In this document: positions 1-64,000 of the stretch, piece by piece | Layout: the number at the start of each line of letters is the position of its first letter | Numbering within the stretch: position 1 is the stretch's first letter | Assembly (NCBI RefSeq): GCF_001597735.1 | Contig: NZ_LUTS01000007.1 | Coordinates: forward strand, 124,001-188,000 | Source of the DNA: Neptuniibacter pectenicola | GTDB taxonomy: Bacteria; Pseudomonadota; Gammaproteobacteria; Pseudomonadales; Balneatricaceae | Reading direction: 5' to 3' | DNA: 64,000 nt | Notes under the pieces: model-generated | The model's database searches: none | What the model saw: only the letters and a program-made list of their open reading frames with translations | Told to the model about the DNA's origin: nothing | Program-made: the position numbers and the translations under genes

Positions 1-202
1 CAGCTACATCTCGTTGAAATACGCTTTCATAGGTGTAAAGCCCAAGAAAAATAACCGATAAGACAAACAGCATTAATAGATTATAGCCGGGTAAGGTCTC
101 GCCGAGCCGCCAAGCCTCTTCAGAAAATGAAATGGGGACGGCCAGCGCAAAAGCCCCTACAAATATCTGGCTTGCGTCTTCGACGTTAAAGCTTAACTTC
201 AT
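1..202 (-). CDS. DUF2391 / TIGR02587-type integral membrane protein (5' part only)
   Basis: Read from the reverse complement; the gene runs off the left edge, so only the first 67 codons are visible. ATG at 202 is preceded by an AGGGA-type ribosome binding site. The visible N-terminus carries the phrase FVGAFALAVPISFSEEAW followed by a hydrophobic helix (LLMLFVLSVIFLGLYTY). From memory this matches the N-terminus of the DUF2391 (TIGR02587) family of predicted integral membrane proteins, whose function is unknown. The divergent or downstream context cannot be judged because the rest of the gene is outside the window. Confidence 0.7.
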   Translation of the reverse strand, partial: MKLSFNVEDASQIFVGAFALAVPISFSEEAWRLGETLPGYNLLMLFVLSVIFLGLYTYESVFQRDVA

Positions 203-273
203 AATCGTCCCTATTAGCGTGTACAAGGCTGCTGAGGGGGAGATCCCTTCAGTAGTTAGTCTTTGTCTTGGCG

Positions 274-687
274 TTAGCGGTGAAGCTCACCAGCTCTTTC
301 AGGCTGATAGAGCACCTCTTTTAATTTAACCTTAAGTGCGCCACCTCCGGGTTTTGGCCATTCGATCTCATCGCCAACTGAAAGGCCGAGTAGGGCGCTG
401 CCAATGGGGGCCAAAATTGAGATTTTCTGCCCACTGGAATCCAGATCTTTTGGATAAACAAGGGTTAACTCAAACTCATGGTTAGTTGATTCGATAATAA
501 ATTTTACCGTTGAGTTCATGGTAACCGTTGTCGGTGGCACCTCATTGGGCGCGACGACATTTGCGCGGGCAAGCTCCGCTTCAAGTTCTGCTTGCCCCGC
601 AATACTATTTTTGGGCAAGGATTCAATTAAATTATAGAGTCGATCTGCATCTAATGAAGTAATCGTTATTTCTGGCCTTGTGTTCAT
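274..687 (-). CDS. rnk: Rnk, regulator of nucleoside diphosphate kinase
   Basis: A 137-residue protein, the same length as E. coli Rnk (136). It has the family's two-part layout: an N-terminal helical part (about residues 1-45, including LDADRLYNLIESLP) and a C-terminal GreA/GreB-like FKBP-fold domain (about 50-130, with ILAPIGSALLGLSVGDEIEW). Family members bind RNA polymerase near the secondary channel and influence nucleoside diphosphate kinase levels. The ATG at 687 has a GAGAG site nine bases upstream. It stands alone, with a roughly 500-bp non-coding stretch behind it. Assignment is by family resemblance and is firm; the physiological role in this organism is inferred. Confidence 0.9.
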   Translation of the reverse strand: MNTRPEITITSLDADRLYNLIESLPKNSIAGQAELEAELARANVVAPNEVPPTTVTMNSTVKFIIESTNHEFELTLVYPKDLDSSGQKISILAPIGSALLGLSVGDEIEWPKPGGGALKVKLKEVLYQPERAGELHR

Positions 688-1196
688 GTTTTACTCTCAA
701 ACTATTATGTAAATAACGTGTATTGAATAGGGTGACTTTTTTGGCTCAGCTGCACTCACGGCTGTTTTTGATGGTTACGATGTTGATCATAAGCACATTT
801 CAATAGCGGTATTCTGGGAGTGATAAGAGCGGATAGCTAACTACGTTTTGGTCATCGGTCTGTTATTACGTGTGTATGAGTAATAGCAAAATGATTATCG
901 TATTCACGTGTTTCTTAAATGTGAATAGTTAGTTTGTCTTTAATATTAGAATGTATTTGTAATCTTTTGTTTATAAAAGGTTTTCCTTAACCTGTCTTGG
1001 TTATGAATTAAGATCAGCTATGTTAATAGGGGGTGCCCCTTTTGCATGGTTCTACAGTGTAAATTAGCCGATGTTGTGCGTAAAAGCTAGTTTAAGATGA
1101 GAGAGATTTTGCGCGGTATAGTGGGCGAGCTGATAAGGCATAACGGAAAGGGCAAGCACGGTGATTGTCGGCTAGCCCTTCGTTAAGTAAAGAGGG
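688..1196. other. Non-coding stretch between rnk and roxA
   Basis: No convincing coding sequence in any frame. The part next to rnk must hold the rnk promoter, but I cannot place clear -35/-10 boxes. Two structures are visible: a small GC hairpin at 1028-1040 (arms AGGGG / CCCCT) followed by four T on the plus strand, and a larger imperfect hairpin at 1141-1185 described separately. Confidence 0.5.
1141..1185 (-). terminator. Imperfect hairpin downstream of roxA
   Basis: Arms TAACG...AAGGGC.AGC (1141-1157) and GCT.GCCCTT.CGTTA (1171-1185) pair with one mismatch and a small bulge around a 13-nt loop. It starts 12 bp after the roxA stop on the minus strand. There is no T-run after it, so it is either a weak terminator or an mRNA 3'-end stabiliser. 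Confidence 0.4.
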
Positions 1197-2348
1197 TTAT
1201 TCCTCTTCTAAGAAATAGACCGAGCCCTGTAAGAGTAATGCTTTGAGTAGTTCAATATTCTCTTCGTTGGGGCTAATTACTTCGTGATAGAGATTCGCGC
1301 AGAGGCTTTCGGCCAGTGGAATCTGTTCTGCGCTACAGACACACCCTTTACCATCAACAAAAAGGATAAAGTGATCGTCGACCCGGTTAAAGGCGAAACG
1401 AGAGCCTTCACTGCGGCAGATTGGTATGCCCGCATCAAGTAGCTGTTTAATCTCCGCTTCATCCATATCGCAGCTTTGATCGGCTCCCTGTTCTTGGTTT
1501 TTGGGTTCGGTCATAAATTGACCAAACCAGTGGGAGAGGAGTTCGGGGCTATCGATATAGTCGTGCATAATCGCTTTAACGCGATCAAGGGCGGCAGGGG
1601 TTATTTCCCCCGGGTTGTCCTGTTGCTTGAGGTCTGGGTCGCTATAGCGATCCTCAGCGGTGGTTATATTGTCTAGGTAGTCGGTGAAGTCTGCCATCAT
1701 CTCTTGATGGGAGGGCGCTCTGAATCCAATGGAGTAGGTCATGCAGTCATCCCCAATGGCGTAGCCGTTATGACCTAGTCTTGGTGGGACATAAAGCATA
1801 TCACCGGGCTGTAGATCCCAGGTTTGTTCCGGCGTCCATTCTGGCAGAATCATTACGGGGACATCGTCACGGCGGGGTGAGTCTTCGCCGTAGGTGCCAC
1901 CCACTTCCCAGCGTCGAGTGCCTGATGCTTGGATTAAAAACACATCGTAGTTATCGTAGTGTGGACCTACGCCACCGCCATCGGTGGCATAACTTACCAT
2001 TAGGTCATCAAGGCGCCAGTTAGGTACAAAGCGGAAATACTCTAATAGCTCATTTGCTTCGGGTACCCAATGATCCACTGATTGTACTAAGAGTGTCCAA
2101 TGGCTATCGGGTAAATCGGAAAAGGTCTCTTCACTTAAGGGGCCATGTTGTAGCTTCCAGTCTTTACCGTCGGGAGACTGGATGATTAAACGTGACTCCA
2201 CCTCTTCTTCTAAGGCCATGCCAGCGAGTTCATCAGGGCTGACGGGGGCTTCAAAATCAGGGAACGCGTTGCGTATTAATAGGGGCTTTTTCTGCCAGTA
2301 CTCGCGCAGAAATGTGTCTATACTGATGTCGCCAAATGGAGAGTTCAC
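1197..2348 (-). CDS. roxA: RoxA, ribosomal protein uL16 arginine 3-hydroxylase
   Basis: A 383-residue JmjC/cupin Fe(II)- and 2-oxoglutarate-dependent oxygenase, matching E. coli YcfD/RoxA in length and in the N-terminal phrase FLREYWQKKPLLIRNAF. The iron-binding HxD is seen in GPHYDNYDVFL (near residue 130) and the distal His in the GHNGYAIGDDC stretch (near 195). The C-terminal winged-helix part, typical of this ribosomal oxygenase group, follows. The family hydroxylates an arginine of large-subunit protein uL16 (L16). Translation starts at a GTG whose G is also the last base of the upstream stop (TAGTG), so it is probably translationally coupled to the small coiled-coil gene before it. Confidence 0.92.
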   Translation of the reverse strand: MNSPFGDISIDTFLREYWQKKPLLIRNAFPDFEAPVSPDELAGMALEEEVESRLIIQSPDGKDWKLQHGPLSEETFSDLPDSHWTLLVQSVDHWVPEANELLEYFRFVPNWRLDDLMVSYATDGGGVGPHYDNYDVFLIQASGTRRWEVGGTYGEDSPRRDDVPVMILPEWTPEQTWDLQPGDMLYVPPRLGHNGYAIGDDCMTYSIGFRAPSHQEMMADFTDYLDNITTAEDRYSDPDLKQQDNPGEITPAALDRVKAIMHDYIDSPELLSHWFGQFMTEPKNQEQGADQSCDMDEAEIKQLLDAGIPICRSEGSRFAFNRVDDHFILFVDGKGCVCSAEQIPLAESLCANLYHEVISPNEENIELLKALLLQGSVYFLEEE

Positions 2349-2596
2349 TATTTAATAAACTCCATTAACTCTTCAACCGCTTTCTCCATCTCGTCGTAAA
2401 CTTTACGTTTGTCGCGATTGGCTAAGGCTGCAATCTTGTTGTTGCCCACTTTTTTTAAGCATTTTGCGATGGTGTCAGCACTTTGGCGAATGCCTACGGC
2501 GTTGTAACCCATCATTTTTGATTCATCTTGCATCTGTTTGATGCCCGCACGCAGTTCATCGGCTTGTTTTAATAAAGCGTCTAGTCTGTCTTCCAT
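2348..2596 (-). CDS. Small coiled-coil protein of unknown function
   Basis: An 82-residue hydrophilic, heptad-rich protein (MEDRLDALLKQADELRAGIKQ...), probably helical throughout, ending EKAVEELMEFIK. I do not recognise a family. I prefer the ATG at 2596; a GTG at 2611 would add five residues (MRPNT) and also reads through. It overlaps the roxA start by one base and follows trmJ by about 50 bp, so it belongs to the same minus-strand operon of RNA/ribosome-modification genes. No catalytic motif, signal peptide or cysteine cluster is present apart from one Cys. Confidence 0.7.
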   Translation of the reverse strand: MEDRLDALLKQADELRAGIKQMQDESKMMGYNAVGIRQSADTIAKCLKKVGNNKIAALANRDKRKVYDEMEKAVEELMEFIK

Positions 2597-2643
2597 CGTA
2601 TTGGGTCTCACTTTATCGATCAGCGGTTTAGCTGATCGATTGG

Positions 2644-3369
2644 TTATTTTTTGAGTTTTTCAACGGTTTCTTCGACTGAGGTGAGTATGCCGCGGAGCAT
2701 ATTCAGTTCAGTGCGCTCAGGGCGTGAACGGTTGAAGAAACGGCGTAATTTGTCTAATACTTTACCCTCATGTTGAGGAATTATAAATTCTGTTGTGCGC
2801 AGCACTTTTTCTAAATGGTTATAAAATAGCCCCATCTCTTTTTGGCGGGGGTATTCTTCCTCAATCTCAGTGTAAGTTTTTTCTTCCGCGGCGACATAGA
2901 CTTCGTAACAGAGCAGTTGAATCGCCTGAGATACATTGAGTACGGGGTAGTCTGGATTAGCGGGGATGTAGATATGGAGGTTGCATTGCTGCAACTCATC
3001 ATTATGTAGCCCCATGGTTTCACGCCCAAAAACGAGTGCTACTTTGCCTTGTTTTGATTCGGCGACAATACGTTCGGCCCCTTTTCGCGCGTTGAGTAGT
3101 GGAAGATCGAATGTTCGTTTTGTGCGGGCACTGGTTCCTATGACCAGCTGACAGTCGGCAATCGCTTCTTCTAAGGAGTTAACAAGGGTCGCGTTTTCTA
3201 GCAGGTCTTTGGCGCCCGCAGCACGGGCATCCGCTTCATCGCTAGGAAACTCTCTTGGCTCAACAAGGTATAGATTAGTTAAACCCATATTTTTCATGGC
3301 GCGGGCTGCCGCGCCAATGTTGCCGGGGTGGAAGGTGTTGATCAGTACAACTCTAATGTTTGATAGCAT
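2644..3369 (-). CDS. trmJ: TrmJ, tRNA (cytidine/uridine-2'-O-)-methyltransferase
   Basis: A 241-residue SPOUT-class methyltransferase. The N-terminus MLSNIRVVLINTFHPGNIGAA matches TrmJ, as do the trefoil-knot motifs GTSART, ALVFGRETMGL and the PVLNVSQAIQLLCYE helix (about residues 75-155). The C-terminal helical extension (about 165-241) is also TrmJ-like. The enzyme methylates the ribose of position 32 in several tRNAs using S-adenosylmethionine. I place the start at ATG 3369 because it matches the family; a GTG at 3384 that overlaps the preceding stop as GTGA is possible and would add five residues. It lies after an alpha/beta hydrolase gene rather than before iscR, its common neighbour elsewhere. 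Confidence 0.92.
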   Translation of the reverse strand: MLSNIRVVLINTFHPGNIGAAARAMKNMGLTNLYLVEPREFPSDEADARAAGAKDLLENATLVNSLEEAIADCQLVIGTSARTKRTFDLPLLNARKGAERIVAESKQGKVALVFGRETMGLHNDELQQCNLHIYIPANPDYPVLNVSQAIQLLCYEVYVAAEEKTYTEIEEEYPRQKEMGLFYNHLEKVLRTTEFIIPQHEGKVLDKLRRFFNRSRPERTELNMLRGILTSVEETVEKLKK

Positions 3370-3380
3370 TTCAGGAGATC

Positions 3381-4217
3381 TCACAAAGCATCAACAAAGC
3401 GGTTAAGGTCATAGATAAATTTTTGTCTATGCCACAAGTGGGGAGAGTGGTCCGCGCTAGGGTAGACAAGCAATTCGGAATTTTCAATATGTTGGTGAAC
3501 CCAGTGTTGAAGTTCAGCACAATAAAATTGGCTTTCTTCACCATAAATTAACAGGGTCGGCTTGTTTATTGTAGGCAGAACATCACGGTAGTCCTGTTGG
3601 GTTATGTTTTCCCAGCAAGCGATTAAGAGCGGCGCATTCTGCTTTTGTAGGTAGTCACGCATCTTTTGAAACCCGTGGGAGTTTTGTTGGAAGTTTTTTA
3701 ACGATTGGTGATGCATGCCATAGGCGATCAGCTCTAAGACGCTTTGGCTAAAGTCCTGTTTAAGTAACTGGATAAAGGTCTCGTTGTTTTGGTTACTAAA
3801 TTCACCATAGACGCCGTGGTTCCATTCTTCATCGGTCAGTAGCTTAGGTGAATGATCAACCATGCAGAGGCCGGCAATGCGATCCTGACCAAATTGGCGA
3901 ATATACTCCCATGTGGTTAATGCGCCGAGTGAATGACCAATGATCACGGCTTCCTCCACGTCTAAGTGGTCTAGGAGCGTGTTAAGGTCATCGGCCATCT
4001 GGGATAAGGTCATGTTAGTGTCTTCGGGGTAGGGGTGCCCTCCGTGCCCTCGTGCGTCCCAGCACACTACATGGTGCTCTTGGGCGAGTTCTGAGGCGAA
4101 AGGTAGCCATTCACGCACGCAGGCGGTCCAGCCGTGAAGAAAGATTAAGGTTTTTTTGCCTTCACCAAGGGAGATGAAGTGAATCTTAGTTAAGTCGGGG
4201 CGGGTAAGATATTCCAT
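3381..4217 (-). CDS. Alpha/beta-fold hydrolase
   Basis: A 278-residue single-domain alpha/beta hydrolase without a signal peptide, so probably cytoplasmic. Visible family features are the oxyanion-region LHGWTAC (about residue 28), the nucleophile elbow GHSLG (about 95), and the C-terminal catalytic His in SADHSPHLWH (about 257). These assign the fold but not the substrate; esterases, lactonases and MenH-like enzymes share them. The gene heads the trmJ / small coiled-coil / roxA run on the minus strand and overlaps or nearly touches trmJ, implying co-expression. It is separated from purB by a strong terminator. Confidence 0.8.
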   Translation of the reverse strand: MEYLTRPDLTKIHFISLGEGKKTLIFLHGWTACVREWLPFASELAQEHHVVCWDARGHGGHPYPEDTNMTLSQMADDLNTLLDHLDVEEAVIIGHSLGALTTWEYIRQFGQDRIAGLCMVDHSPKLLTDEEWNHGVYGEFSNQNNETFIQLLKQDFSQSVLELIAYGMHHQSLKNFQQNSHGFQKMRDYLQKQNAPLLIACWENITQQDYRDVLPTINKPTLLIYGEESQFYCAELQHWVHQHIENSELLVYPSADHSPHLWHRQKFIYDLNRFVDAL

Positions 4218-4237
4218 AAGGCTTAATCCATAATAAT

Positions 4238-4263
4238 AAAAACGGGGCCATAGCCCCGTTTTT
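4238..4263 (-). terminator. Rho-independent terminator after purB
   Basis: GC-rich perfect stem (AACGGGGC / GCCCCGTT) with a 4-nt loop and T-runs on both sides, just past the purB stop on the minus strand. A second AT-rich inverted repeat (4264-4273 with 4293-4302) sits over the last codons of purB, enclosing a small GAGC/GCTC hairpin. Confidence 0.85.
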
Positions 4264-4293
4264 AAAATCTAAATTGAGCGTTAAGGCTCCCCT

Positions 4294-5723
<1,430 letters not shown>

Positions 5724-5789
5724 GGGCTAGTGCCGACAAATCACAGACAATCGCCTGATGCGGGGGTGGAGATCCTTATAATGAGCGCC

Positions 5790-6485
5790 TTAGCCCATTA
5801 TTTTTTTTAATGAGGGGCGAAGGCGTGATTTGAAAAAGAGTAGGTGCCAACGTTTACCACCTTTTTGTCGCCAGAGCATGGCACTGCGGATACCTGCGAG
5901 GAGTAAGGCGCGAATTTTTGCCGCATTCTCACTGTTTTGCAGATGCCTTGGGTCTCCTGTTACCTGAATACGGAAGCTAAATGAGCTGATCGTATCTTGA
6001 TAAAGACTTGCGAGGTTAGCAATAACATTAGGGTGGCAGTAGGTGGCTGGCGTTAAGGTAACATCCTGCTCTTCAGCGAGGTTCGCATCGCTGTAATGTT
6101 TGTCAGCGTTGAAGTATTTAGCTTGTTCGGTCACTTGGCTTAAGCGGTGAGCGATGGTTTTTAGCATCTCTGGGTTTGCACTGAGTTTGCGCTCTAAGTG
6201 CACCATGCTGAGGACGTAGCGAATCACATCTTTATTGTGTTCTGCCCGTGGCTTATCTACGATATCTTTTAGGTTTTGTAAGCCTAAATGTAGATTGTAG
6301 GGGAGGTCGGCTGCGCCCCCATAAACATCTTCAGAGCATGCGGGGTCAAGCTGCATAATGCTGTAGATGGATGTTTCAAGGCTGTCCTGTGCAACCATTC
6401 CACGGGTCGCTATCTGCTCGACTAATGCTGCCGCTTGGAAAAGGCCAGCAAGGCCTAGGGTTTGTTCATCATGTTGACGTGACAC
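5790..6485 (-). CDS. hflD: HflD, high-frequency-lysogenisation protein homologue
   Basis: A 231-residue, mostly helical protein that resembles HflD of E. coli (213 residues) in the segments LAGLFQAAALVEQIA, GLQNLKDI, DVIRYVLSMVHLERKL and, near the C-terminus, RHLQNSENAAKIRALLLAGIRSAMLW. In E. coli HflD is a peripheral inner-membrane protein that binds phage lambda CII; its normal housekeeping role is unclear. GTG start at 6485 with an AGAGG site. It sits 10 bp after mnmA, exactly as in enterobacteria. The basic C-terminal tail (KSRLRPSLKKIMG) is slightly longer than usual. Confidence 0.9.
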   Translation of the reverse strand: MSRQHDEQTLGLAGLFQAAALVEQIATRGMVAQDSLETSIYSIMQLDPACSEDVYGGAADLPYNLHLGLQNLKDIVDKPRAEHNKDVIRYVLSMVHLERKLSANPEMLKTIAHRLSQVTEQAKYFNADKHYSDANLAEEQDVTLTPATYCHPNVIANLASLYQDTISSFSFRIQVTGDPRHLQNSENAAKIRALLLAGIRSAMLWRQKGGKRWHLLFFKSRLRPSLKKIMG

Positions 6486-6495
6486 CGTAAACCTC

Positions 6496-7611
6496 TCAAC
6501 TATCTAATGATTCATGCTTGCCAGTATTTTCGATTACGCCGCCGCCAAGGCATATATCCGCGCTATAGATAACAACGGACTGACCTGGTGTCACTGCACG
6601 CTGGGGCTCATCAAATCGGATGAGGTAACCTGAATCGCCATTGCGTTCTATGATGCAGTTTTGATCAGACTGACGGTAGCGCACTTTTGCCTTACAACGG
6701 TAAGGTAGTGGTGGCTCTTCACTATTGATCCAAAAGATCTCATCGGCGGTTAGCCAATCCGTAAATAATAGATCATGTTGTTTACCCTGTACGGCGATCA
6801 GTACATTCCGCTCTAGATCTTTACCCGCTACAAACCACGGCTCTTCTGGGTAATCCTTTAGACCACCAATATGAAGGCCTTGGCGTTGGCCTATGGTGTA
6901 GTACATCAAGCCGGCGTGTTCACCAATTTGATCACCGGCAGGGGTTTCTATCTGACCGGGCTGCGCGGGTAAGTATTGCTTTAGAAAATCACTAAAGCGG
7001 CGCTCACCGATAAAACAGATGCCTGTACTGTCTTTTTTATTATGCGTGACCAGATCGTTAGCTTCTGCGAGCTTTCTTACGTCTGGTTTTTCCAGCTCCC
7101 CAACGGGGAAAAGGGTTTTCTCTATCTCTGGTTGGCCTACCTGATGTAGGAAATAACTTTGATCTTTATTGTTGTCGAGGCCTTTAAGTAAACGGGTTTT
7201 TCCCTCACGTAGACCGCGGCGCACGTAATGACCGGTAGCGATCATGTCTGCGCCTAATTCTATCGCATACTCAAGAAAGGCTTTAAATTTGATTTCACGG
7301 TTACAGAGAATGTCGGGGTTAGGTGTTCGGCCCGCTTTGTACTCTTCAAGGAAATGCTCAAAGACATTATCCCAGTATTCTGCTGCAAAATTGGCGGTGT
7401 GAAGGGGGATGCCTAGCTTATCGCATACAGCTTGGGCGTCCGCTAAGTCATCTTTAGCTGTACAGTATTCTGTGCCGTCATCCTCATCCCAGTTTTTCAT
7501 AAAAAGGCCTTCAACCTGATAACCTTGCTGCAACAGGAGTAGGGCTGAAACGGATGAGTCAACACCGCCGGACATGCCGACGATCACTTTAATCTGGCTA
7601 TGATCAGTCAT
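6496..7611 (-). CDS. mnmA: MnmA, tRNA-specific 2-thiouridylase
   Basis: A 371-residue enzyme that thiolates U34 of tRNA-Lys, -Glu and -Gln. The ATP-binding PP-loop SGGVDSS is at residues 14-20, the catalytic cysteines are in [10 protein letters not shown] (about 103) and [10 protein letters not shown] (about 200), and the central and C-terminal beta-barrel domains follow ([14 protein letters not shown], about 237). Sulfur comes from the Tus relay via IscS in the known system. It is preceded within about a dozen bases by nudJ and followed by hflD, the standard gammaproteobacterial operon. Confidence 0.97.
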
Positions 7612-7623
7612 GAGTGATTTCGA

Positions 7624-8073
7624 TTAGTTACTGTATTCGTGAATGAGTTCTAAGGGGTATTGTTTGCCGGCAATGTAGTCGTCAATGCACTGTAGCACCA
7701 TTGGACAGCGAAGTTTATGCTTATTGAGCGCAACTTCATCACGGGTCATCCAAACGGTTTGAATAATACCGTCATCTAATGGCCTACCTGCATCGTGTTT
7801 AATCGCTTCTGCATAAAAGCAGGCGCGATGGTACGTGATGTTATTATTGCCCGATCGATAGACATAGAAACCGATAAGATAGCTGGGTTTTACATGCCAA
7901 GCAGATTCTTCCAGTGTTTCTCTACATGCGGCTTGAACAAAGGTTTCCCCCTCTTCAATATGACCCGCCGGTTGATTTAATACAACTTCACCGGACGAGT
8001 GCTCTTCTATCAGTAGAAATTTGCCGTCTTTTTCAACAATGACAGCAACGGTGGCATGAGGATACCAATCCAT
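7624..8073 (-). CDS. nudJ: NudJ-type Nudix phosphatase
   Basis: A 149-residue Nudix hydrolase. The Nudix box runs through GHIEEGETFVQAACRETLEE (about residues 38-57) with the catalytic REtlEE core; the usual Gly after EE-x is replaced (EESAW). NudJ acts on thiamin pyrophosphate intermediates and nucleoside di/triphosphates in E. coli. The gene's place immediately upstream of mnmA and its C-terminal YPLELIHE (E. coli YPLEMI) support NudJ over other Nudix enzymes. I choose the second of two tandem ATGs (8073) because the GAGGA site is 5 bases from it; the first would add one Met. Confidence 0.88.
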   Translation of the reverse strand: MDWYPHATVAVIVEKDGKFLLIEEHSSGEVVLNQPAGHIEEGETFVQAACRETLEESAWHVKPSYLIGFYVYRSGNNNITYHRACFYAEAIKHDAGRPLDDGIIQTVWMTRDEVALNKHKLRCPMVLQCIDDYIAGKQYPLELIHEYSN

Positions 8074-8190
8074 CATATTCCTCAGAAATTTGTTCGTAAT
8101 TATTTGGATTTATACGTATAAAATAAGCGCCACACAATAGCATCAAATGGGGCCGTTTGATAGATAAAAACACGGGCTAAAGGTTACGAT

Positions 8191-8221
8191 AATCCAGTAA
8201 ATTAATGCTATTATCTGGATT
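8191..8221. promoter_or_regulatory. Inverted repeat over a possible extended -10 box upstream of moaE
   Basis: Arms AATCCAG (8191-8197) and CTGGATT (8215-8221) flank an AT-rich centre containing TGCTATTAT, close to an extended -10 element, 24 bp before the moaE start. It could be an operator. It does not resemble the ModE site I know. Confidence 0.35.
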
Positions 8222-8244
8222 GTTAATCGTAGGGGTAAAGCGTT

Positions 8245-8703
8245 ATGGCCGTGACTCAGGTGCGTGTTCAAACGGATGATTTTGATATCGGGGCATTATC
8301 GGAACAGGTCAGGGCCAATGATGCGACGAGCGGTGCTATTGTTACATTCACCGGTATAGTGCGAGAGTTAGTAGCGGCGGACCAATCATTGGAGGCGCTG
8401 TTTTTAGAGCATTACCCCGGTATGACTGAAAAAGCGTTAAACCATATTGCTGATCAGGCGCGAGCGCGTTGGGCTTTGGGTAATATCGTGATTAGTCATC
8501 GGGTAGGGACGTTGTCTCTTAATGAAAATATTGTGTTTGTGGGGGTCGGTAGCGCTCACCGAGCCAGTGCATTTGAAGCGGCTCAATTTATAATGGATTA
8601 CTTAAAAAAGGCGGCGCCTTTTTGGAAAAAAGAGATCTCGTCTAAAGGCGAAGTGTGGGTTGAACAGAAGCAAAGTGATTTAGATGCAGCGAAACGCTGG
8701 TAA
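8245..8703 (+). CDS. moaE: Molybdopterin synthase catalytic (large) subunit
   Basis: A 152-residue MoaE. Recognised by GAIVTFTGIVRE (about residues 30-41), LEHYPGMTEKAL (about 54), RVGTLSLNENIVFVGVGSAHR (about 93-112, broken here only in discussion) and the catalytic-lysine region KKAAPFWKKE (about 122-131). With thiocarboxylated MoaD it converts precursor Z (cPMP) into molybdopterin. It is isolated here: no moaA, moaC or moaD lies next to it, so its partner must be elsewhere. The convergent response regulator gene begins only 37 bp after it. Confidence 0.93.
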   Translation: MAVTQVRVQTDDFDIGALSEQVRANDATSGAIVTFTGIVRELVAADQSLEALFLEHYPGMTEKALNHIADQARARWALGNIVISHRVGTLSLNENIVFVGVGSAHRASAFEAAQFIMDYLKKAAPFWKKEISSKGEVWVEQKQSDLDAAKRW

Positions 8704-8740
8704 CCTATGGCCCCTATGTGATGTGGCTTAACAGGTCCGT

Positions 8741-9439
8741 TTATTCATGTTCATTAAATCTATAGCCTATGCCGTGCACTGTCTGGATCAGTTTAGGGGC
8801 TTTTGCGTCTAACTCAATAACTTTTCGTAATTTAGAGATGTGCTGGTCTAGCGTACGGCTACTTGGTAAATAATCTCTCCCCCAACATTCATTGAATAAC
8901 ATATCTCGATCAACGACTTTGCCTTTTTCACGGTGGAGGAGTTGGAGAATTTTAAGATCCCTAAGGCTCAGTTCAAATGTCATTGCGTCACGTTGCGCTT
9001 GTAGTTGGGCAGGCAAAACGTGCAGGTCATTCATCCAGAAGGTTTCAGCGTCCTGTGAAACCTTAGGCTGCGGGGTAGGTCGGCAGCGCCGGGCCACGGC
9101 TTTTATGCGGGCGATGACCTCGCGGGTACCAAAGGGTTTTTTTATGTAATCATCAGCCCCGAGCTCTAAGCCTAACACTTGATCAATCTCTTCTGACTTT
9201 GCGGTAATAAAGATGACGGGGACCGTCTCATTAAGCTGGCGGATCTTTCTGCATACCGTATAACCGTCCATGATCGGCATCATAATATCGAGTAAGACAA
9301 GGTCCGGCTGATGTTTGATATATACGCTTAGCGCTGCCTCACCGTTTTCCGCTTCAAGGCAGGTATAACCCTCATTATCGAGTAGATCGGAAAGCCCCAT
9401 TCTAATGTTGAGGTCATCTTCTGCGATAAGAATTTTCAT
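8741..9439 (-). CDS. OmpR/PhoB-family response regulator
   Basis: A 232-residue two-domain response regulator. The receiver domain (1-120) shows the acidic pair E7/D8/D9, phosphoacceptor D51 in LVLLDIMMPIMDG, the conserved Thr in FITAKSEE and Lys in DDYIKKPFG. The C-terminal winged helix (about 135-230) ends with SRTLDQHISKLRKVIE and VHGIGYRF, typical DNA-recognition and hairpin segments. It overlaps the upstream histidine kinase by four bases (ATGA), so the two are translated together. Target genes are unknown; the VWA gene at the head of the operon is an obvious candidate for autoregulation. Confidence 0.9.
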   Translation of the reverse strand: MKILIAEDDLNIRMGLSDLLDNEGYTCLEAENGEAALSVYIKHQPDLVLLDIMMPIMDGYTVCRKIRQLNETVPVIFITAKSEEIDQVLGLELGADDYIKKPFGTREVIARIKAVARRCRPTPQPKVSQDAETFWMNDLHVLPAQLQAQRDAMTFELSLRDLKILQLLHREKGKVVDRDMLFNECWGRDYLPSSRTLDQHISKLRKVIELDAKAPKLIQTVHGIGYRFNEHE

Positions 9440-11268
9440 AGGTTACCTTTAACGGCTGTGTGGCTTAGGCTGATGGGGGTGTGGAGGCTTAAAAGGAAAC
9501 AGGCCCCTGAGGGAGTGGATTCCAGAATTAAATCACCGCCATGTTTACGTGCGAGCTCGCGCGCAATACTTAAGCCAATACCGGTGCCGCTGACGCCATC
9601 GGTGAGTTTGTTGCTGGCGCGGTAAAACTGATCAAAGATAGAACGGGATGAATACTCATCGATCCCTGGGCCATTGTCATGGATGCGGATAAAGCTGTAA
9701 TCATGTTCTTGCCAGCATTCGATCTGTAGGGTACCGCTATTGGCTGCATATTTTTCGGTATTACTGAATAAATTATTTAAGATCTGTTCGACGCAGTGAG
9801 GGTCTAGTAAAACACTGGTGTCGCATTGGCTTGTGAGCACCGGTTTTATCCCGCGCTGAGTAAAGGCGGGGGTGAAGGCGTCTAAGGTGGTATTAATACA
9901 GGCCTGAACTGTGCCCATCTGTAGGGTTAAATCAAGGCTGTCGCGCTCTAGTTTTGAAAAACTGAGCACGTTATCAATTAAGCGGGTGAGTCGTTTGCTC
10001 TCGTTATTAATGATACTTAAATAACGCTTCTGTTTAACTTGCTCATCATCAAGCTGGCTCTCCAACATCTCGGTATACATTCGTACATTGGTCAACGGTG
10101 TTTTTAGCTCATGGGATACTTGATTGACAAAGTTGACACGCTGGAGGGCTAAGCGTGATTCGCGGGTTTGTTCTCGGTATATGAGCCAGCCGAGTGTGGA
10201 CAAGCCGCTCAAGGTAATGACTAAAATAAGAAGCTTTTCGAGCCAGTTTTGTTCGGGTTTATTGAGGCTCGTGGTGGCGTAGTCTAAGCGCCAGCTGCCC
10301 AGCGGGTGGCTAAGGTTTAAGCTTTTTATCGGCGTTAGTGTGTCGGCAGCTATCGTTGCGTCACCCCATTCGTAACTCAACTCGCCACGGCTATTTTTGA
10401 GTGTTATGACGGCGTTGCTCAGTGAATGGTTGGAGGCGATCTCTGATTGATCCGGTAACAGGTTGATAAGATCAGAGAGTAAGCGTGCGCGGCTAATGGC
10501 AAACCCAATCACCCGATTATCGGGGGTTGTTTGCCAATAAATATGTTGCAGTTGGGTATTGTTATACCAAGCGATCCAGCCGGAGTCAGTGGGTTCTGCC
10601 TTTGGCATCGCCTTAGGCGTAGGTGATGCTACATGACTGTCTGCTGCGACCACCTCTAGTGATGAGGTACTTAAAGGGGGCATTTCTGTTTCGGCGCTGC
10701 GGGTGTTTTCCGCTGAGCGGGTTAGGCGCTGTGTTTGGGGCGCTGATTTTAATTGTGCACTATAGGGCGCTTGGGCTATCTGTAATGGTGTTGTGTTCTT
10801 CTGGGGCGCTACGCTATTTGCGGTGGGGGGTTGTGTTGTCGTTAGGCTCTCTTGGGTGTGGGCAAAGAGCGTCGGTGTGTCCAGCAACGTTTTTGTTTGT
10901 TGCAGAAACTGCAGTTCCTGCGCGGTCGCGTTGTCGTGGCGGGGATAGACCCGCTCCCGTGTTGGGCTAAGAATAAAAATTTGCTCAATATACGGACTGG
11001 CTTTAATCAATTGGCGTAGCGCAAGGGGGGAGTGTGAGGTTTCGGTGTCAGAATTAAGTACGGATGCTTCGGATTTTAAGACCGCTTCTAAACGCTGGAA
11101 GTGTCCTTGGAACAGGTTATCAACTGACTGGAGTTTAACCTCAACTAAGGCTTGGAATTGATGTTGGATGAGCTGCTGTTGATTTTGTTCTAGACGCACG
11201 GATAACCAGCCAAGAATAAGGATTGGTATTAAAATCAGTCCACAGAGTAACAAGGCTGTTTTTTTCAA
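9436..11268 (-). CDS. Membrane sensor histidine kinase with a long periplasmic domain
   Basis: A 610-residue kinase. A first membrane helix (about residues 2-24, ALLLCGLILIPILILGWL) and a second (about 342-362) enclose a periplasmic region of roughly 310 residues. HisKA contains NQVSHELKTPLTNVRMY with phosphoacceptor H386; the ATPase domain shows N box NNLFSNTEKYA, G1 DNGPGID and G2 GTGIGLSIA. Within the periplasmic part, about residues 125-235 are low-complexity and rich in Ser, Thr, Pro, Ala and Gln, unlike the flanking sequence. There is no HAMP domain that I can recognise. It is encoded between the VWA protein and its response regulator; the ligand is unknown. Confidence 0.88.
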   Translation of the reverse strand: MKKTALLLCGLILIPILILGWLSVRLEQNQQQLIQHQFQALVEVKLQSVDNLFQGHFQRLEAVLKSEASVLNSDTETSHSPLALRQLIKASPYIEQIFILSPTRERVYPRHDNATAQELQFLQQTKTLLDTPTLFAHTQESLTTTQPPTANSVAPQKNTTPLQIAQAPYSAQLKSAPQTQRLTRSAENTRSAETEMPPLSTSSLEVVAADSHVASPTPKAMPKAEPTDSGWIAWYNNTQLQHIYWQTTPDNRVIGFAISRARLLSDLINLLPDQSEIASNHSLSNAVITLKNSRGELSYEWGDATIAADTLTPIKSLNLSHPLGSWRLDYATTSLNKPEQNWLEKLLILVITLSGLSTLGWLIYREQTRESRLALQRVNFVNQVSHELKTPLTNVRMYTEMLESQLDDEQVKQKRYLSIINNESKRLTRLIDNVLSFSKLERDSLDLTLQMGTVQACINTTLDAFTPAFTQRGIKPVLTSQCDTSVLLDPHCVEQILNNLFSNTEKYAANSGTLQIECWQEHDYSFIRIHDNGPGIDEYSSRSIFDQFYRASNKLTDGVSGTGIGLSIARELARKHGGDLILESTPSGACFLLSLHTPISLSHTAVKGNL

Positions 11269-11288
11269 ATCATTCTCACTTTGCTGGT

Positions 11289-11310
11289 TCAGCCCTCATG
11301 TTTATGAGGG
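11289..11310 (-). other. Hairpin between the VWA gene and the kinase gene
   Basis: Arms AGCCCTCAT and ATGAGGGCT around a short loop, with no T-run on either strand. In a co-transcribed operon it could stabilise the VWA message or lower kinase expression. Confidence 0.4.
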
Positions 11311-11347
11311 CTGTGGTATCGGTGATTAGGTGTTGTGCTTATTTGTC

Positions 11348-12685
11348 TTAATAGCTTTGCTGTTTCGCACGTTTGAACTGACGCTCTTTCAGCTCTTTAC
11401 GTTTTTTGCTCCACTCTTGTTCATCATCAAGCTCACTGGCATCTTGGAGCGCTTCCTCTTTTTGCTCGATCAGTTTAGGTGAGGATAAGGTTTGTCCTAA
11501 ATTATCTAAGTAATCTGCGCTTTTTTGCAAGATGCTTTGTGCGCCTTGAATATCGCCTTGGTCTCTTTTTTCTACCGCTTCACGGTTGAACTCGTTAGCG
11601 ACCTGTTCTGCGGCGGCCTCATAGGTTTGGGTATCGACGGCGTCATCAATCTTCTTTTGAGAGCGGGTGAAGTTTGCGACTACGTTGCTAGAGAGCTGCT
11701 CATTCTGTTTATTAAATAGGTCATTATAGCGAATGTCGACATCGACCAGCTCTAGGTTTGAACGGTCCTCTTGGGCTGGAACCTCGACTTCTAGGATAAT
11801 AAACTTCTCTTGTTCACTATACAGCTGGTTCATGCGCGTGCTAACCATATTGCCACTGATATCGGCTTCACGTCCTAAAACACGTAAAGGGCGTACACCG
11901 TTTTTACACGTTATATGGATCTCTACCCCTTGAGCGACGACTGATAACACATCACCAAACTCATATTGAAAAATCCTAGCGAGGTCCTCTGCATTTTCTA
12001 CAAAGGCATGGTTACCGTCACTAAAGCCGGCCAGCTGTGTCATTAAATCTTCGTTGTAGCCTAAACCAAGACCAATGGTGGTTACACTGATTCCCTCTTT
12101 AGCGAGCGACAAACCTAGCTTACCCAGTTCATTGGGGGTACTTGGGCCAACATTCGCTAAACCGTCGGAGAGAAGGATGACACGGTTGACCTTATTCATA
12201 TCCAAGAACTTTCGGAGTTCTTGCGAGCCTTTGCTCACGCCGGCAAACAGGGCGGTATTACCACTGGCTTCAATCTGCTGAATGGAGCGCGCAATACGGG
12301 CGGTATCGCTGGCTTTGGTTGCGGGTACAACAACATTAACGCGGCTATCGTAACTGACAACCGATACTATATCGTTCGTGCCTAAGCGGTTAATCGCCAT
12401 GATGGCTGCTTTCTTTGCGTGGTAAAGCTTATCACCCTGCATTGAACCTGACTTATCTAATACGATGGCGATATTAGCGGGGATACGTTCCTGTGGCTGC
12501 TCTTGTTTAATGGCTTCTAAGGATATTTTAATAAACGCGTTATGTGTCCGGTCGGCCTCCATTACCGGTGTCGCGAGATTCACTTGAAGGTCGATCTGTT
12601 TCGCGTGGGCTAGCGGAGCCAGTGTGCTGCTTAAACATAGAGCAATGAGTAAACGTTTAATCTGAGGTAGGCGATATCTGTTCAT
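11348..12685 (-). CDS. Secreted von Willebrand factor A (VWA) domain protein
   Basis: A 445-residue exported protein. A Sec signal peptide (basic RYRLPQIKR, hydrophobic LLIALCLSSTLAPL, AHA cleavage site after about residue 28) is followed by a beta-rich part and a VWA domain (about 70-250) with an intact MIDAS metal site: D77-K-S79-G-S81, a Thr in NTALFAG and the Asp of LLSDGLANVG. The rest is predicted helical and highly charged, ending with many Lys/Glu. No membrane anchor, lipobox or sortase signal is seen, so it is likely periplasmic and bound to another protein through its metal site. It heads an operon with the sensor kinase and regulator, which suggests it modulates or is controlled by that pair. 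Confidence 0.85.
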   Translation of the reverse strand: MNRYRLPQIKRLLIALCLSSTLAPLAHAKQIDLQVNLATPVMEADRTHNAFIKISLEAIKQEQPQERIPANIAIVLDKSGSMQGDKLYHAKKAAIMAINRLGTNDIVSVVSYDSRVNVVVPATKASDTARIARSIQQIEASGNTALFAGVSKGSQELRKFLDMNKVNRVILLSDGLANVGPSTPNELGKLGLSLAKEGISVTTIGLGLGYNEDLMTQLAGFSDGNHAFVENAEDLARIFQYEFGDVLSVVAQGVEIHITCKNGVRPLRVLGREADISGNMVSTRMNQLYSEQEKFIILEVEVPAQEDRSNLELVDVDIRYNDLFNKQNEQLSSNVVANFTRSQKKIDDAVDTQTYEAAAEQVANEFNREAVEKRDQGDIQGAQSILQKSADYLDNLGQTLSSPKLIEQKEEALQDASELDDEQEWSKKRKELKERQFKRAKQQSY

Positions 12686-12946
12686 GTGGATGTCCTTTAT
12701 TGATCCCTTTGTTACCTGTAATTTAGGGCAATACCTCCGGTGAAAAGTCAGATAAATCTATCAATGTTGTAAAAGATTTGTAAAAAGTGCCCGTGTTATG
12801 CTGTATAGAATAACCCATTCCGAAACCCTGACGATAAAATAGGTGCGGGCTTGCATGAGATTAGATGAGTTTGTTACTGATTTATATCAGTTACAAACTA
12901 TGCTTAAGTCAACACTATGGATAATGAGTTGAGAAAGGAGCATTAA

Positions 12947-13312
12947 ATGACTATCACGAGTGAATTGATTTGGCAGGATCAACAGCATCAGACGTTATTT
13001 CAGTTGATTGATGAAATTAAAGCTGAGCAGGTTGATCTATCTACCTTCACTCGTCTTATCGATTACGCCGAGCACCACTTTTCTTTAGAAGAGTTGTATA
13101 TGCAACAGCTTAACTACCCCGATTATGAGGCCCACTTTCAGGCACATAATAAGTTTCGTAATGAACTACTGAAAATGCTGGATGGGCACCAAGAGTACAC
13201 GCCTGAGCTTAGGGAGATGTTGGCGAGCTTTCTTTCGGAGTGGCTAAAGCGACATATCTTTGGGGTCGACAAACGTTTAGAGGCTTATATTTTAGCTTCA
13301 GAGCGTAAGTAA
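12947..13312 (+). CDS. Bacteriohemerythrin
   Basis: A 121-residue single-domain hemerythrin. All seven di-iron ligands of the family can be assigned: H14, H44, E48 (HxxxE), H63, H67 (HxxxH), H103 and D108 (HxxxxD). Hemerythrins bind O2 reversibly at the oxo-bridged diiron centre and serve in oxygen sensing, storage or delivery. No fused signalling domain is present. A GAAAGGAG ribosome site sits 7 bases before the ATG. It is transcribed divergently from the VWA operon and is probably a single-gene unit. Confidence 0.9.
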   Translation: MTITSELIWQDQQHQTLFQLIDEIKAEQVDLSTFTRLIDYAEHHFSLEELYMQQLNYPDYEAHFQAHNKFRNELLKMLDGHQEYTPELREMLASFLSEWLKRHIFGVDKRLEAYILASERK

Positions 13313-13407
13313 TATCGCCATATTAGTGTTTTTACTTAAATTAAGTTTGAGTTTTATAAGGCGTTGTTTTAACGTCACCACTGTATCAATTTATAGTGGG
13401 AAGCCAG

Positions 13408-13794
13408 ATGGCGCTTATTTGTATTAAATCATTACCGTTTGAAAATGATGTTGATGTGCCCGCCATGATTCGAAGTATTACAGACGATCTGGCTCGGGGT
13501 GCTGATATCAGTATTGAACACATAACGGTGACCTGGGAGTTTATTCCTTCGAGGCAGTATGCGGTAGCAGGTTTAATGCCGAGTACTCAACCGCAAAGTG
13601 GCAGTCATCCCATTCTTGTCGACCTTCATGCCCCCAGTTTTCATAATGTTAATTGTGTTGAGGCTATGATGGAGTGCATCGCGTTTTCTATCTCTAAGCG
13701 TAGCCGCGTGGCTTACAGTAATATCTTTATTAATTACCGTAAAATTAATTCAGGCCATGTTTTTGACCATGGGGATGTGGTGCGTTGGAAGTAG
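13408..13794 (+). CDS. Small protein of unknown function, possibly tautomerase-like
   Basis: A 128-residue soluble protein, MALICIKSLPFENDVDVPAM..., with a terminal pattern (NIFINYRKINSGHVFDHGDVV, split here by position about 105-125) that recalls small tautomerase/MIF-fold or DUF1904-like proteins. The catalytic Pro1 of true tautomerases is absent because the residue after Met is Ala. I choose ATG 13408, preceded by GGGAAG, over a GTG twelve bases earlier. It follows the hemerythrin gene by 95 bp and ends at a strong bidirectional terminator. Function should be regarded as unknown. Confidence 0.6.
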   Translation: MALICIKSLPFENDVDVPAMIRSITDDLARGADISIEHITVTWEFIPSRQYAVAGLMPSTQPQSGSHPILVDLHAPSFHNVNCVEAMMECIAFSISKRSRVAYSNIFINYRKINSGHVFDHGDVVRWK

Positions 13795-13806
13795 GCTATG
13801 CTGAAT

Positions 13807-13833
13807 AAAAAAGAGGCACTTAGCCTCTTTTTT
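13807..13833. terminator. Bidirectional terminator
   Basis: Perfect stem AAAAAAGAGGC / GCCTCTTTTTT with a 5-nt loop between the convergent small-protein gene and ndh; A/T tails serve both strands. Confidence 0.9.
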
Positions 13834-13849
13834 ATTGCCTAATTATAGA

Positions 13850-15154
13850 TTAATGCAGCTTCATTTTTGGGCGAACTACTTTACTGACTTTTTCTGCGAT
13901 ATAAACCAGCATCGCTTTAAAAAATCCATGTATGGCTATCTGGTGCATGCGATAGAGCGAGATATAGACAACGCGGGCTATTTTACCTTCGATGAACATG
14001 GAGTTCTTCGTTAGGTTCCCCATCAGGCTACCGACGGTGCTGTAGCGACTGAGGTTGACCAGTGAGCCATGATCTTTGTAGACAAATGGCTGCAAGGGCT
14101 TACCTTGTAGCTTGAGCTTAATATTTTCTTTAACAAGGGATGCCATCTGGTGAGCTGACTGTGCTCTAGGTGGCACCCAGCTACCATCCTCTTGGGCACA
14201 TGCACAGCAGTCACCAATCACGAAAATGTTGTCGTGTAGGCTGCTTTGCAGCGTTGGTTTAACCCGAATTTGATTATTTTGTGTTAATTCAAATTTATAC
14301 AGGTCAGCGATAAAGTCTGGCGCTTTAACCCCCGCCGCCCAGATCATCATATCAGCCTCAATAAGGTCGCCGTCAGCGGTAGTATACCCCTCAGGCGTTG
14401 CTGATTTGATCATGGTGTTTTCTTGCACTTGAACGCCAATGTCAGACAGTTCTTTGCGCGCTGAGCTTGAGATCCTTTCAGGCAGGGCCGGTAGAATGCG
14501 CGGCCCGGCTTCTATTAAGGTAACTTTTAACTGTTGGGCCGTCATATTGGGTAGGCCGTAAGCACTTAGCATGTCTGTTACATTATGTAGCTCTGCTGAC
14601 AGCTCGACCCCCGTCGCGCCGCCGCCAACAATGGCGATATTAAGCACACCGTGGTCTTGTTGGTTGATACGCATAAAGTTATTGATCAAGCTTTGGTGAA
14701 AACGTTCCGCTTGCTTTGCGGTATCTAAGAAGTAGCAATGTTCTGCAACCCCAGGTGTTTTAAAGTCGTTGCTCACACTGCCAATGGCTAACACCAATGT
14801 GTCATATTGGAGGTAGCGCTCAGGCAGGATCACATGACCATTTTCATCGAAGGTTTCGCTTAGGGTCACGGTCTTAGACTCGGTATCTAAATCGGAAAAA
14901 CTCCCTAACTGAAATTGATAGTGATGCTTGACCGCATGGGCGTGGTAAGTAACCGCATCGGTGCTTGGGTCAAGGGTGCCGGTCGCCACTTCGTGAAGCA
15001 GGGGCTTCCAAATATGCGAGCGCTTTTGATCGACCAAGGTCACGGTTATATTGGGTTTTTTTCGATAACGGTGTCCTAGCTGAGTGACCAGCTCTAGTCC
15101 ACCTGCACCACCACCGATCACTAAGATCTTGTGCGGTTCTGTTGCGTGTGTCAT
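13850..15154 (-). CDS. ndh: Type II NADH:quinone oxidoreductase (NDH-2)
   Basis: A 434-residue two-dinucleotide-fold flavoprotein. The FAD motif GGGAGGLEL is at residues 14-22, the NADH-binding motif GGGATGVELSAEL about 175, and the C-terminal FAD contact is IFVIGDCCA (about 302). It oxidises NADH and reduces quinone without pumping ions; a C-terminal amphipathic stretch (about 380-434, HGFFKAMLVYIAEKVSK) should attach it to the inner membrane. The ATG at 15154 has a GAGGA site 8 bases upstream; a TTG five codons earlier is less likely. Directly in front lies a long hairpin followed by seven T (15174-15226), an attenuator-like leader. The cell also has Na+-NQR in this window, so it can choose between coupled and uncoupled NADH oxidation. 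Confidence 0.92.
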   Translation of the reverse strand: MTHATEPHKILVIGGGAGGLELVTQLGHRYRKKPNITVTLVDQKRSHIWKPLLHEVATGTLDPSTDAVTYHAHAVKHHYQFQLGSFSDLDTESKTVTLSETFDENGHVILPERYLQYDTLVLAIGSVSNDFKTPGVAEHCYFLDTAKQAERFHQSLINNFMRINQQDHGVLNIAIVGGGATGVELSAELHNVTDMLSAYGLPNMTAQQLKVTLIEAGPRILPALPERISSSARKELSDIGVQVQENTMIKSATPEGYTTADGDLIEADMMIWAAGVKAPDFIADLYKFELTQNNQIRVKPTLQSSLHDNIFVIGDCCACAQEDGSWVPPRAQSAHQMASLVKENIKLKLQGKPLQPFVYKDHGSLVNLSRYSTVGSLMGNLTKNSMFIEGKIARVVYISLYRMHQIAIHGFFKAMLVYIAEKVSKVVRPKMKLH

Positions 15155-15173
15155 GGGTTGAATCCTCAAAAAA

Positions 15174-15226
15174 ATATGGGATTAGTTACAAACACTTGGC
15201 TTGTACGGCTATAACTAATCCCATAT
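15174..15226 (-). promoter_or_regulatory. Long inverted repeat plus T-run in the ndh leader (attenuator or operator)
   Basis: A perfect 15-bp inverted repeat (arms 15174-15188 and 15212-15226, ATATGGGATTAGTTA and its complement) with a 23-nt loop. On the minus strand it is followed immediately by seven T and then by the ndh ribosome site GAGGA. This has the form of an intrinsic terminator placed just before an initiation region. Confidence 0.6.
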
Positions 15227-15293
15227 CCATTCGCGTTATTATTCGTTGAACATTATGACTTTGGTATTATTCGAGAAAAAAGTAAATCATTAA

Positions 15294-15326
15294 GGCGGTT
15301 ATTTAGCTCTAAAGAACGAAACCGCC
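15294..15326 (-). terminator. Probable terminator of the yej operon
   Basis: Arms GGCGGTT (15294-15300) and AACCGCC (15320-15326) about 30 bp past the yejF stop; on the minus strand a T-rich tract (TTTACTTTTTT) follows after a few bases. Confidence 0.5.
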
Positions 15327-15355
15327 GGTCAGAAGGTATAATAACTTACCGCTAC

Positions 15356-17002
15356 TTACAGATTAAATGCCGCTTTTAATAAGGCGCGGGTATAGTCGGC
15401 TTGCGGGTTAGCAAAGATCTCAGAGGCGTTACCTTGTTCGACAATATCACCCCGGTGTAAGACCATCAGTTTGTGACTCAACGCCTTTACGACGGCTAGA
15501 TCATGGCTGATGAACAGATAGGTTAACGCGTACTTTGCTTGCAGGTCACGTAAAAGATCAACAATCTGCTTTTGTACGGTTCTATCAAGAGCAGAGGTCG
15601 GCTCATCTAATATGATTACGTCCGGCTTTAGCACTAATGCGCGGGCGATGGCGATACGTTGTCGTTGCCCGCCTGAAAACTCGTGGGGGTAACGGTGGCG
15701 ACTGTCGGGGTCTAAGCCCACCTCATTGAGTGCATCGATGATTAAGGCTTCATGTTGAGCTTTATTATCGGGTTGGTGTATTTGTAAACCTTCAGCAATG
15801 ATCTCTGAGATCGACATACGCGGGCTGAGGCTGCCAAAAGGGTCTTGGAAAACGATCTGAATCCGGCTGCGAAGGGGTTTTATCTGTTTTTGGTCTAGAG
15901 AGGCTAGCTCATGACCGGCAAAGTTGATACCGCCCACGCTGCGAATCAATTTAATGATCGAGAGTCCTAAGGTTGTTTTTCCTGAGCCGGATTCACCTAC
16001 AATACCAAGTGTCTCGCCTTTATTAATGCTGAGGCTAACATCATTAACCGCTTTGATATGGTCAACCGTTTTTTGGAAGAACCCTTGTTTTACCGGAAAC
16101 CACACCCTCAAGTTATCGGTGCTCAGTAGGGGCTCACAGATCGCCGGTAGGGGAGCAGGCTCGCCAGAGGGGTCTGCATTTAAAAGCATTTTGGTGTAGC
16201 TATGCTGAGGGTTGGCAAACAGTGTTTCTGTGGATGCGCTTTCTACTTGCGCCCCTTGGTACATTACGCATACATGATGGGCGTAGCGTTTTACGATATT
16301 AAGATCATGGGTGATCAGTAATATGGACATGCCCAGCTTTTGTTGCAGCGATTGGAGTAACTGCAATATTTGCTCTTGTATTGTAACGTCGAGAGCGGTG
16401 GTCGGCTCATCCGCAATCAAGAGTTCAGGATCATTCGCTAATGCCATCGCGATCATAACACGTTGTCGCTGACCGCCTGAGAGCTCATGTGGGTAGCTCT
16501 TTAGTCGTTTGTGAGCATCGTTAATGCCGACCAAGTCTAACAGCTCTAAAATGCGCACTTGGGCTTGTTTACCCGTCATACCTCTATGGAGCAGCAAGGT
16601 TTCACCTATCTGCTTTTCAATCGTGTGTAGAGGATTAAGTGAGGTCATCGGCTCTTGAAAGATGACACTGATCTTATCGCCCCGCATCTGACACATTTGG
16701 CGCTCATTTAGCGCAAGCAGATTTTTGCCGTTATAAAAAATCTCTCCGCTGGGATGGCTGGCTTTAGGGTAGGGTAGCAACTTAAGTATCGACATGGCCG
16801 AAACGGATTTGCCTGAGCCTGATTCGCCGACCAAGGCCAAGGTCTTCCCCTTAGGAATATCAAAATTAATCTGTTTAACCGCATCCACAGGTTGTTGATT
16901 ATCTTGCTCAAAGCGCACTGATAAATCACGAACGCTAAGCAGAATCTCATTCTGGCTGCCGTGGTTTTCGTTATGGTTCATTAGAGTCTCGGTTTCCATC
17001 AT
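15356..17002 (-). CDS. yejF: YejF, duplicated ATP-binding subunit of a peptide ABC importer
   Basis: A 548-residue protein with two full ABC ATPase domains in tandem, as in E. coli YejF. First domain: Walker A GESGSGKS (about residue 58), signature LSGGQRQR (about 174), Walker [13 protein letters not shown]. Second domain: Walker [10 protein letters not shown] (about 336), signature FSGGQRQR, Walker [13 protein letters not shown]. Each domain ends with the oligopeptide-transporter type tail (YTKMLLNA and YTRALLKA). It powers uptake of peptides; in E. coli the Yej system also imports microcin C. It overlaps yejE by four bases (ATGA) and is the last gene of the operon. Confidence 0.95.
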
Positions 17003-18057
17003 GACACTTTCCTTGGATCAAAGGCGTCACGGACCGCTTCACCAATAAAGATTAAGAGAGTCAGCATTATGGATAGTGTCATAAATGCAGTAATTCCAAG
17101 CCAAGGTGCGTGAAGGTTTGTTTTACCTTGTGAGACGAGTTCACCTAATGATGGACTGCCCGGAGGGAGGCCAAACCCTAAAAAATCTAGGGCGGTTAGG
17201 GTTACCACCGATCCATTAAATACAAAAGGCATAAAGGTCAGTGTGGCAACCATGGCATTGGGCAGTATATGTCTGAACATAATCATTCGGTTATCTAAGC
17301 CTAATGCGCGTGCTGCCCGTACATATTCAAGGTTACGCCCCCGTAAGAATTCGGCGCGTACTACATCCACCAATTGCATCCAAGAGAAGAGCAGCATTAT
17401 ACCTAAGAGCCACCAGAAATTAGGCTCCACAATGCTGGCTAAAATGATTAATAGAAAGAGTACCGGTAAGCCAGACCAGATTTCGATAAAGCGTTGGAAA
17501 AATAGATCGATCTTGCCGCCGTAATAGCCCTGTATCGCACCGGCGATAACCCCAATGATTGAACTGGCTATGGTTAAGACTAAGGCAAAGAGAATAGAAA
17601 TTCTAAAACCATAGATAACGCGTGCGAGCACATCACGGGCTTGGTCATCTGTACCGAGTGGATTTTCCCAACTAGGTGGTGAAGGGGCGGGTACCGGTAG
17701 GTCATAATTGATGGTGTTGTAGTTGTAACGAATGAGGGGCCAAACAATCCAGCCTTGCCCTCCGTCTTCTATCAAACTTTGGATATAAGGGTCTTTGTAG
17801 TCCGCTGGGCTTTCGAATTCACCACCAAAGGTTAACTCGGTATATTCGGTCACAACGGGGAAATAAAGGTCGCCCTTATAAGCCACAACGAGAGGGTTGT
17901 CATTGGCAATCAGTTCGGCAAAGAGTGAGAGCAAAAACAGCGCCGTAAATAACCATAAAGACCAGTAGCCACGTCGGTTATTCTTGAAATTTTCAATACG
18001 GCGTTGATTGAGAGGGCTCATTTTGCTGAGCGACGGTGTATTTGAAATAAGGGCCAT
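16999..18057 (-). CDS. yejE: YejE, peptide ABC transporter permease
   Basis: A 352-residue inner-membrane permease of the DppC/OppC class. An N-terminal cytoplasmic segment ending RRIENFKNNRRGYWSLWLF leads into the first membrane helix, a periplasmic stretch carries the YejE-type NYDLPVPAPSPPSW motif, and the transport domain contains PLGTDDQARDVLARVIYG and the EAA loop EYVRAARALGLDNRMIMFRH (about residues 245-264). It forms the channel with YejB. It begins 2 bp after yejB and overlaps yejF. Confidence 0.95.
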   Translation of the reverse strand: MALISNTPSLSKMSPLNQRRIENFKNNRRGYWSLWLFTALFLLSLFAELIANDNPLVVAYKGDLYFPVVTEYTELTFGGEFESPADYKDPYIQSLIEDGGQGWIVWPLIRYNYNTINYDLPVPAPSPPSWENPLGTDDQARDVLARVIYGFRISILFALVLTIASSIIGVIAGAIQGYYGGKIDLFFQRFIEIWSGLPVLFLLIILASIVEPNFWWLLGIMLLFSWMQLVDVVRAEFLRGRNLEYVRAARALGLDNRMIMFRHILPNAMVATLTFMPFVFNGSVVTLTALDFLGFGLPPGSPSLGELVSQGKTNLHAPWLGITAFMTLSIMLTLLIFIGEAVRDAFDPRKVS

Positions 18058-18059
18058 GA

Positions 18060-19157
18060 TTACTGCTCCCTGCTTTCAAAGTCGATTCTGGGATCGACAA
18101 AGACGTAGGTAATGTCGCTGATCAATTTTAGAATCAGACCTATGAGTGTAAAGATAAATAAGGTGCCAAAGATTACCGGGTAATCCCGATTGATAACCGC
18201 CTCGTAGCCCAGCAGGCCAATGCCATCCAGTGAGAAGATCACTTCAATTAGCATGGAGCCGGTAAAGAAAATCGAGATAAGCGCCGCTGGCATTCCGGCA
18301 ATAATAATGAGCATCGCGTTTCGGAATACATGGCCGTAAAGCACCTGATTTTCTTTTAGTCCTTTAGCGCGGGCGGTCAGAACATATTGCTTATTAATTT
18401 CGTCTAAAAAGGAGTTTTTGGTCAGCATGGTTAATGTTGCAAAACTACCGATAACCGACGCAAACACAGGTAACGTAATATGCCAGAAATAGTCTTTTAT
18501 CTGACCGAAAAGGCTCAGCTCATCAAAATTAGGTGAGGTTAGCCCTCGGAGAGGAAACCAATCTAACCAGCTCCCGCCGGCAAAAATAACGATCAATAAA
18601 ATAGCAAACAGGAAGTTAGGAATCGCATAACCCACAATGATGACACTGCTGCTCCATATATCGAAAGGGGTGCCGTCACGTACGGCTTTACGAATACCTA
18701 ATGGGATGGATACGAGGTAGGTGATCAGGGTTGCCCACAGTCCAAGGGAGATAGAAACCGGAAGCTTTTCGATAATTAGCTCAATAACGGTTTTATCGCT
18801 GAACAGGCTTTTGCCGAAATCAAATACAGCATAGCTTTTTAGCATCTGCCAAAAGCGTTCATGTGCGGGTTTGTCAAAACCGTAGAGGGCCTCGATCTCT
18901 TTTACTAACTCAGGATCAAGTCCACTGGCGCCGCGGTAGGAACTCTCACTGCTGTTCGTGGCGGGCTGATTGGTTGATAGATCGCTTTGAGCGCCACTGA
19001 TCCTAGCGGTTGCGCCTACGCTGATCCCTTGTAGTTGGGCGATTGTTTGTTCAACGGGGCCGCCTGGCGCTGCTTGAATAATCAAAAAGTTGATCGTTAA
19101 TATGCCAATAAGTGTCGGTATGATTAGCAGCAAGCGCCGCAGGATATACGCGGCCAT
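18060..19157 (-). CDS. yejB: YejB, peptide ABC transporter permease
   Basis: A 365-residue DppB/OppB-class permease. It starts [18 protein letters not shown] (first helix) and then has [18 protein letters not shown], a hydrophilic insertion of about 45 Ser/Asn-rich residues typical of YejB, and the EAA loop [19 protein letters not shown] (about 265). The C-terminus has [10 protein letters not shown]. The ATG at 19157 overlaps the yejA stop as TGATG; a GTG one codon earlier is also possible. Works with YejE in the membrane. Confidence 0.95.
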
Positions 19158-20992
19158 CACTTAACGTCCTTTTCAGGTTTGATCCACCAGGTATTAAATC
19201 CTAGGTCATATTTAGGACGGATGTTTGGCATTTCAAATTTATCCCAATAGGCGACCCGGTATTTATTAATGTGGTATTGCGGAATGACATAGTGATTCCA
19301 CTGCAACACACGGTCTAAAGCGCGAGTTCTATAGACCAGCTGTTCACGGTTAGGTGATTGGATCAGTTGATCTACTAAATAATCAATGGCCGGGTTTTGA
19401 ATACCGATTAAGTTTCGGCTGCCTTCTTTATTAGCGCTTGATGAGTGCCAATAATCCCGTTGTTCATTGCCGGGTGATGAGGACTGTCCAAAGCCGCTGA
19501 CGACAATATCAAAATCATAACTGCGTAGGCGGGCAATATATTGTGAAACATCAATTAAGCGGATATTTGCTTTAATGCCTAAACGCTCTAAATTACGGAT
19601 AAAGGGCGAAACGACCCGCTCAAATGCGGGCGAGTAGAGCAGCATCTCTATTGATAACTGTTTGCCGGTTTCCGCGTTGACTAGTTTCCCTGCTTTAAAG
19701 ATCCAGCCAGCGTCTTGAAGTAAACGACGGGCTTCCCGCAGTTGTGTATAAATTTTGCCATCACCCTTTGTTTCAGGTGCTTTGTAAACCTGTGTGAACA
19801 CCTCGGGTGGGACTTGGTCACGTACGGGCTCTAATATGGCTAGCTCTTCAGGGGTGGGTAGCTCAGTGGCCGCCATTTCTGAGTTAGAGAAGAAACTGTG
19901 TGTACGGGTGTAGGCATTAAAAAAGATATTTTTATTGGTCCATTCAAAATCAAAGGCGAGGGCAAGTGCGCGGCGAACCCGTGGGTCGGCGAATTGTTCG
20001 CGACGGTTGTTGATCACAAAGGCTTGCATGCCCGTTGGATTTTGATGTTCGAGCTCGGTCGTTTTTATACGACCGTCATCAAAGGCATTGCCACTATAGC
20101 TTGTGGCCCAACGTTTTGATGAGTTCTCTTGGCGAAAATCATATTCGCCCGCTTTAAAGGCTTCTAGGGCAACGGTGCCATCACGATAATAGTCAAAAAT
20201 AAGCGTATCAAAATTGTTATAGCCGACTTTAACCGGAAGTTCTTTTGCCCAGTAGTTAGGGTTACGTTTATAGGTAATGCTGCGGCCTGCATCAAAAGAG
20301 TCGATGGTGTAAGGGCCCGATCCAACCGGTATATCTAATGAGGGTTTTTGAAACGCTTTATCTTGCCAATAATGTTTGGCGAGGATAGGTACTTCACCCA
20401 CAATTAACGCTAGCTCACGGTTGAGTGTGTTTTTGAAGGTGAATTTTACCCGGTGTGGGTTAAGCGCTTCAATTTTATCGATATCGGCATAGTAGGATTT
20501 ATAAAAGGGCGCCCCTTCTGTACGCAGTAAATTAAAACTAAAAACTACGTCTTCTGCGGTTAACGGGTGGTTGTCACTGAAGGTAGCGGTGGGTCTAAGG
20601 TTAAAGATAATCCAACTGCGGTTATTAGGTACTTCTATGCTTTCAGCCAGTAAACCGTAGAGAGAGAAGGGTTCATCAAGCGCGCGGCTTAATAGGGTGT
20701 CATATATCAGGCCTAACCCGTCGGCGGCGTTACCTTTAACAATAAACTGATTAAAACTATCAAAGGTACCGATGGCCGATTGGATAACCTGACCCCCTTT
20801 AGGCGCCTTTGGGTTTACATAATCAAAGTGTTTGAATCCCGGTGGGTATTTAAGGTCGCCATGCATTGAGATGCCATGTGCAACTTGAACTGAATCTGCG
20901 GGAACGGAGGCGGACAAAACGGCTAAAGTGCATCCGATAGCGGTTAGCAGTTTTGTACTAAAACGTAACGTGATAACAGGTAAGTTGAGCAA
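19157..20992 (-). CDS. yejA: YejA, periplasmic peptide-binding protein
   Basis: A 611-residue extracellular solute-binding protein, family 5. The TTG start at 20992 follows an AAGGA site. The N-terminal signal peptide (about residues 1-32, with [18 protein letters not shown]) directs it to the periplasm. Mature N-terminus [20 protein letters not shown] and PKAPKGG are YejA hallmarks; family-5 motifs include [15 protein letters not shown] and the C-terminal [20 protein letters not shown]. It captures peptides and delivers them to YejBE. It is the first gene of yejABEF, whose promoter must be in the 130 bp upstream. Confidence 0.95.
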
Positions 20993-21123
20993 TAGGTTTT
21001 CCTTCTCGAAATGCTTTTGGGGGCTTACTTATAATAATCCAGTCAACTAGCTTGTGTACTTAATTCTTCGACGCGTAAAATCGAATGAAAACATAAGCCT
21101 ATTCGGCCTGCAAATATGACAGC

Positions 21124-21375
21124 TTAGTGATCAGTTTGTTCAAACTGTTCTGCAAAATCAGTGAGTTGCTGGTGGTAATGTTTTCGTTTTACTTTCTGTT
21201 TTATTAGCTCCTGATGCTTGCGGGTGAGAAAGTTATGTTTCTCTGGGTTATCGCCCGCCAGGCCTTTTATGAGATCTTGGTCCATCCACCGTTGAATGCG
21301 TTTAAACAGTACAAGCTTAAACGCGATCGCAAGTACGGTGCTGATGAAAATGATGATATAGGCTGTTATATCCAT
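21124..21375 (-). CDS. Small single-pass membrane protein, unknown
   Basis: An 83-residue protein: an N-terminal hydrophobic helix (about residues 4-24, YIIIFISTVLAIAFKLVLF) followed by a Lys/Gln/His-rich hydrophilic tail (KHQELIKQKVKRKHYHQQL) that ends in acidic residues. By the positive-inside rule the tail should be cytoplasmic. No family recognised. It lies 27 bp downstream of mltD on the same strand and may be co-transcribed with it, hinting at an envelope role, which is inference only. Confidence 0.65.
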   Translation of the reverse strand: MDITAYIIIFISTVLAIAFKLVLFKRIQRWMDQDLIKGLAGDNPEKHNFLTRKHQELIKQKVKRKHYHQQLTDFAEQFEQTDH

Positions 21376-21402
21376 GATCTATCCCGTTTTAGTCGACTAA
21401 AC

Positions 21403-23004
21403 CTACTGGGTACGTGTTACATCAACGTATAGGGTTAGGCGTTGGCCAGGTTTTAAATACTTGGCTTTGTCTAGGTTATTCCAGTGTAGGATGTCGGCAA
21501 TGCGGACGTTAAATTTTCCGGCAATTCTCGCCAGCGAATCACCGCTACGTACCTTATAGCCCACTTTACGGATGATCTGACGCTCAGCACTGCTTAAGAC
21601 GGATTGGGTCGGCTTGCTCCAGATGACTAAGCGTTTACCTGTTGGTAGTGCATCCCCCGGTGCCATGCTATTCCAGTTAGCTAACTGACGTACCCCTACA
21701 TTATGTTTTTTGGCGATGCTCCAGAAGCTATCACCGCTTTTAACGGTGTAATAGGTATCTTTTCTGTCGGTGCTTCTTGAGATGCTTTTTTGCTTTTGAA
21801 TATGGCGCTGGTGCTGGCTCAATGCATATTCGCTAGCTTGCTGGCTGGCTGTAGGAACAAGAATCGTCTTGCCTGCACGAATACTGTTGCCATTAATGTT
21901 GTTGGTCTTGCGAATTAAGCTCACGGTGGTTTCAAACCTTTTAGCGATCGCGATGAGCGAGTCACCCGATTTGATTTTGTAACGTGTCCATTTGACCCGT
22001 TCCGAGGCGGGAAGCGCTGTTAGCGCCTGTGTAAACTGGTCTGCATGCTCAACGGGAATTAATAGGCGATGGGGGCCTTCAGGTGCGGTTGCCCAGCGGT
22101 TGAAACCTGGGTTAAGGAGATAAAGCTCCTTTGTAGAGATACCCGCCATAGATGCTGCTTGGGCGAGGTCGATCTGGCTATGGGTATCAATCGCAGAAAA
22201 GTAGGGTTGGTTGCTGATCGGTTGTAGGGCGAGATCGTATTGCTCAGCATTTTTAATCAGTTCGGCGATGGCCAGTAGCTTAGGTACGTAAGCCATGGTC
22301 TCTTTCGGTAGGTTGAGAGACCAGAAATCAGTTGCTTTGCCTTGGCGTTTATTGCGCTTGATCGCGAGTGATACATTGCCGCCGCCCGCATTGTAAGCGG
22401 CCAGTGCTAAGAGCCAATCCCCGTCAAAACGTTTATTCAATTGCGCTAGATAAGTATAAGCGGCATCAGTCGAACTGATAATATCTCGGCGTCCGTCATA
22501 CCACCAGTTTTGCTTTAAGCCGAAATGCTTGCCTGTTGATGGGATGAATTGCCATGCCCCTGCAGCTCGGCCATGGGAGTATGCAAATGGATCAAATGCA
22601 CTTTCAACAATGGGAAGTAGGGCAAGCTCTGCGGGGATGCCGCGCTCTATGGCTTGCGTCAAAATATGGTAATAGTAAGGCTCGGCACGTTTAACAACCC
22701 GGTCCATATATTTTGGGTGCTTGCTAAACCACTGAAGTTGAGATTGTACGCGTGGGTTATCAAGGTAGAGATCAAGGGTCATATGATCTCGGGTCACCTG
22801 CCAAAGGTCCGTTGGCTGGGTGTTATCTGCATGTTGAAGGGATGGCTCGGTTGTTGTCGCAGTCGTCGCATCAGCGCTCGGTGCTTCAGTGAATTCAAGA
22901 TTATGCGCGCTGAGTGATGCCGGTTTCTCAGTAACAGTTTGACAGCCTGTCAGTACCAAACCTGATAGCAGAAAGGAGAAGACCGTTTTGTTGGATATGT
23001 GCAT
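21403..23004 (-). CDS. mltD: MltD, membrane-bound lytic murein transglycosylase D
   Basis: A 533-residue lipoprotein. The lipobox LVLTGC ends at Cys21, so it is likely acylated and held in the outer membrane. The SLT catalytic domain (about residues 108-250) contains the catalytic Glu in LLPIVESAFDPFAYSHG and the GAWQFIPSTGKHFGL and ALAAYNAGGG motifs. Three LysM peptidoglycan-binding repeats follow (starting YKIKSGDSLIAIA, YTVKSGDSFWSIA and YKVRSGDSLARIA). It cleaves murein glycan with 1,6-anhydro-MurNAc products, which feed NagZ-dependent recycling. Located next to gloB, the usual arrangement. Confidence 0.95.
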   Translation of the reverse strand: MHISNKTVFSFLLSGLVLTGCQTVTEKPASLSAHNLEFTEAPSADATTATTTEPSLQHADNTQPTDLWQVTRDHMTLDLYLDNPRVQSQLQWFSKHPKYMDRVVKRAEPYYYHILTQAIERGIPAELALLPIVESAFDPFAYSHGRAAGAWQFIPSTGKHFGLKQNWWYDGRRDIISSTDAAYTYLAQLNKRFDGDWLLALAAYNAGGGNVSLAIKRNKRQGKATDFWSLNLPKETMAYVPKLLAIAELIKNAEQYDLALQPISNQPYFSAIDTHSQIDLAQAASMAGISTKELYLLNPGFNRWATAPEGPHRLLIPVEHADQFTQALTALPASERVKWTRYKIKSGDSLIAIAKRFETTVSLIRKTNNINGNSIRAGKTILVPTASQQASEYALSQHQRHIQKQKSISRSTDRKDTYYTVKSGDSFWSIAKKHNVGVRQLANWNSMAPGDALPTGKRLVIWSKPTQSVLSSAERQIIRKVGYKVRSGDSLARIAGKFNVRIADILHWNNLDKAKYLKPGQRLTLYVDVTRTQ

Positions 23005-23099
23005 AGTGCTCCGAGTACTCTGGAGGTGAAAAAATGATTCATTCTAACAGTGGCCAACTGACGGTCAATAGGTCTATCTCTTTTGTTGCATAATGTTGA

Positions 23100-23873
23100 T
23101 TAGAATTGGTTTTTCCATTCGCGGATCGCGGCTAATACTTCTACCGCCGAGTGTGGTTTTTTTGCACTAAAGAGGCCCGCGGCATGAACAATTGATTCAT
23201 GCTGTGTACGCATAAAGGGGTTGATCTTTTTTTCTTCAGCGATGCTTGTTGGCAGGGTGGGTTTGTTTTGCTCACGAAGCTGTTTGCAGCGTTGAATGGT
23301 CAATTGAATATCGTTGTTGTCTGGTTCGACGGCCGCGGCAAAGTCTAGGTTGGCAAGGGAGTACTCATGGGTGCAATAGACCTCAGTATTGTCGGGGAGT
23401 GTGTTGAAGTAGTCCATGGCTTGTAGCATCTGTTTAGGCGTGCCTTCAAATAAGCGCCCGCAGCCTGCGAGGAATAACGTATCGCCACAAAAGAGCTGTG
23501 ATTGCCCATTGTTGACCCAGTAGCTAATATGATCGAGGGTATGGCCTGGGATTTCACGGACGCTGAATGTGTTGCCTAGTAGCTCAAATTGATCATTATT
23601 ACGCAGTTTTACCGTGCTTCCCTTGAAGGGAGAGTCGGAGGGGCCGTATACAGGAATATCCCTGTGAGCCATTAGTTCAGCTACACCGCCGGTATGGTCA
23701 TGGTGGTGATGGGTAATCAGTATGGCTGCTAAGGTGAGGTTGTTATCTGATAGGTAGTTTTCCACGACCTGTGCATCACCGGGATCAACAACAGCGATCT
23801 TGTTTTCTCCCGCGGCTGAAATGGCCCAGATATAGTTATCAGTAAAGGCGGGGATCGGGGTGATTGTTAACAT
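23100..23873 (-). CDS. gloB: Glyoxalase II (hydroxyacylglutathione hydrolase)
   Basis: A 257-residue metallo-beta-lactamase-fold enzyme. The binuclear metal site motif THHHHDHTGG (about residues 54-63), the IPGHTLDHISYW segment (His about 112) and FCGDTLFLAGCGRLFEG (Asp about 131) are all present, with the family's C-terminal helical domain ending AAIREWKNQF. It hydrolyses S-lactoylglutathione in methylglyoxal detoxification. It is divergent from the methyltransferase-rnhA-dnaQ operon, a conserved neighbourhood. Confidence 0.95.
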   Translation of the reverse strand: MLTITPIPAFTDNYIWAISAAGENKIAVVDPGDAQVVENYLSDNNLTLAAILITHHHHDHTGGVAELMAHRDIPVYGPSDSPFKGSTVKLRNNDQFELLGNTFSVREIPGHTLDHISYWVNNGQSQLFCGDTLFLAGCGRLFEGTPKQMLQAMDYFNTLPDNTEVYCTHEYSLANLDFAAAVEPDNNDIQLTIQRCKQLREQNKPTLPTSIAEEKKINPFMRTQHESIVHAAGLFSAKKPHSAVEVLAAIREWKNQF

Positions 23874-23968
23874 TTCAGGACCTCAAACAAAATTGTAATT
23901 TGCAGTAGCGTAAAAGAGATATAATACTGCTTATATTATGTTGAACCAGTATTTATTTGGGAAAACTC

Positions 23969-24751
23969 ATGAGCTTTCGGAAACAGCCATCTATTGAACT
24001 ATTAGCGCCTCAATTAAAAGAGTGGTTCGATTCTGAGCTTGGGGCCGAATTTTTAAAGGCCGAAAAAACAACCGTTGATCGCATCGTTTCAACGCTATTT
24101 GGTATGCACTTGGTGCAGTTTTCGGTTGATTCACGTGTGACCTTGTTTGATAAAAGTCCGGTCTCTCATTGTTTTTCCGTGGTTCCGACCATCGATTTAG
24201 GGTTGTCTGAAAACAATATTGTTGCGAACAATGATGAAATTCCTCTCGCCCATGAGAGTGTGGATGTGGTGATCCTTCATCATGCATTAGATTTTACCGA
24301 CTCTCCCCATCAGGTGCTACGTGAGGCATCCAGAGTGCTGCGACCGGGGGGGCATGTGGTTATTGTTGGATTCAACCCTAATAGTTACTGGGGATTGAAC
24401 CATTTATTCGGTTGCAGTAAACACGCCGCACCTTGGTGTGGGCATTTTATTAGTCATGGCCGGCTATCCGATTGGTTACAATTGTTAGAATTGACTGAAC
24501 TACAGCACCTTTCGGGTTATCATCGGCTTCCATTTGAACAATATAAGTGGCGTAAACGCTTTCGTATGTTAGATGGTCTGGCAGATCGCTTTCCCGGCCA
24601 TCATGGTGCGTTTTCGGTCTTGCTTGCCAGAAAAGATATAGCAGGGATGACCCCTTTGCGTTCAGGCTGGGGGCTTCGTCGTTTGATTTCAATTCCTGTA
24701 GTAGAACCGTCTGCTAGGGGAACATTAAGGGAAACACGTGAACATCGTTGA
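23969..24751 (+). CDS. Class I SAM-dependent methyltransferase
   Basis: A 260-residue methyltransferase with a type-11 core: the motif [33 protein letters not shown] is spread over about residues 93-125 and is followed by [12 protein letters not shown]. The N-terminal third lacks an obvious GxGxG loop. Substrate unknown; this family is routinely found between gloB and rnhA. I use ATG 23969 rather than an upstream TTG. The stop lies 14 bp inside rnhA, indicating co-transcription. Confidence 0.8.
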
Positions 24752-25178
24752 GATTTATACTGATGGTGCCTGTAAAGGTAATCCAGGGCCCGGTGGTTGG
24801 GGTGCAGTCATGCGCTATGGCGGCGCGGAGAAACAGCTGTGTGGTGGTGAGCCAGATACTACCAACAACCGCATGGAGTTGATGGCGGCGATTAAAGCGC
24901 TGGAAACGTTAAACCGCCCTTGTGAGGTTATTCTTACAACCGATTCACAATATGTTCGACAAGGCATTACTGAGTGGCTCGCGGGCTGGAAGCGTAAAGG
25001 GTGGAAAAACTCTCAGAACAAACCGGTGAAAAATGCGGATCTATGGAAACGTCTCGACCTTGCTGTTCAGCCCCATACAATTGATTGGCGTTGGGTAAAA
25101 GGGCATAGCGGCCACCCAGAAAACGAATTGGCAGATCAGTTAGCAAATAAAGGTGTTGAGGAGTTAAGTAAGGTATGA
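24738..25178 (+). CDS. rnhA: Ribonuclease HI
   Basis: A 146-residue RNase HI. Active-site carboxylates are visible: D in [17 protein letters not shown] (about residue 8), E in [14 protein letters not shown] (about 46), D in [12 protein letters not shown] (about 68) and the final Asp in [14 protein letters not shown] (about 132). It removes RNA from RNA:DNA hybrids. Starts inside the preceding methyltransferase gene (14-bp overlap) and overlaps dnaQ by four bases, so translation is tightly coupled. Confidence 0.97.
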
Positions 25179-25888
25179 GGCAGATCGTTCTTGATACGGA
25201 AACCACAGGTCTGGAGCCCTCTGAAGGCCATAACATTATTGAAATCGGGTGTGTGGAGATGCTTAACCGCCGTTTAACAGGGCGGACTTACCATCAATAC
25301 ATAAAACCGGATCATGCTATCGATGCAGAAGCGATGCAGGTGCATGGTATTACCAATGAGTTTTTAGCCGATAAGCCTAAGTTTCATGAAATCATGGATG
25401 AGTTTGTTGAATTTATCCGTGGGGCTGAACTGGTTATTCATAATGCCGCGTTTGATATTGGCTTTATTGATGCGGAGTTTGAGCGGAACAATTTTGCTGA
25501 GCGGGTTAGGCATTTTTGTCCAGTAACCGACTCCTTATTACTGGCACGAAAACGCCACCCAGGGCAAAAGAACAATCTTGATGCGTTATGTAAGCGTTAT
25601 GGTATTAACAATGCTCACCGTGAGTTACATGGTGCCCTGCTTGACTCGGAAATACTGGCAGATGTTTATTTAGCATTAACGGGTGGGCAGACTAACTTGT
25701 CTTTAGCGTCTGAGCTTGACGGCGGTGAAGAGGGTGGAATAACCCGTATAGCCGGCGCGGACGATCTACCACAGATCGCCTTGTCTGACGAAGATATCAA
25801 ACTTCATGCCGATTTTTTACAGATGTTAGATAAGAAAACCGGTGGTGAATGTCAATGGTTACATAACCATGAGACAGCGGATAGCTAA
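25175..25888 (+). CDS. dnaQ: DNA polymerase III epsilon subunit (3'-5' proofreading exonuclease)
   Basis: A 237-residue DEDDh exonuclease: Exo[22 protein letters not shown] (about residues 5-25, key D and E), Exo[15 protein letters not shown] (about 88-100) and ExoIII H...D in [18 protein letters not shown] (about 148-165). The C-terminal part provides the polymerase alpha contact. It starts at the ATGA overlap with rnhA; the rnhA-dnaQ pairing is conserved in gammaproteobacteria, usually divergent in E. coli but tandem here. Confidence 0.97.
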
Positions 25889-25911
25889 TGCTTTTCTGGC
25901 TGTGATTAGAC

Positions 25912-25944
25912 AAAAAAGCTCCGCAGATGCGGAGCTTTTTTTTT
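25912..25944. terminator. Strong bidirectional terminator
   Basis: Perfect stem AAAAAAGCTCCGC / GCGGAGCTTTTTT with a 4-nt loop and nine T after it, between convergent dnaQ and nhaB. Confidence 0.92.
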
Positions 25945-25956
25945 GGGTGTTACCCC

Positions 25957-27462
25957 TTAATGGGCCATGATTAATGCAGTGTAGGCGGTGATACTCATAA
26001 CAATAGTATAAGGTAATGCCATCAGTACCATGCGACCATAAGATAAACGGATGAGCGGGGCGATTGCCGAGGTCAGCAAGAATAGAAAGGCTGCTTGACC
26101 ATTAGGGGTTGCCACGCTTGGAATATTGGTCCCGGTGTTAATTGCGATAGCCAATACATCGAAATGCTCGCGAGTAATACTGCCCGCTTCGTATGCCGCA
26201 ACAACCTCATTAATATAGACCGTCGCCACAAACACATTATCACTGATCGCCGATAAAACCCCATTGGCGATAAAGAATACGCCCGGTTGTGAATCAGGGT
26301 CCATCTTCAATACAGACTCAATGATCGGTTGGAATAGGTGCTGATCATGGATCACGGACACGATGGAGAAGAAAACAACCAGCAGTGCGGTAAAGGGTAG
26401 TGCCTCTTCGAAGGCTTTACCGATTTGGTGCTCTTCTACAATGCCGTTAAATGCGGTTAGCAAGATAATAATGGTTAGGCCAATAATACCTACCGCAGCA
26501 AGATGTAGTGCCAGTGCAATGACGAGAAAAACGGCAACAATCGCTTGGATCAATAGGGCTGCTTTATCGCGTTTTGTACGCTTAGCATCCTCTTCACCTG
26601 CATAATCAACCAGTACATTGCGAACATTTTCGGGCAATAATGTGCCGTAACCGAGTACTTTGAACTTTTCGAGTAAGGCGCAAGTTAGCAGGCCTGCGAT
26701 GAGCACCGGCATGGTTATCGGCGCCATTAAAACAAAGAACTGAATGAAATCCCAACCGGCTTTTTCGGCAATCAAAAGGTTTTGAGGTTCGCCGACGAGG
26801 GTACATACACCGCCCAGTGCTGTGCCTACCGCGCCATGCATAAGTAGGCTTCGTAGAAACGCTCGGAACTGCTCTAGATCCTCTTCATGGTTGTGTTGAA
26901 CCGCATTATCATCCGCATGGTCATGATCTGGATGATGGTAGGTTTTACCGGAGGCGACCTTGTGGTAAACCGCATAAAAGCCAACCCCAACACTAATCAG
27001 TACCGCGGTAACGGTTAATGCGTCAAGAAACGCAGACAGTAAAGCCGCTGAGAAAGAGAAGAGAAGGGAGATTGCAATCTTCGATTGGACCTTAAGTAAG
27101 ATCTTAGTAAATACCCACAACAGCATGCTCTTCATGAAGTAGATACCCGCCACCATGAACATCAGTAGCAGAATAACTTCGAGGTTTGCTTCAACCTCGT
27201 GAGACACTGATTCTGGGCTCGCAAGTCCAATAACGATCGCTTCGATTGCGAGTAGACCGCCGGGTTGAAGTGGGTAACACTTGAGAGCAAGTGCTAAGGT
27301 AAAGATAAATTCAAAGATTAATAACCAACCCGTGACAACAGGTCCCATGGTGAACAGGATAATTGGGTTTAAGATTAGAAACCCAATGATGGCTTGTTTG
27401 TACCAGACGGGGGAGTTCCCCAAAAAGTTTTTAACGAGTGCTTGTGGTAGCGAGTTTGTCAT
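25957..27462 (-). CDS. nhaB: NhaB sodium/proton antiporter
   Basis: A 501-residue polytopic inner-membrane antiporter, close to the 513 of E. coli NhaB, with the NhaB N-terminus [21 protein letters not shown] (about residues 13-33) and the conserved central segment [21 protein letters not shown]. It exports Na+ in exchange for H+. A His/Asp-rich cytosolic loop ([17 protein letters not shown], about 176-192) is a local peculiarity and may bind metal or sense pH. Together with Na+-NQR it points to an active sodium cycle. Confidence 0.95.
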
Positions 27463-27697
27463 TGATTGTTCTTCCCTATGCCAGAACAGCCAGTATTAAG
27501 GAGCTATAATAGTTGAAATTATGACTTTGCTTGTTTTTTATAATGTTGCTAAGACTAACAGTTGAGGTCTAAAAGCAGAAGACTAAACTCCTGTCTTAGC
27601 GCATGTTTTTGCTGTTTTAGTGTGGATGATCGTTTAAGTTTGGTTCTAAATTTGTGTAATGATTTAAATGCTAGGTTAATTTAAGGAGGTATTATCG

Positions 27698-28519
27698 TTG
27701 TCTGATTCTAATTGTATCTATCTATTGGCGTCGAATGAGCACTTAATCGGCACCGCCTCAGGTGTGATGACATTTAGTGCGGAGGATCTAACGGATATCC
27801 CTTTAATCGCCAGTTACCCACTGGGGCTCATTGATCATGCTAATTACCGTGTGGGGATCGTTGCTGAGGGCGATCTACCAGAACAGGTTGATCAAGATGC
27901 ACTGTGTGGACTAAGAACAATGCTTGCCTCGGTTGAGGATGAGACGACATATACGCTGCTCTCTTCGGCGGCCCAGATTGTTATATGGCATGAGTCGTTC
28001 AAATTTTGCCCCCGTTGTGCGGCTCCACTGCATGCCCATTCAGGTGAGCTTGCTAAGGTCTGTAGTAGCTGTGCCCATCGCCAGTATCCGAGAATATCCC
28101 CGTGTATTATTGTGTTAGTTAGAAAGGGGGGTCAGTGTTTGTTAGCCCATGCGAGTAAATTTGCACCCGGGCGTTACAGCGCCCTGGCGGGATTTATTGA
28201 AGCGGGAGAAAGCGCTGAACATGCGGTGGTCAGAGAGGTGAAAGAGGAGGTCGGGATTACTGTGAAAAACCTCACCTACTGTTTTAGCCAGTCATGGCCG
28301 TTTCCGCACTCCTTTATGTTGGGTTATATGGCTGAATATGAAAGCGGTGATATTACTCCGGATGGCGAAGAGATTTTAGATGCTGACTGGTTCTCTGCCA
28401 GTAACTTACCGGTACTGCCGCCTAAATTTACTATAGCGCGAAGGCTGATTGACCGCTTCTTAGTTGATATAGGGGAAACCTTACCGGAAGACTCAACGCT
28501 GTTTTTCGCGGCTGAATAA
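27698..28519 (+). CDS. nudC: NudC, NAD+ / NAD-RNA decapping Nudix hydrolase
   Basis: A 273-residue NudC. It has the zinc ribbon CPRCAAPLHAHSG...CSSC (about residues 103-128), the Nudix box GFIEAGESAEHAVVREVKEE (about 166-185) and the family SQPWPFP-like signature as SQSWPFPHSFMLGY just after it. It hydrolyses NADH/NAD+ and removes NAD caps from RNA. The start is a TTG at 27698 with a perfect AAGGAGG site 8 bases upstream. Its 3' end overlaps the convergent SCP2 gene by 27 bp. Confidence 0.95.
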   Translation: MSDSNCIYLLASNEHLIGTASGVMTFSAEDLTDIPLIASYPLGLIDHANYRVGIVAEGDLPEQVDQDALCGLRTMLASVEDETTYTLLSSAAQIVIWHESFKFCPRCAAPLHAHSGELAKVCSSCAHRQYPRISPCIIVLVRKGGQCLLAHASKFAPGRYSALAGFIEAGESAEHAVVREVKEEVGITVKNLTYCFSQSWPFPHSFMLGYMAEYESGDITPDGEEILDADWFSASNLPVLPPKFTIARRLIDRFLVDIGETLPEDSTLFFAAE

Positions 28520-28828
28520 CTTGCTCAGCTTAGTGGCAAGCATCACGTTGCCTTCAGCGCGTAGCTTGCCTGTCATAAAAGCACTCATACCATCTTTCTG
28601 ACCCGTTATTACGTCGACCATGGTTTCTGCATCCATAATCAACGTGACATTGGGGTCTGGGTGTTCGCCCTCATGTATGCTGCATGCGCCTTCGGCGATA
28701 GTGATATGGAAATCCTGTTCATCATCGAGTGTGAATTGAAAGGTGGCTTCAAAATCGGTTGCGTTTTCTTTAACAAAGCGGCTGGGTAGTTTTTCAATAA
28801 CGTTTGCAACAGTGATGTTATGGCTCAT
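28493..28828 (-). CDS. SCP2 sterol-binding domain protein
   Basis: A 111-residue stand-alone SCP2 domain (ATFQFTLDDEQDFHITIAEG, then PDPNVTLIMDAETMVDVITG and MTGKLRAEGNVMLATKLSKLF), a lipid-binding alpha/beta fold. No signal peptide, so cytoplasmic. Similar small SCP2 proteins serve as lipid or quinone-intermediate carriers, but nothing here shows the ligand. Divergent from sohB with 91 bp between them; its last nine codons are antisense to the end of nudC. Confidence 0.82.
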   Translation of the reverse strand: MSHNITVANVIEKLPSRFVKENATDFEATFQFTLDDEQDFHITIAEGACSIHEGEHPDPNVTLIMDAETMVDVITGQKDGMSAFMTGKLRAEGNVMLATKLSKLFSREKQR

Positions 28829-28919
28829 GACAGAGAAGTCTCAAACTGGGTGGGTAACTGATAGAAATATGATACATTAGCGCTCTTCAAACTTACTAGT
28901 TTATTTCGGAGTTTTCTCG

Positions 28920-29981
28920 GTGATTGAGTTTCTAAGTGAATACAGTCTTTTTCTTGCAAAAGCAGTAACTATTGTCTTTGCTGTACTCGCTGTTGTGGTT
29001 GGTATTGCGATCGTGTCAACGCGGTCACGTAAAGAGGGCAAACAAGGCGACATTGAGGTGATTCATTTTAATGATGAGCTTGCTGAAATGAAAGAAGCCT
29101 TAGAGGGCTCGATCCTTGATGAGTGTGAGCTGAAGGCGATGCTCAAAGAGGAAAAGAAAAAAGCGAAGGCTGATAAGAAGGCCCAGAAGAAAGCACCGCC
29201 TGCGGATGATCAGCCCCGTCGTAAACGTATTTTTGTTCTAGATTTTGATGGGGATATTAAAGCCAGTGAGGTTGAGCCTCTACGCCAAGAGATCTCGGCG
29301 GTCTTACTGATGGCTGAGAAGCAAGATGAAGTGCTTATTCGCTTAGAAAGCCCCGGTGGTATGGTGCATGAGTATGGTCTAGCGTCATCACAAATTGAGC
29401 GCATTAAACGCAAAGAGATCCCCCTCACTATCTGTGTTGATCGGGTTGCTGCGAGTGGCGGATATATGATGGCGTGCTTGGCTGATAAGTTGTTAGCTGC
29501 ACCGTTTGCCATTGTCGGCTCAATTGGTGTTATTGCTCAGTTACCTAATTTCCACCGCTTGCTAAAAAAGAACGATATTGATTATGAAGTATTAACCGCG
29601 GGCGAGTATAAACGTACGCTGACGGTGTTTGGCGAGAATACAGATAAAGGTCGAGAAAAGTTTGTCGAAGAGCTGGAAGAAACCCATGAGCTGTTTAAAA
29701 ACTTTGTTCATGAGTACCGCTCGGGTGTTGATATAGATAAAGTCGCAACCGGCGAGATCTGGTTTGGTAAACAGGCATTAGCGGTTAATTTAGTCGATGA
29801 GCTGATGACCTCTGATCAATATATGATGGATGCTGCAGATGACGCTGATATCTATATTGTGCGTTATGAGCAGAAAAAATCTTTCCAAGAAAAGATTTCT
29901 GAATTAGCGGTGTCCTCCAGTGACAAAGTTTTGTTGCGCTGGTGGGGGCGTTTAACGCAATCCAAAATTTGGAGTCGTTAA
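28920..29981 (+). CDS. sohB: SohB, inner-membrane serine peptidase (S49 family)
   Basis: A 353-residue protease, E. coli SohB being 349. N-terminal membrane helix (about residues 10-35), a Lys-rich linker (KAKADKKAQKKAP), then the S49 domain with RLESPGGMVHEYGLA, the nucleophile Ser in VDRVAASGGYMMACLAD (about 184) and the general-base Lys in GEYKRTLTVFGENT (about 236). Likely periplasmic quality-control or signal-peptide peptidase activity. GTG start at 28920 with a GGAG site eight bases upstream. Confidence 0.93.
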   Translation: MIEFLSEYSLFLAKAVTIVFAVLAVVVGIAIVSTRSRKEGKQGDIEVIHFNDELAEMKEALEGSILDECELKAMLKEEKKKAKADKKAQKKAPPADDQPRRKRIFVLDFDGDIKASEVEPLRQEISAVLLMAEKQDEVLIRLESPGGMVHEYGLASSQIERIKRKEIPLTICVDRVAASGGYMMACLADKLLAAPFAIVGSIGVIAQLPNFHRLLKKNDIDYEVLTAGEYKRTLTVFGENTDKGREKFVEELEETHELFKNFVHEYRSGVDIDKVATGEIWFGKQALAVNLVDELMTSDQYMMDAADDADIYIVRYEQKKSFQEKISELAVSSSDKVLLRWWGRLTQSKIWSR

Positions 29982-30011
29982 GCCGTTTGATCTGTTCGGG
30001 TTCTACATTTT

Positions 30012-30042
30012 GCTATGACTGACGGTTTTTGTTAGTCATAGC
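30012..30042 (+). terminator. Hairpin after sohB, probable terminator
   Basis: Arms GCTATGACT and AGTCATAGC (extended by three more pairs, one of them a G-T wobble) around a T-rich loop, 31 bp after the sohB stop. The following T content is modest, so termination may be partial. Confidence 0.5.
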
Positions 30043-30111
30043 TTGATTAGTAGATGGATTTTTTTATTATAATTTGTCACTATCTGTTTTAAACGCCAGT
30101 TTGGAGCTTGG

Positions 30112-30771
30112 ATGAATCATAAAGGAACATCTGCGAGTATTATCAAGGCTGCAGAAATCCTGTTTGCGGAGCAGGGGTTTGCTGAGACAACTGTTCGTCA
30201 AATTACCAGCAAGGCTGATGTTAATTTAGCGGCGATCAATTATCACTTTGGTTCTAAAAAAGGGTTGATTCAAGCGGTGGCTGAGAAATTTTTGACGCCC
30301 CTGTGCACTGAATTAACCTCAATGTTAGAGCAGCGCCAGTCGTCTACGGATGCCGGTCAGGTAACCTTAGATGAGTTGCTCGAGATTTTGATGCGCACGC
30401 TCTTAGTCGTCAACCGTGATAATGTAAATGCATTGGCGGTATTTATGCGTTTGCTTGAACTCTCATATATGCAAAATCAAGAAGAGTTGCGTGAGTTTCT
30501 TGTCGCTCGTTATCAAGATACCTTGCAACCCTTTATTCTACTACTGCGTGAAGATGCCGCGCCGATGGAAGATGATGAGTTCTTCTGGCGACTCCATTTT
30601 TTATTGGGTTCAATCACCTTTACGTTGTCTAATTTTCAAACCCTTCATACGATCGAGAAACGTGAATATCAACGTGGTGCTGAGGTAGAGAAGATCCTCC
30701 ATCGTATGATTCCTGTACTGTCTGCTGGTTTACAGGCGCGTGCGGATAAAACCTATTTTTGTCGCGTTTAA
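30112..30771 (+). CDS. psrA: PsrA-like TetR-family regulator (fatty-acid responsive)
   Basis: A 219-residue TetR-family repressor/activator. The N-terminal HTH (about residues 8-55) includes TTVRQITSKADVNLAAINYHFGSKKGLIQAV, written here in two parts: ITSKADVNLAAINYHF and GSKKGLIQAV. This closely resembles Pseudomonas PsrA, and the gene is upstream of nagZ as psrA is in Pseudomonas. PsrA there responds to long-chain fatty acids and controls beta-oxidation genes and rpoS. The regulon in this organism is not visible; the next gene starts 5 bp after its stop, suggesting co-transcription with the peptidoglycan-recycling genes. Confidence 0.82.
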   Translation: MNHKGTSASIIKAAEILFAEQGFAETTVRQITSKADVNLAAINYHFGSKKGLIQAVAEKFLTPLCTELTSMLEQRQSSTDAGQVTLDELLEILMRTLLVVNRDNVNALAVFMRLLELSYMQNQEELREFLVARYQDTLQPFILLLREDAAPMEDDEFFWRLHFLLGSITFTLSNFQTLHTIEKREYQRGAEVEKILHRMIPVLSAGLQARADKTYFCRV

Positions 30772-30775
30772 CCCT

Positions 30776-31255
30776 ATGCTTGAGGTTCACATCTCTATTA
30801 GTCGTCAGCAGTTATCACTGGTTGACGGATCTAAGGTCGTTGCTACTTACTCGATTTCTACTGCGCTAAATGGGGCGGGGGAGCAGAAAAATAGTGGCTG
30901 TACACCGCGGGGAAAACACTACATTCGAGCAAAAATAGGGGCAGATTTGCCCCTGAATGCTGTTTTTGTTGGACGTCGATTCACCGGTGAAATCTATTCT
31001 TCTGAGCTGGCCCGTTCATTTCCCAAGCGAGACTGGATACTGACCCGTATTTTATGGCTATCCGGGTGTGAGCGGGGATTTAATCGTCTTGGTAATAGCG
31101 ATAGTATGCAGCGGTATATTTATATTCATGGCACCCCCGATTCCGAACCTATGGGCGTTGCGCGCTCTCATGGTTGCGTGCGTATGCGTAATTCAGACAT
31201 GCTTGAGCTGTTTGATTTGGTTTCCTGTGGAACGCCGGTTTTTATTCAAGAGTAA
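30776..31255 (+). CDS. Cytosolic YkuD-family enzyme, probable ElsL-type L,D-carboxypeptidase
   Basis: A 159-residue protein that consists only of a YkuD (L,D-transpeptidase) domain. The catalytic motif HGT...SHGCVRM is intact, with H118, S131, H132, G133 and nucleophile C134. It has no signal peptide or membrane helix in either possible start (ATG 30776, or GTG 30740 inside psrA adding 12 residues). A cytosolic YkuD enzyme beside nagZ fits the ElsL class known from Acinetobacter, which trims D-Ala from recycled muropeptides in place of LdcA. The activity is inferred; a periplasmic cross-linking role would need an export signal that I do not see. Confidence 0.78.
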   Translation: MLEVHISISRQQLSLVDGSKVVATYSISTALNGAGEQKNSGCTPRGKHYIRAKIGADLPLNAVFVGRRFTGEIYSSELARSFPKRDWILTRILWLSGCERGFNRLGNSDSMQRYIYIHGTPDSEPMGVARSHGCVRMRNSDMLELFDLVSCGTPVFIQE

Positions 31256-31271
31256 GTAATTAGGCTTATCT

Positions 31272-32282
31272 ATGATGCAAGCTTCCCTGTTTCTTGATTT
31301 AGATGGTATTGAGCTGACGTCAGCTGAATCTAAATTATTGCAGCACCCCCTGATCGGCGGCGTTATTCTTTTTGGGCGAAATACAGAGTCTGCCAGTCAA
31401 GTTAAGGTCTTAGTCAAACAGATCCGTGAGCTACGTCCAGACGTTATTATCAGTATTGATCAAGAGGGTGGACGGGTACAGCGCTTAAAAGAGGGGGTTA
31501 CGCTGCTGCCGCCGGTACAGTGTGTCTATGACCTATTTAACGTTGATAAGGCAGAGGGTGCGCGCGCAGCGGCTCAGTTGGGTTATTTGATGGCTGCCGA
31601 GATGCGCCTTTTAGATATTGATCTGAGTTTTGCGCCGGTGTTAGATGTCGATTATGGGCGTAATACAGTGATTGGTAATCGTGCTTTTGCAACGGACTAT
31701 CAAGCCGTGACGCCGTTGTCGGAGGCTTATATTTCGGGTATGGCTGATGCGGGCATGGCCGCGACAGGTAAGCACTTTCCCGGGCATGGCTGGGCGAATG
31801 CGGACACCCATCATGGGGATGCGGTTGATGACCGTTCTTTCTCCCAGCTCTGGGATACTGACATGCAGCCCTTTAAACGGGCGATAGATAACGGGATGGA
31901 GGCGATGATGTTTGCTCATGTGCTCTACCCTGAGTGCGATGCGGCGCCCGCCGGTTACTCGACCTTTTGGATGCAGAAAATATTGCGAGAGCGGCTTGGT
32001 TTTAGCGGTATTATTTTTAGTGATGACCTGAGTATGAAGGCAGCGCATAGTGTGGGTGGTTATGCGCAGAGAGCCGAAAAAGCGTTGCAGGCAGGGTGTC
32101 AGGCGATACTGTGTTGTAATGATCGAACAGGTACAATGGAGATCTTGGCATATCTAGAGACTTCAGGCTGTACGCCATTGTCGGAGCTCGTTAAATTGAA
32201 AGGTTCAGATTGGACTGTAGAGCATGAAAGATTAGCGTCTGCGCGTCTTTTAGCAAAAAAATTGATGGATAACGGAAAATGA
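31272..32282 (+). CDS. nagZ: NagZ, cytosolic beta-N-acetylhexosaminidase
   Basis: A 336-residue glycoside hydrolase family 3 enzyme, equal in size to E. coli NagZ (341). Key motifs: SIDQEGGRVQRL (about residue 62), the catalytic His loop ATGKHFPGHGWANADTHH (about 158-175) and the nucleophile Asp in IIFSDDLSMKAAH (about 246). It removes GlcNAc from GlcNAc-anhydroMurNAc peptides during cell-wall recycling, generating signals that in other bacteria induce AmpC. Starts 16 bp after the YkuD gene and overlaps the MscS gene by four bases. Confidence 0.96.
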   Translation: MMQASLFLDLDGIELTSAESKLLQHPLIGGVILFGRNTESASQVKVLVKQIRELRPDVIISIDQEGGRVQRLKEGVTLLPPVQCVYDLFNVDKAEGARAAAQLGYLMAAEMRLLDIDLSFAPVLDVDYGRNTVIGNRAFATDYQAVTPLSEAYISGMADAGMAATGKHFPGHGWANADTHHGDAVDDRSFSQLWDTDMQPFKRAIDNGMEAMMFAHVLYPECDAAPAGYSTFWMQKILRERLGFSGIIFSDDLSMKAAHSVGGYAQRAEKALQAGCQAILCCNDRTGTMEILAYLETSGCTPLSELVKLKGSDWTVEHERLASARLLAKKLMDNGK

Positions 32283-33415
32283 TAGAGCTACTGAATCAGT
32301 TATTGACTGAATATTTACCTTCGTATGACGCCTCCGCGTGGATGATCTTGTCGGTTGCGATCTGTGTGGCAGCGGTTGTAGCTGATATTGTAACGCGCGT
32401 TTTGCTGGGCCAGCTGATGGGGCAAGCAGAAAAGACAAAGATGCTATGGGATGATGTGATCCTTAATGCCTTTAGTCGTCCGTTGTTGTTTCTCATTTGG
32501 TTGAGCGCAGGGTACTGGCTGGTACAGATTTTCCAAGCGCATTTATCAATCCAAGTGCTGGATGATGATAGTCCGCTGCCTCGTTCAGTGCTGATTATCA
32601 TTATTGCGTGGTCGTTTTTCCGCTTCCTTAATGGGATTGAAGAAGTCTTGGTGATGCCTGACCGTATGGTTAAGCCCATGGACCCGACAACGGTGGGGGC
32701 GCTTGGCCGTTTAGTTCGTCTGATCCTGTTAGTTATTATCATCATGATTGTGATGCAAAACTACGGTTACAGCATCTCAGGTATTCTCGCCTTTGGGGGT
32801 ATTGGGGGTATCGCTGTTGGTTTTGCGGCTAAGGATATTTTGGCCAACTTTTTTGGTGGCTTAATGATCTATCTGGATCGGCCGTTTAAAGTGGGTGATT
32901 GGATCCGCTCTCCGGATAAGCAGATTGAAGGGACGGTAGAGGATATCGGCTGGCGTCAAACTCGCATCCGTACGTTTGATAAACGGCCTTTGTATGTACC
33001 TAACGCAACCTTTGCTAATATATCGGTGGAAAATCCATCCCGTATGACAAACCGTCGTATCTATGAGTACGTGGGTGTGCGTTATGATGATTCGGCTCAG
33101 TTGACCGGTATTATTGCTGAGGTTAAAAGTATGTTGTTAGCGCATCCTGAGATCGATACAAAACAAACGTTAATCGTTAATTTTGACCGCTTTGGGCCGT
33201 CATCGTTAGACTTTTTTATCTATACCTTTACAAAAACAACGAACTGGATCCGCTTTCACGAGATCAAGCAGGATGTGATGGTCAATGTGATGAATATTAT
33301 TGAGAAGAATGGCGCATCAATCGCCTTTCCAACAACGACTGTTCACTTGGCGAGCCAGCCTCCTTTTGCAATGGATGAGCCTGCGCTAGGGAAAGAGTTT
33401 GCAGAACCTCGTTAG
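32279..33415 (+). CDS. MscS-family mechanosensitive channel
   Basis: A 378-residue small-conductance channel. Four membrane helices are predictable (about residues 20-42, 62-84, 101-118, 140-165), the last being the pore helix with GGIGGIAVGFAAKDILANFFGG. The cytoplasmic MscS beta domain follows (DRPFKVGDWI, then VEDIGWRQTRIRTFDKRPLY and YVPNATFANISVENPSRM) and an alpha/beta C-terminal domain. Larger than E. coli MscS (286) and nearer YbdG/YnaI-type channels. It releases solutes on osmotic downshock. The ATGA overlap couples it to nagZ, a pairing that would link wall turnover with turgor protection. Confidence 0.9.
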   Translation: MIELLNQLLTEYLPSYDASAWMILSVAICVAAVVADIVTRVLLGQLMGQAEKTKMLWDDVILNAFSRPLLFLIWLSAGYWLVQIFQAHLSIQVLDDDSPLPRSVLIIIIAWSFFRFLNGIEEVLVMPDRMVKPMDPTTVGALGRLVRLILLVIIIMIVMQNYGYSISGILAFGGIGGIAVGFAAKDILANFFGGLMIYLDRPFKVGDWIRSPDKQIEGTVEDIGWRQTRIRTFDKRPLYVPNATFANISVENPSRMTNRRIYEYVGVRYDDSAQLTGIIAEVKSMLLAHPEIDTKQTLIVNFDRFGPSSLDFFIYTFTKTTNWIRFHEIKQDVMVNVMNIIEKNGASIAFPTTTVHLASQPPFAMDEPALGKEFAEPR

Positions 33416-33422
33416 TTAAGTA

Positions 33423-33453
33423 CCCATAAGCCCCGCGCGCAGGGGCTTATGGG
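33423..33453. terminator. GC-rich hairpin between convergent genes
   Basis: A perfect 12-bp stem (CCCATAAGCCCC / GGGGCTTATGGG) with a 7-nt GCGCGCA loop between the MscS gene and hpt. No T-run on either side, so it may act as a bidirectional 3'-end structure rather than a classical terminator. Confidence 0.6.
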
Positions 33454-33472
33454 TGTTGTCAGCGGGCGAGGT

Positions 33473-34042
33473 TTATTCGCGCTCTCTGACTGCAAAAATC
33501 CCCGGGGCGTTTCGCCAATAGCCTTTGTAATCCATGCCGTAGCCAAAGACGTAGCGATCTTCAATTTCAAGACCAATAAAGTCGGCTTGTAGTACTGGTG
33601 TCGCTGTGGGGGTGCGGTTGTGGTTCTTGTGTACAAGTACCGCTACCTTCACTTCGCTGGCCCCTTCTGCGTGACAATAGTTCACAATCTCTGTCAGGGT
33701 TATGCCCTCATCAAATATGTCATCAACGATGAGTACCGCTCGTCCTTTAACGTCAATTTGGGGTTTCATGAGCCATTCAAGGCTGTGGCCTGATGTTGTA
33801 TTGCGATAGCGCGTTGCATGTAGATAGCCCGCTTCAAGCGGGAAGTTTAGCTTTGTCAGTAGCTTTCCTCCCACTACTAGGCCGCCATTTAATACGGGGA
33901 AGACTACGGGCGTTTTATCCGCCATATCTTCAGTGACCAGTGCTGCCAATTTGTTGATTGCCTGCTCGACCTCCGCCTCGCTGTAGAGAAGGTCTGCTTG
34001 GATGTAAACGCGTTTTATCTCTTCCTCATCTATTTTAGGCAT
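33473..34042 (-). CDS. hpt: Hypoxanthine-guanine phosphoribosyltransferase
   Basis: A 189-residue type I PRTase. The PRPP-binding motif VLIVDDIFDEGITL is at about residues 102-115, and the flexible-loop and hood parts (GYLHATRYRNTTSGH about 73; DRYVFGYGMDYKGYWRN about 160) are characteristic of the hypoxanthine-guanine group. It salvages purine bases to nucleotides using PRPP. The gene stands in the mfd/csiV neighbourhood but is separated from csiV by a terminator. Confidence 0.92.
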   Translation of the reverse strand: MPKIDEEEIKRVYIQADLLYSEAEVEQAINKLAALVTEDMADKTPVVFPVLNGGLVVGGKLLTKLNFPLEAGYLHATRYRNTTSGHSLEWLMKPQIDVKGRAVLIVDDIFDEGITLTEIVNYCHAEGASEVKVAVLVHKNHNRTPTATPVLQADFIGLEIEDRYVFGYGMDYKGYWRNAPGIFAVRERE

Positions 34043-34070
34043 GATGGTTTTTCTCTTTAATCGGATATGA

Positions 34071-34109
34071 AAAAGCCCAGTTATGAAGCAGCTTCATTGG
34101 ACTGGGCTT
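34071..34109 (-). terminator. Terminator of the mfd-csiV transcript
   Basis: Arms AAGCCCAGT and ACTGGGCTT enclose an inner ATGAAGC/GCTTCAT hairpin; on the minus strand it ends in TTTTT, 24 bp past the csiV stop. Confidence 0.85.
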
Positions 34110-34132
34110 GATGGTTAATCTTGTGGGGTAGG

Positions 34133-34855
34133 TTAGCGAACGGGTCTAATCTCTACCAAGATTCCCATGAGTGGGTGATCTATATAATGGAGCTCTTTTG
34201 ATTTCATGCGCCGCGCCTGATCAAGGTTGACCGTTAATATATCGGGGATGGCGGGGAATAGTTCGTTAGACATTGCGCTAGTGGCTGTACTGCTGGCTTG
34301 CATCGTGATTAAAGCAGCGGCTTGAGCGTTATCAGCGCTGTTTTCGACGGTGGTGTTGATCGGTGACTGTAGCAAGGCATTCTCGTCCGCGGTTAGCTTG
34401 CGGCTTAGGAATAGGTTGGGGCGAAAATGAAGATAAGTGCCTCGGCCTACAGCGATGTAGCCATCGAGTTCATACATACCATTATCGAGGATCTCGCCAC
34501 CGGTAATATGGATAGGGCGGGGTGTTTGGGTGCGGTAAACCGGTTGCATCCAGCCCGCGTGGAATAAAATTTTATAAGGGCCAGAGTTACGTAAGCGCTT
34601 TTTTGCATCATGTAAGCTTAATGAGCTGCCGGGTAAGCGTTTATAGGCGCTTCCCTCTGCATTCGAGGGCTTTAAGTTGAGGGCATTGCTCGGTACGGGA
34701 ATTTCTTTGATTTCAGGCCAATATTCGTCAGCAAGAGGTGCGCTGTCTTGATTAGCAAAAACGACGACTTCAACCTTATACCAATCAGCCGCGTGGGCGG
34801 TCAGGGTGGTTAGGGCTAAAACGCTAAGGATTATGGCTCTGCACAATTTTATCAT
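34133..34855 (-). CDS. csiV: CsiV, peptidoglycan-binding periplasmic protein
   Basis: A 240-residue exported protein: signal peptide with AHA cleavage at about residue 22, then the family start DWYKVEVVVFANQDS and the EYWPEIKEIP segment. CsiV was defined in Vibrio, where it supports growth with D-amino acids through LpoA/PBP1A; the homologue sits next to mfd in many gammaproteobacteria. The C-terminus has the conserved RRMKSKELHYIDHPLMGILV (about 215-234). It overlaps mfd by four bases (ATGA). Confidence 0.85.
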   Translation of the reverse strand: MIKLCRAIILSVLALTTLTAHAADWYKVEVVVFANQDSAPLADEYWPEIKEIPVPSNALNLKPSNAEGSAYKRLPGSSLSLHDAKKRLRNSGPYKILFHAGWMQPVYRTQTPRPIHITGGEILDNGMYELDGYIAVGRGTYLHFRPNLFLSRKLTADENALLQSPINTTVENSADNAQAAALITMQASSTATSAMSNELFPAIPDILTVNLDQARRMKSKELHYIDHPLMGILVEIRPVR

Positions 34856-37800
34856 GATGTTTTAACTGCCAGATCGCTCAAGAGGCTTTCAATAGCGTTG
34901 AAGCGAGCGTCGGTCTTCTCCATGTTTAGGCTAAAACGTAATTTGTCTGCGCCTTCAAGTTTATACTTTTGTGGTTGATTTTGAACCATTTTTACCAGTG
35001 TTAATGGATCAACTTTAGCATCGGCTGCAAATTCAATGCGGCCATTTTCTACGCCCGCATCAATTTTTACAATGTTCATCGCTTCTGCGCGTAATTTAAG
35101 TTCAGTTATTTGGAAAAGATTTTTCACTTGATCGGGTAGTAGGCCAAAGCGATCGATCATCTCTATTTGTAGCTCTTTGAGCTCTTTTGATGAGCTCGCA
35201 TTGGCGATGCGTTTATACATAATTAAGCGGCTATGTACATCAGGGAGATAATCATCGGGAATAAGCGCAGATAGATGTAGATTGACCTCTGCACCATGCC
35301 TTAGGGGTTGATCCATGTTAGGGGTTTTTCCTTCCCTAATTGATTCAACCGCTTGCTCAAGCATCTCCATAAAGAGGGAGAAGCCTACGGTCTGCATTTG
35401 GCCGCTCTGCTCTTCGCCTAATAATTCACCGGCGCCGCGTATCTCTAAATCATGGGTCGCAAGGGTGAAGCCTGCGCCAAGATCGTTTGTGCTTTCGATC
35501 GCCTCTAGGCGTTTAACCGCATCTTTGGTCATCGACTTTTTATGCGGGGTTAGTAAGTAAGCATAAGCTTGATGGTGCGAGCGGCCTACGCGTCCCCGGA
35601 GTTGGTGCAGTTGGGCGAGGCCAAACTTGTCTGCGCGGTCGATAATGATCGTATTTGCATTGGGAACGTCGATCCCCGTTTCGATAATGGTGGTGCACAG
35701 TAAGATATTAAAACGCTTATGGTAGAAGTCGGACATGACCTGTTCCAGTTCGCGCTCGCGCATCTGTCCATGGCCGACGCCTATGCGTGCTTCAGGTACA
35801 AGCTCACGTAGTTCTTCGGCGGTTTTTTCTATGCTTTTAACTTCGTTGTGTAGGTAGTAGATCTGCCCGCCACGTAGCAGTTCACGCAGGATTGCTTCTT
35901 TAACGACAGTCGTGTCGCTATAGCGTACAAATGTTTTAACCGATAAGCGTTTGGCCGGTGGCGTTGCGATGATCGAGAGGTCGCGTATGCCTGACATTGC
36001 CATGTTTAGCGTTCGAGGGATCGGCGTTGCGGTGAGCGTTAAAATATCTACTTCTGCACGAAGTGATTTTAAGCGCTCCTTTTGTTGAACGCCGAAGCGG
36101 TGTTCTTCATCAATAATGACAAGACCAAGGTCTTTAAAATTGATGCCGCCGTTAAGCAGCTTGTGGGTACCAATTACAATGTCCACGCTACCGGCTTCCA
36201 GTTTTTCGACAGCGCCATCCTGCTGTTTGCTGGAACGGAAGCGCGAGATAAGCTCGATGTTAATTGGCCAGTCGGCAAACCTATCCTGAAAATTTTGGAA
36301 GTGCTGTGAAGCCAATAGAGTGGTGGGGACTAAGATAACCACCTGTTTGCCGCTTTGTACGGCCATAAACGCGGCACGCATCGCGACTTCTGTTTTACCA
36401 AAGCCAACGTCACCACAGATTAAGCGGTCCATCGGTTGGGGTGCGGTCATGTCACGAATGACATTGCCAATGGCAGCGGCTTGATCAGGGGTTTCTTCAA
36501 ACGGGAAGGACGCTGAGAACTGAAGATATTGCTCATCAGGGTCGTGAAACTTAAAGCCTTTTCGTGCTGCCCGTCGCGCATAAATATCGAGGAGCTCTGC
36601 GGCTGCGTCATGGGCTTTCTCGGCAGCTTTACGTTTAGCCTTACTCCATTGTTCGGTGCCTAGGCGATGTAAGGGCGCATTTTCGTCCCCCGCACCGGTG
36701 TACCGGCTTATTAAGTGCAGGGAGGAAACGGGTACATAGAGTTTCGCTTCTTCAGCATATTCGAGGGTGAGAAACTCATTCGCCTGACCCTCAAGCTCAA
36801 TGATCTGTAAGCCCAAATAGCGACCGACACCATGATCGAGGTGAACAACCGGCGAGCCCGGATTGAGCTCCGAGAGGTTTTTGATGACCTGATCGTTTTG
36901 CTCTTGCTCCCGTGAGCGGCGTCGGCGCTGAAAAACTTGTCGACCAAACAGCTGAGTTTCCGTGATTAAGTGAAATTCACCCGGGACGGATAGACCTTGT
37001 TCTAAAGGGAACTCGGTGATGGCTAGATCAAGCGATGAGTTGGCAAAGGCTGACCAGTTGTCGGTTTGTGTGGGCTTAATGTTTATGCGGGAGAGTAATT
37101 CAAGTAGTGCTTCCCGTCGGCCTGCGGATTCTGCGCAAAAAAGGACGGCCCCGTCGCGCTGTATTAAAAAAGATTGCAGTGCGGCCAGCGGTTCTTTTTG
37201 TTGCGAATTAACCGGTAACTCTGGCGGCTGGATACAGTCTAGATTTGATCTGCCCGCTTTCTCTTCAATAAGGTCTGCATGTAAGGTCAGGCGGCCATAA
37301 TTTTTGAGTGAGGCAAAGAGTTCATCGGTGGATAGAAAAAGTGATGAGGGCGGTAGCACGGGGTTGGTAATGTCGTGTCTGCGCTGCTCGTAACGCTCAC
37401 TGACCTCATCCGCGAAGAGGTTTGCGGCATCTTCTAATCCATCATTGACCAATATCTGCGTATCTTTAGGTAGCGATGCGAAGATCGAGCTGCACTCATC
37501 AAAAAATAGCGGTAAATAGTACTCAATACCGGGTGAGGCAAGTCCGTCGTTAATGTTGGTATAAATGGGGCACTGCTTATAATCTACATCAAACTGTTCG
37601 CGCCAGCGTGATTTAAAGCCGCTGATAGCGCGTTTGTCGAAGGGGAACTCTTTAGCGGGTAATAAATTGATGGCATCGATACGTTCGATTGATATCTGTG
37701 TTTCGGTATTAAAGGTACGTAAGGTTTCGATCTCGTCATCGAATAGTTCTATTCGAAACGGTAATTCACTGCCCGTGGGAAAGAGATCAATAATGGAGCC

Positions 37801-38298
37801 ACGAATGGTGAATTCGCCATGCTCCAATACGGCATCGACCGCATGGTAGCCTGCATCTGAGAGTTGTCTGCGAAGGTTCTCAACATCAATGGTGTCGCCG
37901 ACTTTTAAATCAAAGCAATTTGCCGCAATAAACTCAGCGGGTGCAGTGCGGTGCATCAAGGTGCTAAGCGGGACGATTAAAATGCCTTGTTTAAGGCTGG
38001 GAAGGCGATTGAGTGTGGAAATTCGCTCTGAAATAATGTCTTGGTGAGGGGAAAATGTGTCGTAAGGCAGCGTTTCCCAGTCAGGAAAAGACAATATCTC
38101 TTGTGATTCCTCCTTAAAGAAACAAACTTCATTGTATAAGCGGTTAGCTTGGTTAGTATCGTTAGTGATAACAAGCGTGACCCCTTCATAGCGTTTTGCC
38201 GCATCGGTAATAAGGTAGCCTGCAGCGGCACCAAAGACTTGGCCTATATGTTTTCGATCGCCTGGACCTGAAGGTAGGGGGTAGTTCAGCTGTAGCAC
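34852..38298 (-). CDS. mfd: Mfd, transcription-repair coupling factor
   Basis: A 1148-residue translocase matching E. coli Mfd in size and order. The N-terminal UvrB-homology region (YDTFSPHQDI about 100) is followed by the RNA polymerase-interacting domain (GSPVVHLDHGVGRYLGL about 483), the helicase core with Walker A GDVGFGKTEVAMRAAF (about 630), DEEHRFG, TLTATPIPRTLNMA and QLRGRVGRSHHQAYAYL (about 885), and the C-terminal regulatory D7 domain. It removes stalled RNA polymerase and recruits UvrA. GTG start at 38298 with an AGGAG site seven bases upstream. Confidence 0.97.
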   Translation of the reverse strand: MLQLNYPLPSGPGDRKHIGQVFGAAAGYLITDAAKRYEGVTLVITNDTNQANRLYNEVCFFKEESQEILSFPDWETLPYDTFSPHQDIISERISTLNRLPSLKQGILIVPLSTLMHRTAPAEFIAANCFDLKVGDTIDVENLRRQLSDAGYHAVDAVLEHGEFTIRGSIIDLFPTGSELPFRIELFDDEIETLRTFNTETQISIERIDAINLLPAKEFPFDKRAISGFKSRWREQFDVDYKQCPIYTNINDGLASPGIEYYLPLFFDECSSIFASLPKDTQILVNDGLEDAANLFADEVSERYEQRRHDITNPVLPPSSLFLSTDELFASLKNYGRLTLHADLIEEKAGRSNLDCIQPPELPVNSQQKEPLAALQSFLIQRDGAVLFCAESAGRREALLELLSRINIKPTQTDNWSAFANSSLDLAITEFPLEQGLSVPGEFHLITETQLFGRQVFQRRRRSREQEQNDQVIKNLSELNPGSPVVHLDHGVGRYLGLQIIELEGQANEFLTLEYAEEAKLYVPVSSLHLISRYTGAGDENAPLHRLGTEQWSKAKRKAAEKAHDAAAELLDIYARRAARKGFKFHDPDEQYLQFSASFPFEETPDQAAAIGNVIRDMTAPQPMDRLICGDVGFGKTEVAMRAAFMAVQSGKQVVILVPTTLLASQHFQNFQDRFADWPINIELISRFRSSKQQDGAVEKLEAGSVDIVIGTHKLLNGGINFKDLGLVIIDEEHRFGVQQKERLKSLRAEVDILTLTATPIPRTLNMAMSGIRDLSIIATPPAKRLSVKTFVRYSDTTVVKEAILRELLRGGQIYYLHNEVKSIEKTAEELRELVPEARIGVGHGQMRERELEQVMSDFYHKRFNILLCTTIIETGIDVPNANTIIIDRADKFGLAQLHQLRGRVGRSHHQAYAYLLTPHKKSMTKDAVKRLEAIESTNDLGAGFTLATHDLEIRGAGELLGEEQSGQMQTVGFSLFMEMLEQAVESIREGKTPNMDQPLRHGAEVNLHLSALIPDDYLPDVHSRLIMYKRIANASSSKELKELQIEMIDRFGLLPDQVKNLFQITELKLRAEAMNIVKIDAGVENGRIEFAADAKVDPLTLVKMVQNQPQKYKLEGADKLRFSLNMEKTDARFNAIESLLSDLAVKTS

Positions 38299-38569
38299 TG
38301 CGATACTCCTGTTCGCATGAAGTTAATTCTGGCTGAGTAGTTTAGCGGCTAGAAACATAATTGATAGCGTTTAAGGGGGAATGGGGTGCTTTTTATGGCG
38401 GAATTTATCTGTTGCTTGTATGGTTCGAAAGTATATCCCTTTGAATTTGCTCAATAGCTATTAAAAGAGGATAATGCGCACCAAATTTTTAGGGGATCTG
38501 CTAATAGATGATGTCTTGTCGTTTATTAGTGGTTGCCAACGAGTTGACATAGCTTTTTGGAGTCTCATT

Positions 38570-40003
38570 GTGAGCCAAGACCAAGTATTTACTGATTGGA
38601 AAGAACGCGAAGCAATTGCTGAAGCGATGGTGCCACTAGTAGGTGGTTTGTATCGTGATCGGAATATCGAATGTTCAGTGTTCGGTCGCCTGATTATTAA
38701 ACGTTCTGTTGTTGATATTCTGAAAGCGCATCGTTATGTGCGTCAGGTTGAAGAGCAAGAGCTGACTGTATCCGACACGCTGCCCATTCTTGAGGTTGTA
38801 AATAGCCTGAATGTTCGTAATGCGCATGTGGATCTAGGTAAGTTGGCTGTTAAATTCCGCAATGGGGGCCAAGGCCAAGACCTTGCTGCGTTTGTAAAAG
38901 AAGAGTTAGCTGATGCTATCGATTCTGATGAGCGTGAACCCACTGACGTTGTTCTATACGGTTTTGGTCGTATCGGTCGCCTTTTAGCGCGCTTATTGAT
39001 TGAGCGTACCGGCGGTGGTCAAGCACTACGTTTAAGAGCGATGGTTGTACGTAAAGGTTCAGCTGCAAATGATCTTGAAAAGCGTGCTAGCTTATTGCGT
39101 CGTGACTCTGTACATGGCTCTTTTAAAGGTACGATTACCGTTGATGAAGAAAATAACACCATTACAGCTAACGGTAATGTGATTCAGGTTATTTTCGCTA
39201 ATTCACCTGAGGAGGTCGATTACACGGCTTACGGCATCAATAACGCAATGGTTATTGATAATACGGGTAAATGGCGTGACAAGGAGGGTTTGTCCCTTCA
39301 CCTTAAATCTAAAGGCGCATCCCGTGTTGTACTTACTGCACCGGGTAAAGGCGTTAAAAACATCGTTATGGGTGTTAACGACGGTGATATCACGCCGGAA
39401 GATGAGATCTTGTCTGCTGCGTCTTGTACGACAAACGCGATTACACCTGTACTTAAATCTATTTGTGATAAGTACGGTATTGAAAATGGTCATGTTGAGA
39501 CTGTTCATGCGTATACCAATGACCAGAACTTGATTGATAACTATCATAAAGGTGATCGTCGCGGTCGTGCGGCAGGTCTAAATATGGTTATTACTGAAAC
39601 AGGTGCTGCGAAAGCTGTATCTAAAGCGCTTCCTGAAATGGAAGGTAAGCTAACGGGTAACGCTATTCGTGTGCCTACGCCTAACGTATCTATGGCTATT
39701 CTTAACCTGAACCTTGAGTCTGAGGCAGATAAAGAATCCCTAAATGCCTATATCCGTGAAGCGGCGCTTCATGGCCCAATGCAGAAACAGATCGATTACA
39801 GCAACTCACCTGAAGCGGTTTCAACTGATTTTGTTGGTTCTCGTGCAGCGGGTGTTGTTGATGCGTTGGCAACGATTGCGGGCGGTAAACGTTGCGTACT
39901 TTATGTTTGGTACGACAATGAATTTGGTTATAGCTGCCAGGTTGTTCGCTTAATGCAGAAAATGGCTCAGTGTACGCTTCCAGCGTTCCCTAAGCTTAAA
40001 TAA
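38570..40003 (+). CDS. gap: Glyceraldehyde-3-phosphate dehydrogenase, long form
   Basis: A 477-residue GAPDH of the long type found next to mfd and nqr in Pseudomonas. An N-terminal extension of about 125 residues precedes the NAD-binding fold (VVLYGFGRIGRLLARLLI); the catalytic Cys is in SAASCTTNAITPVLK and the catalytic His region in VETVHAYTNDQNL. I choose GTG 38570, preceded by TGGAG at seven bases and giving MSQDQVFTDWKEREAIAEAM, because this matches homologues. The frame stays open back to an ATG at 38474 (AGAGG close by), which would add 32 residues. Alone in its transcription unit, ending at a perfect palindromic terminator. Confidence 0.9.
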   Translation: MSQDQVFTDWKEREAIAEAMVPLVGGLYRDRNIECSVFGRLIIKRSVVDILKAHRYVRQVEEQELTVSDTLPILEVVNSLNVRNAHVDLGKLAVKFRNGGQGQDLAAFVKEELADAIDSDEREPTDVVLYGFGRIGRLLARLLIERTGGGQALRLRAMVVRKGSAANDLEKRASLLRRDSVHGSFKGTITVDEENNTITANGNVIQVIFANSPEEVDYTAYGINNAMVIDNTGKWRDKEGLSLHLKSKGASRVVLTAPGKGVKNIVMGVNDGDITPEDEILSAASCTTNAITPVLKSICDKYGIENGHVETVHAYTNDQNLIDNYHKGDRRGRAAGLNMVITETGAAKAVSKALPEMEGKLTGNAIRVPTPNVSMAILNLNLESEADKESLNAYIREAALHGPMQKQIDYSNSPEAVSTDFVGSRAAGVVDALATIAGGKRCVLYVWYDNEFGYSCQVVRLMQKMAQCTLPAFPKLK

Positions 40004-40030
40004 AGCTTGAATTTGCCTTTGTAACGTATA

Positions 40031-40053
40031 AAGCCACCCGCGGGTGGCTTTTT
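40031..40053 (+). terminator. gap terminator
   Basis: Perfect 20-bp palindrome (AAGCCACCCG and its complement) followed by TTTTT, 27 bp after the gap stop. Confidence 0.88.
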
Positions 40054-41664
<1,611 letters not shown>

Positions 41665-41666
41665 TC

Positions 41667-42875
41667 ATGAGCTTAAGAAATATTCTTGATAAAATGGAGC
41701 CGCATTTCCATAAAGGCGGTAAGTATGAAAACTGGTACGCGCTGTATGAAGCAGCAGATACTATTTTTTATACACCAGGCCAAGTAACCAAAACAGCCGC
41801 TCACGTACGCGATGCAGTCGATCTGAAGCGTATGATGATTTTGGTGTGGATGTGTACATTCCCTGCTGTATTTTTTGGTATGTACAACGTAGGTTTACAG
41901 GCGAATACCGCCATGGCTCAGATGGGGCTTACTGAAGTTTCATCTTGGCAGGGGGCTATCGCAGGTGCATTGACGGGGTTTAATCCTGATAGCATCTTTG
42001 ACAATATTATTCATGGCGCCGCCTATTGGTTGCCGATTTATATTGTTACCTTCGTTGTGGGTGGTTTTTGGGAAGTGTTGTTCGCCATGAAGCGCGGACA
42101 TGAAGTAAACGAAGGCTTCTTCGTTACCTCTATCTTGTTTTCACTTATTCTTCCGCCAACTATCCCTCTTTGGGAAGTCGCGCTAGGTATCAGCTTTGGT
42201 GTTGTTATCGGTAAGGAAGTTTTTGGTGGTACAGGTAAAAACTTCTTAAACCCTGCGCTTACCGGTCGTGCGTTCCTTTTCTTTGCCTATCCGGCTCAGA
42301 TGTCTGGTGATGCGATCTGGACTGCGGTTGATGGCTTCTCTGGTGCTACACCGTTGAGTCTTGCTGCTGCGGGCGGTGTTGATGCGATCTTAGCTCAGAA
42401 TATCACTTGGTTTGATGCCTTTATTGGTCAAATTCAAGGGTCTGTAGGTGAGGTTTCGACACTTGCGATTGCTGCCGGTGGTTTAGTGTTAATCATAGCT
42501 AAGATTGCTGCGTGGCGTATCGTCGCGGGTGTGTTCTTGGGTATGGCCGCGACTGCGACGTTATTCAATCTTATTGGTTCTGATACTAACCCTATGTTTG
42601 CACTGCCATTTTACTGGCATCTTGTGTTGGGTGGTTTTGCTTTTGGTATGTTCTTCATGGCGACTGACCCTGTGTCAGCATCGATGACGAATAAGGGCAA
42701 ATGGTATTTTGGTGCGCTGATTGGTCTTATGGTTGTGTTGATCCGTGTGGTTAACCCAGCATTCCCAGAAGGAATGATGCTTGCCATTCTATTCGCCAAC
42801 TTGTTTGCGCCATTGATCGACAACTTTGTTGTTCAAGCGAACATTAAACGGAGGATGGCGCGCGATGTCAGCTAA
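41667..42875 (+). CDS. nqrB: Na+-NQR subunit B
   Basis: A 402-residue polytopic membrane subunit. The FMN-attachment site is seen as [13 protein letters not shown] (Thr, about residue 226), which ApbE flavinylates; the [19 protein letters not shown] segment is a further hallmark. NqrB holds riboflavin/FMN and much of the Na+ path. It overlaps nqrC by 11 bp. Confidence 0.96.
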
Positions 42876-43647
42876 TAACGACTCTATCGGTAAAACGATT
42901 ACCGTTACCGTTCTTTTGTGTGTGGTTTGCTCGGTTATTGTATCTGCTGCGGCGGTATTACTTAAACCCCAGCAAATTGCTAACAAGAACCTAGATCGCC
43001 AGACCAATATCTTGGCGGCGGCAGGCGTTGATTACGAAGGTAAGGACATTCCTGAGCTGTTTGCTAGTACGATCACAAAGAAATATGTTGATCTAGCGAC
43101 GGGCAAATATACGGATGTGGCAGACCCAGCACGTTATGATGCTAAGAAAGCCGCTAAAGACCCTGAACTTGGTATTAAACTTGATAAATCAGTAGATGCT
43201 GCATCGATCAAGTATCAAGCTAAGGTAATGCCTGTCTACTTGGTTGAAGATAATGGCCAGATAGAGAAGATTATCTTACCTATTCATGGTTACGGTCTTT
43301 GGTCTACGCTTTACGGTTTTATTGCACTTGAAGGTGACTTAAACACGGTTGTTGGTTTAGGTTTCTATTCTCATGCAGAAACACCAGGCTTAGGTGGTGA
43401 GGTTGATAACCCTAACTGGAAAGCAATTTGGCCGGGTAAGAAGGTTTACCCTGAAGGTTCTATGGAGCCTGCGCTGGGTTTGATTAAAGGTTCTGTTGAT
43501 GCTGCCTCAGCTAATGCTGAGCATCAGGTTGATGGCTTATCAGGTGCAACCTTGACCAGTAATGGTGTAACTAATCTTGTTAAGTTCTGGATGGGTGCGA
43601 ACGGTTATGCACCATTCCTTGCTAACTTGAAAACAGGGGGGGCCTAA
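42865..43647 (+). CDS. nqrC: Na+-NQR subunit C
   Basis: A 260-residue subunit with one N-terminal membrane helix (about residues 11-34) and a periplasmic FMN-binding domain. The flavinylation motif [13 protein letters not shown] (Thr about residue 230) is intact, as is [15 protein letters not shown]. Covalent FMN is added by ApbE. The start at ATG 42865 lies inside the nqrB end and has a GGAGG site upstream. Confidence 0.95.
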
Positions 43648-43650
43648 GCG

Positions 43651-44310
43651 ATGTCTGCTACTAAAGAAGTCCTAATTACTCCGCTATTTAAGAACAACCC
43701 TATTGGTCTACAGATCTTAGGTGTGTGTTCTGCGCTAGCAGTAACCTCAAACTTGAATACGGCATTAGTTATGGCGTTGGCGGTAACGGTTGTTACTGCT
43801 TTCTCTAACATGTTTGTATCCTTGATCCGTAATCAGATTCCAAGCAGTGTTCGAATCATCTGTCAGATGACGATCATTGCATCGTTGGTAATCGTGGTTG
43901 ACCAGATTCTGAAAGCTTATGCTTATGATGTTTCTAAGCAGTTATCGGTGTTTGTCGGCTTGATTATCACGAACTGTATCGTAATGGGTCGTGCTGAAGC
44001 GTTCGCGATGAAGAATCCTCCGGGAATCTCGTTCTTGGATGGTATCGGTAACGGTTTAGGTTATGGTGTAGTACTGATTTTCGTTGGTTTCCTTCGTGAG
44101 CTTTTCGGCGCAGGTAAGCTATTTGGTATGGAAGTGCTACCCCTCGTCAATGATGGTGGTTGGTATCTAGCAAATGGTTTGATGCTGCTTCCGCCAAGTG
44201 CGTTCTTTATTATTGGTATGTTCATCTGGTTAGTGCGTAGCTTTGATAAAGCTCAAGTTGAAGCGCCTGAGTTTGAACTTGCGAAGAATACTAAGAAGGA
44301 GGCGGTATAA
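43651..44310 (+). CDS. nqrD: Na+-NQR subunit D
   Basis: A 219-residue membrane subunit homologous to NqrE/RnfE, with six predicted helices and the conserved [13 protein letters not shown] (Cys about residue 111), one of the cysteines that coordinates the intramembrane iron site together with NqrE. GAGxLFG motif as FGAGKLFG. Ends in TAATG, sharing the A with the nqrE start. Confidence 0.95.
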
Positions 44311-44918
44311 TGGAACAGTATATCAGCCTTGCAGTTAAGGCCATTTTCGTTGAGAACATGGCGTTGGCATTCTTCCTAGGCATGTGTACTTTCTTGGCTA
44401 TCTCAAAGAAAGTACAAACAGCACTAGGTCTAGGTATTGCGGTCATCGTTGTATTGGCCATCACTACGCCGGTTAATAACCTGATTTTCAATTTGCTGCT
44501 GCGTGAAGGCGCATTAGCATGGGCGGGTTATCCTGAAGTTGATCTTAGTTTCTTAGGTTATATCTCTTATATCGGCGTAATTGCCGCGATCGTTCAGATC
44601 CTTGAGATGTTCCTAGATAAGTTCGTACCGGCTCTTTATAACGCACTGGGTGTATTCCTTCCTTTGATCACAGTTAACTGTGCCATCATGGGTGCTGCGT
44701 TGTTTATGGTTGAACGTGACTACACCTTTGGTGAGTCAGTGGTTTACGGTGCAGGCGCAGGTGTGGGTTGGGCGTTAGCTATCACAGCACTTGCAGGTAT
44801 CCGTGAAAAACTTAAATACAGCGACGTACCAGAAGGACTACGTGGCCTAGGCATTACCTTCATTACTGTTGGTTTGATGTCTCTTGGCTTTATGTCATTT
44901 TCTGGTGTGCAGCTTTAA
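44310..44918 (+). CDS. nqrE: Na+-NQR subunit E
   Basis: A 202-residue membrane subunit, inverted-topology relative of NqrD. Conserved [19 protein letters not shown] (Cys about residue 26) and [19 protein letters not shown] (Cys about 120) carry the iron-ligand cysteines. NqrM in this operon is needed to place that iron. Begins at the TAATG junction with nqrD. Confidence 0.95.
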
Positions 44919-44951
44919 TGCCTACATGGTCAACAAAGGAAGGATTAGCCA

Positions 44952-46178
44952 ATGAATGCTGAAATCGTTCTAGGTGTTGTCATGTTTACCGCGGTGGTGC
45001 TTGCACTTGTCGCAGTAATTTTGGCAGCCCGTTCTAAATTAGTAAGTTCCGGTGACGTTACGATTCATATCAATCACGACCCGGCTAAATCTATTACCGT
45101 ACCTGCGGGTGGTAAGTTGCTACAGACACTTGCTGATAAAGGGATCTTCATTCCTTCAGCTTGTGGTGGCGGCGGTACCTGTGCGCAGTGTAAGTGTCAG
45201 GTTCTTGAGGGCGGTGGTTCTATGCTGCCTACTGAGGAATCCCACTTCACTATGCGTGAAGGCAAGGAAGGCTGGCGCCTATCTTGTCAGGTGGCGGTTA
45301 AACAGGACATGGAGCTTGAACTTGAAGAGGAAATCTTCGGTGTTCAAAAGTGGGAATGTACTGTTGAGTCAAATCCAAACGTTGCTACGTTTATCAAGGA
45401 ATTAACCCTTCGTTTACCTGAAGGTGAAAACGTTGATTTCCGTGCCGGTGGTTATGTTCAGCTTGAATGTCCTCCTCATGTAGTTAACTACAAGGATTTT
45501 GAGATTCAAGAAGAGTACCGTGGCGATTGGGATCAGTTCAATATGTGGAAGTATGTATCTACAGTGACTGAACCTACTATTCGTGCCTACTCTATGGCGA
45601 ACTACCCTGAGGAGCGTGGTGTTGTTAAATTCAATATCCGTATCGCTTCTCCACCACCAGGTACAGATCACCCACCAGGTATCATGTCCTCCTATGTCTT
45701 TAACCTTAAAGAAGGGGATAAGATTACGGTTTATGGACCATTTGGTGAGTTCTTTGCTAAAGACACTGATAATGAGATGGTCTTCATCGGTGGTGGTGCA
45801 GGTATGGCGCCTATGCGTTCGCATATCTTTGACCAACTGAAGCGTCTTAACTCTAAGCGTAAGATCTCTTTCTGGTACGGTGCACGTTCTATGCGTGAAG
45901 CGTTCTATAACGAAGAGTACGATAAGCTTCAGGAAGAGAATGAGAACTTCCAGTGGCATTTAGCCCTGTCAGACCCTCAGCCAGAAGATAACTGGGATGG
46001 TATGACTGGCTTTATCCATAACGTGTTATATGAAAACTATCTTAAGGATCACGAAGCGCCTGAAGATTGTGAGTATTACATGTGTGGACCGCCAATGATG
46101 AACTCTGCTGTTATCCAGATGCTTGAAGATCTGGGTGTGGAGCGCGAAAACATCTTCCTTGATGATTTTGGTGGCTAA
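44952..46178 (+). CDS. nqrF: Na+-NQR subunit F (NADH dehydrogenase, FAD, 2Fe-2S)
   Basis: A 408-residue electron-input subunit. It has an N-terminal membrane helix (about residues 3-25), a ferredoxin domain with cysteines in [14 protein letters not shown] (about 70-81) and LSCQV (about 112), an FAD domain with [11 protein letters not shown], and an NADH domain with [13 protein letters not shown] and [13 protein letters not shown]. It takes hydride from NADH. GGAAGG site before the ATG. The terminal codons precede apbE by 7 bp. Confidence 0.97.
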
Positions 46179-46185
46179 TACGTCT

Positions 46186-47223
46186 ATGTTTGTCATTATG
46201 CGACAAGCTAAAAAGTGGCCCGCAGCTTTGCTGCTGGCCACTTCTGTTTTTGTTTGTCTACTCCTGTCAGGTTGCGAGTCAGAGCAGCCAAAAATCGTTA
46301 GCCATCAAGGCATGACGATGGGGACCACATTTACTGTTAAGTGGGTGTCCTCCCAACCTGATACTGAATTAAATAAATTGATTGATAATACGCTCGTTGA
46401 TATCAATCAAAGTATGTCTACCTATATTCCTGATTCTGAACTATCGATTTTAAATCGAACACCTCCCGGCGAACCCTTGTCTGTATCTGAGCCGCTTGCT
46501 CACGTATTAGCGCTGTCTAAAAAAATTAGCGTGGAGACTGAGGGGGCATTTGATAATACTGTCGGTCCACTGGTAAACCTATGGGGGTTTGGTCCTGACG
46601 GTCGCGTTGTTAAGGCGCCGCGTCAGTCTGAGCTTGATGGGGTTAGAGATCGTGTTGGGTATGACTATGTTAAAATCGAAGGGACTCAGGTTGTAAAGCA
46701 GCGTCAAAGTTACGTTGACCTATCCGCCATCGCTAAAGGCTATGGTGTTGATCTGCTCGCCGATTTGCTTGAGGCTAAGGGAATTGAAAGTTATCTGGTT
46801 GAAATCGGTGGTGAGCTGCGTGCGCGAGGTTTAAAGCCTAATGGTGATGAGTGGCGTATTGCGATTGAGTCACCCACCACAGCCGCTGAGCGGACCATTC
46901 AGCGCATCATTGCTGTAAAGAACGTGGGTATTGCGACATCTGGCGATTACCGAAACTATTTTGAAGAGGATGGGGTTCGGTTTTCCCATACGATTGATCC
47001 GGCGACCGGTCGGCCTATTAGTCATAAGCTGGTATCCGTTACCGTATTGATGCCCACCTGCGCAGAGGCGGATGCGTTAGCAACCGCGATGATGGTGATG
47101 GGCCCTGAAAAAGCATATAAATTTGCTGAAACGCATAAACTTAGTGTGTTTTTGTTGGTCAAAACGGACACGGGTTTTGAAGAAAAAATGACACCGGGTT
47201 TTAATCAATTCCTGGTGCAGTGA
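46186..47223 (+). CDS. apbE: ApbE, FAD:protein FMN transferase
   Basis: A 345-residue lipoprotein: basic MRQAKKW, hydrophobic stretch and lipobox LLSGC place it on the periplasmic side. Flavin-transferase motifs include MGTTFTVKW, the EGAFDNTVGPLVNLWGFGP segment, YVDLSAIAKGYGVDLLA, VEIGGELRARG and HTIDPATGRPI. It attaches FMN to Thr of NqrB and NqrC. ATG 46186 is preferred over an earlier in-frame ATG inside nqrF; a further ATG at 46198 would give a shorter signal peptide. Confidence 0.95.
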   Translation: MFVIMRQAKKWPAALLLATSVFVCLLLSGCESEQPKIVSHQGMTMGTTFTVKWVSSQPDTELNKLIDNTLVDINQSMSTYIPDSELSILNRTPPGEPLSVSEPLAHVLALSKKISVETEGAFDNTVGPLVNLWGFGPDGRVVKAPRQSELDGVRDRVGYDYVKIEGTQVVKQRQSYVDLSAIAKGYGVDLLADLLEAKGIESYLVEIGGELRARGLKPNGDEWRIAIESPTTAAERTIQRIIAVKNVGIATSGDYRNYFEEDGVRFSHTIDPATGRPISHKLVSVTVLMPTCAEADALATAMMVMGPEKAYKFAETHKLSVFLLVKTDTGFEEKMTPGFNQFLVQ

Positions 47224-47233
47224 GGTTAAAATT

Positions 47234-47473
47234 ATGGATACGATGATATTTACGTTTGTAGTGTTGCTTGCGGTCGTTGTGGCGATGTCTGTCGGCGTCT
47301 TAATGGGGCGTAAGCCTATTGCGGGTTCTTGTGGTGGTATGGCTAATTTAGGTATGGATACCGCGTGTGATATTTGTGGCGGCGACCCAAAAAAATGCGA
47401 TGAAGAGCAGGAGCGCTTAGAGCAAAGCGGGTCCCAGCTTGAGTTGTCCTATGAAGTTAAATCTAAAGAATAA
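47234..47473 (+). CDS. nqrM: NqrM, Na+-NQR maturation protein
   Basis: A 79-residue protein: one N-terminal membrane helix (about residues 5-27), then a cysteine cluster GSCGGM and CDICGGDPKKCDE. This is the DUF539/NqrM pattern; NqrM is required to assemble the Fe centre between NqrD and NqrE. It follows apbE by 10 bp and completes the operon. The tail is acidic and not conserved in my memory of the family. Confidence 0.93.
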   Translation: MDTMIFTFVVLLAVVVAMSVGVLMGRKPIAGSCGGMANLGMDTACDICGGDPKKCDEEQERLEQSGSQLELSYEVKSKE

Positions 47474-47561
47474 TTGAGTTGTTTGTAACTAAGCGTAAGC
47501 TGTTATGATAAATAATATCTCAACAAAACAAGAAGATAACGATAATAGATAGGGGAATGTG

Positions 47562-48962
47562 ATGGCGGTTTATGACTATGATGTCATTGTGATTGGCTCT
47601 GGGCCTGCAGGTGAAGGTGCTGCAATGAATGCGTCTAAGAAGGGGCGTCGAGTTGCGGTTATCGAAGAGCAGGAGTCTGTGGGCGGAAACTGCACTCACA
47701 AAGGGACAATACCGTCAAAGGCGTTGCGTCACTCAGTTAAGCAGATCATTGAGTTTAACACTAACCCAATGTTCCGTGATATTGGTGAGCCGCGTTGGTT
47801 TTCATTCCCAAAAGTGTTGAAACGAGCAGAAAAGGTTATTTCAAGTCAGGTTGTTTTGCGTACTAACTTTTACGCTCGAAACCGAATCGATGTATTTTTT
47901 GGAACGGCTGAGTTTGAAGATAAAAACACAGTCCTTGTGCGTGGAACGGTAAAAGGTGATGAAACCTTAAAAGCAAAAAACATTGTTATTGCTACCGGTT
48001 CTCGTCCATATACTCCAACTGATATCGACTTTAATCATCCACGTATCTACAACTCAGATACTATTTTGAAGCTAAGTCATACGCCACGTACGTTGATTAT
48101 TTACGGGGCTGGCGTTATCGGTTCTGAGTATGCGTCAATTTTTAGTGGGTTAGGGGTTAAGGTTGATCTAGTTGATAACCAAAGCCGGTTACTCTCCTTT
48201 CTTGATGCAGAGATTTCCGACTCCCTTAGTTATCACCTGCGTAATAATGCTGTAAAAATTCGTCATAACGAAATCTATGACAGTGTTGAAGCCGATGATC
48301 GCGGCGTTGTACTTACGCTGAAGTCTGGCAAACGTATTCGTGCCGATGCCTTCTTGTGGTGTAATGGGCGAAGCGGTAATACAGAAACACTGCATTTGGA
48401 ACGCATAGGTTTAGAGGCTAATAGTCGTGGTCAGCTAGAAGTGGATGATCATTATCGCACAGGGTGTGAAGGGATCTATGCTGCAGGTGATGTTGTTGGA
48501 TGGCCAAGCTTGGCGTCAGCTGCGTTGGACCAAGGACGAGCAGCGGCGGCGGATATGCTCTCGGCTGACGATTTTCGTTATATTAATGAAGTGCCAACCG
48601 GTATTTATACCATTCCTGAAATCAGCTCGATTGGTAAAACCGAAGAGGAGCTAACGGAAGAGTGTGTGCCTTATGAAGTAGGTCAGGCATTCTTTAAAGA
48701 TACCGCGCGGGCACAGATCTATGATCAGCCTGTTGGTATGCTTAAGATCCTATTTAACCGTAATACATTCCAGATTTTGGGTATTCACTGTTTTGGTGAG
48801 CATGCATCAGAGATCGTACATATAGGCCAAGCGATCATGGCGCAAGAAGGCGAAGGTAATACGCTTAAGTATTTCGTTAATACTACCTTTAACTACCCAA
48901 CGATGGCAGAAGCTTATCGTGTTGCAGCGATTGCTGGATTGAATAGGGTAGCTAACCTTTAA
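47562..48962 (+). CDS. sthA: Soluble pyridine nucleotide transhydrogenase
   Basis: A 466-residue flavoprotein of the disulfide reductase family. N-terminal FAD motif [13 protein letters not shown], then [20 protein letters not shown], where the second redox cysteine is replaced (C...T instead of CxxxxC), as in SthA. NAD(P) motif [15 protein letters not shown] is at about residue 180 and the dimer domain contains [15 protein letters not shown]. It moves hydride between NADPH and NADH. The AGGGGA site supports ATG 47562. Placed between Na+-NQR (NADH) and NADP-Icd (NADPH), an apt context. Confidence 0.95.
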
Positions 48963-48979
48963 TTACTTCTTGGTGATAT

Positions 48980-49008
48980 AAAAAAACACGCGTTATGCGT
49001 GTTTTTTT
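48980..49008 (+). terminator. sthA terminator
   Basis: Stem AAAAAACACGC / GCGTGTTTTTT, 5-nt loop, seven T after it. Confidence 0.9.
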
Positions 49009-49032
49009 ATAGCTAAGCAAAGGTTAAAGCAT

Positions 49033-49061
49033 AAAAAAGCTCGGTATAAACCGAGCTTTTT
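49033..49061 (-). terminator. icd terminator
   Basis: Stem AAAAAAGCTCGG / CCGAGCTTTTT with a 6-nt loop just past the icd stop; A/T tails on both sides. Confidence 0.9.
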
Positions 49062-49077
49062 GTTGTTCAAGGATTGC

Positions 49078-51306
49078 TTATTTTACCGCTTTAGCAAGTG
49101 CTGTATTCAGCGTGTTGCTTGGGCGCATTACCTTCTTCACAGACTCGCGATCAGCGTGGTAGTAACCTGTCATTGGGGCAGGTGAGCCTTGGCACGCCGC
49201 TAGCTCAGCAATGATTTTTTCTTCATTGTTGGAAAGTGTTTCAGCAAGTTCTTTGAAGTGTGCCGCAAGTTCAAGGTCTTCCGTTTGGTTAGCAACTTCC
49301 TGTGCCCAGTATAGGCCTAGGTAAAAGTGGCTACCGCGGTTATCTAGCTCACCTGTTTTACGTGAAGGCGATTTGTTCTCTTCAAGTAGTTTACCTGTTG
49401 CTGCGTCTAAGGTTTTAGACAGGATCGCTGCACGTGGGTTGTCATGCTTCATACCCATATCTTCAAGCGAAACAGCAAGGGCTAGGAACTCACCTAATGA
49501 ATCCCAACGAAGATGGTTTTCTTCTTGTACTTGTTGTACGTGTTTAGGTGCTGAACCGCCAGCGCCTGTTTCGTACATACCGCCGCCTTTTAGCATAGGT
49601 ACAATAGAAAGCATCTTAGCGGATGTGCCTAGTTCCATAATTGGGAATAGGTCGGTTAGGTAGTCACGTAGCACGTTACCTGTAACAGAGATGGTATCTT
49701 GGCCACGAATTAAGCGATCCATAGTAAAGCGGATTGCTTGGCTGTAGGACTTGATAGAGATATCTAAGCCTTCAGTGTCATAATCTTTAAGGTATTCTTT
49801 AACTTTTTTAGTTAGCTCAAGATCATGTGCACGTTCTTGGTCTAGCCAGAAAATAGCTGGAGTATTAGATAGGCGAGCACGGTTTACCGCTAGTTTAACC
49901 CAGTCACGAACAGGCTCATCTTTAGTTTGGCAAGCACGCCAGATATCACCTTTCTCTACATCGTGTTGCATAAGAACAGTGCCGTCAGCAGTTACAACAC
50001 GCATAACACCTGTTTCAGTTTCAAATGTTTTGTCATGTGAACCGTATTCTTCTGCTTTTTTAGCCATAAGACCGACGTTTGGAACAGAACCCATTGTTGT
50101 TGGGTCGAAAGCGCCGTTTGTTTTACAGAAGTTGATCATGTCCTGATAGATACGAGCATAGGTGCTTTCAGGCATAACTGCTTTAGTGTCTTTTGGCTTG
50201 CCATCAGGGCCCCACATTTTACCGCCGTTACGGATCATTGCAGGCATAGAGGCATCGACGATTACATCAGAAGGTACGTGAAGGTTAGTGATACCTTTAA
50301 CTGAATCTACCATCGCCATTTCTGGACGATGAGCAAGACATTCATGGATATCTTCTTCGATAATTTCCCGCTGAGAGCGTGGTAGAGAAGCGATTTTATC
50401 GTAAACGCTGCTAATACCATTGTTTGGGTTAACGCCAAGCTCTTTGAATAGTTCACCATGCTTGTCGAACACTTCTTTATAGAAAACAGTGACAGCGTGG
50501 CCGAATACGATAGGGTGGGAGACCTTCATCATTGTCGCTTTAACGTGAAGTGACCACATAACGCCAGTTTCTTTAGCGTCGTTCATCGTTTCTTCAAAGA
50601 ATTCGCGAAGGGCTTTGCAGCTCATGCGCATACCGTCAAGGATTTCGCCTTTCTCTAGGCTCAACTCTTTTTTGACTTCAACGTTGCCCGCTGGATCAAC
50701 AAACTCAATACGTACATCGCCAGCGTCTTCCATCGTAATGGACTGCTCGCTTGAGAAGAAATCGCCGTCTGTCATGTAATCAGCGTGTGTACGAGACGCT
50801 TTGCTCCATTTGCCCATAGAGTGTGGGAATTTGCGAGCAAAGGCTTTTACTGCGCCAGGTGCGCGGCGGTCGGAGTTACCTTCACGTAGCACTGGGTTTA
50901 CAGCGCTACCTAGAATTTTAGAGTAGCGAGCAAGAATCTCTTTCTCTTCATCCGTTTGCGCATCTTCAGGGAAGTTAGGAATGTCGTAACCCTGCGCCTG
51001 TAGTTCTGCAATACAGGCTTTTAACTGTGGGATAGATGCACTGATATTTGGTAGTTTTATGATATTCGCATCTGGATCTTGTGTTAATGCGCCTAAGAAC
51101 TTAAGGCCATCTTCTACGCGCTGTTCCTCTGTAAGCTTTTCGGGGAAGGTCGAGAGAACACGGCTTGCTAGAGAGATGTCTGTAATTTTAACATCGATGC
51201 CAGCAGCAGAAGTAAATGTACGAACAATAGGTAGAAGCGAGCATGTAGCTAATGATGGTGCTTCGTCTGTTAGAGTGTAATAGATGGTTTGGTTCGTTGT
51301 AGTCAT
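49078..51306 (-). CDS. icd: Monomeric NADP+-dependent isocitrate dehydrogenase
   Basis: A 742-residue single-subunit isocitrate dehydrogenase (Azotobacter/Corynebacterium type), quite different from the 416-residue dimeric enzyme. Characteristic stretches are [34 protein letters not shown] (substrate loop, about residues 128-141), [19 protein letters not shown] (about 252) and [15 protein letters not shown]. It makes 2-oxoglutarate, CO2 and NADPH. ATG 51306 has a GGGGAA site; a TTG four codons earlier is less likely. Convergent with sthA, its NADPH-balancing partner. Confidence 0.97.
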
Positions 51307-51767
51307 TGTATTCCCCAAAGATTTTATGGCAGTGCAGCCAAGGGTTTGAACAAAGGCGGCTTGTGGCTGCCTTTCTCCACTATTTCAAACCCGATGGTTG
51401 TAATTTAGTAACAGAATTATACTGAATTCAGCGCGATAGTCATACGTCTGGCCTATGTACTTATGGCTAATGTTGTTGTGTTTTTACAACTTTTTTTACC
51501 TATATTCATGCTGCGATGCAGCATATTTTCGATTGTAGTCGGGTTTCATAATCTATTTAGCTATATACAGTAGCCATTTTTTGTTTTTATGCGCATTGTT
51601 CTTTCGGATTAATAATAAAGAACAAATGTGGGTTAGCGCTCATCTGTTGGGGCGGGTTGTGTCGCGTTAAGGTGAGATATTTTATGATTCAATGCTCTAG
51701 TTATTGATGATAGATTTAATTTAAAAAGACAAAAAGGTAGAATGCTATGATGCATAAAGAGGATAAG
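51307..51767. other. Non-coding stretch upstream of icd
   Basis: No coding frame supported. It contains the icd promoter region (not clearly resolvable), a weak GTTGT/ACAAC hairpin followed by seven T on the plus strand near 51474-51497, and a perfect 7-bp hairpin ATGCTGC/GCAGCAT at 51508-51524. Confidence 0.5.
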
Positions 51768-51920
51768 ATGACTGAATTAGCAGAGAAACCAACGCAACCT
51801 GCGGACTATGCGTGTTGTGAAAGTGGGTGTTCCCCTTGTGTATGGGATACCTATTATGAGGCGCTAGCTGCTTGGAATGCCCAGCAGGCCGCAAGTAAAA
51901 AAGAAACAAAGAGCGAGTGA
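51768..51920 (+). CDS. Very small oxidoreductase-like domain protein
   Basis: A 50-residue protein (MTELAEKPTQPADYACCESG...) with a Cys-rich core CCESGCSPCVWDTYYEALAA at about residues 16-35. This resembles the short oxidoreductase-like domain family (Oxidored-like, PF09791), in which CxxxCxxCVWDxYYEAL is conserved; function unknown, metal or redox chemistry suspected. GAGGA six bases before ATG 51768 fixes the start; an upstream ATG at 51747 would add seven residues. The next small gene starts 7 bp after its stop. Confidence 0.72.
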   Translation: MTELAEKPTQPADYACCESGCSPCVWDTYYEALAAWNAQQAASKKETKSE

Positions 51921-51927
51921 TAAAGTA

Positions 51928-52086
51928 ATGGGAACGGTTGTCGATATGAATGCTTCCCGAGAGAGGGTAAAGCACAAGCGAAAAGAGGAAAAGTTCGACT
52001 CATTGCAAAAGCGGTTTGAAAAGGCGCTACCTACTGATGAACCGGATCCTAAGCAGAAACTGTTAGATTTATTTAAGAAAAAATAG
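51928..52086 (+). CDS. Small basic protein, unknown
   Basis: A 52-residue highly charged protein (MGTVVDMNASRERVKHKRKE... ending DPKQKLLDLFKKK), probably helical, with many Lys/Arg/Glu. No family recognised. The frame opens further upstream, but ATG 51928 sits 7 bp after the preceding small gene and suggests coupled translation. Its basic, helical nature would suit nucleic-acid or ribosome contact, but that is speculation. Confidence 0.5.
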   Translation: MGTVVDMNASRERVKHKRKEEKFDSLQKRFEKALPTDEPDPKQKLLDLFKKK

Positions 52087-52246
52087 TTTTTATTAAAAAC
52101 CACTTTCCGTCGCTGTCGTCCTGATATGCAACGAGTTAGTGATATTCAGCATAGGGGCTTACCGATTGGGCATGGTTGTCTTTTCCGAAACGACTCCTTT
52201 CCTTGTGTTTTTTAGCACCCGCTATTGTTTTAATTGATCCGTACTT

Positions 52247-52642
52247 TTAAGACCCTTTCGATTTTTGTGCACTACATTCCTTGCATTCACCGTATAAAAT
52301 AAGTTCATGATCCTCAACTGTAAAGCCTTCAGGCATGAAGCTTTCGAAGCCGCCAGGGCATAAACGTACCTCAAATACCTGTTCGCAATATCGACATTGG
52401 AAATGATGGTGGTGTGTATGTGTTTTGATCTCGTATCTTGGATTTTGTCCAGGGAGTAAGACGCTTGTAATCAGATTGTTTGCTTGTAGCCCCTTTAAGT
52501 TTCGATAAACCGTGGCTAATGACATCTTAGGCACAATAACGGAGGCTAAATTCAAAATCTCTTGGGCAAGTAGAGGGCGCTTTGCTTCAGTCAGTACTGT
52601 ACGAATAGCCTCATACTGACGGGTTTTACGTTCAATCGTCAT
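52247..52642 (-). CDS. zur: Fur-family metalloregulator, probably Zur
   Basis: A 131-residue Fur-fold repressor: winged helix (about residues 8-75, SLATVYRNLKGLQANNLI as recognition region), then the metal/dimer domain with HTHHHHFQCRYC (about 75-86) and CKEC near the C-terminus (about 121-124), giving the two CxxC pairs of a structural zinc site. The family covers Fur, Zur, PerR and Mur. Assignment as Zur rests on its divergent position from a COG0523 zinc-chaperone gene and the back-up zinc-enzyme genes behind it. Likely autoregulated through the palindrome at 52729-52750. Confidence 0.75.
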   Translation of the reverse strand: MTIERKTRQYEAIRTVLTEAKRPLLAQEILNLASVIVPKMSLATVYRNLKGLQANNLITSVLLPGQNPRYEIKTHTHHHHFQCRYCEQVFEVRLCPGGFESFMPEGFTVEDHELILYGECKECSAQKSKGS

Positions 52643-52716
52643 TTTTTCCTCGAAATCTAGCTAACAATCACTAAGGGATTTAAACAGAGTGTGATTCTGA
52701 CTGCACGAATAAATTC

Positions 52717-52745
52717 TTGTTAATTATTTAATGATAATGCATTAT
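52717..52745 (+). promoter_or_regulatory. Predicted promoter of the zinc-stress operon
   Basis: TTGTTA (52717-52722), 17-bp spacer, CATTAT (52740-52745). The -10 and half the spacer lie inside the palindrome, so repressor binding would block RNA polymerase. Confidence 0.5.
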
Positions 52746-52750
52746 CATTA
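52729..52750. promoter_or_regulatory. 22-bp perfect palindrome, putative Zur/Fur-family operator
   Basis: Half-sites TAATGATAATG and CATTATCATTA meet without a gap, so the dyad is even (TGATAAT-GC-ATTATCA). It lies between the divergent regulator and GTPase genes, 87 bp from the regulator start and 30 bp from the GTPase start. This exact palindrome is not seen elsewhere in the window. Confidence 0.8.
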
Positions 52751-52779
52751 GCAATAAGAGAAGTGAGGAATTAGTCGAG

Positions 52780-54012
52780 ATGAGTTCTGAAAATATTCAA
52801 GAAAAACGCCTTCCTGTTACGGTTATTTCCGGCTTTCTAGGGGCCGGTAAAACAACCTTACTCAATCACATTCTTAATAATCGTGAGGGGCGCCGTGTTG
52901 CTGTCATTGTTAATGATATGTCGGAGGTCAATATTGATGCAGCGCTTGTGAGAGAGGGAGGTGCCGAACTTTCTCGTACTGAAGAAAAGCTTGTAGAGAT
53001 GAGCAATGGATGTATCTGCTGCACATTAAGAGAAGATCTGTTAGATGAGGTCAGCCGTTTAGCTAAGGAGGCGAGGTTTGATTATCTAGTTATTGAATCT
53101 ACCGGTATATCAGAACCTCTACCGGTTGCAGAGACATTTACCTTTGAGGATGAGGGAGGACAAAGTCTTAATCGCATTGCGCAGTTGGATACGATGGTGA
53201 CTGTGGTCGATGCATTTAATTTTTTACGTGATTACAGCTCACAAGACAGTTTACAGATGCGTGGTGAGTCCCTGGGTGATGAAGATCCACGGACGGTAGT
53301 GGACTTATTGATCGAACAGGTAGAGTTCTGCGATGTCATTGTGCTGAATAAAACCGATTTGATTTCAGCTGACGAGCGGGAGCAACTTGATGCCATTCTC
53401 CGTAGTTTGAATACGCGGGCTCGTATTGAGGTGGCTGAGTATGGAAAGGTCCCACTTGAGCAGGTTTTAGGAACGGGGCTCTTTGATTTTGAACAAGCTT
53501 CATTGGCGCCCGGCTGGCTGAAAGAGATGCGTGGTGAGCATGTTCCAGAAACTGAAGAGTACGGTATTAGCGCTTTTTTATATCAAGGGAGACGGCCCTT
53601 TCACCCTTTAAGGTTTAAAAAATGGGTGGAGAGTGAATGGCCGGGCGTTGTGCGTTCTAAAGGCTATTTCTGGTTGGCTTCTAATCCAACTATAGCGGGT
53701 AGTTGGTCACAAGCTGGGGCCGTTGCCCATCATGGCCCTGCGGGGCGTTGGTGGGTATCTGTACCAATTGATGAGTGGCCTGATGATCCCCAAAGCGTTG
53801 TCTTTATACGCCAGAAATGGGATGAGAATGTCGGTGATGCGCGCCAAGAGATCGTATTAATCGGTATGGATATGGATAAGGATGCGCTTTGTGCGGGTTT
53901 TGATGAATGCCTGCTTACAGATGAAGAGATGGCTTGTGGTCCTGATGCTTGGTCAAGTTGGAAAAATCCTTTTATGAGTTGGCCGCAAGGTGAACAGAAT
54001 GCTTATTCCTAA
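52780..54012 (+). CDS. COG0523 G3E-family GTPase, putative zinc metallochaperone
   Basis: A 410-residue G3E GTPase. Walker A is GFLGAGKTT (G18-T26), the metal-binding CxCC is C78-I-C80-C81 in [14 protein letters not shown], Walker B-like [13 protein letters not shown] follows, and the guanine motif is NKTD (about residue 188). The C-terminal CobW_C domain (about 265-390) includes [16 protein letters not shown]0523 proteins with CxCC, including ZigA and the mammalian ZNG1, deliver zinc to client metalloenzymes under starvation. Its place next to a Fur-family regulator and back-up zinc enzymes supports that role. First gene of the cassette; 169 bp separate it from the carbonic anhydrase. Confidence 0.88.
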
Positions 54013-54181
54013 GCACGTCCTATCGCGGGGTTAGCTTATTAAGTGAGGTCGTTTTAGTGGGGCGCTTTGATATGCGGCCTACTATTTATATGGCGTTTAT
54101 TTTATTTCCTCCCTCTTTATGTGGCGATAACAGTATCGTTGTTACGTCATATTTAATTCAAACACTTTTCAGAGAAAAAAT

Positions 54182-54742
54182 ATGATTCGAAAAAATCCCC
54201 GTGGCGATGTACCACAAATACACCCCGATGCTTTTATTGATCCGACAGCGATTATCTGTGGCTTAGTTATCGTTGAAGAAAACGTTTTTATTGGCCCTTA
54301 TGCTGTGATTAGAGCCGACGAGGTTGATGCAAATAATCATATAGAGCCGATCATAATTGGGGCGCATTCTAATATTCAAGATGGGGTTGTGATTCACTCC
54401 AAATCGGGGGCGAAAGTCTCTATAGGGCAACGAACCTCTATTGCTCATCGAGCGATTGTGCACGGGCCTTGTTCTGTAGGAAGCGGTGTATTTATCGGTT
54501 TTAACTCAGTGTTATTTAATTGCACGGTGGAAACAGGTTGTGTGGTTCGGCACAACGCTGTAGTCGATGGGTGCCACCTTCCAGCTGGCTTCTATGTGCG
54601 TTCTACTGAGCGAATAGGTGCAGAAACTGATCTTACTTCTCTACCGCAGGTTTCCGTGGCGGCAAGTGAATTTTCCGAAGATGTCGCACGTACCAATAAT
54701 GAGTTGGTTATGGGTTATAAGCGAATTCAGAACGAGTTTTAA
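54182..54742 (+). CDS. Gamma-class carbonic anhydrase-like hexapeptide-repeat protein
   Basis: A 186-residue left-handed beta-helix protein. The three metal-binding histidines of gamma-carbonic anhydrases can be assigned: H72 (VVIHS), H89 and H94 (AHRAIVH). The gamma class can use Fe2+ or Co2+ as well as Zn2+, so in this setting it plausibly replaces zinc-dependent beta-carbonic anhydrase. It ends three bases before thrS, so the two are co-transcribed. Weak ribosome site. Activity is inferred; some relatives are inactive or act on other substrates. Confidence 0.82.
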   Translation: MIRKNPRGDVPQIHPDAFIDPTAIICGLVIVEENVFIGPYAVIRADEVDANNHIEPIIIGAHSNIQDGVVIHSKSGAKVSIGQRTSIAHRAIVHGPCSVGSGVFIGFNSVLFNCTVETGCVVRHNAVVDGCHLPAGFYVRSTERIGAETDLTSLPQVSVAASEFSEDVARTNNELVMGYKRIQNEF

Positions 54743-54745
54743 TCT

Positions 54746-56737
54746 ATGCAGTCCGTTAATATCACGCTGCCCGATGGGGCAATAAAATGTTTTGATAAAC
54801 CGGTTACCTCTTTGGATGTAGCCTTATCGATTAGCAAAGGCCTTGCTGAGAATGTCATAGCGGCCAAGGTCAATAATAGATTGATGGACCTAAGTGATCC
54901 TATTGATGTTGATGCCGAGGTACAACTGATTACAGTACGCGATGGTGAGGGGGTAGAGATTATCCGTCACTCTTGTGCGCATCTTATAGGTCATGCAGTT
55001 AAGCAGCTTTACCCTTCAGCCCAAATGGTTATTGGGCCTGTGATCGATGATGGCTTTTACTATGATATAGCGTTTGAGCGGCCGTTTACGCCTGAAGATC
55101 TTAATGCTATTGAACAGCGTATGGGTGAACTGATTACTAAACAATATGATGTTGTTAAACGTCGCTTACCTCGTGAAGAGGTTGTAAATATTTTCATGGA
55201 GCGGCAAGAGTCATATAAGCTGCGTCTGATAGAGGATATGCCGGAGGAACACGCTTTTGGCCTCTATTTTCATGAAGAATATATAGATATGTGCCGTGGG
55301 CCACATGTGCCTAATACCCGTTTTTTAAAACACTTTAAGCTGACTAAGTTATCAGGTGCTTATTGGCGCGGCGATGCTAACAACGAGCAGCTCCAGCGTA
55401 TCTATGGTACGGCATGGGCCAATAAAAAAGCACTCTCTGCATATTTGCATCGTATAGAAGCAGCGGAGAAGCGTAATCATCGTAAATTAGGTCGTGAGTT
55501 GGATCTATTCCACTTTCAAGAAGAAGCGCCAGGGGCTGTGTTTTGGCACGCCAAAGGGTGGACGCTCTTTCAGCAGCTTATTGATTATATGCGTTACTGC
55601 CAGCAACAAGCAGGTTACGTTGAGGTGAGTTCACCGGACGTAATGGATAGAGGTTTGTGGGAGCAGTCAGGTCATTGGCAGAACTATCGTGATCACATGT
55701 ACACAACCGAAACTCAAGATGGAAAAGTACTCGCGCTTAAACCGATGAACTGCCCTGGTAGTATTTTGATGTATCGCCACGGGTTTAAAAGCTACCGAGA
55801 TCTGCCCATTCGGATGGGTGAGTTTGGTAAGGTGCATCGCTATGAACCTTCTGGTGCACTTCATGGTTTGTTGCGCGTTAGACACTTTACGCAGGATGAT
55901 GCTCACATCTACTGCACACCTGAACAGGTTAAAGATGAGTGCCAATCTGTTGTGCGACTTGTGTTGGATATCTATAGTCATTTTGGTTTTAACGATATAC
56001 GCATTAAATTGTCTACACGTCCAGAAAACCGTATCGGCACAGATGAAACATGGGACTTTCTTGAAGGTGCATTAACCCAGACCTTAGAGGCGATGGAACT
56101 TGGCTTTCAGGTCAATCAAGGGGAGGGTGCATTTTATGGTCCAAAACTAGAGTTTGTTCTTAGAGATGCTATTGGCCGTGATTGGCAGTGCGGTACGTTG
56201 CAGGTGGATATGAATCTGCCTGAACGCTTTGCATTAGACTATATTGACGAAGAGGGGCAGCGCAAACATCCCATCTTGCTTCACCGAGCTCTATTTGGTT
56301 CTTTAGAGCGCTTTACCGGTATTTTGTTAGAGCATCATGAAGGTAAATTACCCTATTGGTTGGCACCGGTTCAGGTTGTAATTCTGTCGATTACTGATGA
56401 GCATGTAGATTACGCACAAACGGTTGGGCAGTGGTTATCCCTTGAAGGGGTGCGTACTGAAGTGGATAGCCGGAAAGAAAAAATAGGCTATAAAATACGA
56501 GAGAGAACGCTACAGCGCATCCCTTTCATGTTTGTCGTTGGAGCGAAAGAACGCGATACTTGTTCCGTTTCAATACGAAGCCGTGATGACCAAGAGCTAG
56601 GTATTTTCTCGCTTGCTGATGCATTAAGTTTTTTGCGTCGTGAATGCGCTCCGCCTTACCAGGTCGCACAAGAGCAGTTATTAGCGTCACTTCATGAAAC
56701 CTTGCGCTTGGATTCCTCAAGTGAGGCGTTGATATGA
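54746..56737 (+). CDS. thrS: Threonyl-tRNA synthetase, probable zinc-starvation paralogue
   Basis: A full-length 663-residue class II ThrRS: TGS domain (1-60), editing domain with HSCAH (about 75) and CRGPHVP (about 184), catalytic core and anticodon-binding domain from about 540. The zinc ligands that bind threonine are conserved at C336 (MNCPG), H387 (DDAHIYC) and H513 (LLHRA), two residues offset from E. coli C334/H385/H511. It is not linked to infC-rpmI-rplT, the usual housekeeping site, but lies in the cassette, overlapping the dihydroorotase gene by ATGA. I infer it is a second copy with different zinc affinity; whether a housekeeping thrS exists elsewhere is unseen. Confidence 0.9.
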
Positions 56738-58104
56738 AAAGAGCGACCGGACAATCAGAGCGCCTTAATAGCCAGCATGCCGATCTATTGATTTTGGGGG
56801 GTGTGGTTATGACGCCCAATGGTGCTGAACAAGTAGATATCGCAAGTTCCTGCGGGGTTATTGTTGCTTTAGGTGACTTAAAGGGGAGGTGGCAAGCCGA
56901 CAACGTCATAAATGCACAAGGTTTGCATGTGTTGCCAGGCGTGATTGATAGCCAAGTGCATTTCCGCGAACCTGGACTCTCCCATAAAGAAGATATTGAA
57001 AGCGGCTCTCGTGGCGCTGTTTTGGGAGGCGTTACCGGTTTTTTTGAGATGCCAAATACTGACCCGCTCACACTTTGGGATACAGATCTTCAGGCGAAGT
57101 TGGATGCTGCGGAAGCTAAAGCATGGTGCGATTACGCATTTTATATGGGGGGTTCCGCTGTTAATGCCGAGCAGTTAGGTAGGCTAGAAAACCTGCCTGG
57201 ATGTGCAGGTGTGAAAGTATTTATGGGGAGCTCGTTTGGTGATTTGCTGGCTGATGAAGATAAAGTACTACGTAATATCCTATCTCATGGGCACCGCCGT
57301 ATGGCTGTTCATGCAGAAGACGAGGCAAGGCTAATTGATCGTAAGTCGATCGTCGAGGCCAGTGGTAATGTCTGTCAGCATCATGAGTGGCGAGATGTTG
57401 AAAGTGCTTTAAAAGCAACTCAACGTATTGTCGCATTAGCGGAAGAAAGCGGGCGTCGATTACATCTCCTCCATGTATCAACGGCCGATGAGATGCGATT
57501 TCTGGCGCGGCATAAACGCCATGTTACCGTGGAAGTGACCCCGCATCACCTATCTATGGTTGCGCCTGATTGTTATAAAACGCTGGGAAGTTTGGCGCAA
57601 ATGAACCCTCCTATACGTGAGCTAGAGCACCAAGAGGCATTATGGGAAGGTATTCAAAATGGCACAGTGGATGTGATCGGCAGTGATCATGCGCCTCATA
57701 CATTAGAGGAGAAATTAAGGCCTTATCCTCAATCCCCAAGCGGGATGACAGGTGTGCAAACGTTATTACCTTTAATGTTAAATCATCTGCATGAAGGTCG
57801 ATTAACACTTCAGCGGCTGGTGGATTTAACCAGTGCAGGCCCCGCCCGTATTTTTGGTATTACGGGGAAGGGGCGTATAGCGTTAGGTTTTGATGCGGAC
57901 TTAACTTTAGTGGACCTTAATGCTCAACGTATTATTAGTAATGAGTGGATTGCGAGCCGAAGTGGTTGGACGCCTTATCATGGCAAAAAGATTAGGGGTT
58001 GGCCTATTCATACCGTTGTGAGGGGGAAGGTCATTGTAAGAGATGAGGTTTTAGTCGGGGAGCCACAAGGGAAGGCGATGGCGTTTCTTGAGGTAGTAGA
58101 TTAA
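56734..58104 (+). CDS. pyrC: Type I dihydroorotase paralogue with altered metal site
   Basis: A 456-residue amidohydrolase of the type I dihydroorotase group, unlike the ~348-residue type II PyrC usual in gammaproteobacteria. The first metal motif, normally DxHxH, reads [12 protein letters not shown]74 replaces the first His and H76 remains. The bridging Lys (K161 in GVKVFMGSS), H193 (AVHAED), H247 (LLHVST) and catalytic D318 (IGSDHAPH) are kept. It should interconvert carbamoyl-aspartate and dihydroorotate. Loss of one alpha-site ligand suggests operation with fewer or different metals, sensible under zinc shortage. Last gene of the cassette, closed by a strong terminator. Confidence 0.88.
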
Positions 58105-58136
58105 ACGGGTAGTAAGAACGACGTCATTTCATCGAC

Positions 58137-58168
58137 AAAAAAAACGGGGCTATTAAGCCCCGTTTTTT
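58137..58168. terminator. Bidirectional terminator between the zinc cassette and rne
   Basis: Stem AAAAAAACGGGGC / GCCCCGTTTTTT with a 6-nt loop and runs of A and T on either side. Confidence 0.92.
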
Positions 58169-58181
58169 ATTTTAAGCGTTT

Positions 58182-61109
58182 CTAGCTATCAGCTTTGCTT
58201 TCTTGGCGCTTACGTAGCTCGCGAGGGTCGTTAGGTGCGCGGCGTGTTCTACGCTTGCGTACGGGGGCTTCCTCTTGAACTTTTGCGCTTTCAGTAACGG
58301 CTTCGCTAGCGGTTTCAGTAGCGGTTTCGCTGGCTGTTTCAGTAACGGCTTCGTTAGCAGTTTCAGCTACGACTTCGTTAGCAGTTTCAGCTACGACTTC
58401 GTTAGCAGTTTCAGCTACGACTTCGTTAGCTGTTTCAGTAACGACTTCGCTGGCTGTCTCAGTAACGGCTTCACTAGCTGTCTCAGGAACGACTTCGTTA
58501 GCAGTTTCAGTAACGGCTTCGCTGGCTGCTTCAGTAACGGCTTCGCTGGCTGCTTCAGTAGCGGCTTCACTAGCTGTTTCAGTAACGGCTTCGTTAGCAG
58601 TTTCAGCTACGACTTCGTTGGCTGTTTCAGTAGCGGCTTCGCTGGCTGCTTCAGTAACGACTTCGTTAGCTGTTTCAGTAGCGGTTTCGTTGTCTGCTTC
58701 AGTAACGACTTCGTTAGCTGTTTCAGTAACGGTTTCGTTAGCAGTTTCAGCTACGGCTTCGCTAGCTGTTTCAGCAACAGCATCGTTAGCAGTTTCAGTA
58801 ACGGCTTCGCTTGCCGCTGTTACGTCAGTGCTAGTCGTGCTTGTATCTTGCAGTGTTTCAGTTACGGACGTGTTTACGTCAGCGGTTTCAGCAGAGTTTG
58901 CTTCTTCGCTTGTACGTTCCGACGTGGCTGTTTGCTGAACGGGGTTTGAGCGTGTTGCTGTGCGTTCAGTAGGGCGACGACGACGACCGCGACGGCGTGG
59001 GTTACGTGGTAACTCTTCGCTATCAGCTGATGCGTTGTTGTTTGTGTTGCGCTCTTCAGTGTTGCGGCTATTATCGCTCGCATCCTGTTCAGATTTACGC
59101 TTACGGCGTCTACGCTTTGGTTTCTCATCAGAAGTCGTTGGTAAAGGCTGATCAGGCTCAGGCTTAACGGTAATGATCTCATCATTTTGTTTTTGCGCGC
59201 CTCTAGGCTTGCGATCATTGTCACGACGACGACGTTTGTTGCGGCCGTTTTCGTTGCGATCACCACGGTCATTATTCCGCTTGCTCTTAGGCTTAGGTGT
59301 TTCTTCTTTTTTCACCGGTGCTTTTGGCTTAGGCTGCTCGGCGCTACCGAAGATATTTTTAATAAATTCGATAATCCGTTCAACGACACCTTGTTCTGCG
59401 GGTGCTTTACCGGCTGCATTTGCAGGCTTGTTTGCCACTGCGTTGTTCGCACTTGCGTTTTGTGTGGCACTGGCCTCTGCAGCAGGTGCTGGAGCTGGTG
59501 TCGATGGCGCAACAGTGCGCACAGCTGCTTGTTCGCGAAGGACGACCGTTTGAGCGGTTGCTGAGGCTTCAATAGGCTCATCGTTCGTTGGTTCTGGCTG
59601 CATTGTGTAGCTTGCATCGTTTGTGGTGGCAACGGTGTTGTCATCACGTAAACGAACGACTTCATAGTGCGGTGTTTCCATATTTGGATTAGGCACAATA
59701 ACAACACGAACGCTTTGACGTACTTCAATATCATGTACAGCGTGGCGTTTTTCGTTAAGTAGGTAAGTGGCAACGGTGACCGGCAGAATCGCTCTAATTT
59801 GTGCGGTTCTGTCTTTGCCTGATTCCTCTTCGATCAATCGTAGGATTGATAGGGCGAGGGATTCAGTGTCGCGTATAGTGCCTTGTCCGCTACAGCGAGG
59901 GCAAACCACGCCGCGAGTTTCAGCAAGAGAAGGGCGTAAACGCTGGCGAGACATTTCAAGTAGACCAAAGCGAGAGATGCGGCCCATTTGTACACGCGCT
60001 CGATCTAACTTAAGTGCATCACGTAAGCGGTTTTCTACTTCGCGTTGGTTTTTAATCGGTGTCATATCGATAAAGTCGATAACAACAAGTCCACCAATAT
60101 CCCTAAGGCGAAGCTGGCGAGCAATTTCGTCTGCGGCTTCAAGGTTGGTTTGTACTGCGGTTTCTTCAATATCGCCGCCACGGGTTGCGCGTGCAGAGTT
60201 GATATCAATAGAAACTAGGGCTTCTGTTGGATCGATAACGATTGAGCCGCCAGAGGGTAGTGTGACTTCCCGTTGGAATGCCGTTTCAATTTGCGCTTCA
60301 ATCTGGAATCGGTTGAATAGAGGCGTTTGCTCTGCGTAAAGACGGATTTTGCTTTCGTAGGTTGGCATAACCTGTTTTACAAAGTTACGCGCATCTTCGA
60401 ATACTTCGGGATCATCAATCAGTACTTCGCCAATATCTGAGCGAAGGTAATCACGTACCGCACGAATAACAACATTGCTTTCTTGGTAGATTAAGAAAGG
60501 TGCTGATTTTTCGTCGGATGCTTGGGTGATCGCTGTCCAAAGGGTTTTTAAGTATTCAAAATCCCATTGAAGCTCTTCACTGCTGCGGCCAACGCCAGCA
60601 GTACGCACGATGATGCCCATCTGTTTAGGTACATTAACACCAGCAAGCGCTTCTTTAAGTTGTGTGCGCTCATCACCTTCGATGCGACGGGAGATACCGC
60701 CAGCTCTAGGGTTATTTGGCATTAAAACTAAATAACGACCGGCTAGGCTAATAAAGGTTGTGAGTGCAGCGCCTTTGTTGCCGCGCTCCTCTTTATCAAC
60801 CTGAACAATAACTTCAGTGCCTTCTCTCAATACTTCTTTAATGCTTGGGCGAGAACCGCGGCTTGGTGGCTGCGTGAAGTACTCTTTAGAGATCTCTTTT
60901 AGTGGTAGGAAACCATGACGTTCTGATCCGTAGTCAACGAATGCAGCTTCAAGGCTGGGCTCGATACGTGTGATCTTGCCTTTATATATGTTGGCTTTTT
61001 TCTGTTCACGTGATCCAGATTCAATATCTAGGTCATACAGGCGCTGTCCATCAACCAGCGCTACGCGCAACTCTTCAGGTTGAGTTGCGTTGATAAGCAT
61101 TCTTTTCAT
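58182..61109 (-). CDS. rne: Ribonuclease E
   Basis: A 975-residue endoribonuclease and degradosome scaffold. The catalytic half starts [20 protein letters not shown] and has the S1 domain (about 35-120), DNase I-like active site around [20 protein letters not shown] (Asp about 303) and [12 protein letters not shown] (Asp about 346), and the Zn-link CPRCSGQG (about 404-411). The C-terminal half is disordered: proline/alanine linker, arginine-rich RNA-binding blocks ([20 protein letters not shown]), then 22 acidic octapeptide repeats, and a basic end with APNDPREL, the NDPR motif also found in Pseudomonas. Leader described separately. Confidence 0.96.
58287..58814 (-). repeat. 22 tandem 24-bp repeats in the rne C-terminal region
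   Basis: Encodes residues about 766-941 of RNase E as 22 consecutive octapeptides of the form A-[SN]-E-x-[VA]-x-E-[TA]. Some adjacent units are identical in protein (three ANEVVAET in a row), others vary at positions 2, 4 and 6, implying expansion by slippage or recombination. Confidence 0.95.
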
Positions 61110-61624
61110 AGCGTTCTCTTATGGAACGCTCTTCACGCAGTAAGGAGGTTCTGATCGTGACCAGAAGCCCGTCTTTTGGACGATTATTAACATCAAAACC
61201 GTTAGGGTATTAACACCACTTCCGGTTCAATAAGAGTTTCAGCTGCTCAAACAATAAAATTGGAGCTGGAGTCGCATCTTACATTTAATGTGTTTTGCAT
61301 TACTTCGCAAACGGCGAAGCAACTGTCCTCGGTAGAGGAAACATTAGCCTCATGTTCTTCTTTCTAATTGTGGCTGCCCTAAAGCAGGTTCCTGGCTAAC
61401 GTGCATCTCTACCTCCAACCGGTTTTTCCGACTGGGTGAAAAGCTATTCTCAATTTATATTCATGATATTGCCGCTTGTTTCAGCAGAATTTGTTTTTTT
61501 TCCGCGATTTTCGGGTCTGTATTACAGCAATTGAAAAAAGATAAAGCCAACAGGCCACGGCAGGGCTAGAATATAGCAGTTATCAACTACAGCATCAATT
61601 CGCTAATCGGTTTTCATTATAAAT
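61110..61624 (-). promoter_or_regulatory. rne leader / rne-rluC intergenic region
   Basis: A 515-bp non-coding stretch between divergent rne and rluC. On the minus strand it should be the long 5' UTR of rne, which in enterobacteria mediates autoregulation by RNase E cleavage. A stable hairpin (61415-61435, arms CCAGTCGG / CCGGTTGG pairing with two G-U, loop AAAAA) and a second one (about 61303-61319, CTTCGC / GCGAAG) are visible. Exact promoters not resolved. Confidence 0.6.
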
Positions 61625-62590
61625 ATGTCGCAAGAAAGTAGTTCGCCAACCAATCAAGTACGTTTCGTTGAAATTACAGAAGGGAATGCTGGCCAAAGGG
61701 TCGACAATTTCTTGATCACAACCTTAAAAGGTGCGCCGAAAAGTCTAATTTATCGGATTGTGCGTAAAGGTGAGGTGAGGGTTAATAAAAAACGAGTTAA
61801 ACCCGAATATAAATTACAGCTTAATGATCTGGTGCGTATACCGCCTGTTCGGTTAGCTGATCGGCAAGAGCCTTCAAAAATTGGCACTAAGCTGATCGAT
61901 CAGCTCGAAGCGGCCGTTTTGTATGAAGATGATGATCTAATCGTCGTAAATAAGCCGTCAGGGATTGCAGTTCACGGTGGTAGTGGTATTAGTTTGGGGT
62001 TGATTGAGAGTTTTAGGCAGATGCGCCCTCAAGCTAAGTTTCTGGAATTGGTCCACCGGCTTGATCGTGATACATCCGGTTGTATTTTGCTGGCAAAAAA
62101 GAGAAGTGCATTGAAACTGATGCATGAGTCGTTGCAGAAAAGCCGTATCACTAAAATTTATCATGCCATGGTGATGGGCTCGTGGAGCGAAAGAAAGAAA
62201 CGAATCGATGCGCCGCTTAGGAAAAATGAGCTCAAGTCGGGGGAGCGGGTTGTTAAAGTATCCGCAGATGGAAAAGCATCGCTGACAGAGTTTAAGGTGC
62301 TGGAACGGTTCGGTCGTCAAGCTACGCTCATTGAAGCGCGGCCTATAACGGGTAGAACCCATCAAATTCGTGTGCATTGCCAGTTTGCGGGACATCCTAT
62401 TGTGGGAGATACCAAATATAATACGGATGAAATGAACGATGTTATGCGGAGTCATGGGTTTAATCGTTTATTTCTTCATGCGGCAGAGTTGCGGTTCCCG
62501 TTGCCTTCTGGTGGACGCAAAGTGATAAAGGCGCCGCTTGAGATCAGTTTGCAAAAAGCGGTGAACAGTTTTAAGAGCAAGAATAGTTAA
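61625..62590 (+). CDS. rluC: RluC, 23S rRNA pseudouridine synthase
   Basis: A 321-residue enzyme: N-terminal S4 RNA-binding domain (about residues 18-75, GQRVDNFLITTLKGAPKSLI) and RluA-type catalytic domain with HRLDRDTSGCILLAKK (catalytic Asp about 143), GRTHQIRVH and GDTKYN. RluC makes pseudouridines 955, 2504 and 2580 in 23S rRNA (E. coli numbering). Divergence from rne is the standard gammaproteobacterial arrangement, which favours RluC over RluD. Confidence 0.94.
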   Translation: MSQESSSPTNQVRFVEITEGNAGQRVDNFLITTLKGAPKSLIYRIVRKGEVRVNKKRVKPEYKLQLNDLVRIPPVRLADRQEPSKIGTKLIDQLEAAVLYEDDDLIVVNKPSGIAVHGGSGISLGLIESFRQMRPQAKFLELVHRLDRDTSGCILLAKKRSALKLMHESLQKSRITKIYHAMVMGSWSERKKRIDAPLRKNELKSGERVVKVSADGKASLTEFKVLERFGRQATLIEARPITGRTHQIRVHCQFAGHPIVGDTKYNTDEMNDVMRSHGFNRLFLHAAELRFPLPSGGRKVIKAPLEISLQKAVNSFKSKNS

Positions 62591-62606
62591 TGGATTTTAG
62601 TGTTTT

Positions 62607-63707
62607 ATGAGTGATTTGGCTTTAAAAGAGAAGGTTTATTCCACAGCAGATCGGTTGTTATTGGCTGGCTTGCAGCCAACAGCGGTGCTTATTTCAGAAT
62701 CCTTGGGTTGTGATGAAAAATTAGTTGAAGCTGATCTACATGATTGGTGGAGCTTAGTACCTGAGCGTATTGCGCTGCATGTGAATGATGTTGTTATTCC
62801 TGAGGTGCCTGATTCGTTGGCACAATCATTTTCTAAGTTATGGCAGCAAGCGGTACAGGAAGCTAATGGCTTGCTTAGTGTTGATAAGCATAGTCATGAT
62901 GTGGGTTTGGAGGTTGTGCGTCGCGAAGCCGATGAGTCGCTGAAAGAGTCCCGAGGACGCTTAAGTGATCTTGAAGAGAAGCTAAGGGCTGAAGCAAACA
63001 AAAAAGAGGATGTTGAAACACAGGTCAAAGCCCTTGAGGCGGAGATTGATGTTTTAAAAGCAAACCTGATGGCGGAGACGTCACAGAGGAAGCAGGAAGA
63101 GCAGAGCCGCTTAAATGTTGAGCAAGAGCTTAATCATTTAAGAAAGACCTATGACGATAGTAAGCGGACATTTGATCAGCGTATTAAAGAGGAGCAGCGG
63201 CATACACTTGAGGCCGTAAGTAAGGCTGATGCGGATGTGCGGTATTATCGAGGCGCGCTGGAAAAACTTAGGGATGAGGTGGGTAAAAAAGAATCGGCCC
63301 TGACTAAGAATATCCATGATATGCAGGCTGAGCTGGCTAGGAAAGATGTTAAAAATGACACGCAAAAAACGCAGATAAAAAGCTTAGAAACTGAGCTAAA
63401 ACAGATCAAGCAAGACACCTCGGGTCAGGCGCGAGAGCTGGCCAAAGTGAATTCATCCTTGCTTGCCGAATCCAACAAAAACAAAAGGTTGGAAGATAAA
63501 GTTAAAATGATGGATGAGGAGATAAGGCGGGCTAGGCAGAAGCAAGTGAGCTTAGCGTCTGAGCATTCTAGGCGTGAAGCCGGTATCCGATCTCAGTTTA
63601 AAGATAAAGAGGATGAGCTTGTTCGCTCATTGGCAAAAATTAACAGTCTTGAAAAGAAAATCATTACCCAAGATGAAGAGATTCGACGCTTGAATGCACG
63701 CGGTTAG
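62607..63707 (+). CDS. KfrA-like DNA-binding coiled-coil protein
   Basis: A 366-residue protein. The N-terminal part (about residues 5-100, VYSTADRLLLAGLQPTAVLI and LVEADLHDWW) resembles the KfrA N-terminal DNA-binding domain known from plasmid regulators. The rest (about 105-366) is an almost uninterrupted charged coiled coil rich in Glu, Lys and Gln. KfrA of broad-host-range plasmids binds DNA and aids stable inheritance; a chromosomal copy might organise DNA or regulate genes, which is inference. It follows rluC by 16 bp and precedes cysB. Confidence 0.72.
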   Translation: MSDLALKEKVYSTADRLLLAGLQPTAVLISESLGCDEKLVEADLHDWWSLVPERIALHVNDVVIPEVPDSLAQSFSKLWQQAVQEANGLLSVDKHSHDVGLEVVRREADESLKESRGRLSDLEEKLRAEANKKEDVETQVKALEAEIDVLKANLMAETSQRKQEEQSRLNVEQELNHLRKTYDDSKRTFDQRIKEEQRHTLEAVSKADADVRYYRGALEKLRDEVGKKESALTKNIHDMQAELARKDVKNDTQKTQIKSLETELKQIKQDTSGQARELAKVNSSLLAESNKNKRLEDKVKMMDEEIRRARQKQVSLASEHSRREAGIRSQFKDKEDELVRSLAKINSLEKKIITQDEEIRRLNARG

Positions 63708-63724
63708 GTCGGGCTTCTGGTCTA

Positions 63725-64000
<276 letters not shown>

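Follow-up and report, generated by a model that had tools for sequence, protein, structure and literature searches.

Many bacteria possess spare enzymes for periods in which zinc runs short. Their response to zinc starvation is usually told as the work of a single sensor, Zur, which runs zinc import and enzyme replacement together. The window, a stretch of 64,000 nucleotides from Neptuniibacter pectenicola, contains a Fur-family gene that faces a set of zinc-sparing genes, and we asked which regulator governs this cassette. Our answer is that this zinc-sparing operon probably has a repressor of its own, a member of the Fur family other than Zur, here called FurL.

Open reading frames and protein models confirmed what an earlier note had read from the letters, namely a Fur-family gene divergent from a CxCC-type COG0523 gene, zigA, which contains GCICC and scores 682.6 bits against NF038288 (cut-off 600) (Table 1). 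The gamma-class carbonic anhydrase (gamma-CA), the threonyl-tRNA synthetase (thrS2; 712 bits against TIGR00418, cut-off 384) and the dihydroorotase (PyrQ; 704 bits against the dihydroorotase model NF006559, cut-off 482) were likewise found behind zigA on the same strand; the gamma-CA falls below every NCBIfam cut-off and was recognized by its best solved relatives, among which are carbonic anhydrases of the gamma class as well as proteins of the CcmM type. The short gaps or overlaps described before apply to gamma-CA and thrS2 (3 bp apart) and to thrS2 and pyrQ (4-bp overlap), but not to zigA and the gamma-CA gene, since 169 bp separate them. A scan of these 169 bp yielded no FurL box, Zur box or plus-strand terminator, and a second operator at this place was rejected. 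The terminator proposed for the operon end is supported by a hairpin with a folding energy of -19.9 kcal/mol (z -6.6), which lies between the operon and a convergent gene, read by eye as rne, and which is absent from the list of the consensus terminator scanner. The promoter scan listed none for zigA; the putative zigA promoter was placed by eye.

Table 1. Features of the cassette, in positions of the window
Feature	Position	Strand	Length	Basis or remark
FurL, Fur-family regulator	52247..52642	-	131 aa	PF01475 bits, NCBIfam search, tree, ligand columns
Perfect palindrome TAATGATAATGCATTATCATTA, putative operator of FurL serving the two divergent promoters	52729..52750	strandless	22 bp	
zigA, COG0523 zinc metallochaperone GTPase (GCICC)	52780..54012	+	410 aa	NF038288
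zigA/gamma-CA gap	54013..54181	strandless	169 bp	
Gamma-class carbonic anhydrase	54182..54742	+		
thrS2, second threonyl-tRNA synthetase	54746..56737	+		TIGR00418
pyrC2/pyrQ-type dihydroorotase	56734..58104	+		NF006559
Intrinsic-terminator-like hairpin	58139..58168	+		Common to operon end and convergent rne-like gene

A search of the 116 family genomes (E<=1e-10) detected FurL in eight. Three Fur-family genes are present in the window genome, as in all eight FurL genomes; the same-genus genome G258, which has no FurL, contains two. The furL gene is divergent from a zinc-sparing operon in all seven loci with enough flanking sequence, the contig of the eighth being cut, and the operons facing it comprise zigA-gCA-thrS2-pyrQ (three loci), folE2-pyrQ (two) or gCA-pyrQ (two), with FolE2 scoring 307 bits (cut-off 215). 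The suspicion that the exact four-gene order is little described fits this comparison, in which the order appeared in three genomes of one genus only and thus looks rare. In the genus g60, gCA occurs in five genomes, with none among the four FurL matches of one search.

Between furL and zigA lies a perfect palindrome that the earlier note did not contain. Its 16-bp core TGATAATNNATTATCA occurs exactly once in the 3.63-Mb genome, in this very gap, and among the eight FurL gaps it is found exactly in four and with one mismatch in four. A looser pattern, TGATAANNNNTTATCA, written after the FurL-gap sites had been seen, matches seven gaps exactly and one with a single mismatch; TAATGATAAYNNATTATCATTA is present in all eight, one of them off by one base. 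An alignment of seven FurL gaps shows this palindrome as the chief block common to all three genera. We therefore propose that it is the putative FurL operator. A wider FurL regulon in the window genome was rejected: besides the single exact core there are four one-mismatch sites, all inside open reading frames, and 19 two-mismatch sites, of which the two inspected are likewise inside open reading frames. The 24 sites with up to two mismatches compare with 14 for a reversed control pattern, so that the extra sites are mostly chance. At one zigA locus without FurL (L101), a one-mismatch core lies about 2.7 kb from zigA.

FurL matches PF01475 (FUR) with 67.4 bits (cut-off 23), its predicted structure (pLDDT 86) has Fur-family proteins as top Foldseek matches, and four cysteines (CxxC...CxxC) are present in all eight sequences, as expected for the Fur superfamily. 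No Zur model of NCBIfam matches it at E<=1e-3. The Zur of the genome is encoded on another contig, divergent from znuA (the only ZnuA match) and beside znuC and znuB; its best NCBIfam model is Zur, at 114.8 bits under a cut-off of 167, and FurL is 21.4% identical to it. In the tree, 11 Zur rows form one group with a support of 100/99; the znuA neighborhood was checked for the Zur of the window genome, the remaining rows being assigned by likeness. FurL falls outside this group, on a third side with neither Zur nor Fur, where it does not form one closed group (two changes) and where the inner resolution is poor. Moreover, the alignment column of the Zur sensor cysteine holds Cys (GC or AC) in the 11 Zur rows and Tyr or Phe (RYE or RFE) in the eight FurL rows. 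In E. coli Zur, the substitution C88S at the sensor cysteine abolishes regulation (PMC4219657); FurL shares the Fur fold and the Cys4 structural zinc site with this protein, but differs from it in the missing Cys88 counterpart and in its operator. FurL thus shows none of the Zur marks considered, be it sensor cysteine, grouping or operator type. Judged by its sequence, FurL is a Fur-family lineage distinct from the genome's Zur and Fur.

Which metal FurL answers to is a separate matter. It might sense iron, manganese or peroxide in the manner of Fur or PerR, the cassette answering that stress and zinc being of secondary relevance. In line with this, the NCBIfam models that fit it best are those of PerR (55.6 bits, far under the cut-off of 180), and Foldseek ranks two Fur proteins first and the zinc regulator FurB third. 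The palindrome also resembles a Fur box, so that Fur might bind there. With the PerR/Mur/Fur family FurL has in common the fold, a Cys4 site as in PerR and an A/T-rich palindromic box. The ligand positions, however, point elsewhere. The N-domain His present in 10 of 10 Fur proteins of these genomes is Pro23 in all eight FurL proteins, and the Asp of the HDH motif, again found in 10 of 10 Fur proteins, is His79 in eight of eight; FurL differs from these Fur proteins also by an extra conserved cysteine in a CPG motif. By alignment, PerR ligand positions fall on FurL columns 23, 80 and 91; positions 80 and 91 vary (Tyr in 2/8 and Thr in 3/8, respectively), and the set His77, His79, Cys95 and His112 is conserved instead. 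FurL consequently lacks both Fur hallmarks, the N-domain His and the HDH motif, as well as the curated score and the conserved ligand set of PerR. Since zinc-sparing cargo is also present in all seven readable family loci, we regard sensing of iron, manganese or peroxide as unlikely. Zinc is probably the signal of FurL, possibly by way of the His77/His79/Cys95/His112 set.

Wider relatives of FurL adjoin heme and siderophore genes, which likewise speaks for a signal other than zinc. Two FurL-like genes of Comamonas adjoin a TonB "siderophore" receptor, one of Leptospira a heme oxygenase, one of Eleftheria an RNase Z, and one in genome G084 an amidase-like gene (by eye). A tie to zinc is not general among the wider FurL-like proteins. 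At none of these five regulators did we find the FurL-type palindrome; the G084 gene is followed, and the Leptospira gene preceded, by near-palindromes of another sequence. At a further locus (L115, Chthoniobacterales), a 36% FurL-like gene is divergent from a DsrE-like gene, a DUF1826 gene and zigA, beyond which lie hisI and another COG0523 gene; the scan used detected no palindrome there.

Alternatively, the cassette could simply belong to the Zur regulon, repressed by Zur as in Pseudomonas, with FurL being incidental or a duplicate Zur. The available text of Haas et al. 2009 (PMC2770081) describes Zur-regulated COG0523 clusters with paralogs of gamma-class Cam, PyrC and ThrRS, the PyrC paralog having altered metal ligands and the ThrRS paralog having kept its zinc ligands. 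That COG0523 genes cluster with paralogs of zinc enzymes was therefore known, and the cassette shares with these clusters the COG0523 gene, the gCA/PyrC/ThrRS paralogs, the changed metal ligands of the PyrC paralog and the retained ThrS2 ligands. Similarly, the P. aeruginosa Zur regulon includes can, pyrC2, folE2 and yciC in the available text of PMC6103462, and these same cargo types (gamma-CA, PyrC2, FolE2, COG0523) are under Zur there. The clusters of PMC2770081 are predicted to be under Zur with a Zur box; here, in contrast, FurL and a different palindrome accompany the operon, and Zur resides at znu. The earlier view of the adjacent regulator as part of this zinc-regulated pattern is hence not supported.

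The Zur box GTTATANTATAAC is present at 9 of 9 zur loci, and no FurL box was found in the stretches scanned for it. With this consensus seen at the zur loci, no Zur box with up to two mismatches was found in the eight FurL gaps, the closest having three (in G382), and another conserved palindrome occupies these gaps. Elsewhere the same cargo is associated with Zur boxes: within 300 bp upstream of zigA in other genomes (77 of 80 zigA loci), a Zur box with up to two mismatches occurs in 33 of 77, compared with 19 of 1540 shuffles, and a FurL box with up to one mismatch in 0 of 77. The box is missing at 44 of the 77 FurL-less zigA genes, zigA needing not to head its operon. Related genomes contain it with one mismatch each before zigA-folE2-gCA (G273) and folE2-gCA-thrS2-pyrQ (G178). 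Thus, the same cargo type appears to be under Zur or under a private repressor, depending on the genome. Given the FurL gaps without a Zur box, their different palindrome and the distant, sensor-cysteine-free FurL, repression of this cassette by Zur is still less probable than a FurL signal of the Fur or PerR kind.

The whole-genome search recovered other copies of all the enzymes in question: a thrS at C1:378524, 52% identical to thrS2, a dimeric pyrC at C112:409007 (473 bits, cut-off 293), a distant PyrC-like protein (28%) and two beta-carbonic anhydrases. Because the genome has these genes, thrS2, pyrQ and the gamma-CA gene of the cassette are extra copies, and a COG0523 gene is here joined, as in the clusters of Haas et al., by paralogs of zinc enzymes present elsewhere in the genome. 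That the cassette holds the housekeeping copies, clustered by accident, is ruled out at the sequence level by these separate genes and by the recurrence of the module, and hardly deserves credence. The earlier note named the absence of any other thrS or pyrC as refuting its reading, and this refutation does not occur. In the alignment, the gamma-CA has the His residues of its class, which we take to be the metal ligands. In PyrQ, the HxH metal motif has Gln where its first His would stand. ThrS2 retains all positions that we assign to the zinc-binding Cys and two His of ThrRS and to the editing-site motifs. The claim that it replaces tRNA charging as a zinc-free enzyme is thus not borne out.

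Taken together, the anatomy, the second copies, the FurL lineage, the conserved palindrome, the missing Zur box and the recurrence with varied cargo suggest a zinc-sparing operon under FurL. As long as there is enough zinc, FurL dimers loaded with metal would occupy the palindrome and hold the operon down, and FurL probably represses furL itself also. When the metal is scarce, FurL would leave the palindrome, and we infer that the cassette is then induced. ZigA would steer the scarce zinc to client proteins, gamma-CA and PyrQ would substitute for the zinc-dependent beta-CA and PyrC, and ThrS2 would back up ThrS. The classical Zur, through a box of its own, would independently govern zinc import by znuABC.

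We tentatively go one step further: FurL may represent an undescribed branch of Fur-family sensors that holds zinc at a His3Cys site proposed from the alignment (His77, His79, Cys95, His112), binds TGATAAY-NN-ATTATCA and acts as a portable unit displacing Zur from zinc-sparing operons. Fur proteins, H. pylori Fur among them, presumably have His/Asp/Glu/His in the columns of this site. In the literature searched, with most subscription papers outside reach, we recognized no account of such cassettes being controlled by a Fur-family regulator other than Zur; "two Zur" in the text available refers to two binding sites or boxes or to two Zur-regulated genes. The new part would be the regulator, the zinc-sparing clusters themselves being in print (Haas et al. 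2009).

A position beside a COG0523 gene is no sufficient ground for annotating a Fur-family gene as Zur. The import and the sparing halves of the zinc response appear to be split here between two sensors whose operators differ. If true, this would offer a natural test of what a cell gains from separate thresholds for importing and for sparing zinc, a case of different regulators acting on the same cargo type and, perhaps, another chemistry by which the Fur fold senses metal. Should FurL indeed be an undescribed branch, its bearers would possess two zinc thresholds, with Zur setting import and FurL setting enzyme replacement.

The five genes described in the earlier note were all located as open reading frames, and the family assignments of zigA, thrS and the dihydroorotase are firm. 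The short gaps and overlaps noticed there hold for gCA, thrS2 and pyrQ (a gap of 3 bp and an overlap of 4 bp, respectively), not for zigA and gCA, which lie 169 bp apart. In line with the terminator noted at the end of the cassette, a strong hairpin lies between pyrQ and a convergent, rne-like gene. The cassette matches the window in GC content (45.4% versus 46.0%). By eye, two small ORFs adjoin furL on the plus strand at about 51747-52087, the first of which is cysteine-rich (CCESGCSPCVWD). Moreover, the C-terminus of the rne-like gene (58260-58950) consists of a long stretch of degenerate ETANEAV/ETASEAV repeats.

Features of the cassette in window coordinates
Feature	Position	Strand	Basis or location
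furL, Fur-family protein, 131 aa	52247-52642	-	ORF
perfect palindrome TAATGATAATGCATTATCATTA	52729-52750		furL-zigA gap
zigA	52780-54012	+	above curated cut-off
gCA, gamma-class carbonic anhydrase	54182-54742	+	aligned gamma-class structures
thrS2, threonyl-tRNA synthetase	54746-56737	+	thrS family, above curated cut-off
pyrQ, dihydroorotase	56734-58104	+	above curated cut-off

The 3.63-Mb genome (completeness listed as 100) also encodes another thrS, 52% identical to thrS2, a dimeric pyrC (TIGR00856), a distant PyrC-like protein (28%) and two beta-carbonic anhydrases. The cassette enzymes are thus extra copies, as had been proposed, and not the sole housekeeping genes. By eye, one of the two other COG0523 genes lies in a cobalamin cluster and one beside an SCO1-like gene. 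The metal motif HxH begins with Gln instead of His in PyrQ, as it does in the nearest solved relative, 2gwn, and the gamma-class carbonic anhydrase retains the His residues of its class. The zinc-binding residues of ThrRS are retained in ThrS2, namely the Cys of NCP and the His of DDAH and of LHRA. Passages of Haas 2009 (PMC2770081) likewise describe such ThrRS paralogues as retaining zinc ligands, and suggest that for these the extra copy number could be the purpose. The proposed replacement of a zinc enzyme is therefore unsupported for ThrS2. Its paralogues at loci L154 (G049; 5877-7778) and L054 (Psychrobacter; 2395-4197) lack His/Cys motifs of the editing domain that are present in ThrS2 and the housekeeping ThrS of the window genome. 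At locus L142 (G178:C23; 8597-10554), the thrS2 homologue of a folE2-gCA-thrS2-pyrQ cluster matches in two different frames and is possibly disrupted or affected by a sequencing error.

Three Fur-family genes are present in the window genome. The one on contig C149 is zur by context, being divergent from znuA (the only ZnuA match) and adjoining znuC and znuB; the best NCBIfam model of its product is Zur (114.8 bits, under the cut-off of 167). FurL yielded no Zur match in NCBIfam at E<=0.001, and its best matches are PerR models, far under cut-off. Two further FurLs tried, those of G382 and G420, gave weak Zur matches of 21.5 and 19.4 bits. The identity of FurL is 21.4% to Zur and 27.2% to Fur of the same genome. 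In a tree of 37 Fur-family proteins, 11 Zur form one group and 10 Fur another (support 100/99 each), and FurL and most outside relatives fall on a third side, one of the latter, L113, being placed with Zur. As the branching order there is poorly resolved and FurL requires two changes, the tree does not support FurL as one closed group.

The alignment column equivalent to Cys88, given in a passage of PMC4219657 as the sensor cysteine of E. coli Zur, holds Cys in all 11 Zur rows and Tyr or Phe in FurL. Moreover, the N-domain His of Fur is Pro in all eight FurLs, which keep His77, His78, His79, Cys95 (CPG motif), His112 and four structural cysteines. His79, Cys95 and His112 are also kept in 6 of 8 outside rows; position 79 is Asp in 10/10 Fur rows, and no Fur or Zur row of the alignment has a residue aligned to Cys95. 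From these residues we infer a His3Cys metal site in FurL. As judged from its sequence, the cassette regulator is not Zur.

Besides the palindrome in the furL-zigA gap, the window contains one other perfect 22-bp palindrome, which is GC-rich (40030-40051). The window genome has a single exact copy of the 16-bp core TGATAATNNATTATCA, and its four one-mismatch sites all lie within ORFs. This pattern was taken from the window, recurred without change in G331 and G382 and was then sought in the remaining FurL genomes. It is exact in four of eight FurL gaps (the window genome, G331, G442 and G382) and carries one mismatch in the other four, where the palindrome is consequently imperfect. A looser box, TGATAANNNNTTATCA, written after these sites had been seen, matches seven of the eight gaps exactly and G460 with one mismatch; equally good matches arose in <=0.3% of 300 mononucleotide shuffles per gap. 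When seven gaps were aligned, the palindrome was the main block common to all three genera. Across the full length of the zigA loci, a one-mismatch core was observed in one, that of Chitinibacter tainanensis (L101, 5245-5260), about 2.7 kb from zigA at a locus without a FurL match.

FurL was found at E<=1e-10 in 8 of 116 genomes of the family. Three belong to the window's genus, which has 11 listed members; a second genus contributes two (identity 64-66%) and a third contributes three (44-47%). At E<=1e-12, FurL-like proteins occur in 4/390 genomes of the order, the fourth match (G084) being only 39% identical and without a FurL-type site. All eight FurL genomes also carry separate Fur and Zur genes; G258, a member of the window's genus that lacks FurL, carries just two Fur-family genes and has no gCA match at E<=1e-30.

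In 7/7 genomes with sufficient flank, furL and a zinc-sparing operon are divergently arranged; the contig of G419 is truncated. The cargo is zigA-gCA-thrS2-pyrQ in the window genome, G331 and G442, folE2-pyrQ with a convergent TonB receptor gene in G382 and G460, and gCA-pyrQ in G420 and G421. The exact four-gene order, suspected to be little described, was seen in only three genomes, all of the window's genus: among 16 gCA-bearing stretches only G331 matches, and G442 came from the family FurL search. At zigA loci among the best 80 of 590 relatives, the same parts are combined in other orders, e.g. in Psychrobacter (L054) and Halomonas (L111). A Chthoniobacterales MAG (L115, 6419-12083) carries a FurL-like gene (36%) divergent from DsrE-like, DUF1826 and zigA genes; hisI and another COG0523 gene lie beyond these, and the locus is a possible independent case. 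The closest relative in the plasmid collection (49.6%) lies on a 784-kb plasmid of Eleftheria terrae (L162, 6001-7635), and the next gene is, by annotation, that of the metal-dependent enzyme ribonuclease Z.

The Zur box GTTATANTATAAC is present at the zur genes of 9/9 genomes (the eight FurL bearers and G258), eight found directly and the ninth within an ORF that was called too long. The zur-gene stretches first scanned, which include the Zur boxes of eight of the nine genomes, contain no FurL box at up to two mismatches, and none of the eight FurL gaps contains a Zur box with two or fewer mismatches, the best match having three (G382). Of the loci of the best 80 of 590 zigA relatives, 77 extend far enough upstream for a scan of 300 bp. 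A Zur box (<=2 mismatches) is present in 33 of these, compared with 19/1540 mononucleotide shuffles, and absent from 44; the FurL box (<=1 mismatch) was found in 0/77. Two FurL-less genomes of the order with similar types of cargo, G273 (zigA-folE2-gCA) and G178 (folE2-gCA-thrS2-pyrQ, with the frame-split thrS2), have an upstream Zur box with one mismatch. An operon of this type thus seems to be controlled by Zur in some genomes and by FurL in others.

By eye, the candidate promoter of zigA or folE2 is a weak pair, TTGTTA 17 bp before CATTAT, the latter within the palindrome. TTGTTA reads TTGTCA in G442, G382 and G460, and in G460 the pair is altered by its single base difference or nearby. 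A consensus scan of the gap did not list this pair; its one match, no better than expected by chance, lies on the strand of furL (52723-52694) and adjoins the palindrome. A FurL dimer bound to the palindrome would overlap or contact both of these sites. In the simplest reading, metal-loaded FurL probably represses the cassette, would be released on zinc shortage, and would control its own gene via the shared gap. We infer zinc as the signal because of the zinc-sparing cargo and the unusual ligand set. Against zinc we count the location of wider relatives near siderophore-receptor or heme-oxygenase genes and the Fur-like look of the operator.

The clustering of COG0523 genes with paralogues of zinc enzymes, mentioned in the earlier note, is already known: in passages of Haas 2009 (PMC2770081) and of the reviews PMC6103462 and PMC8000910, COG0523, Cam, PyrC2, ThrRS or FolE2 paralogues are under Zur. 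The window cassette instead has FurL and its own putative operator, and our literature search returned no recognised description of a second, non-Zur Fur-family regulator for these paralogues. The cassette is of a kind already known, and its new element is the proposed private regulator FurL with its putative operator.
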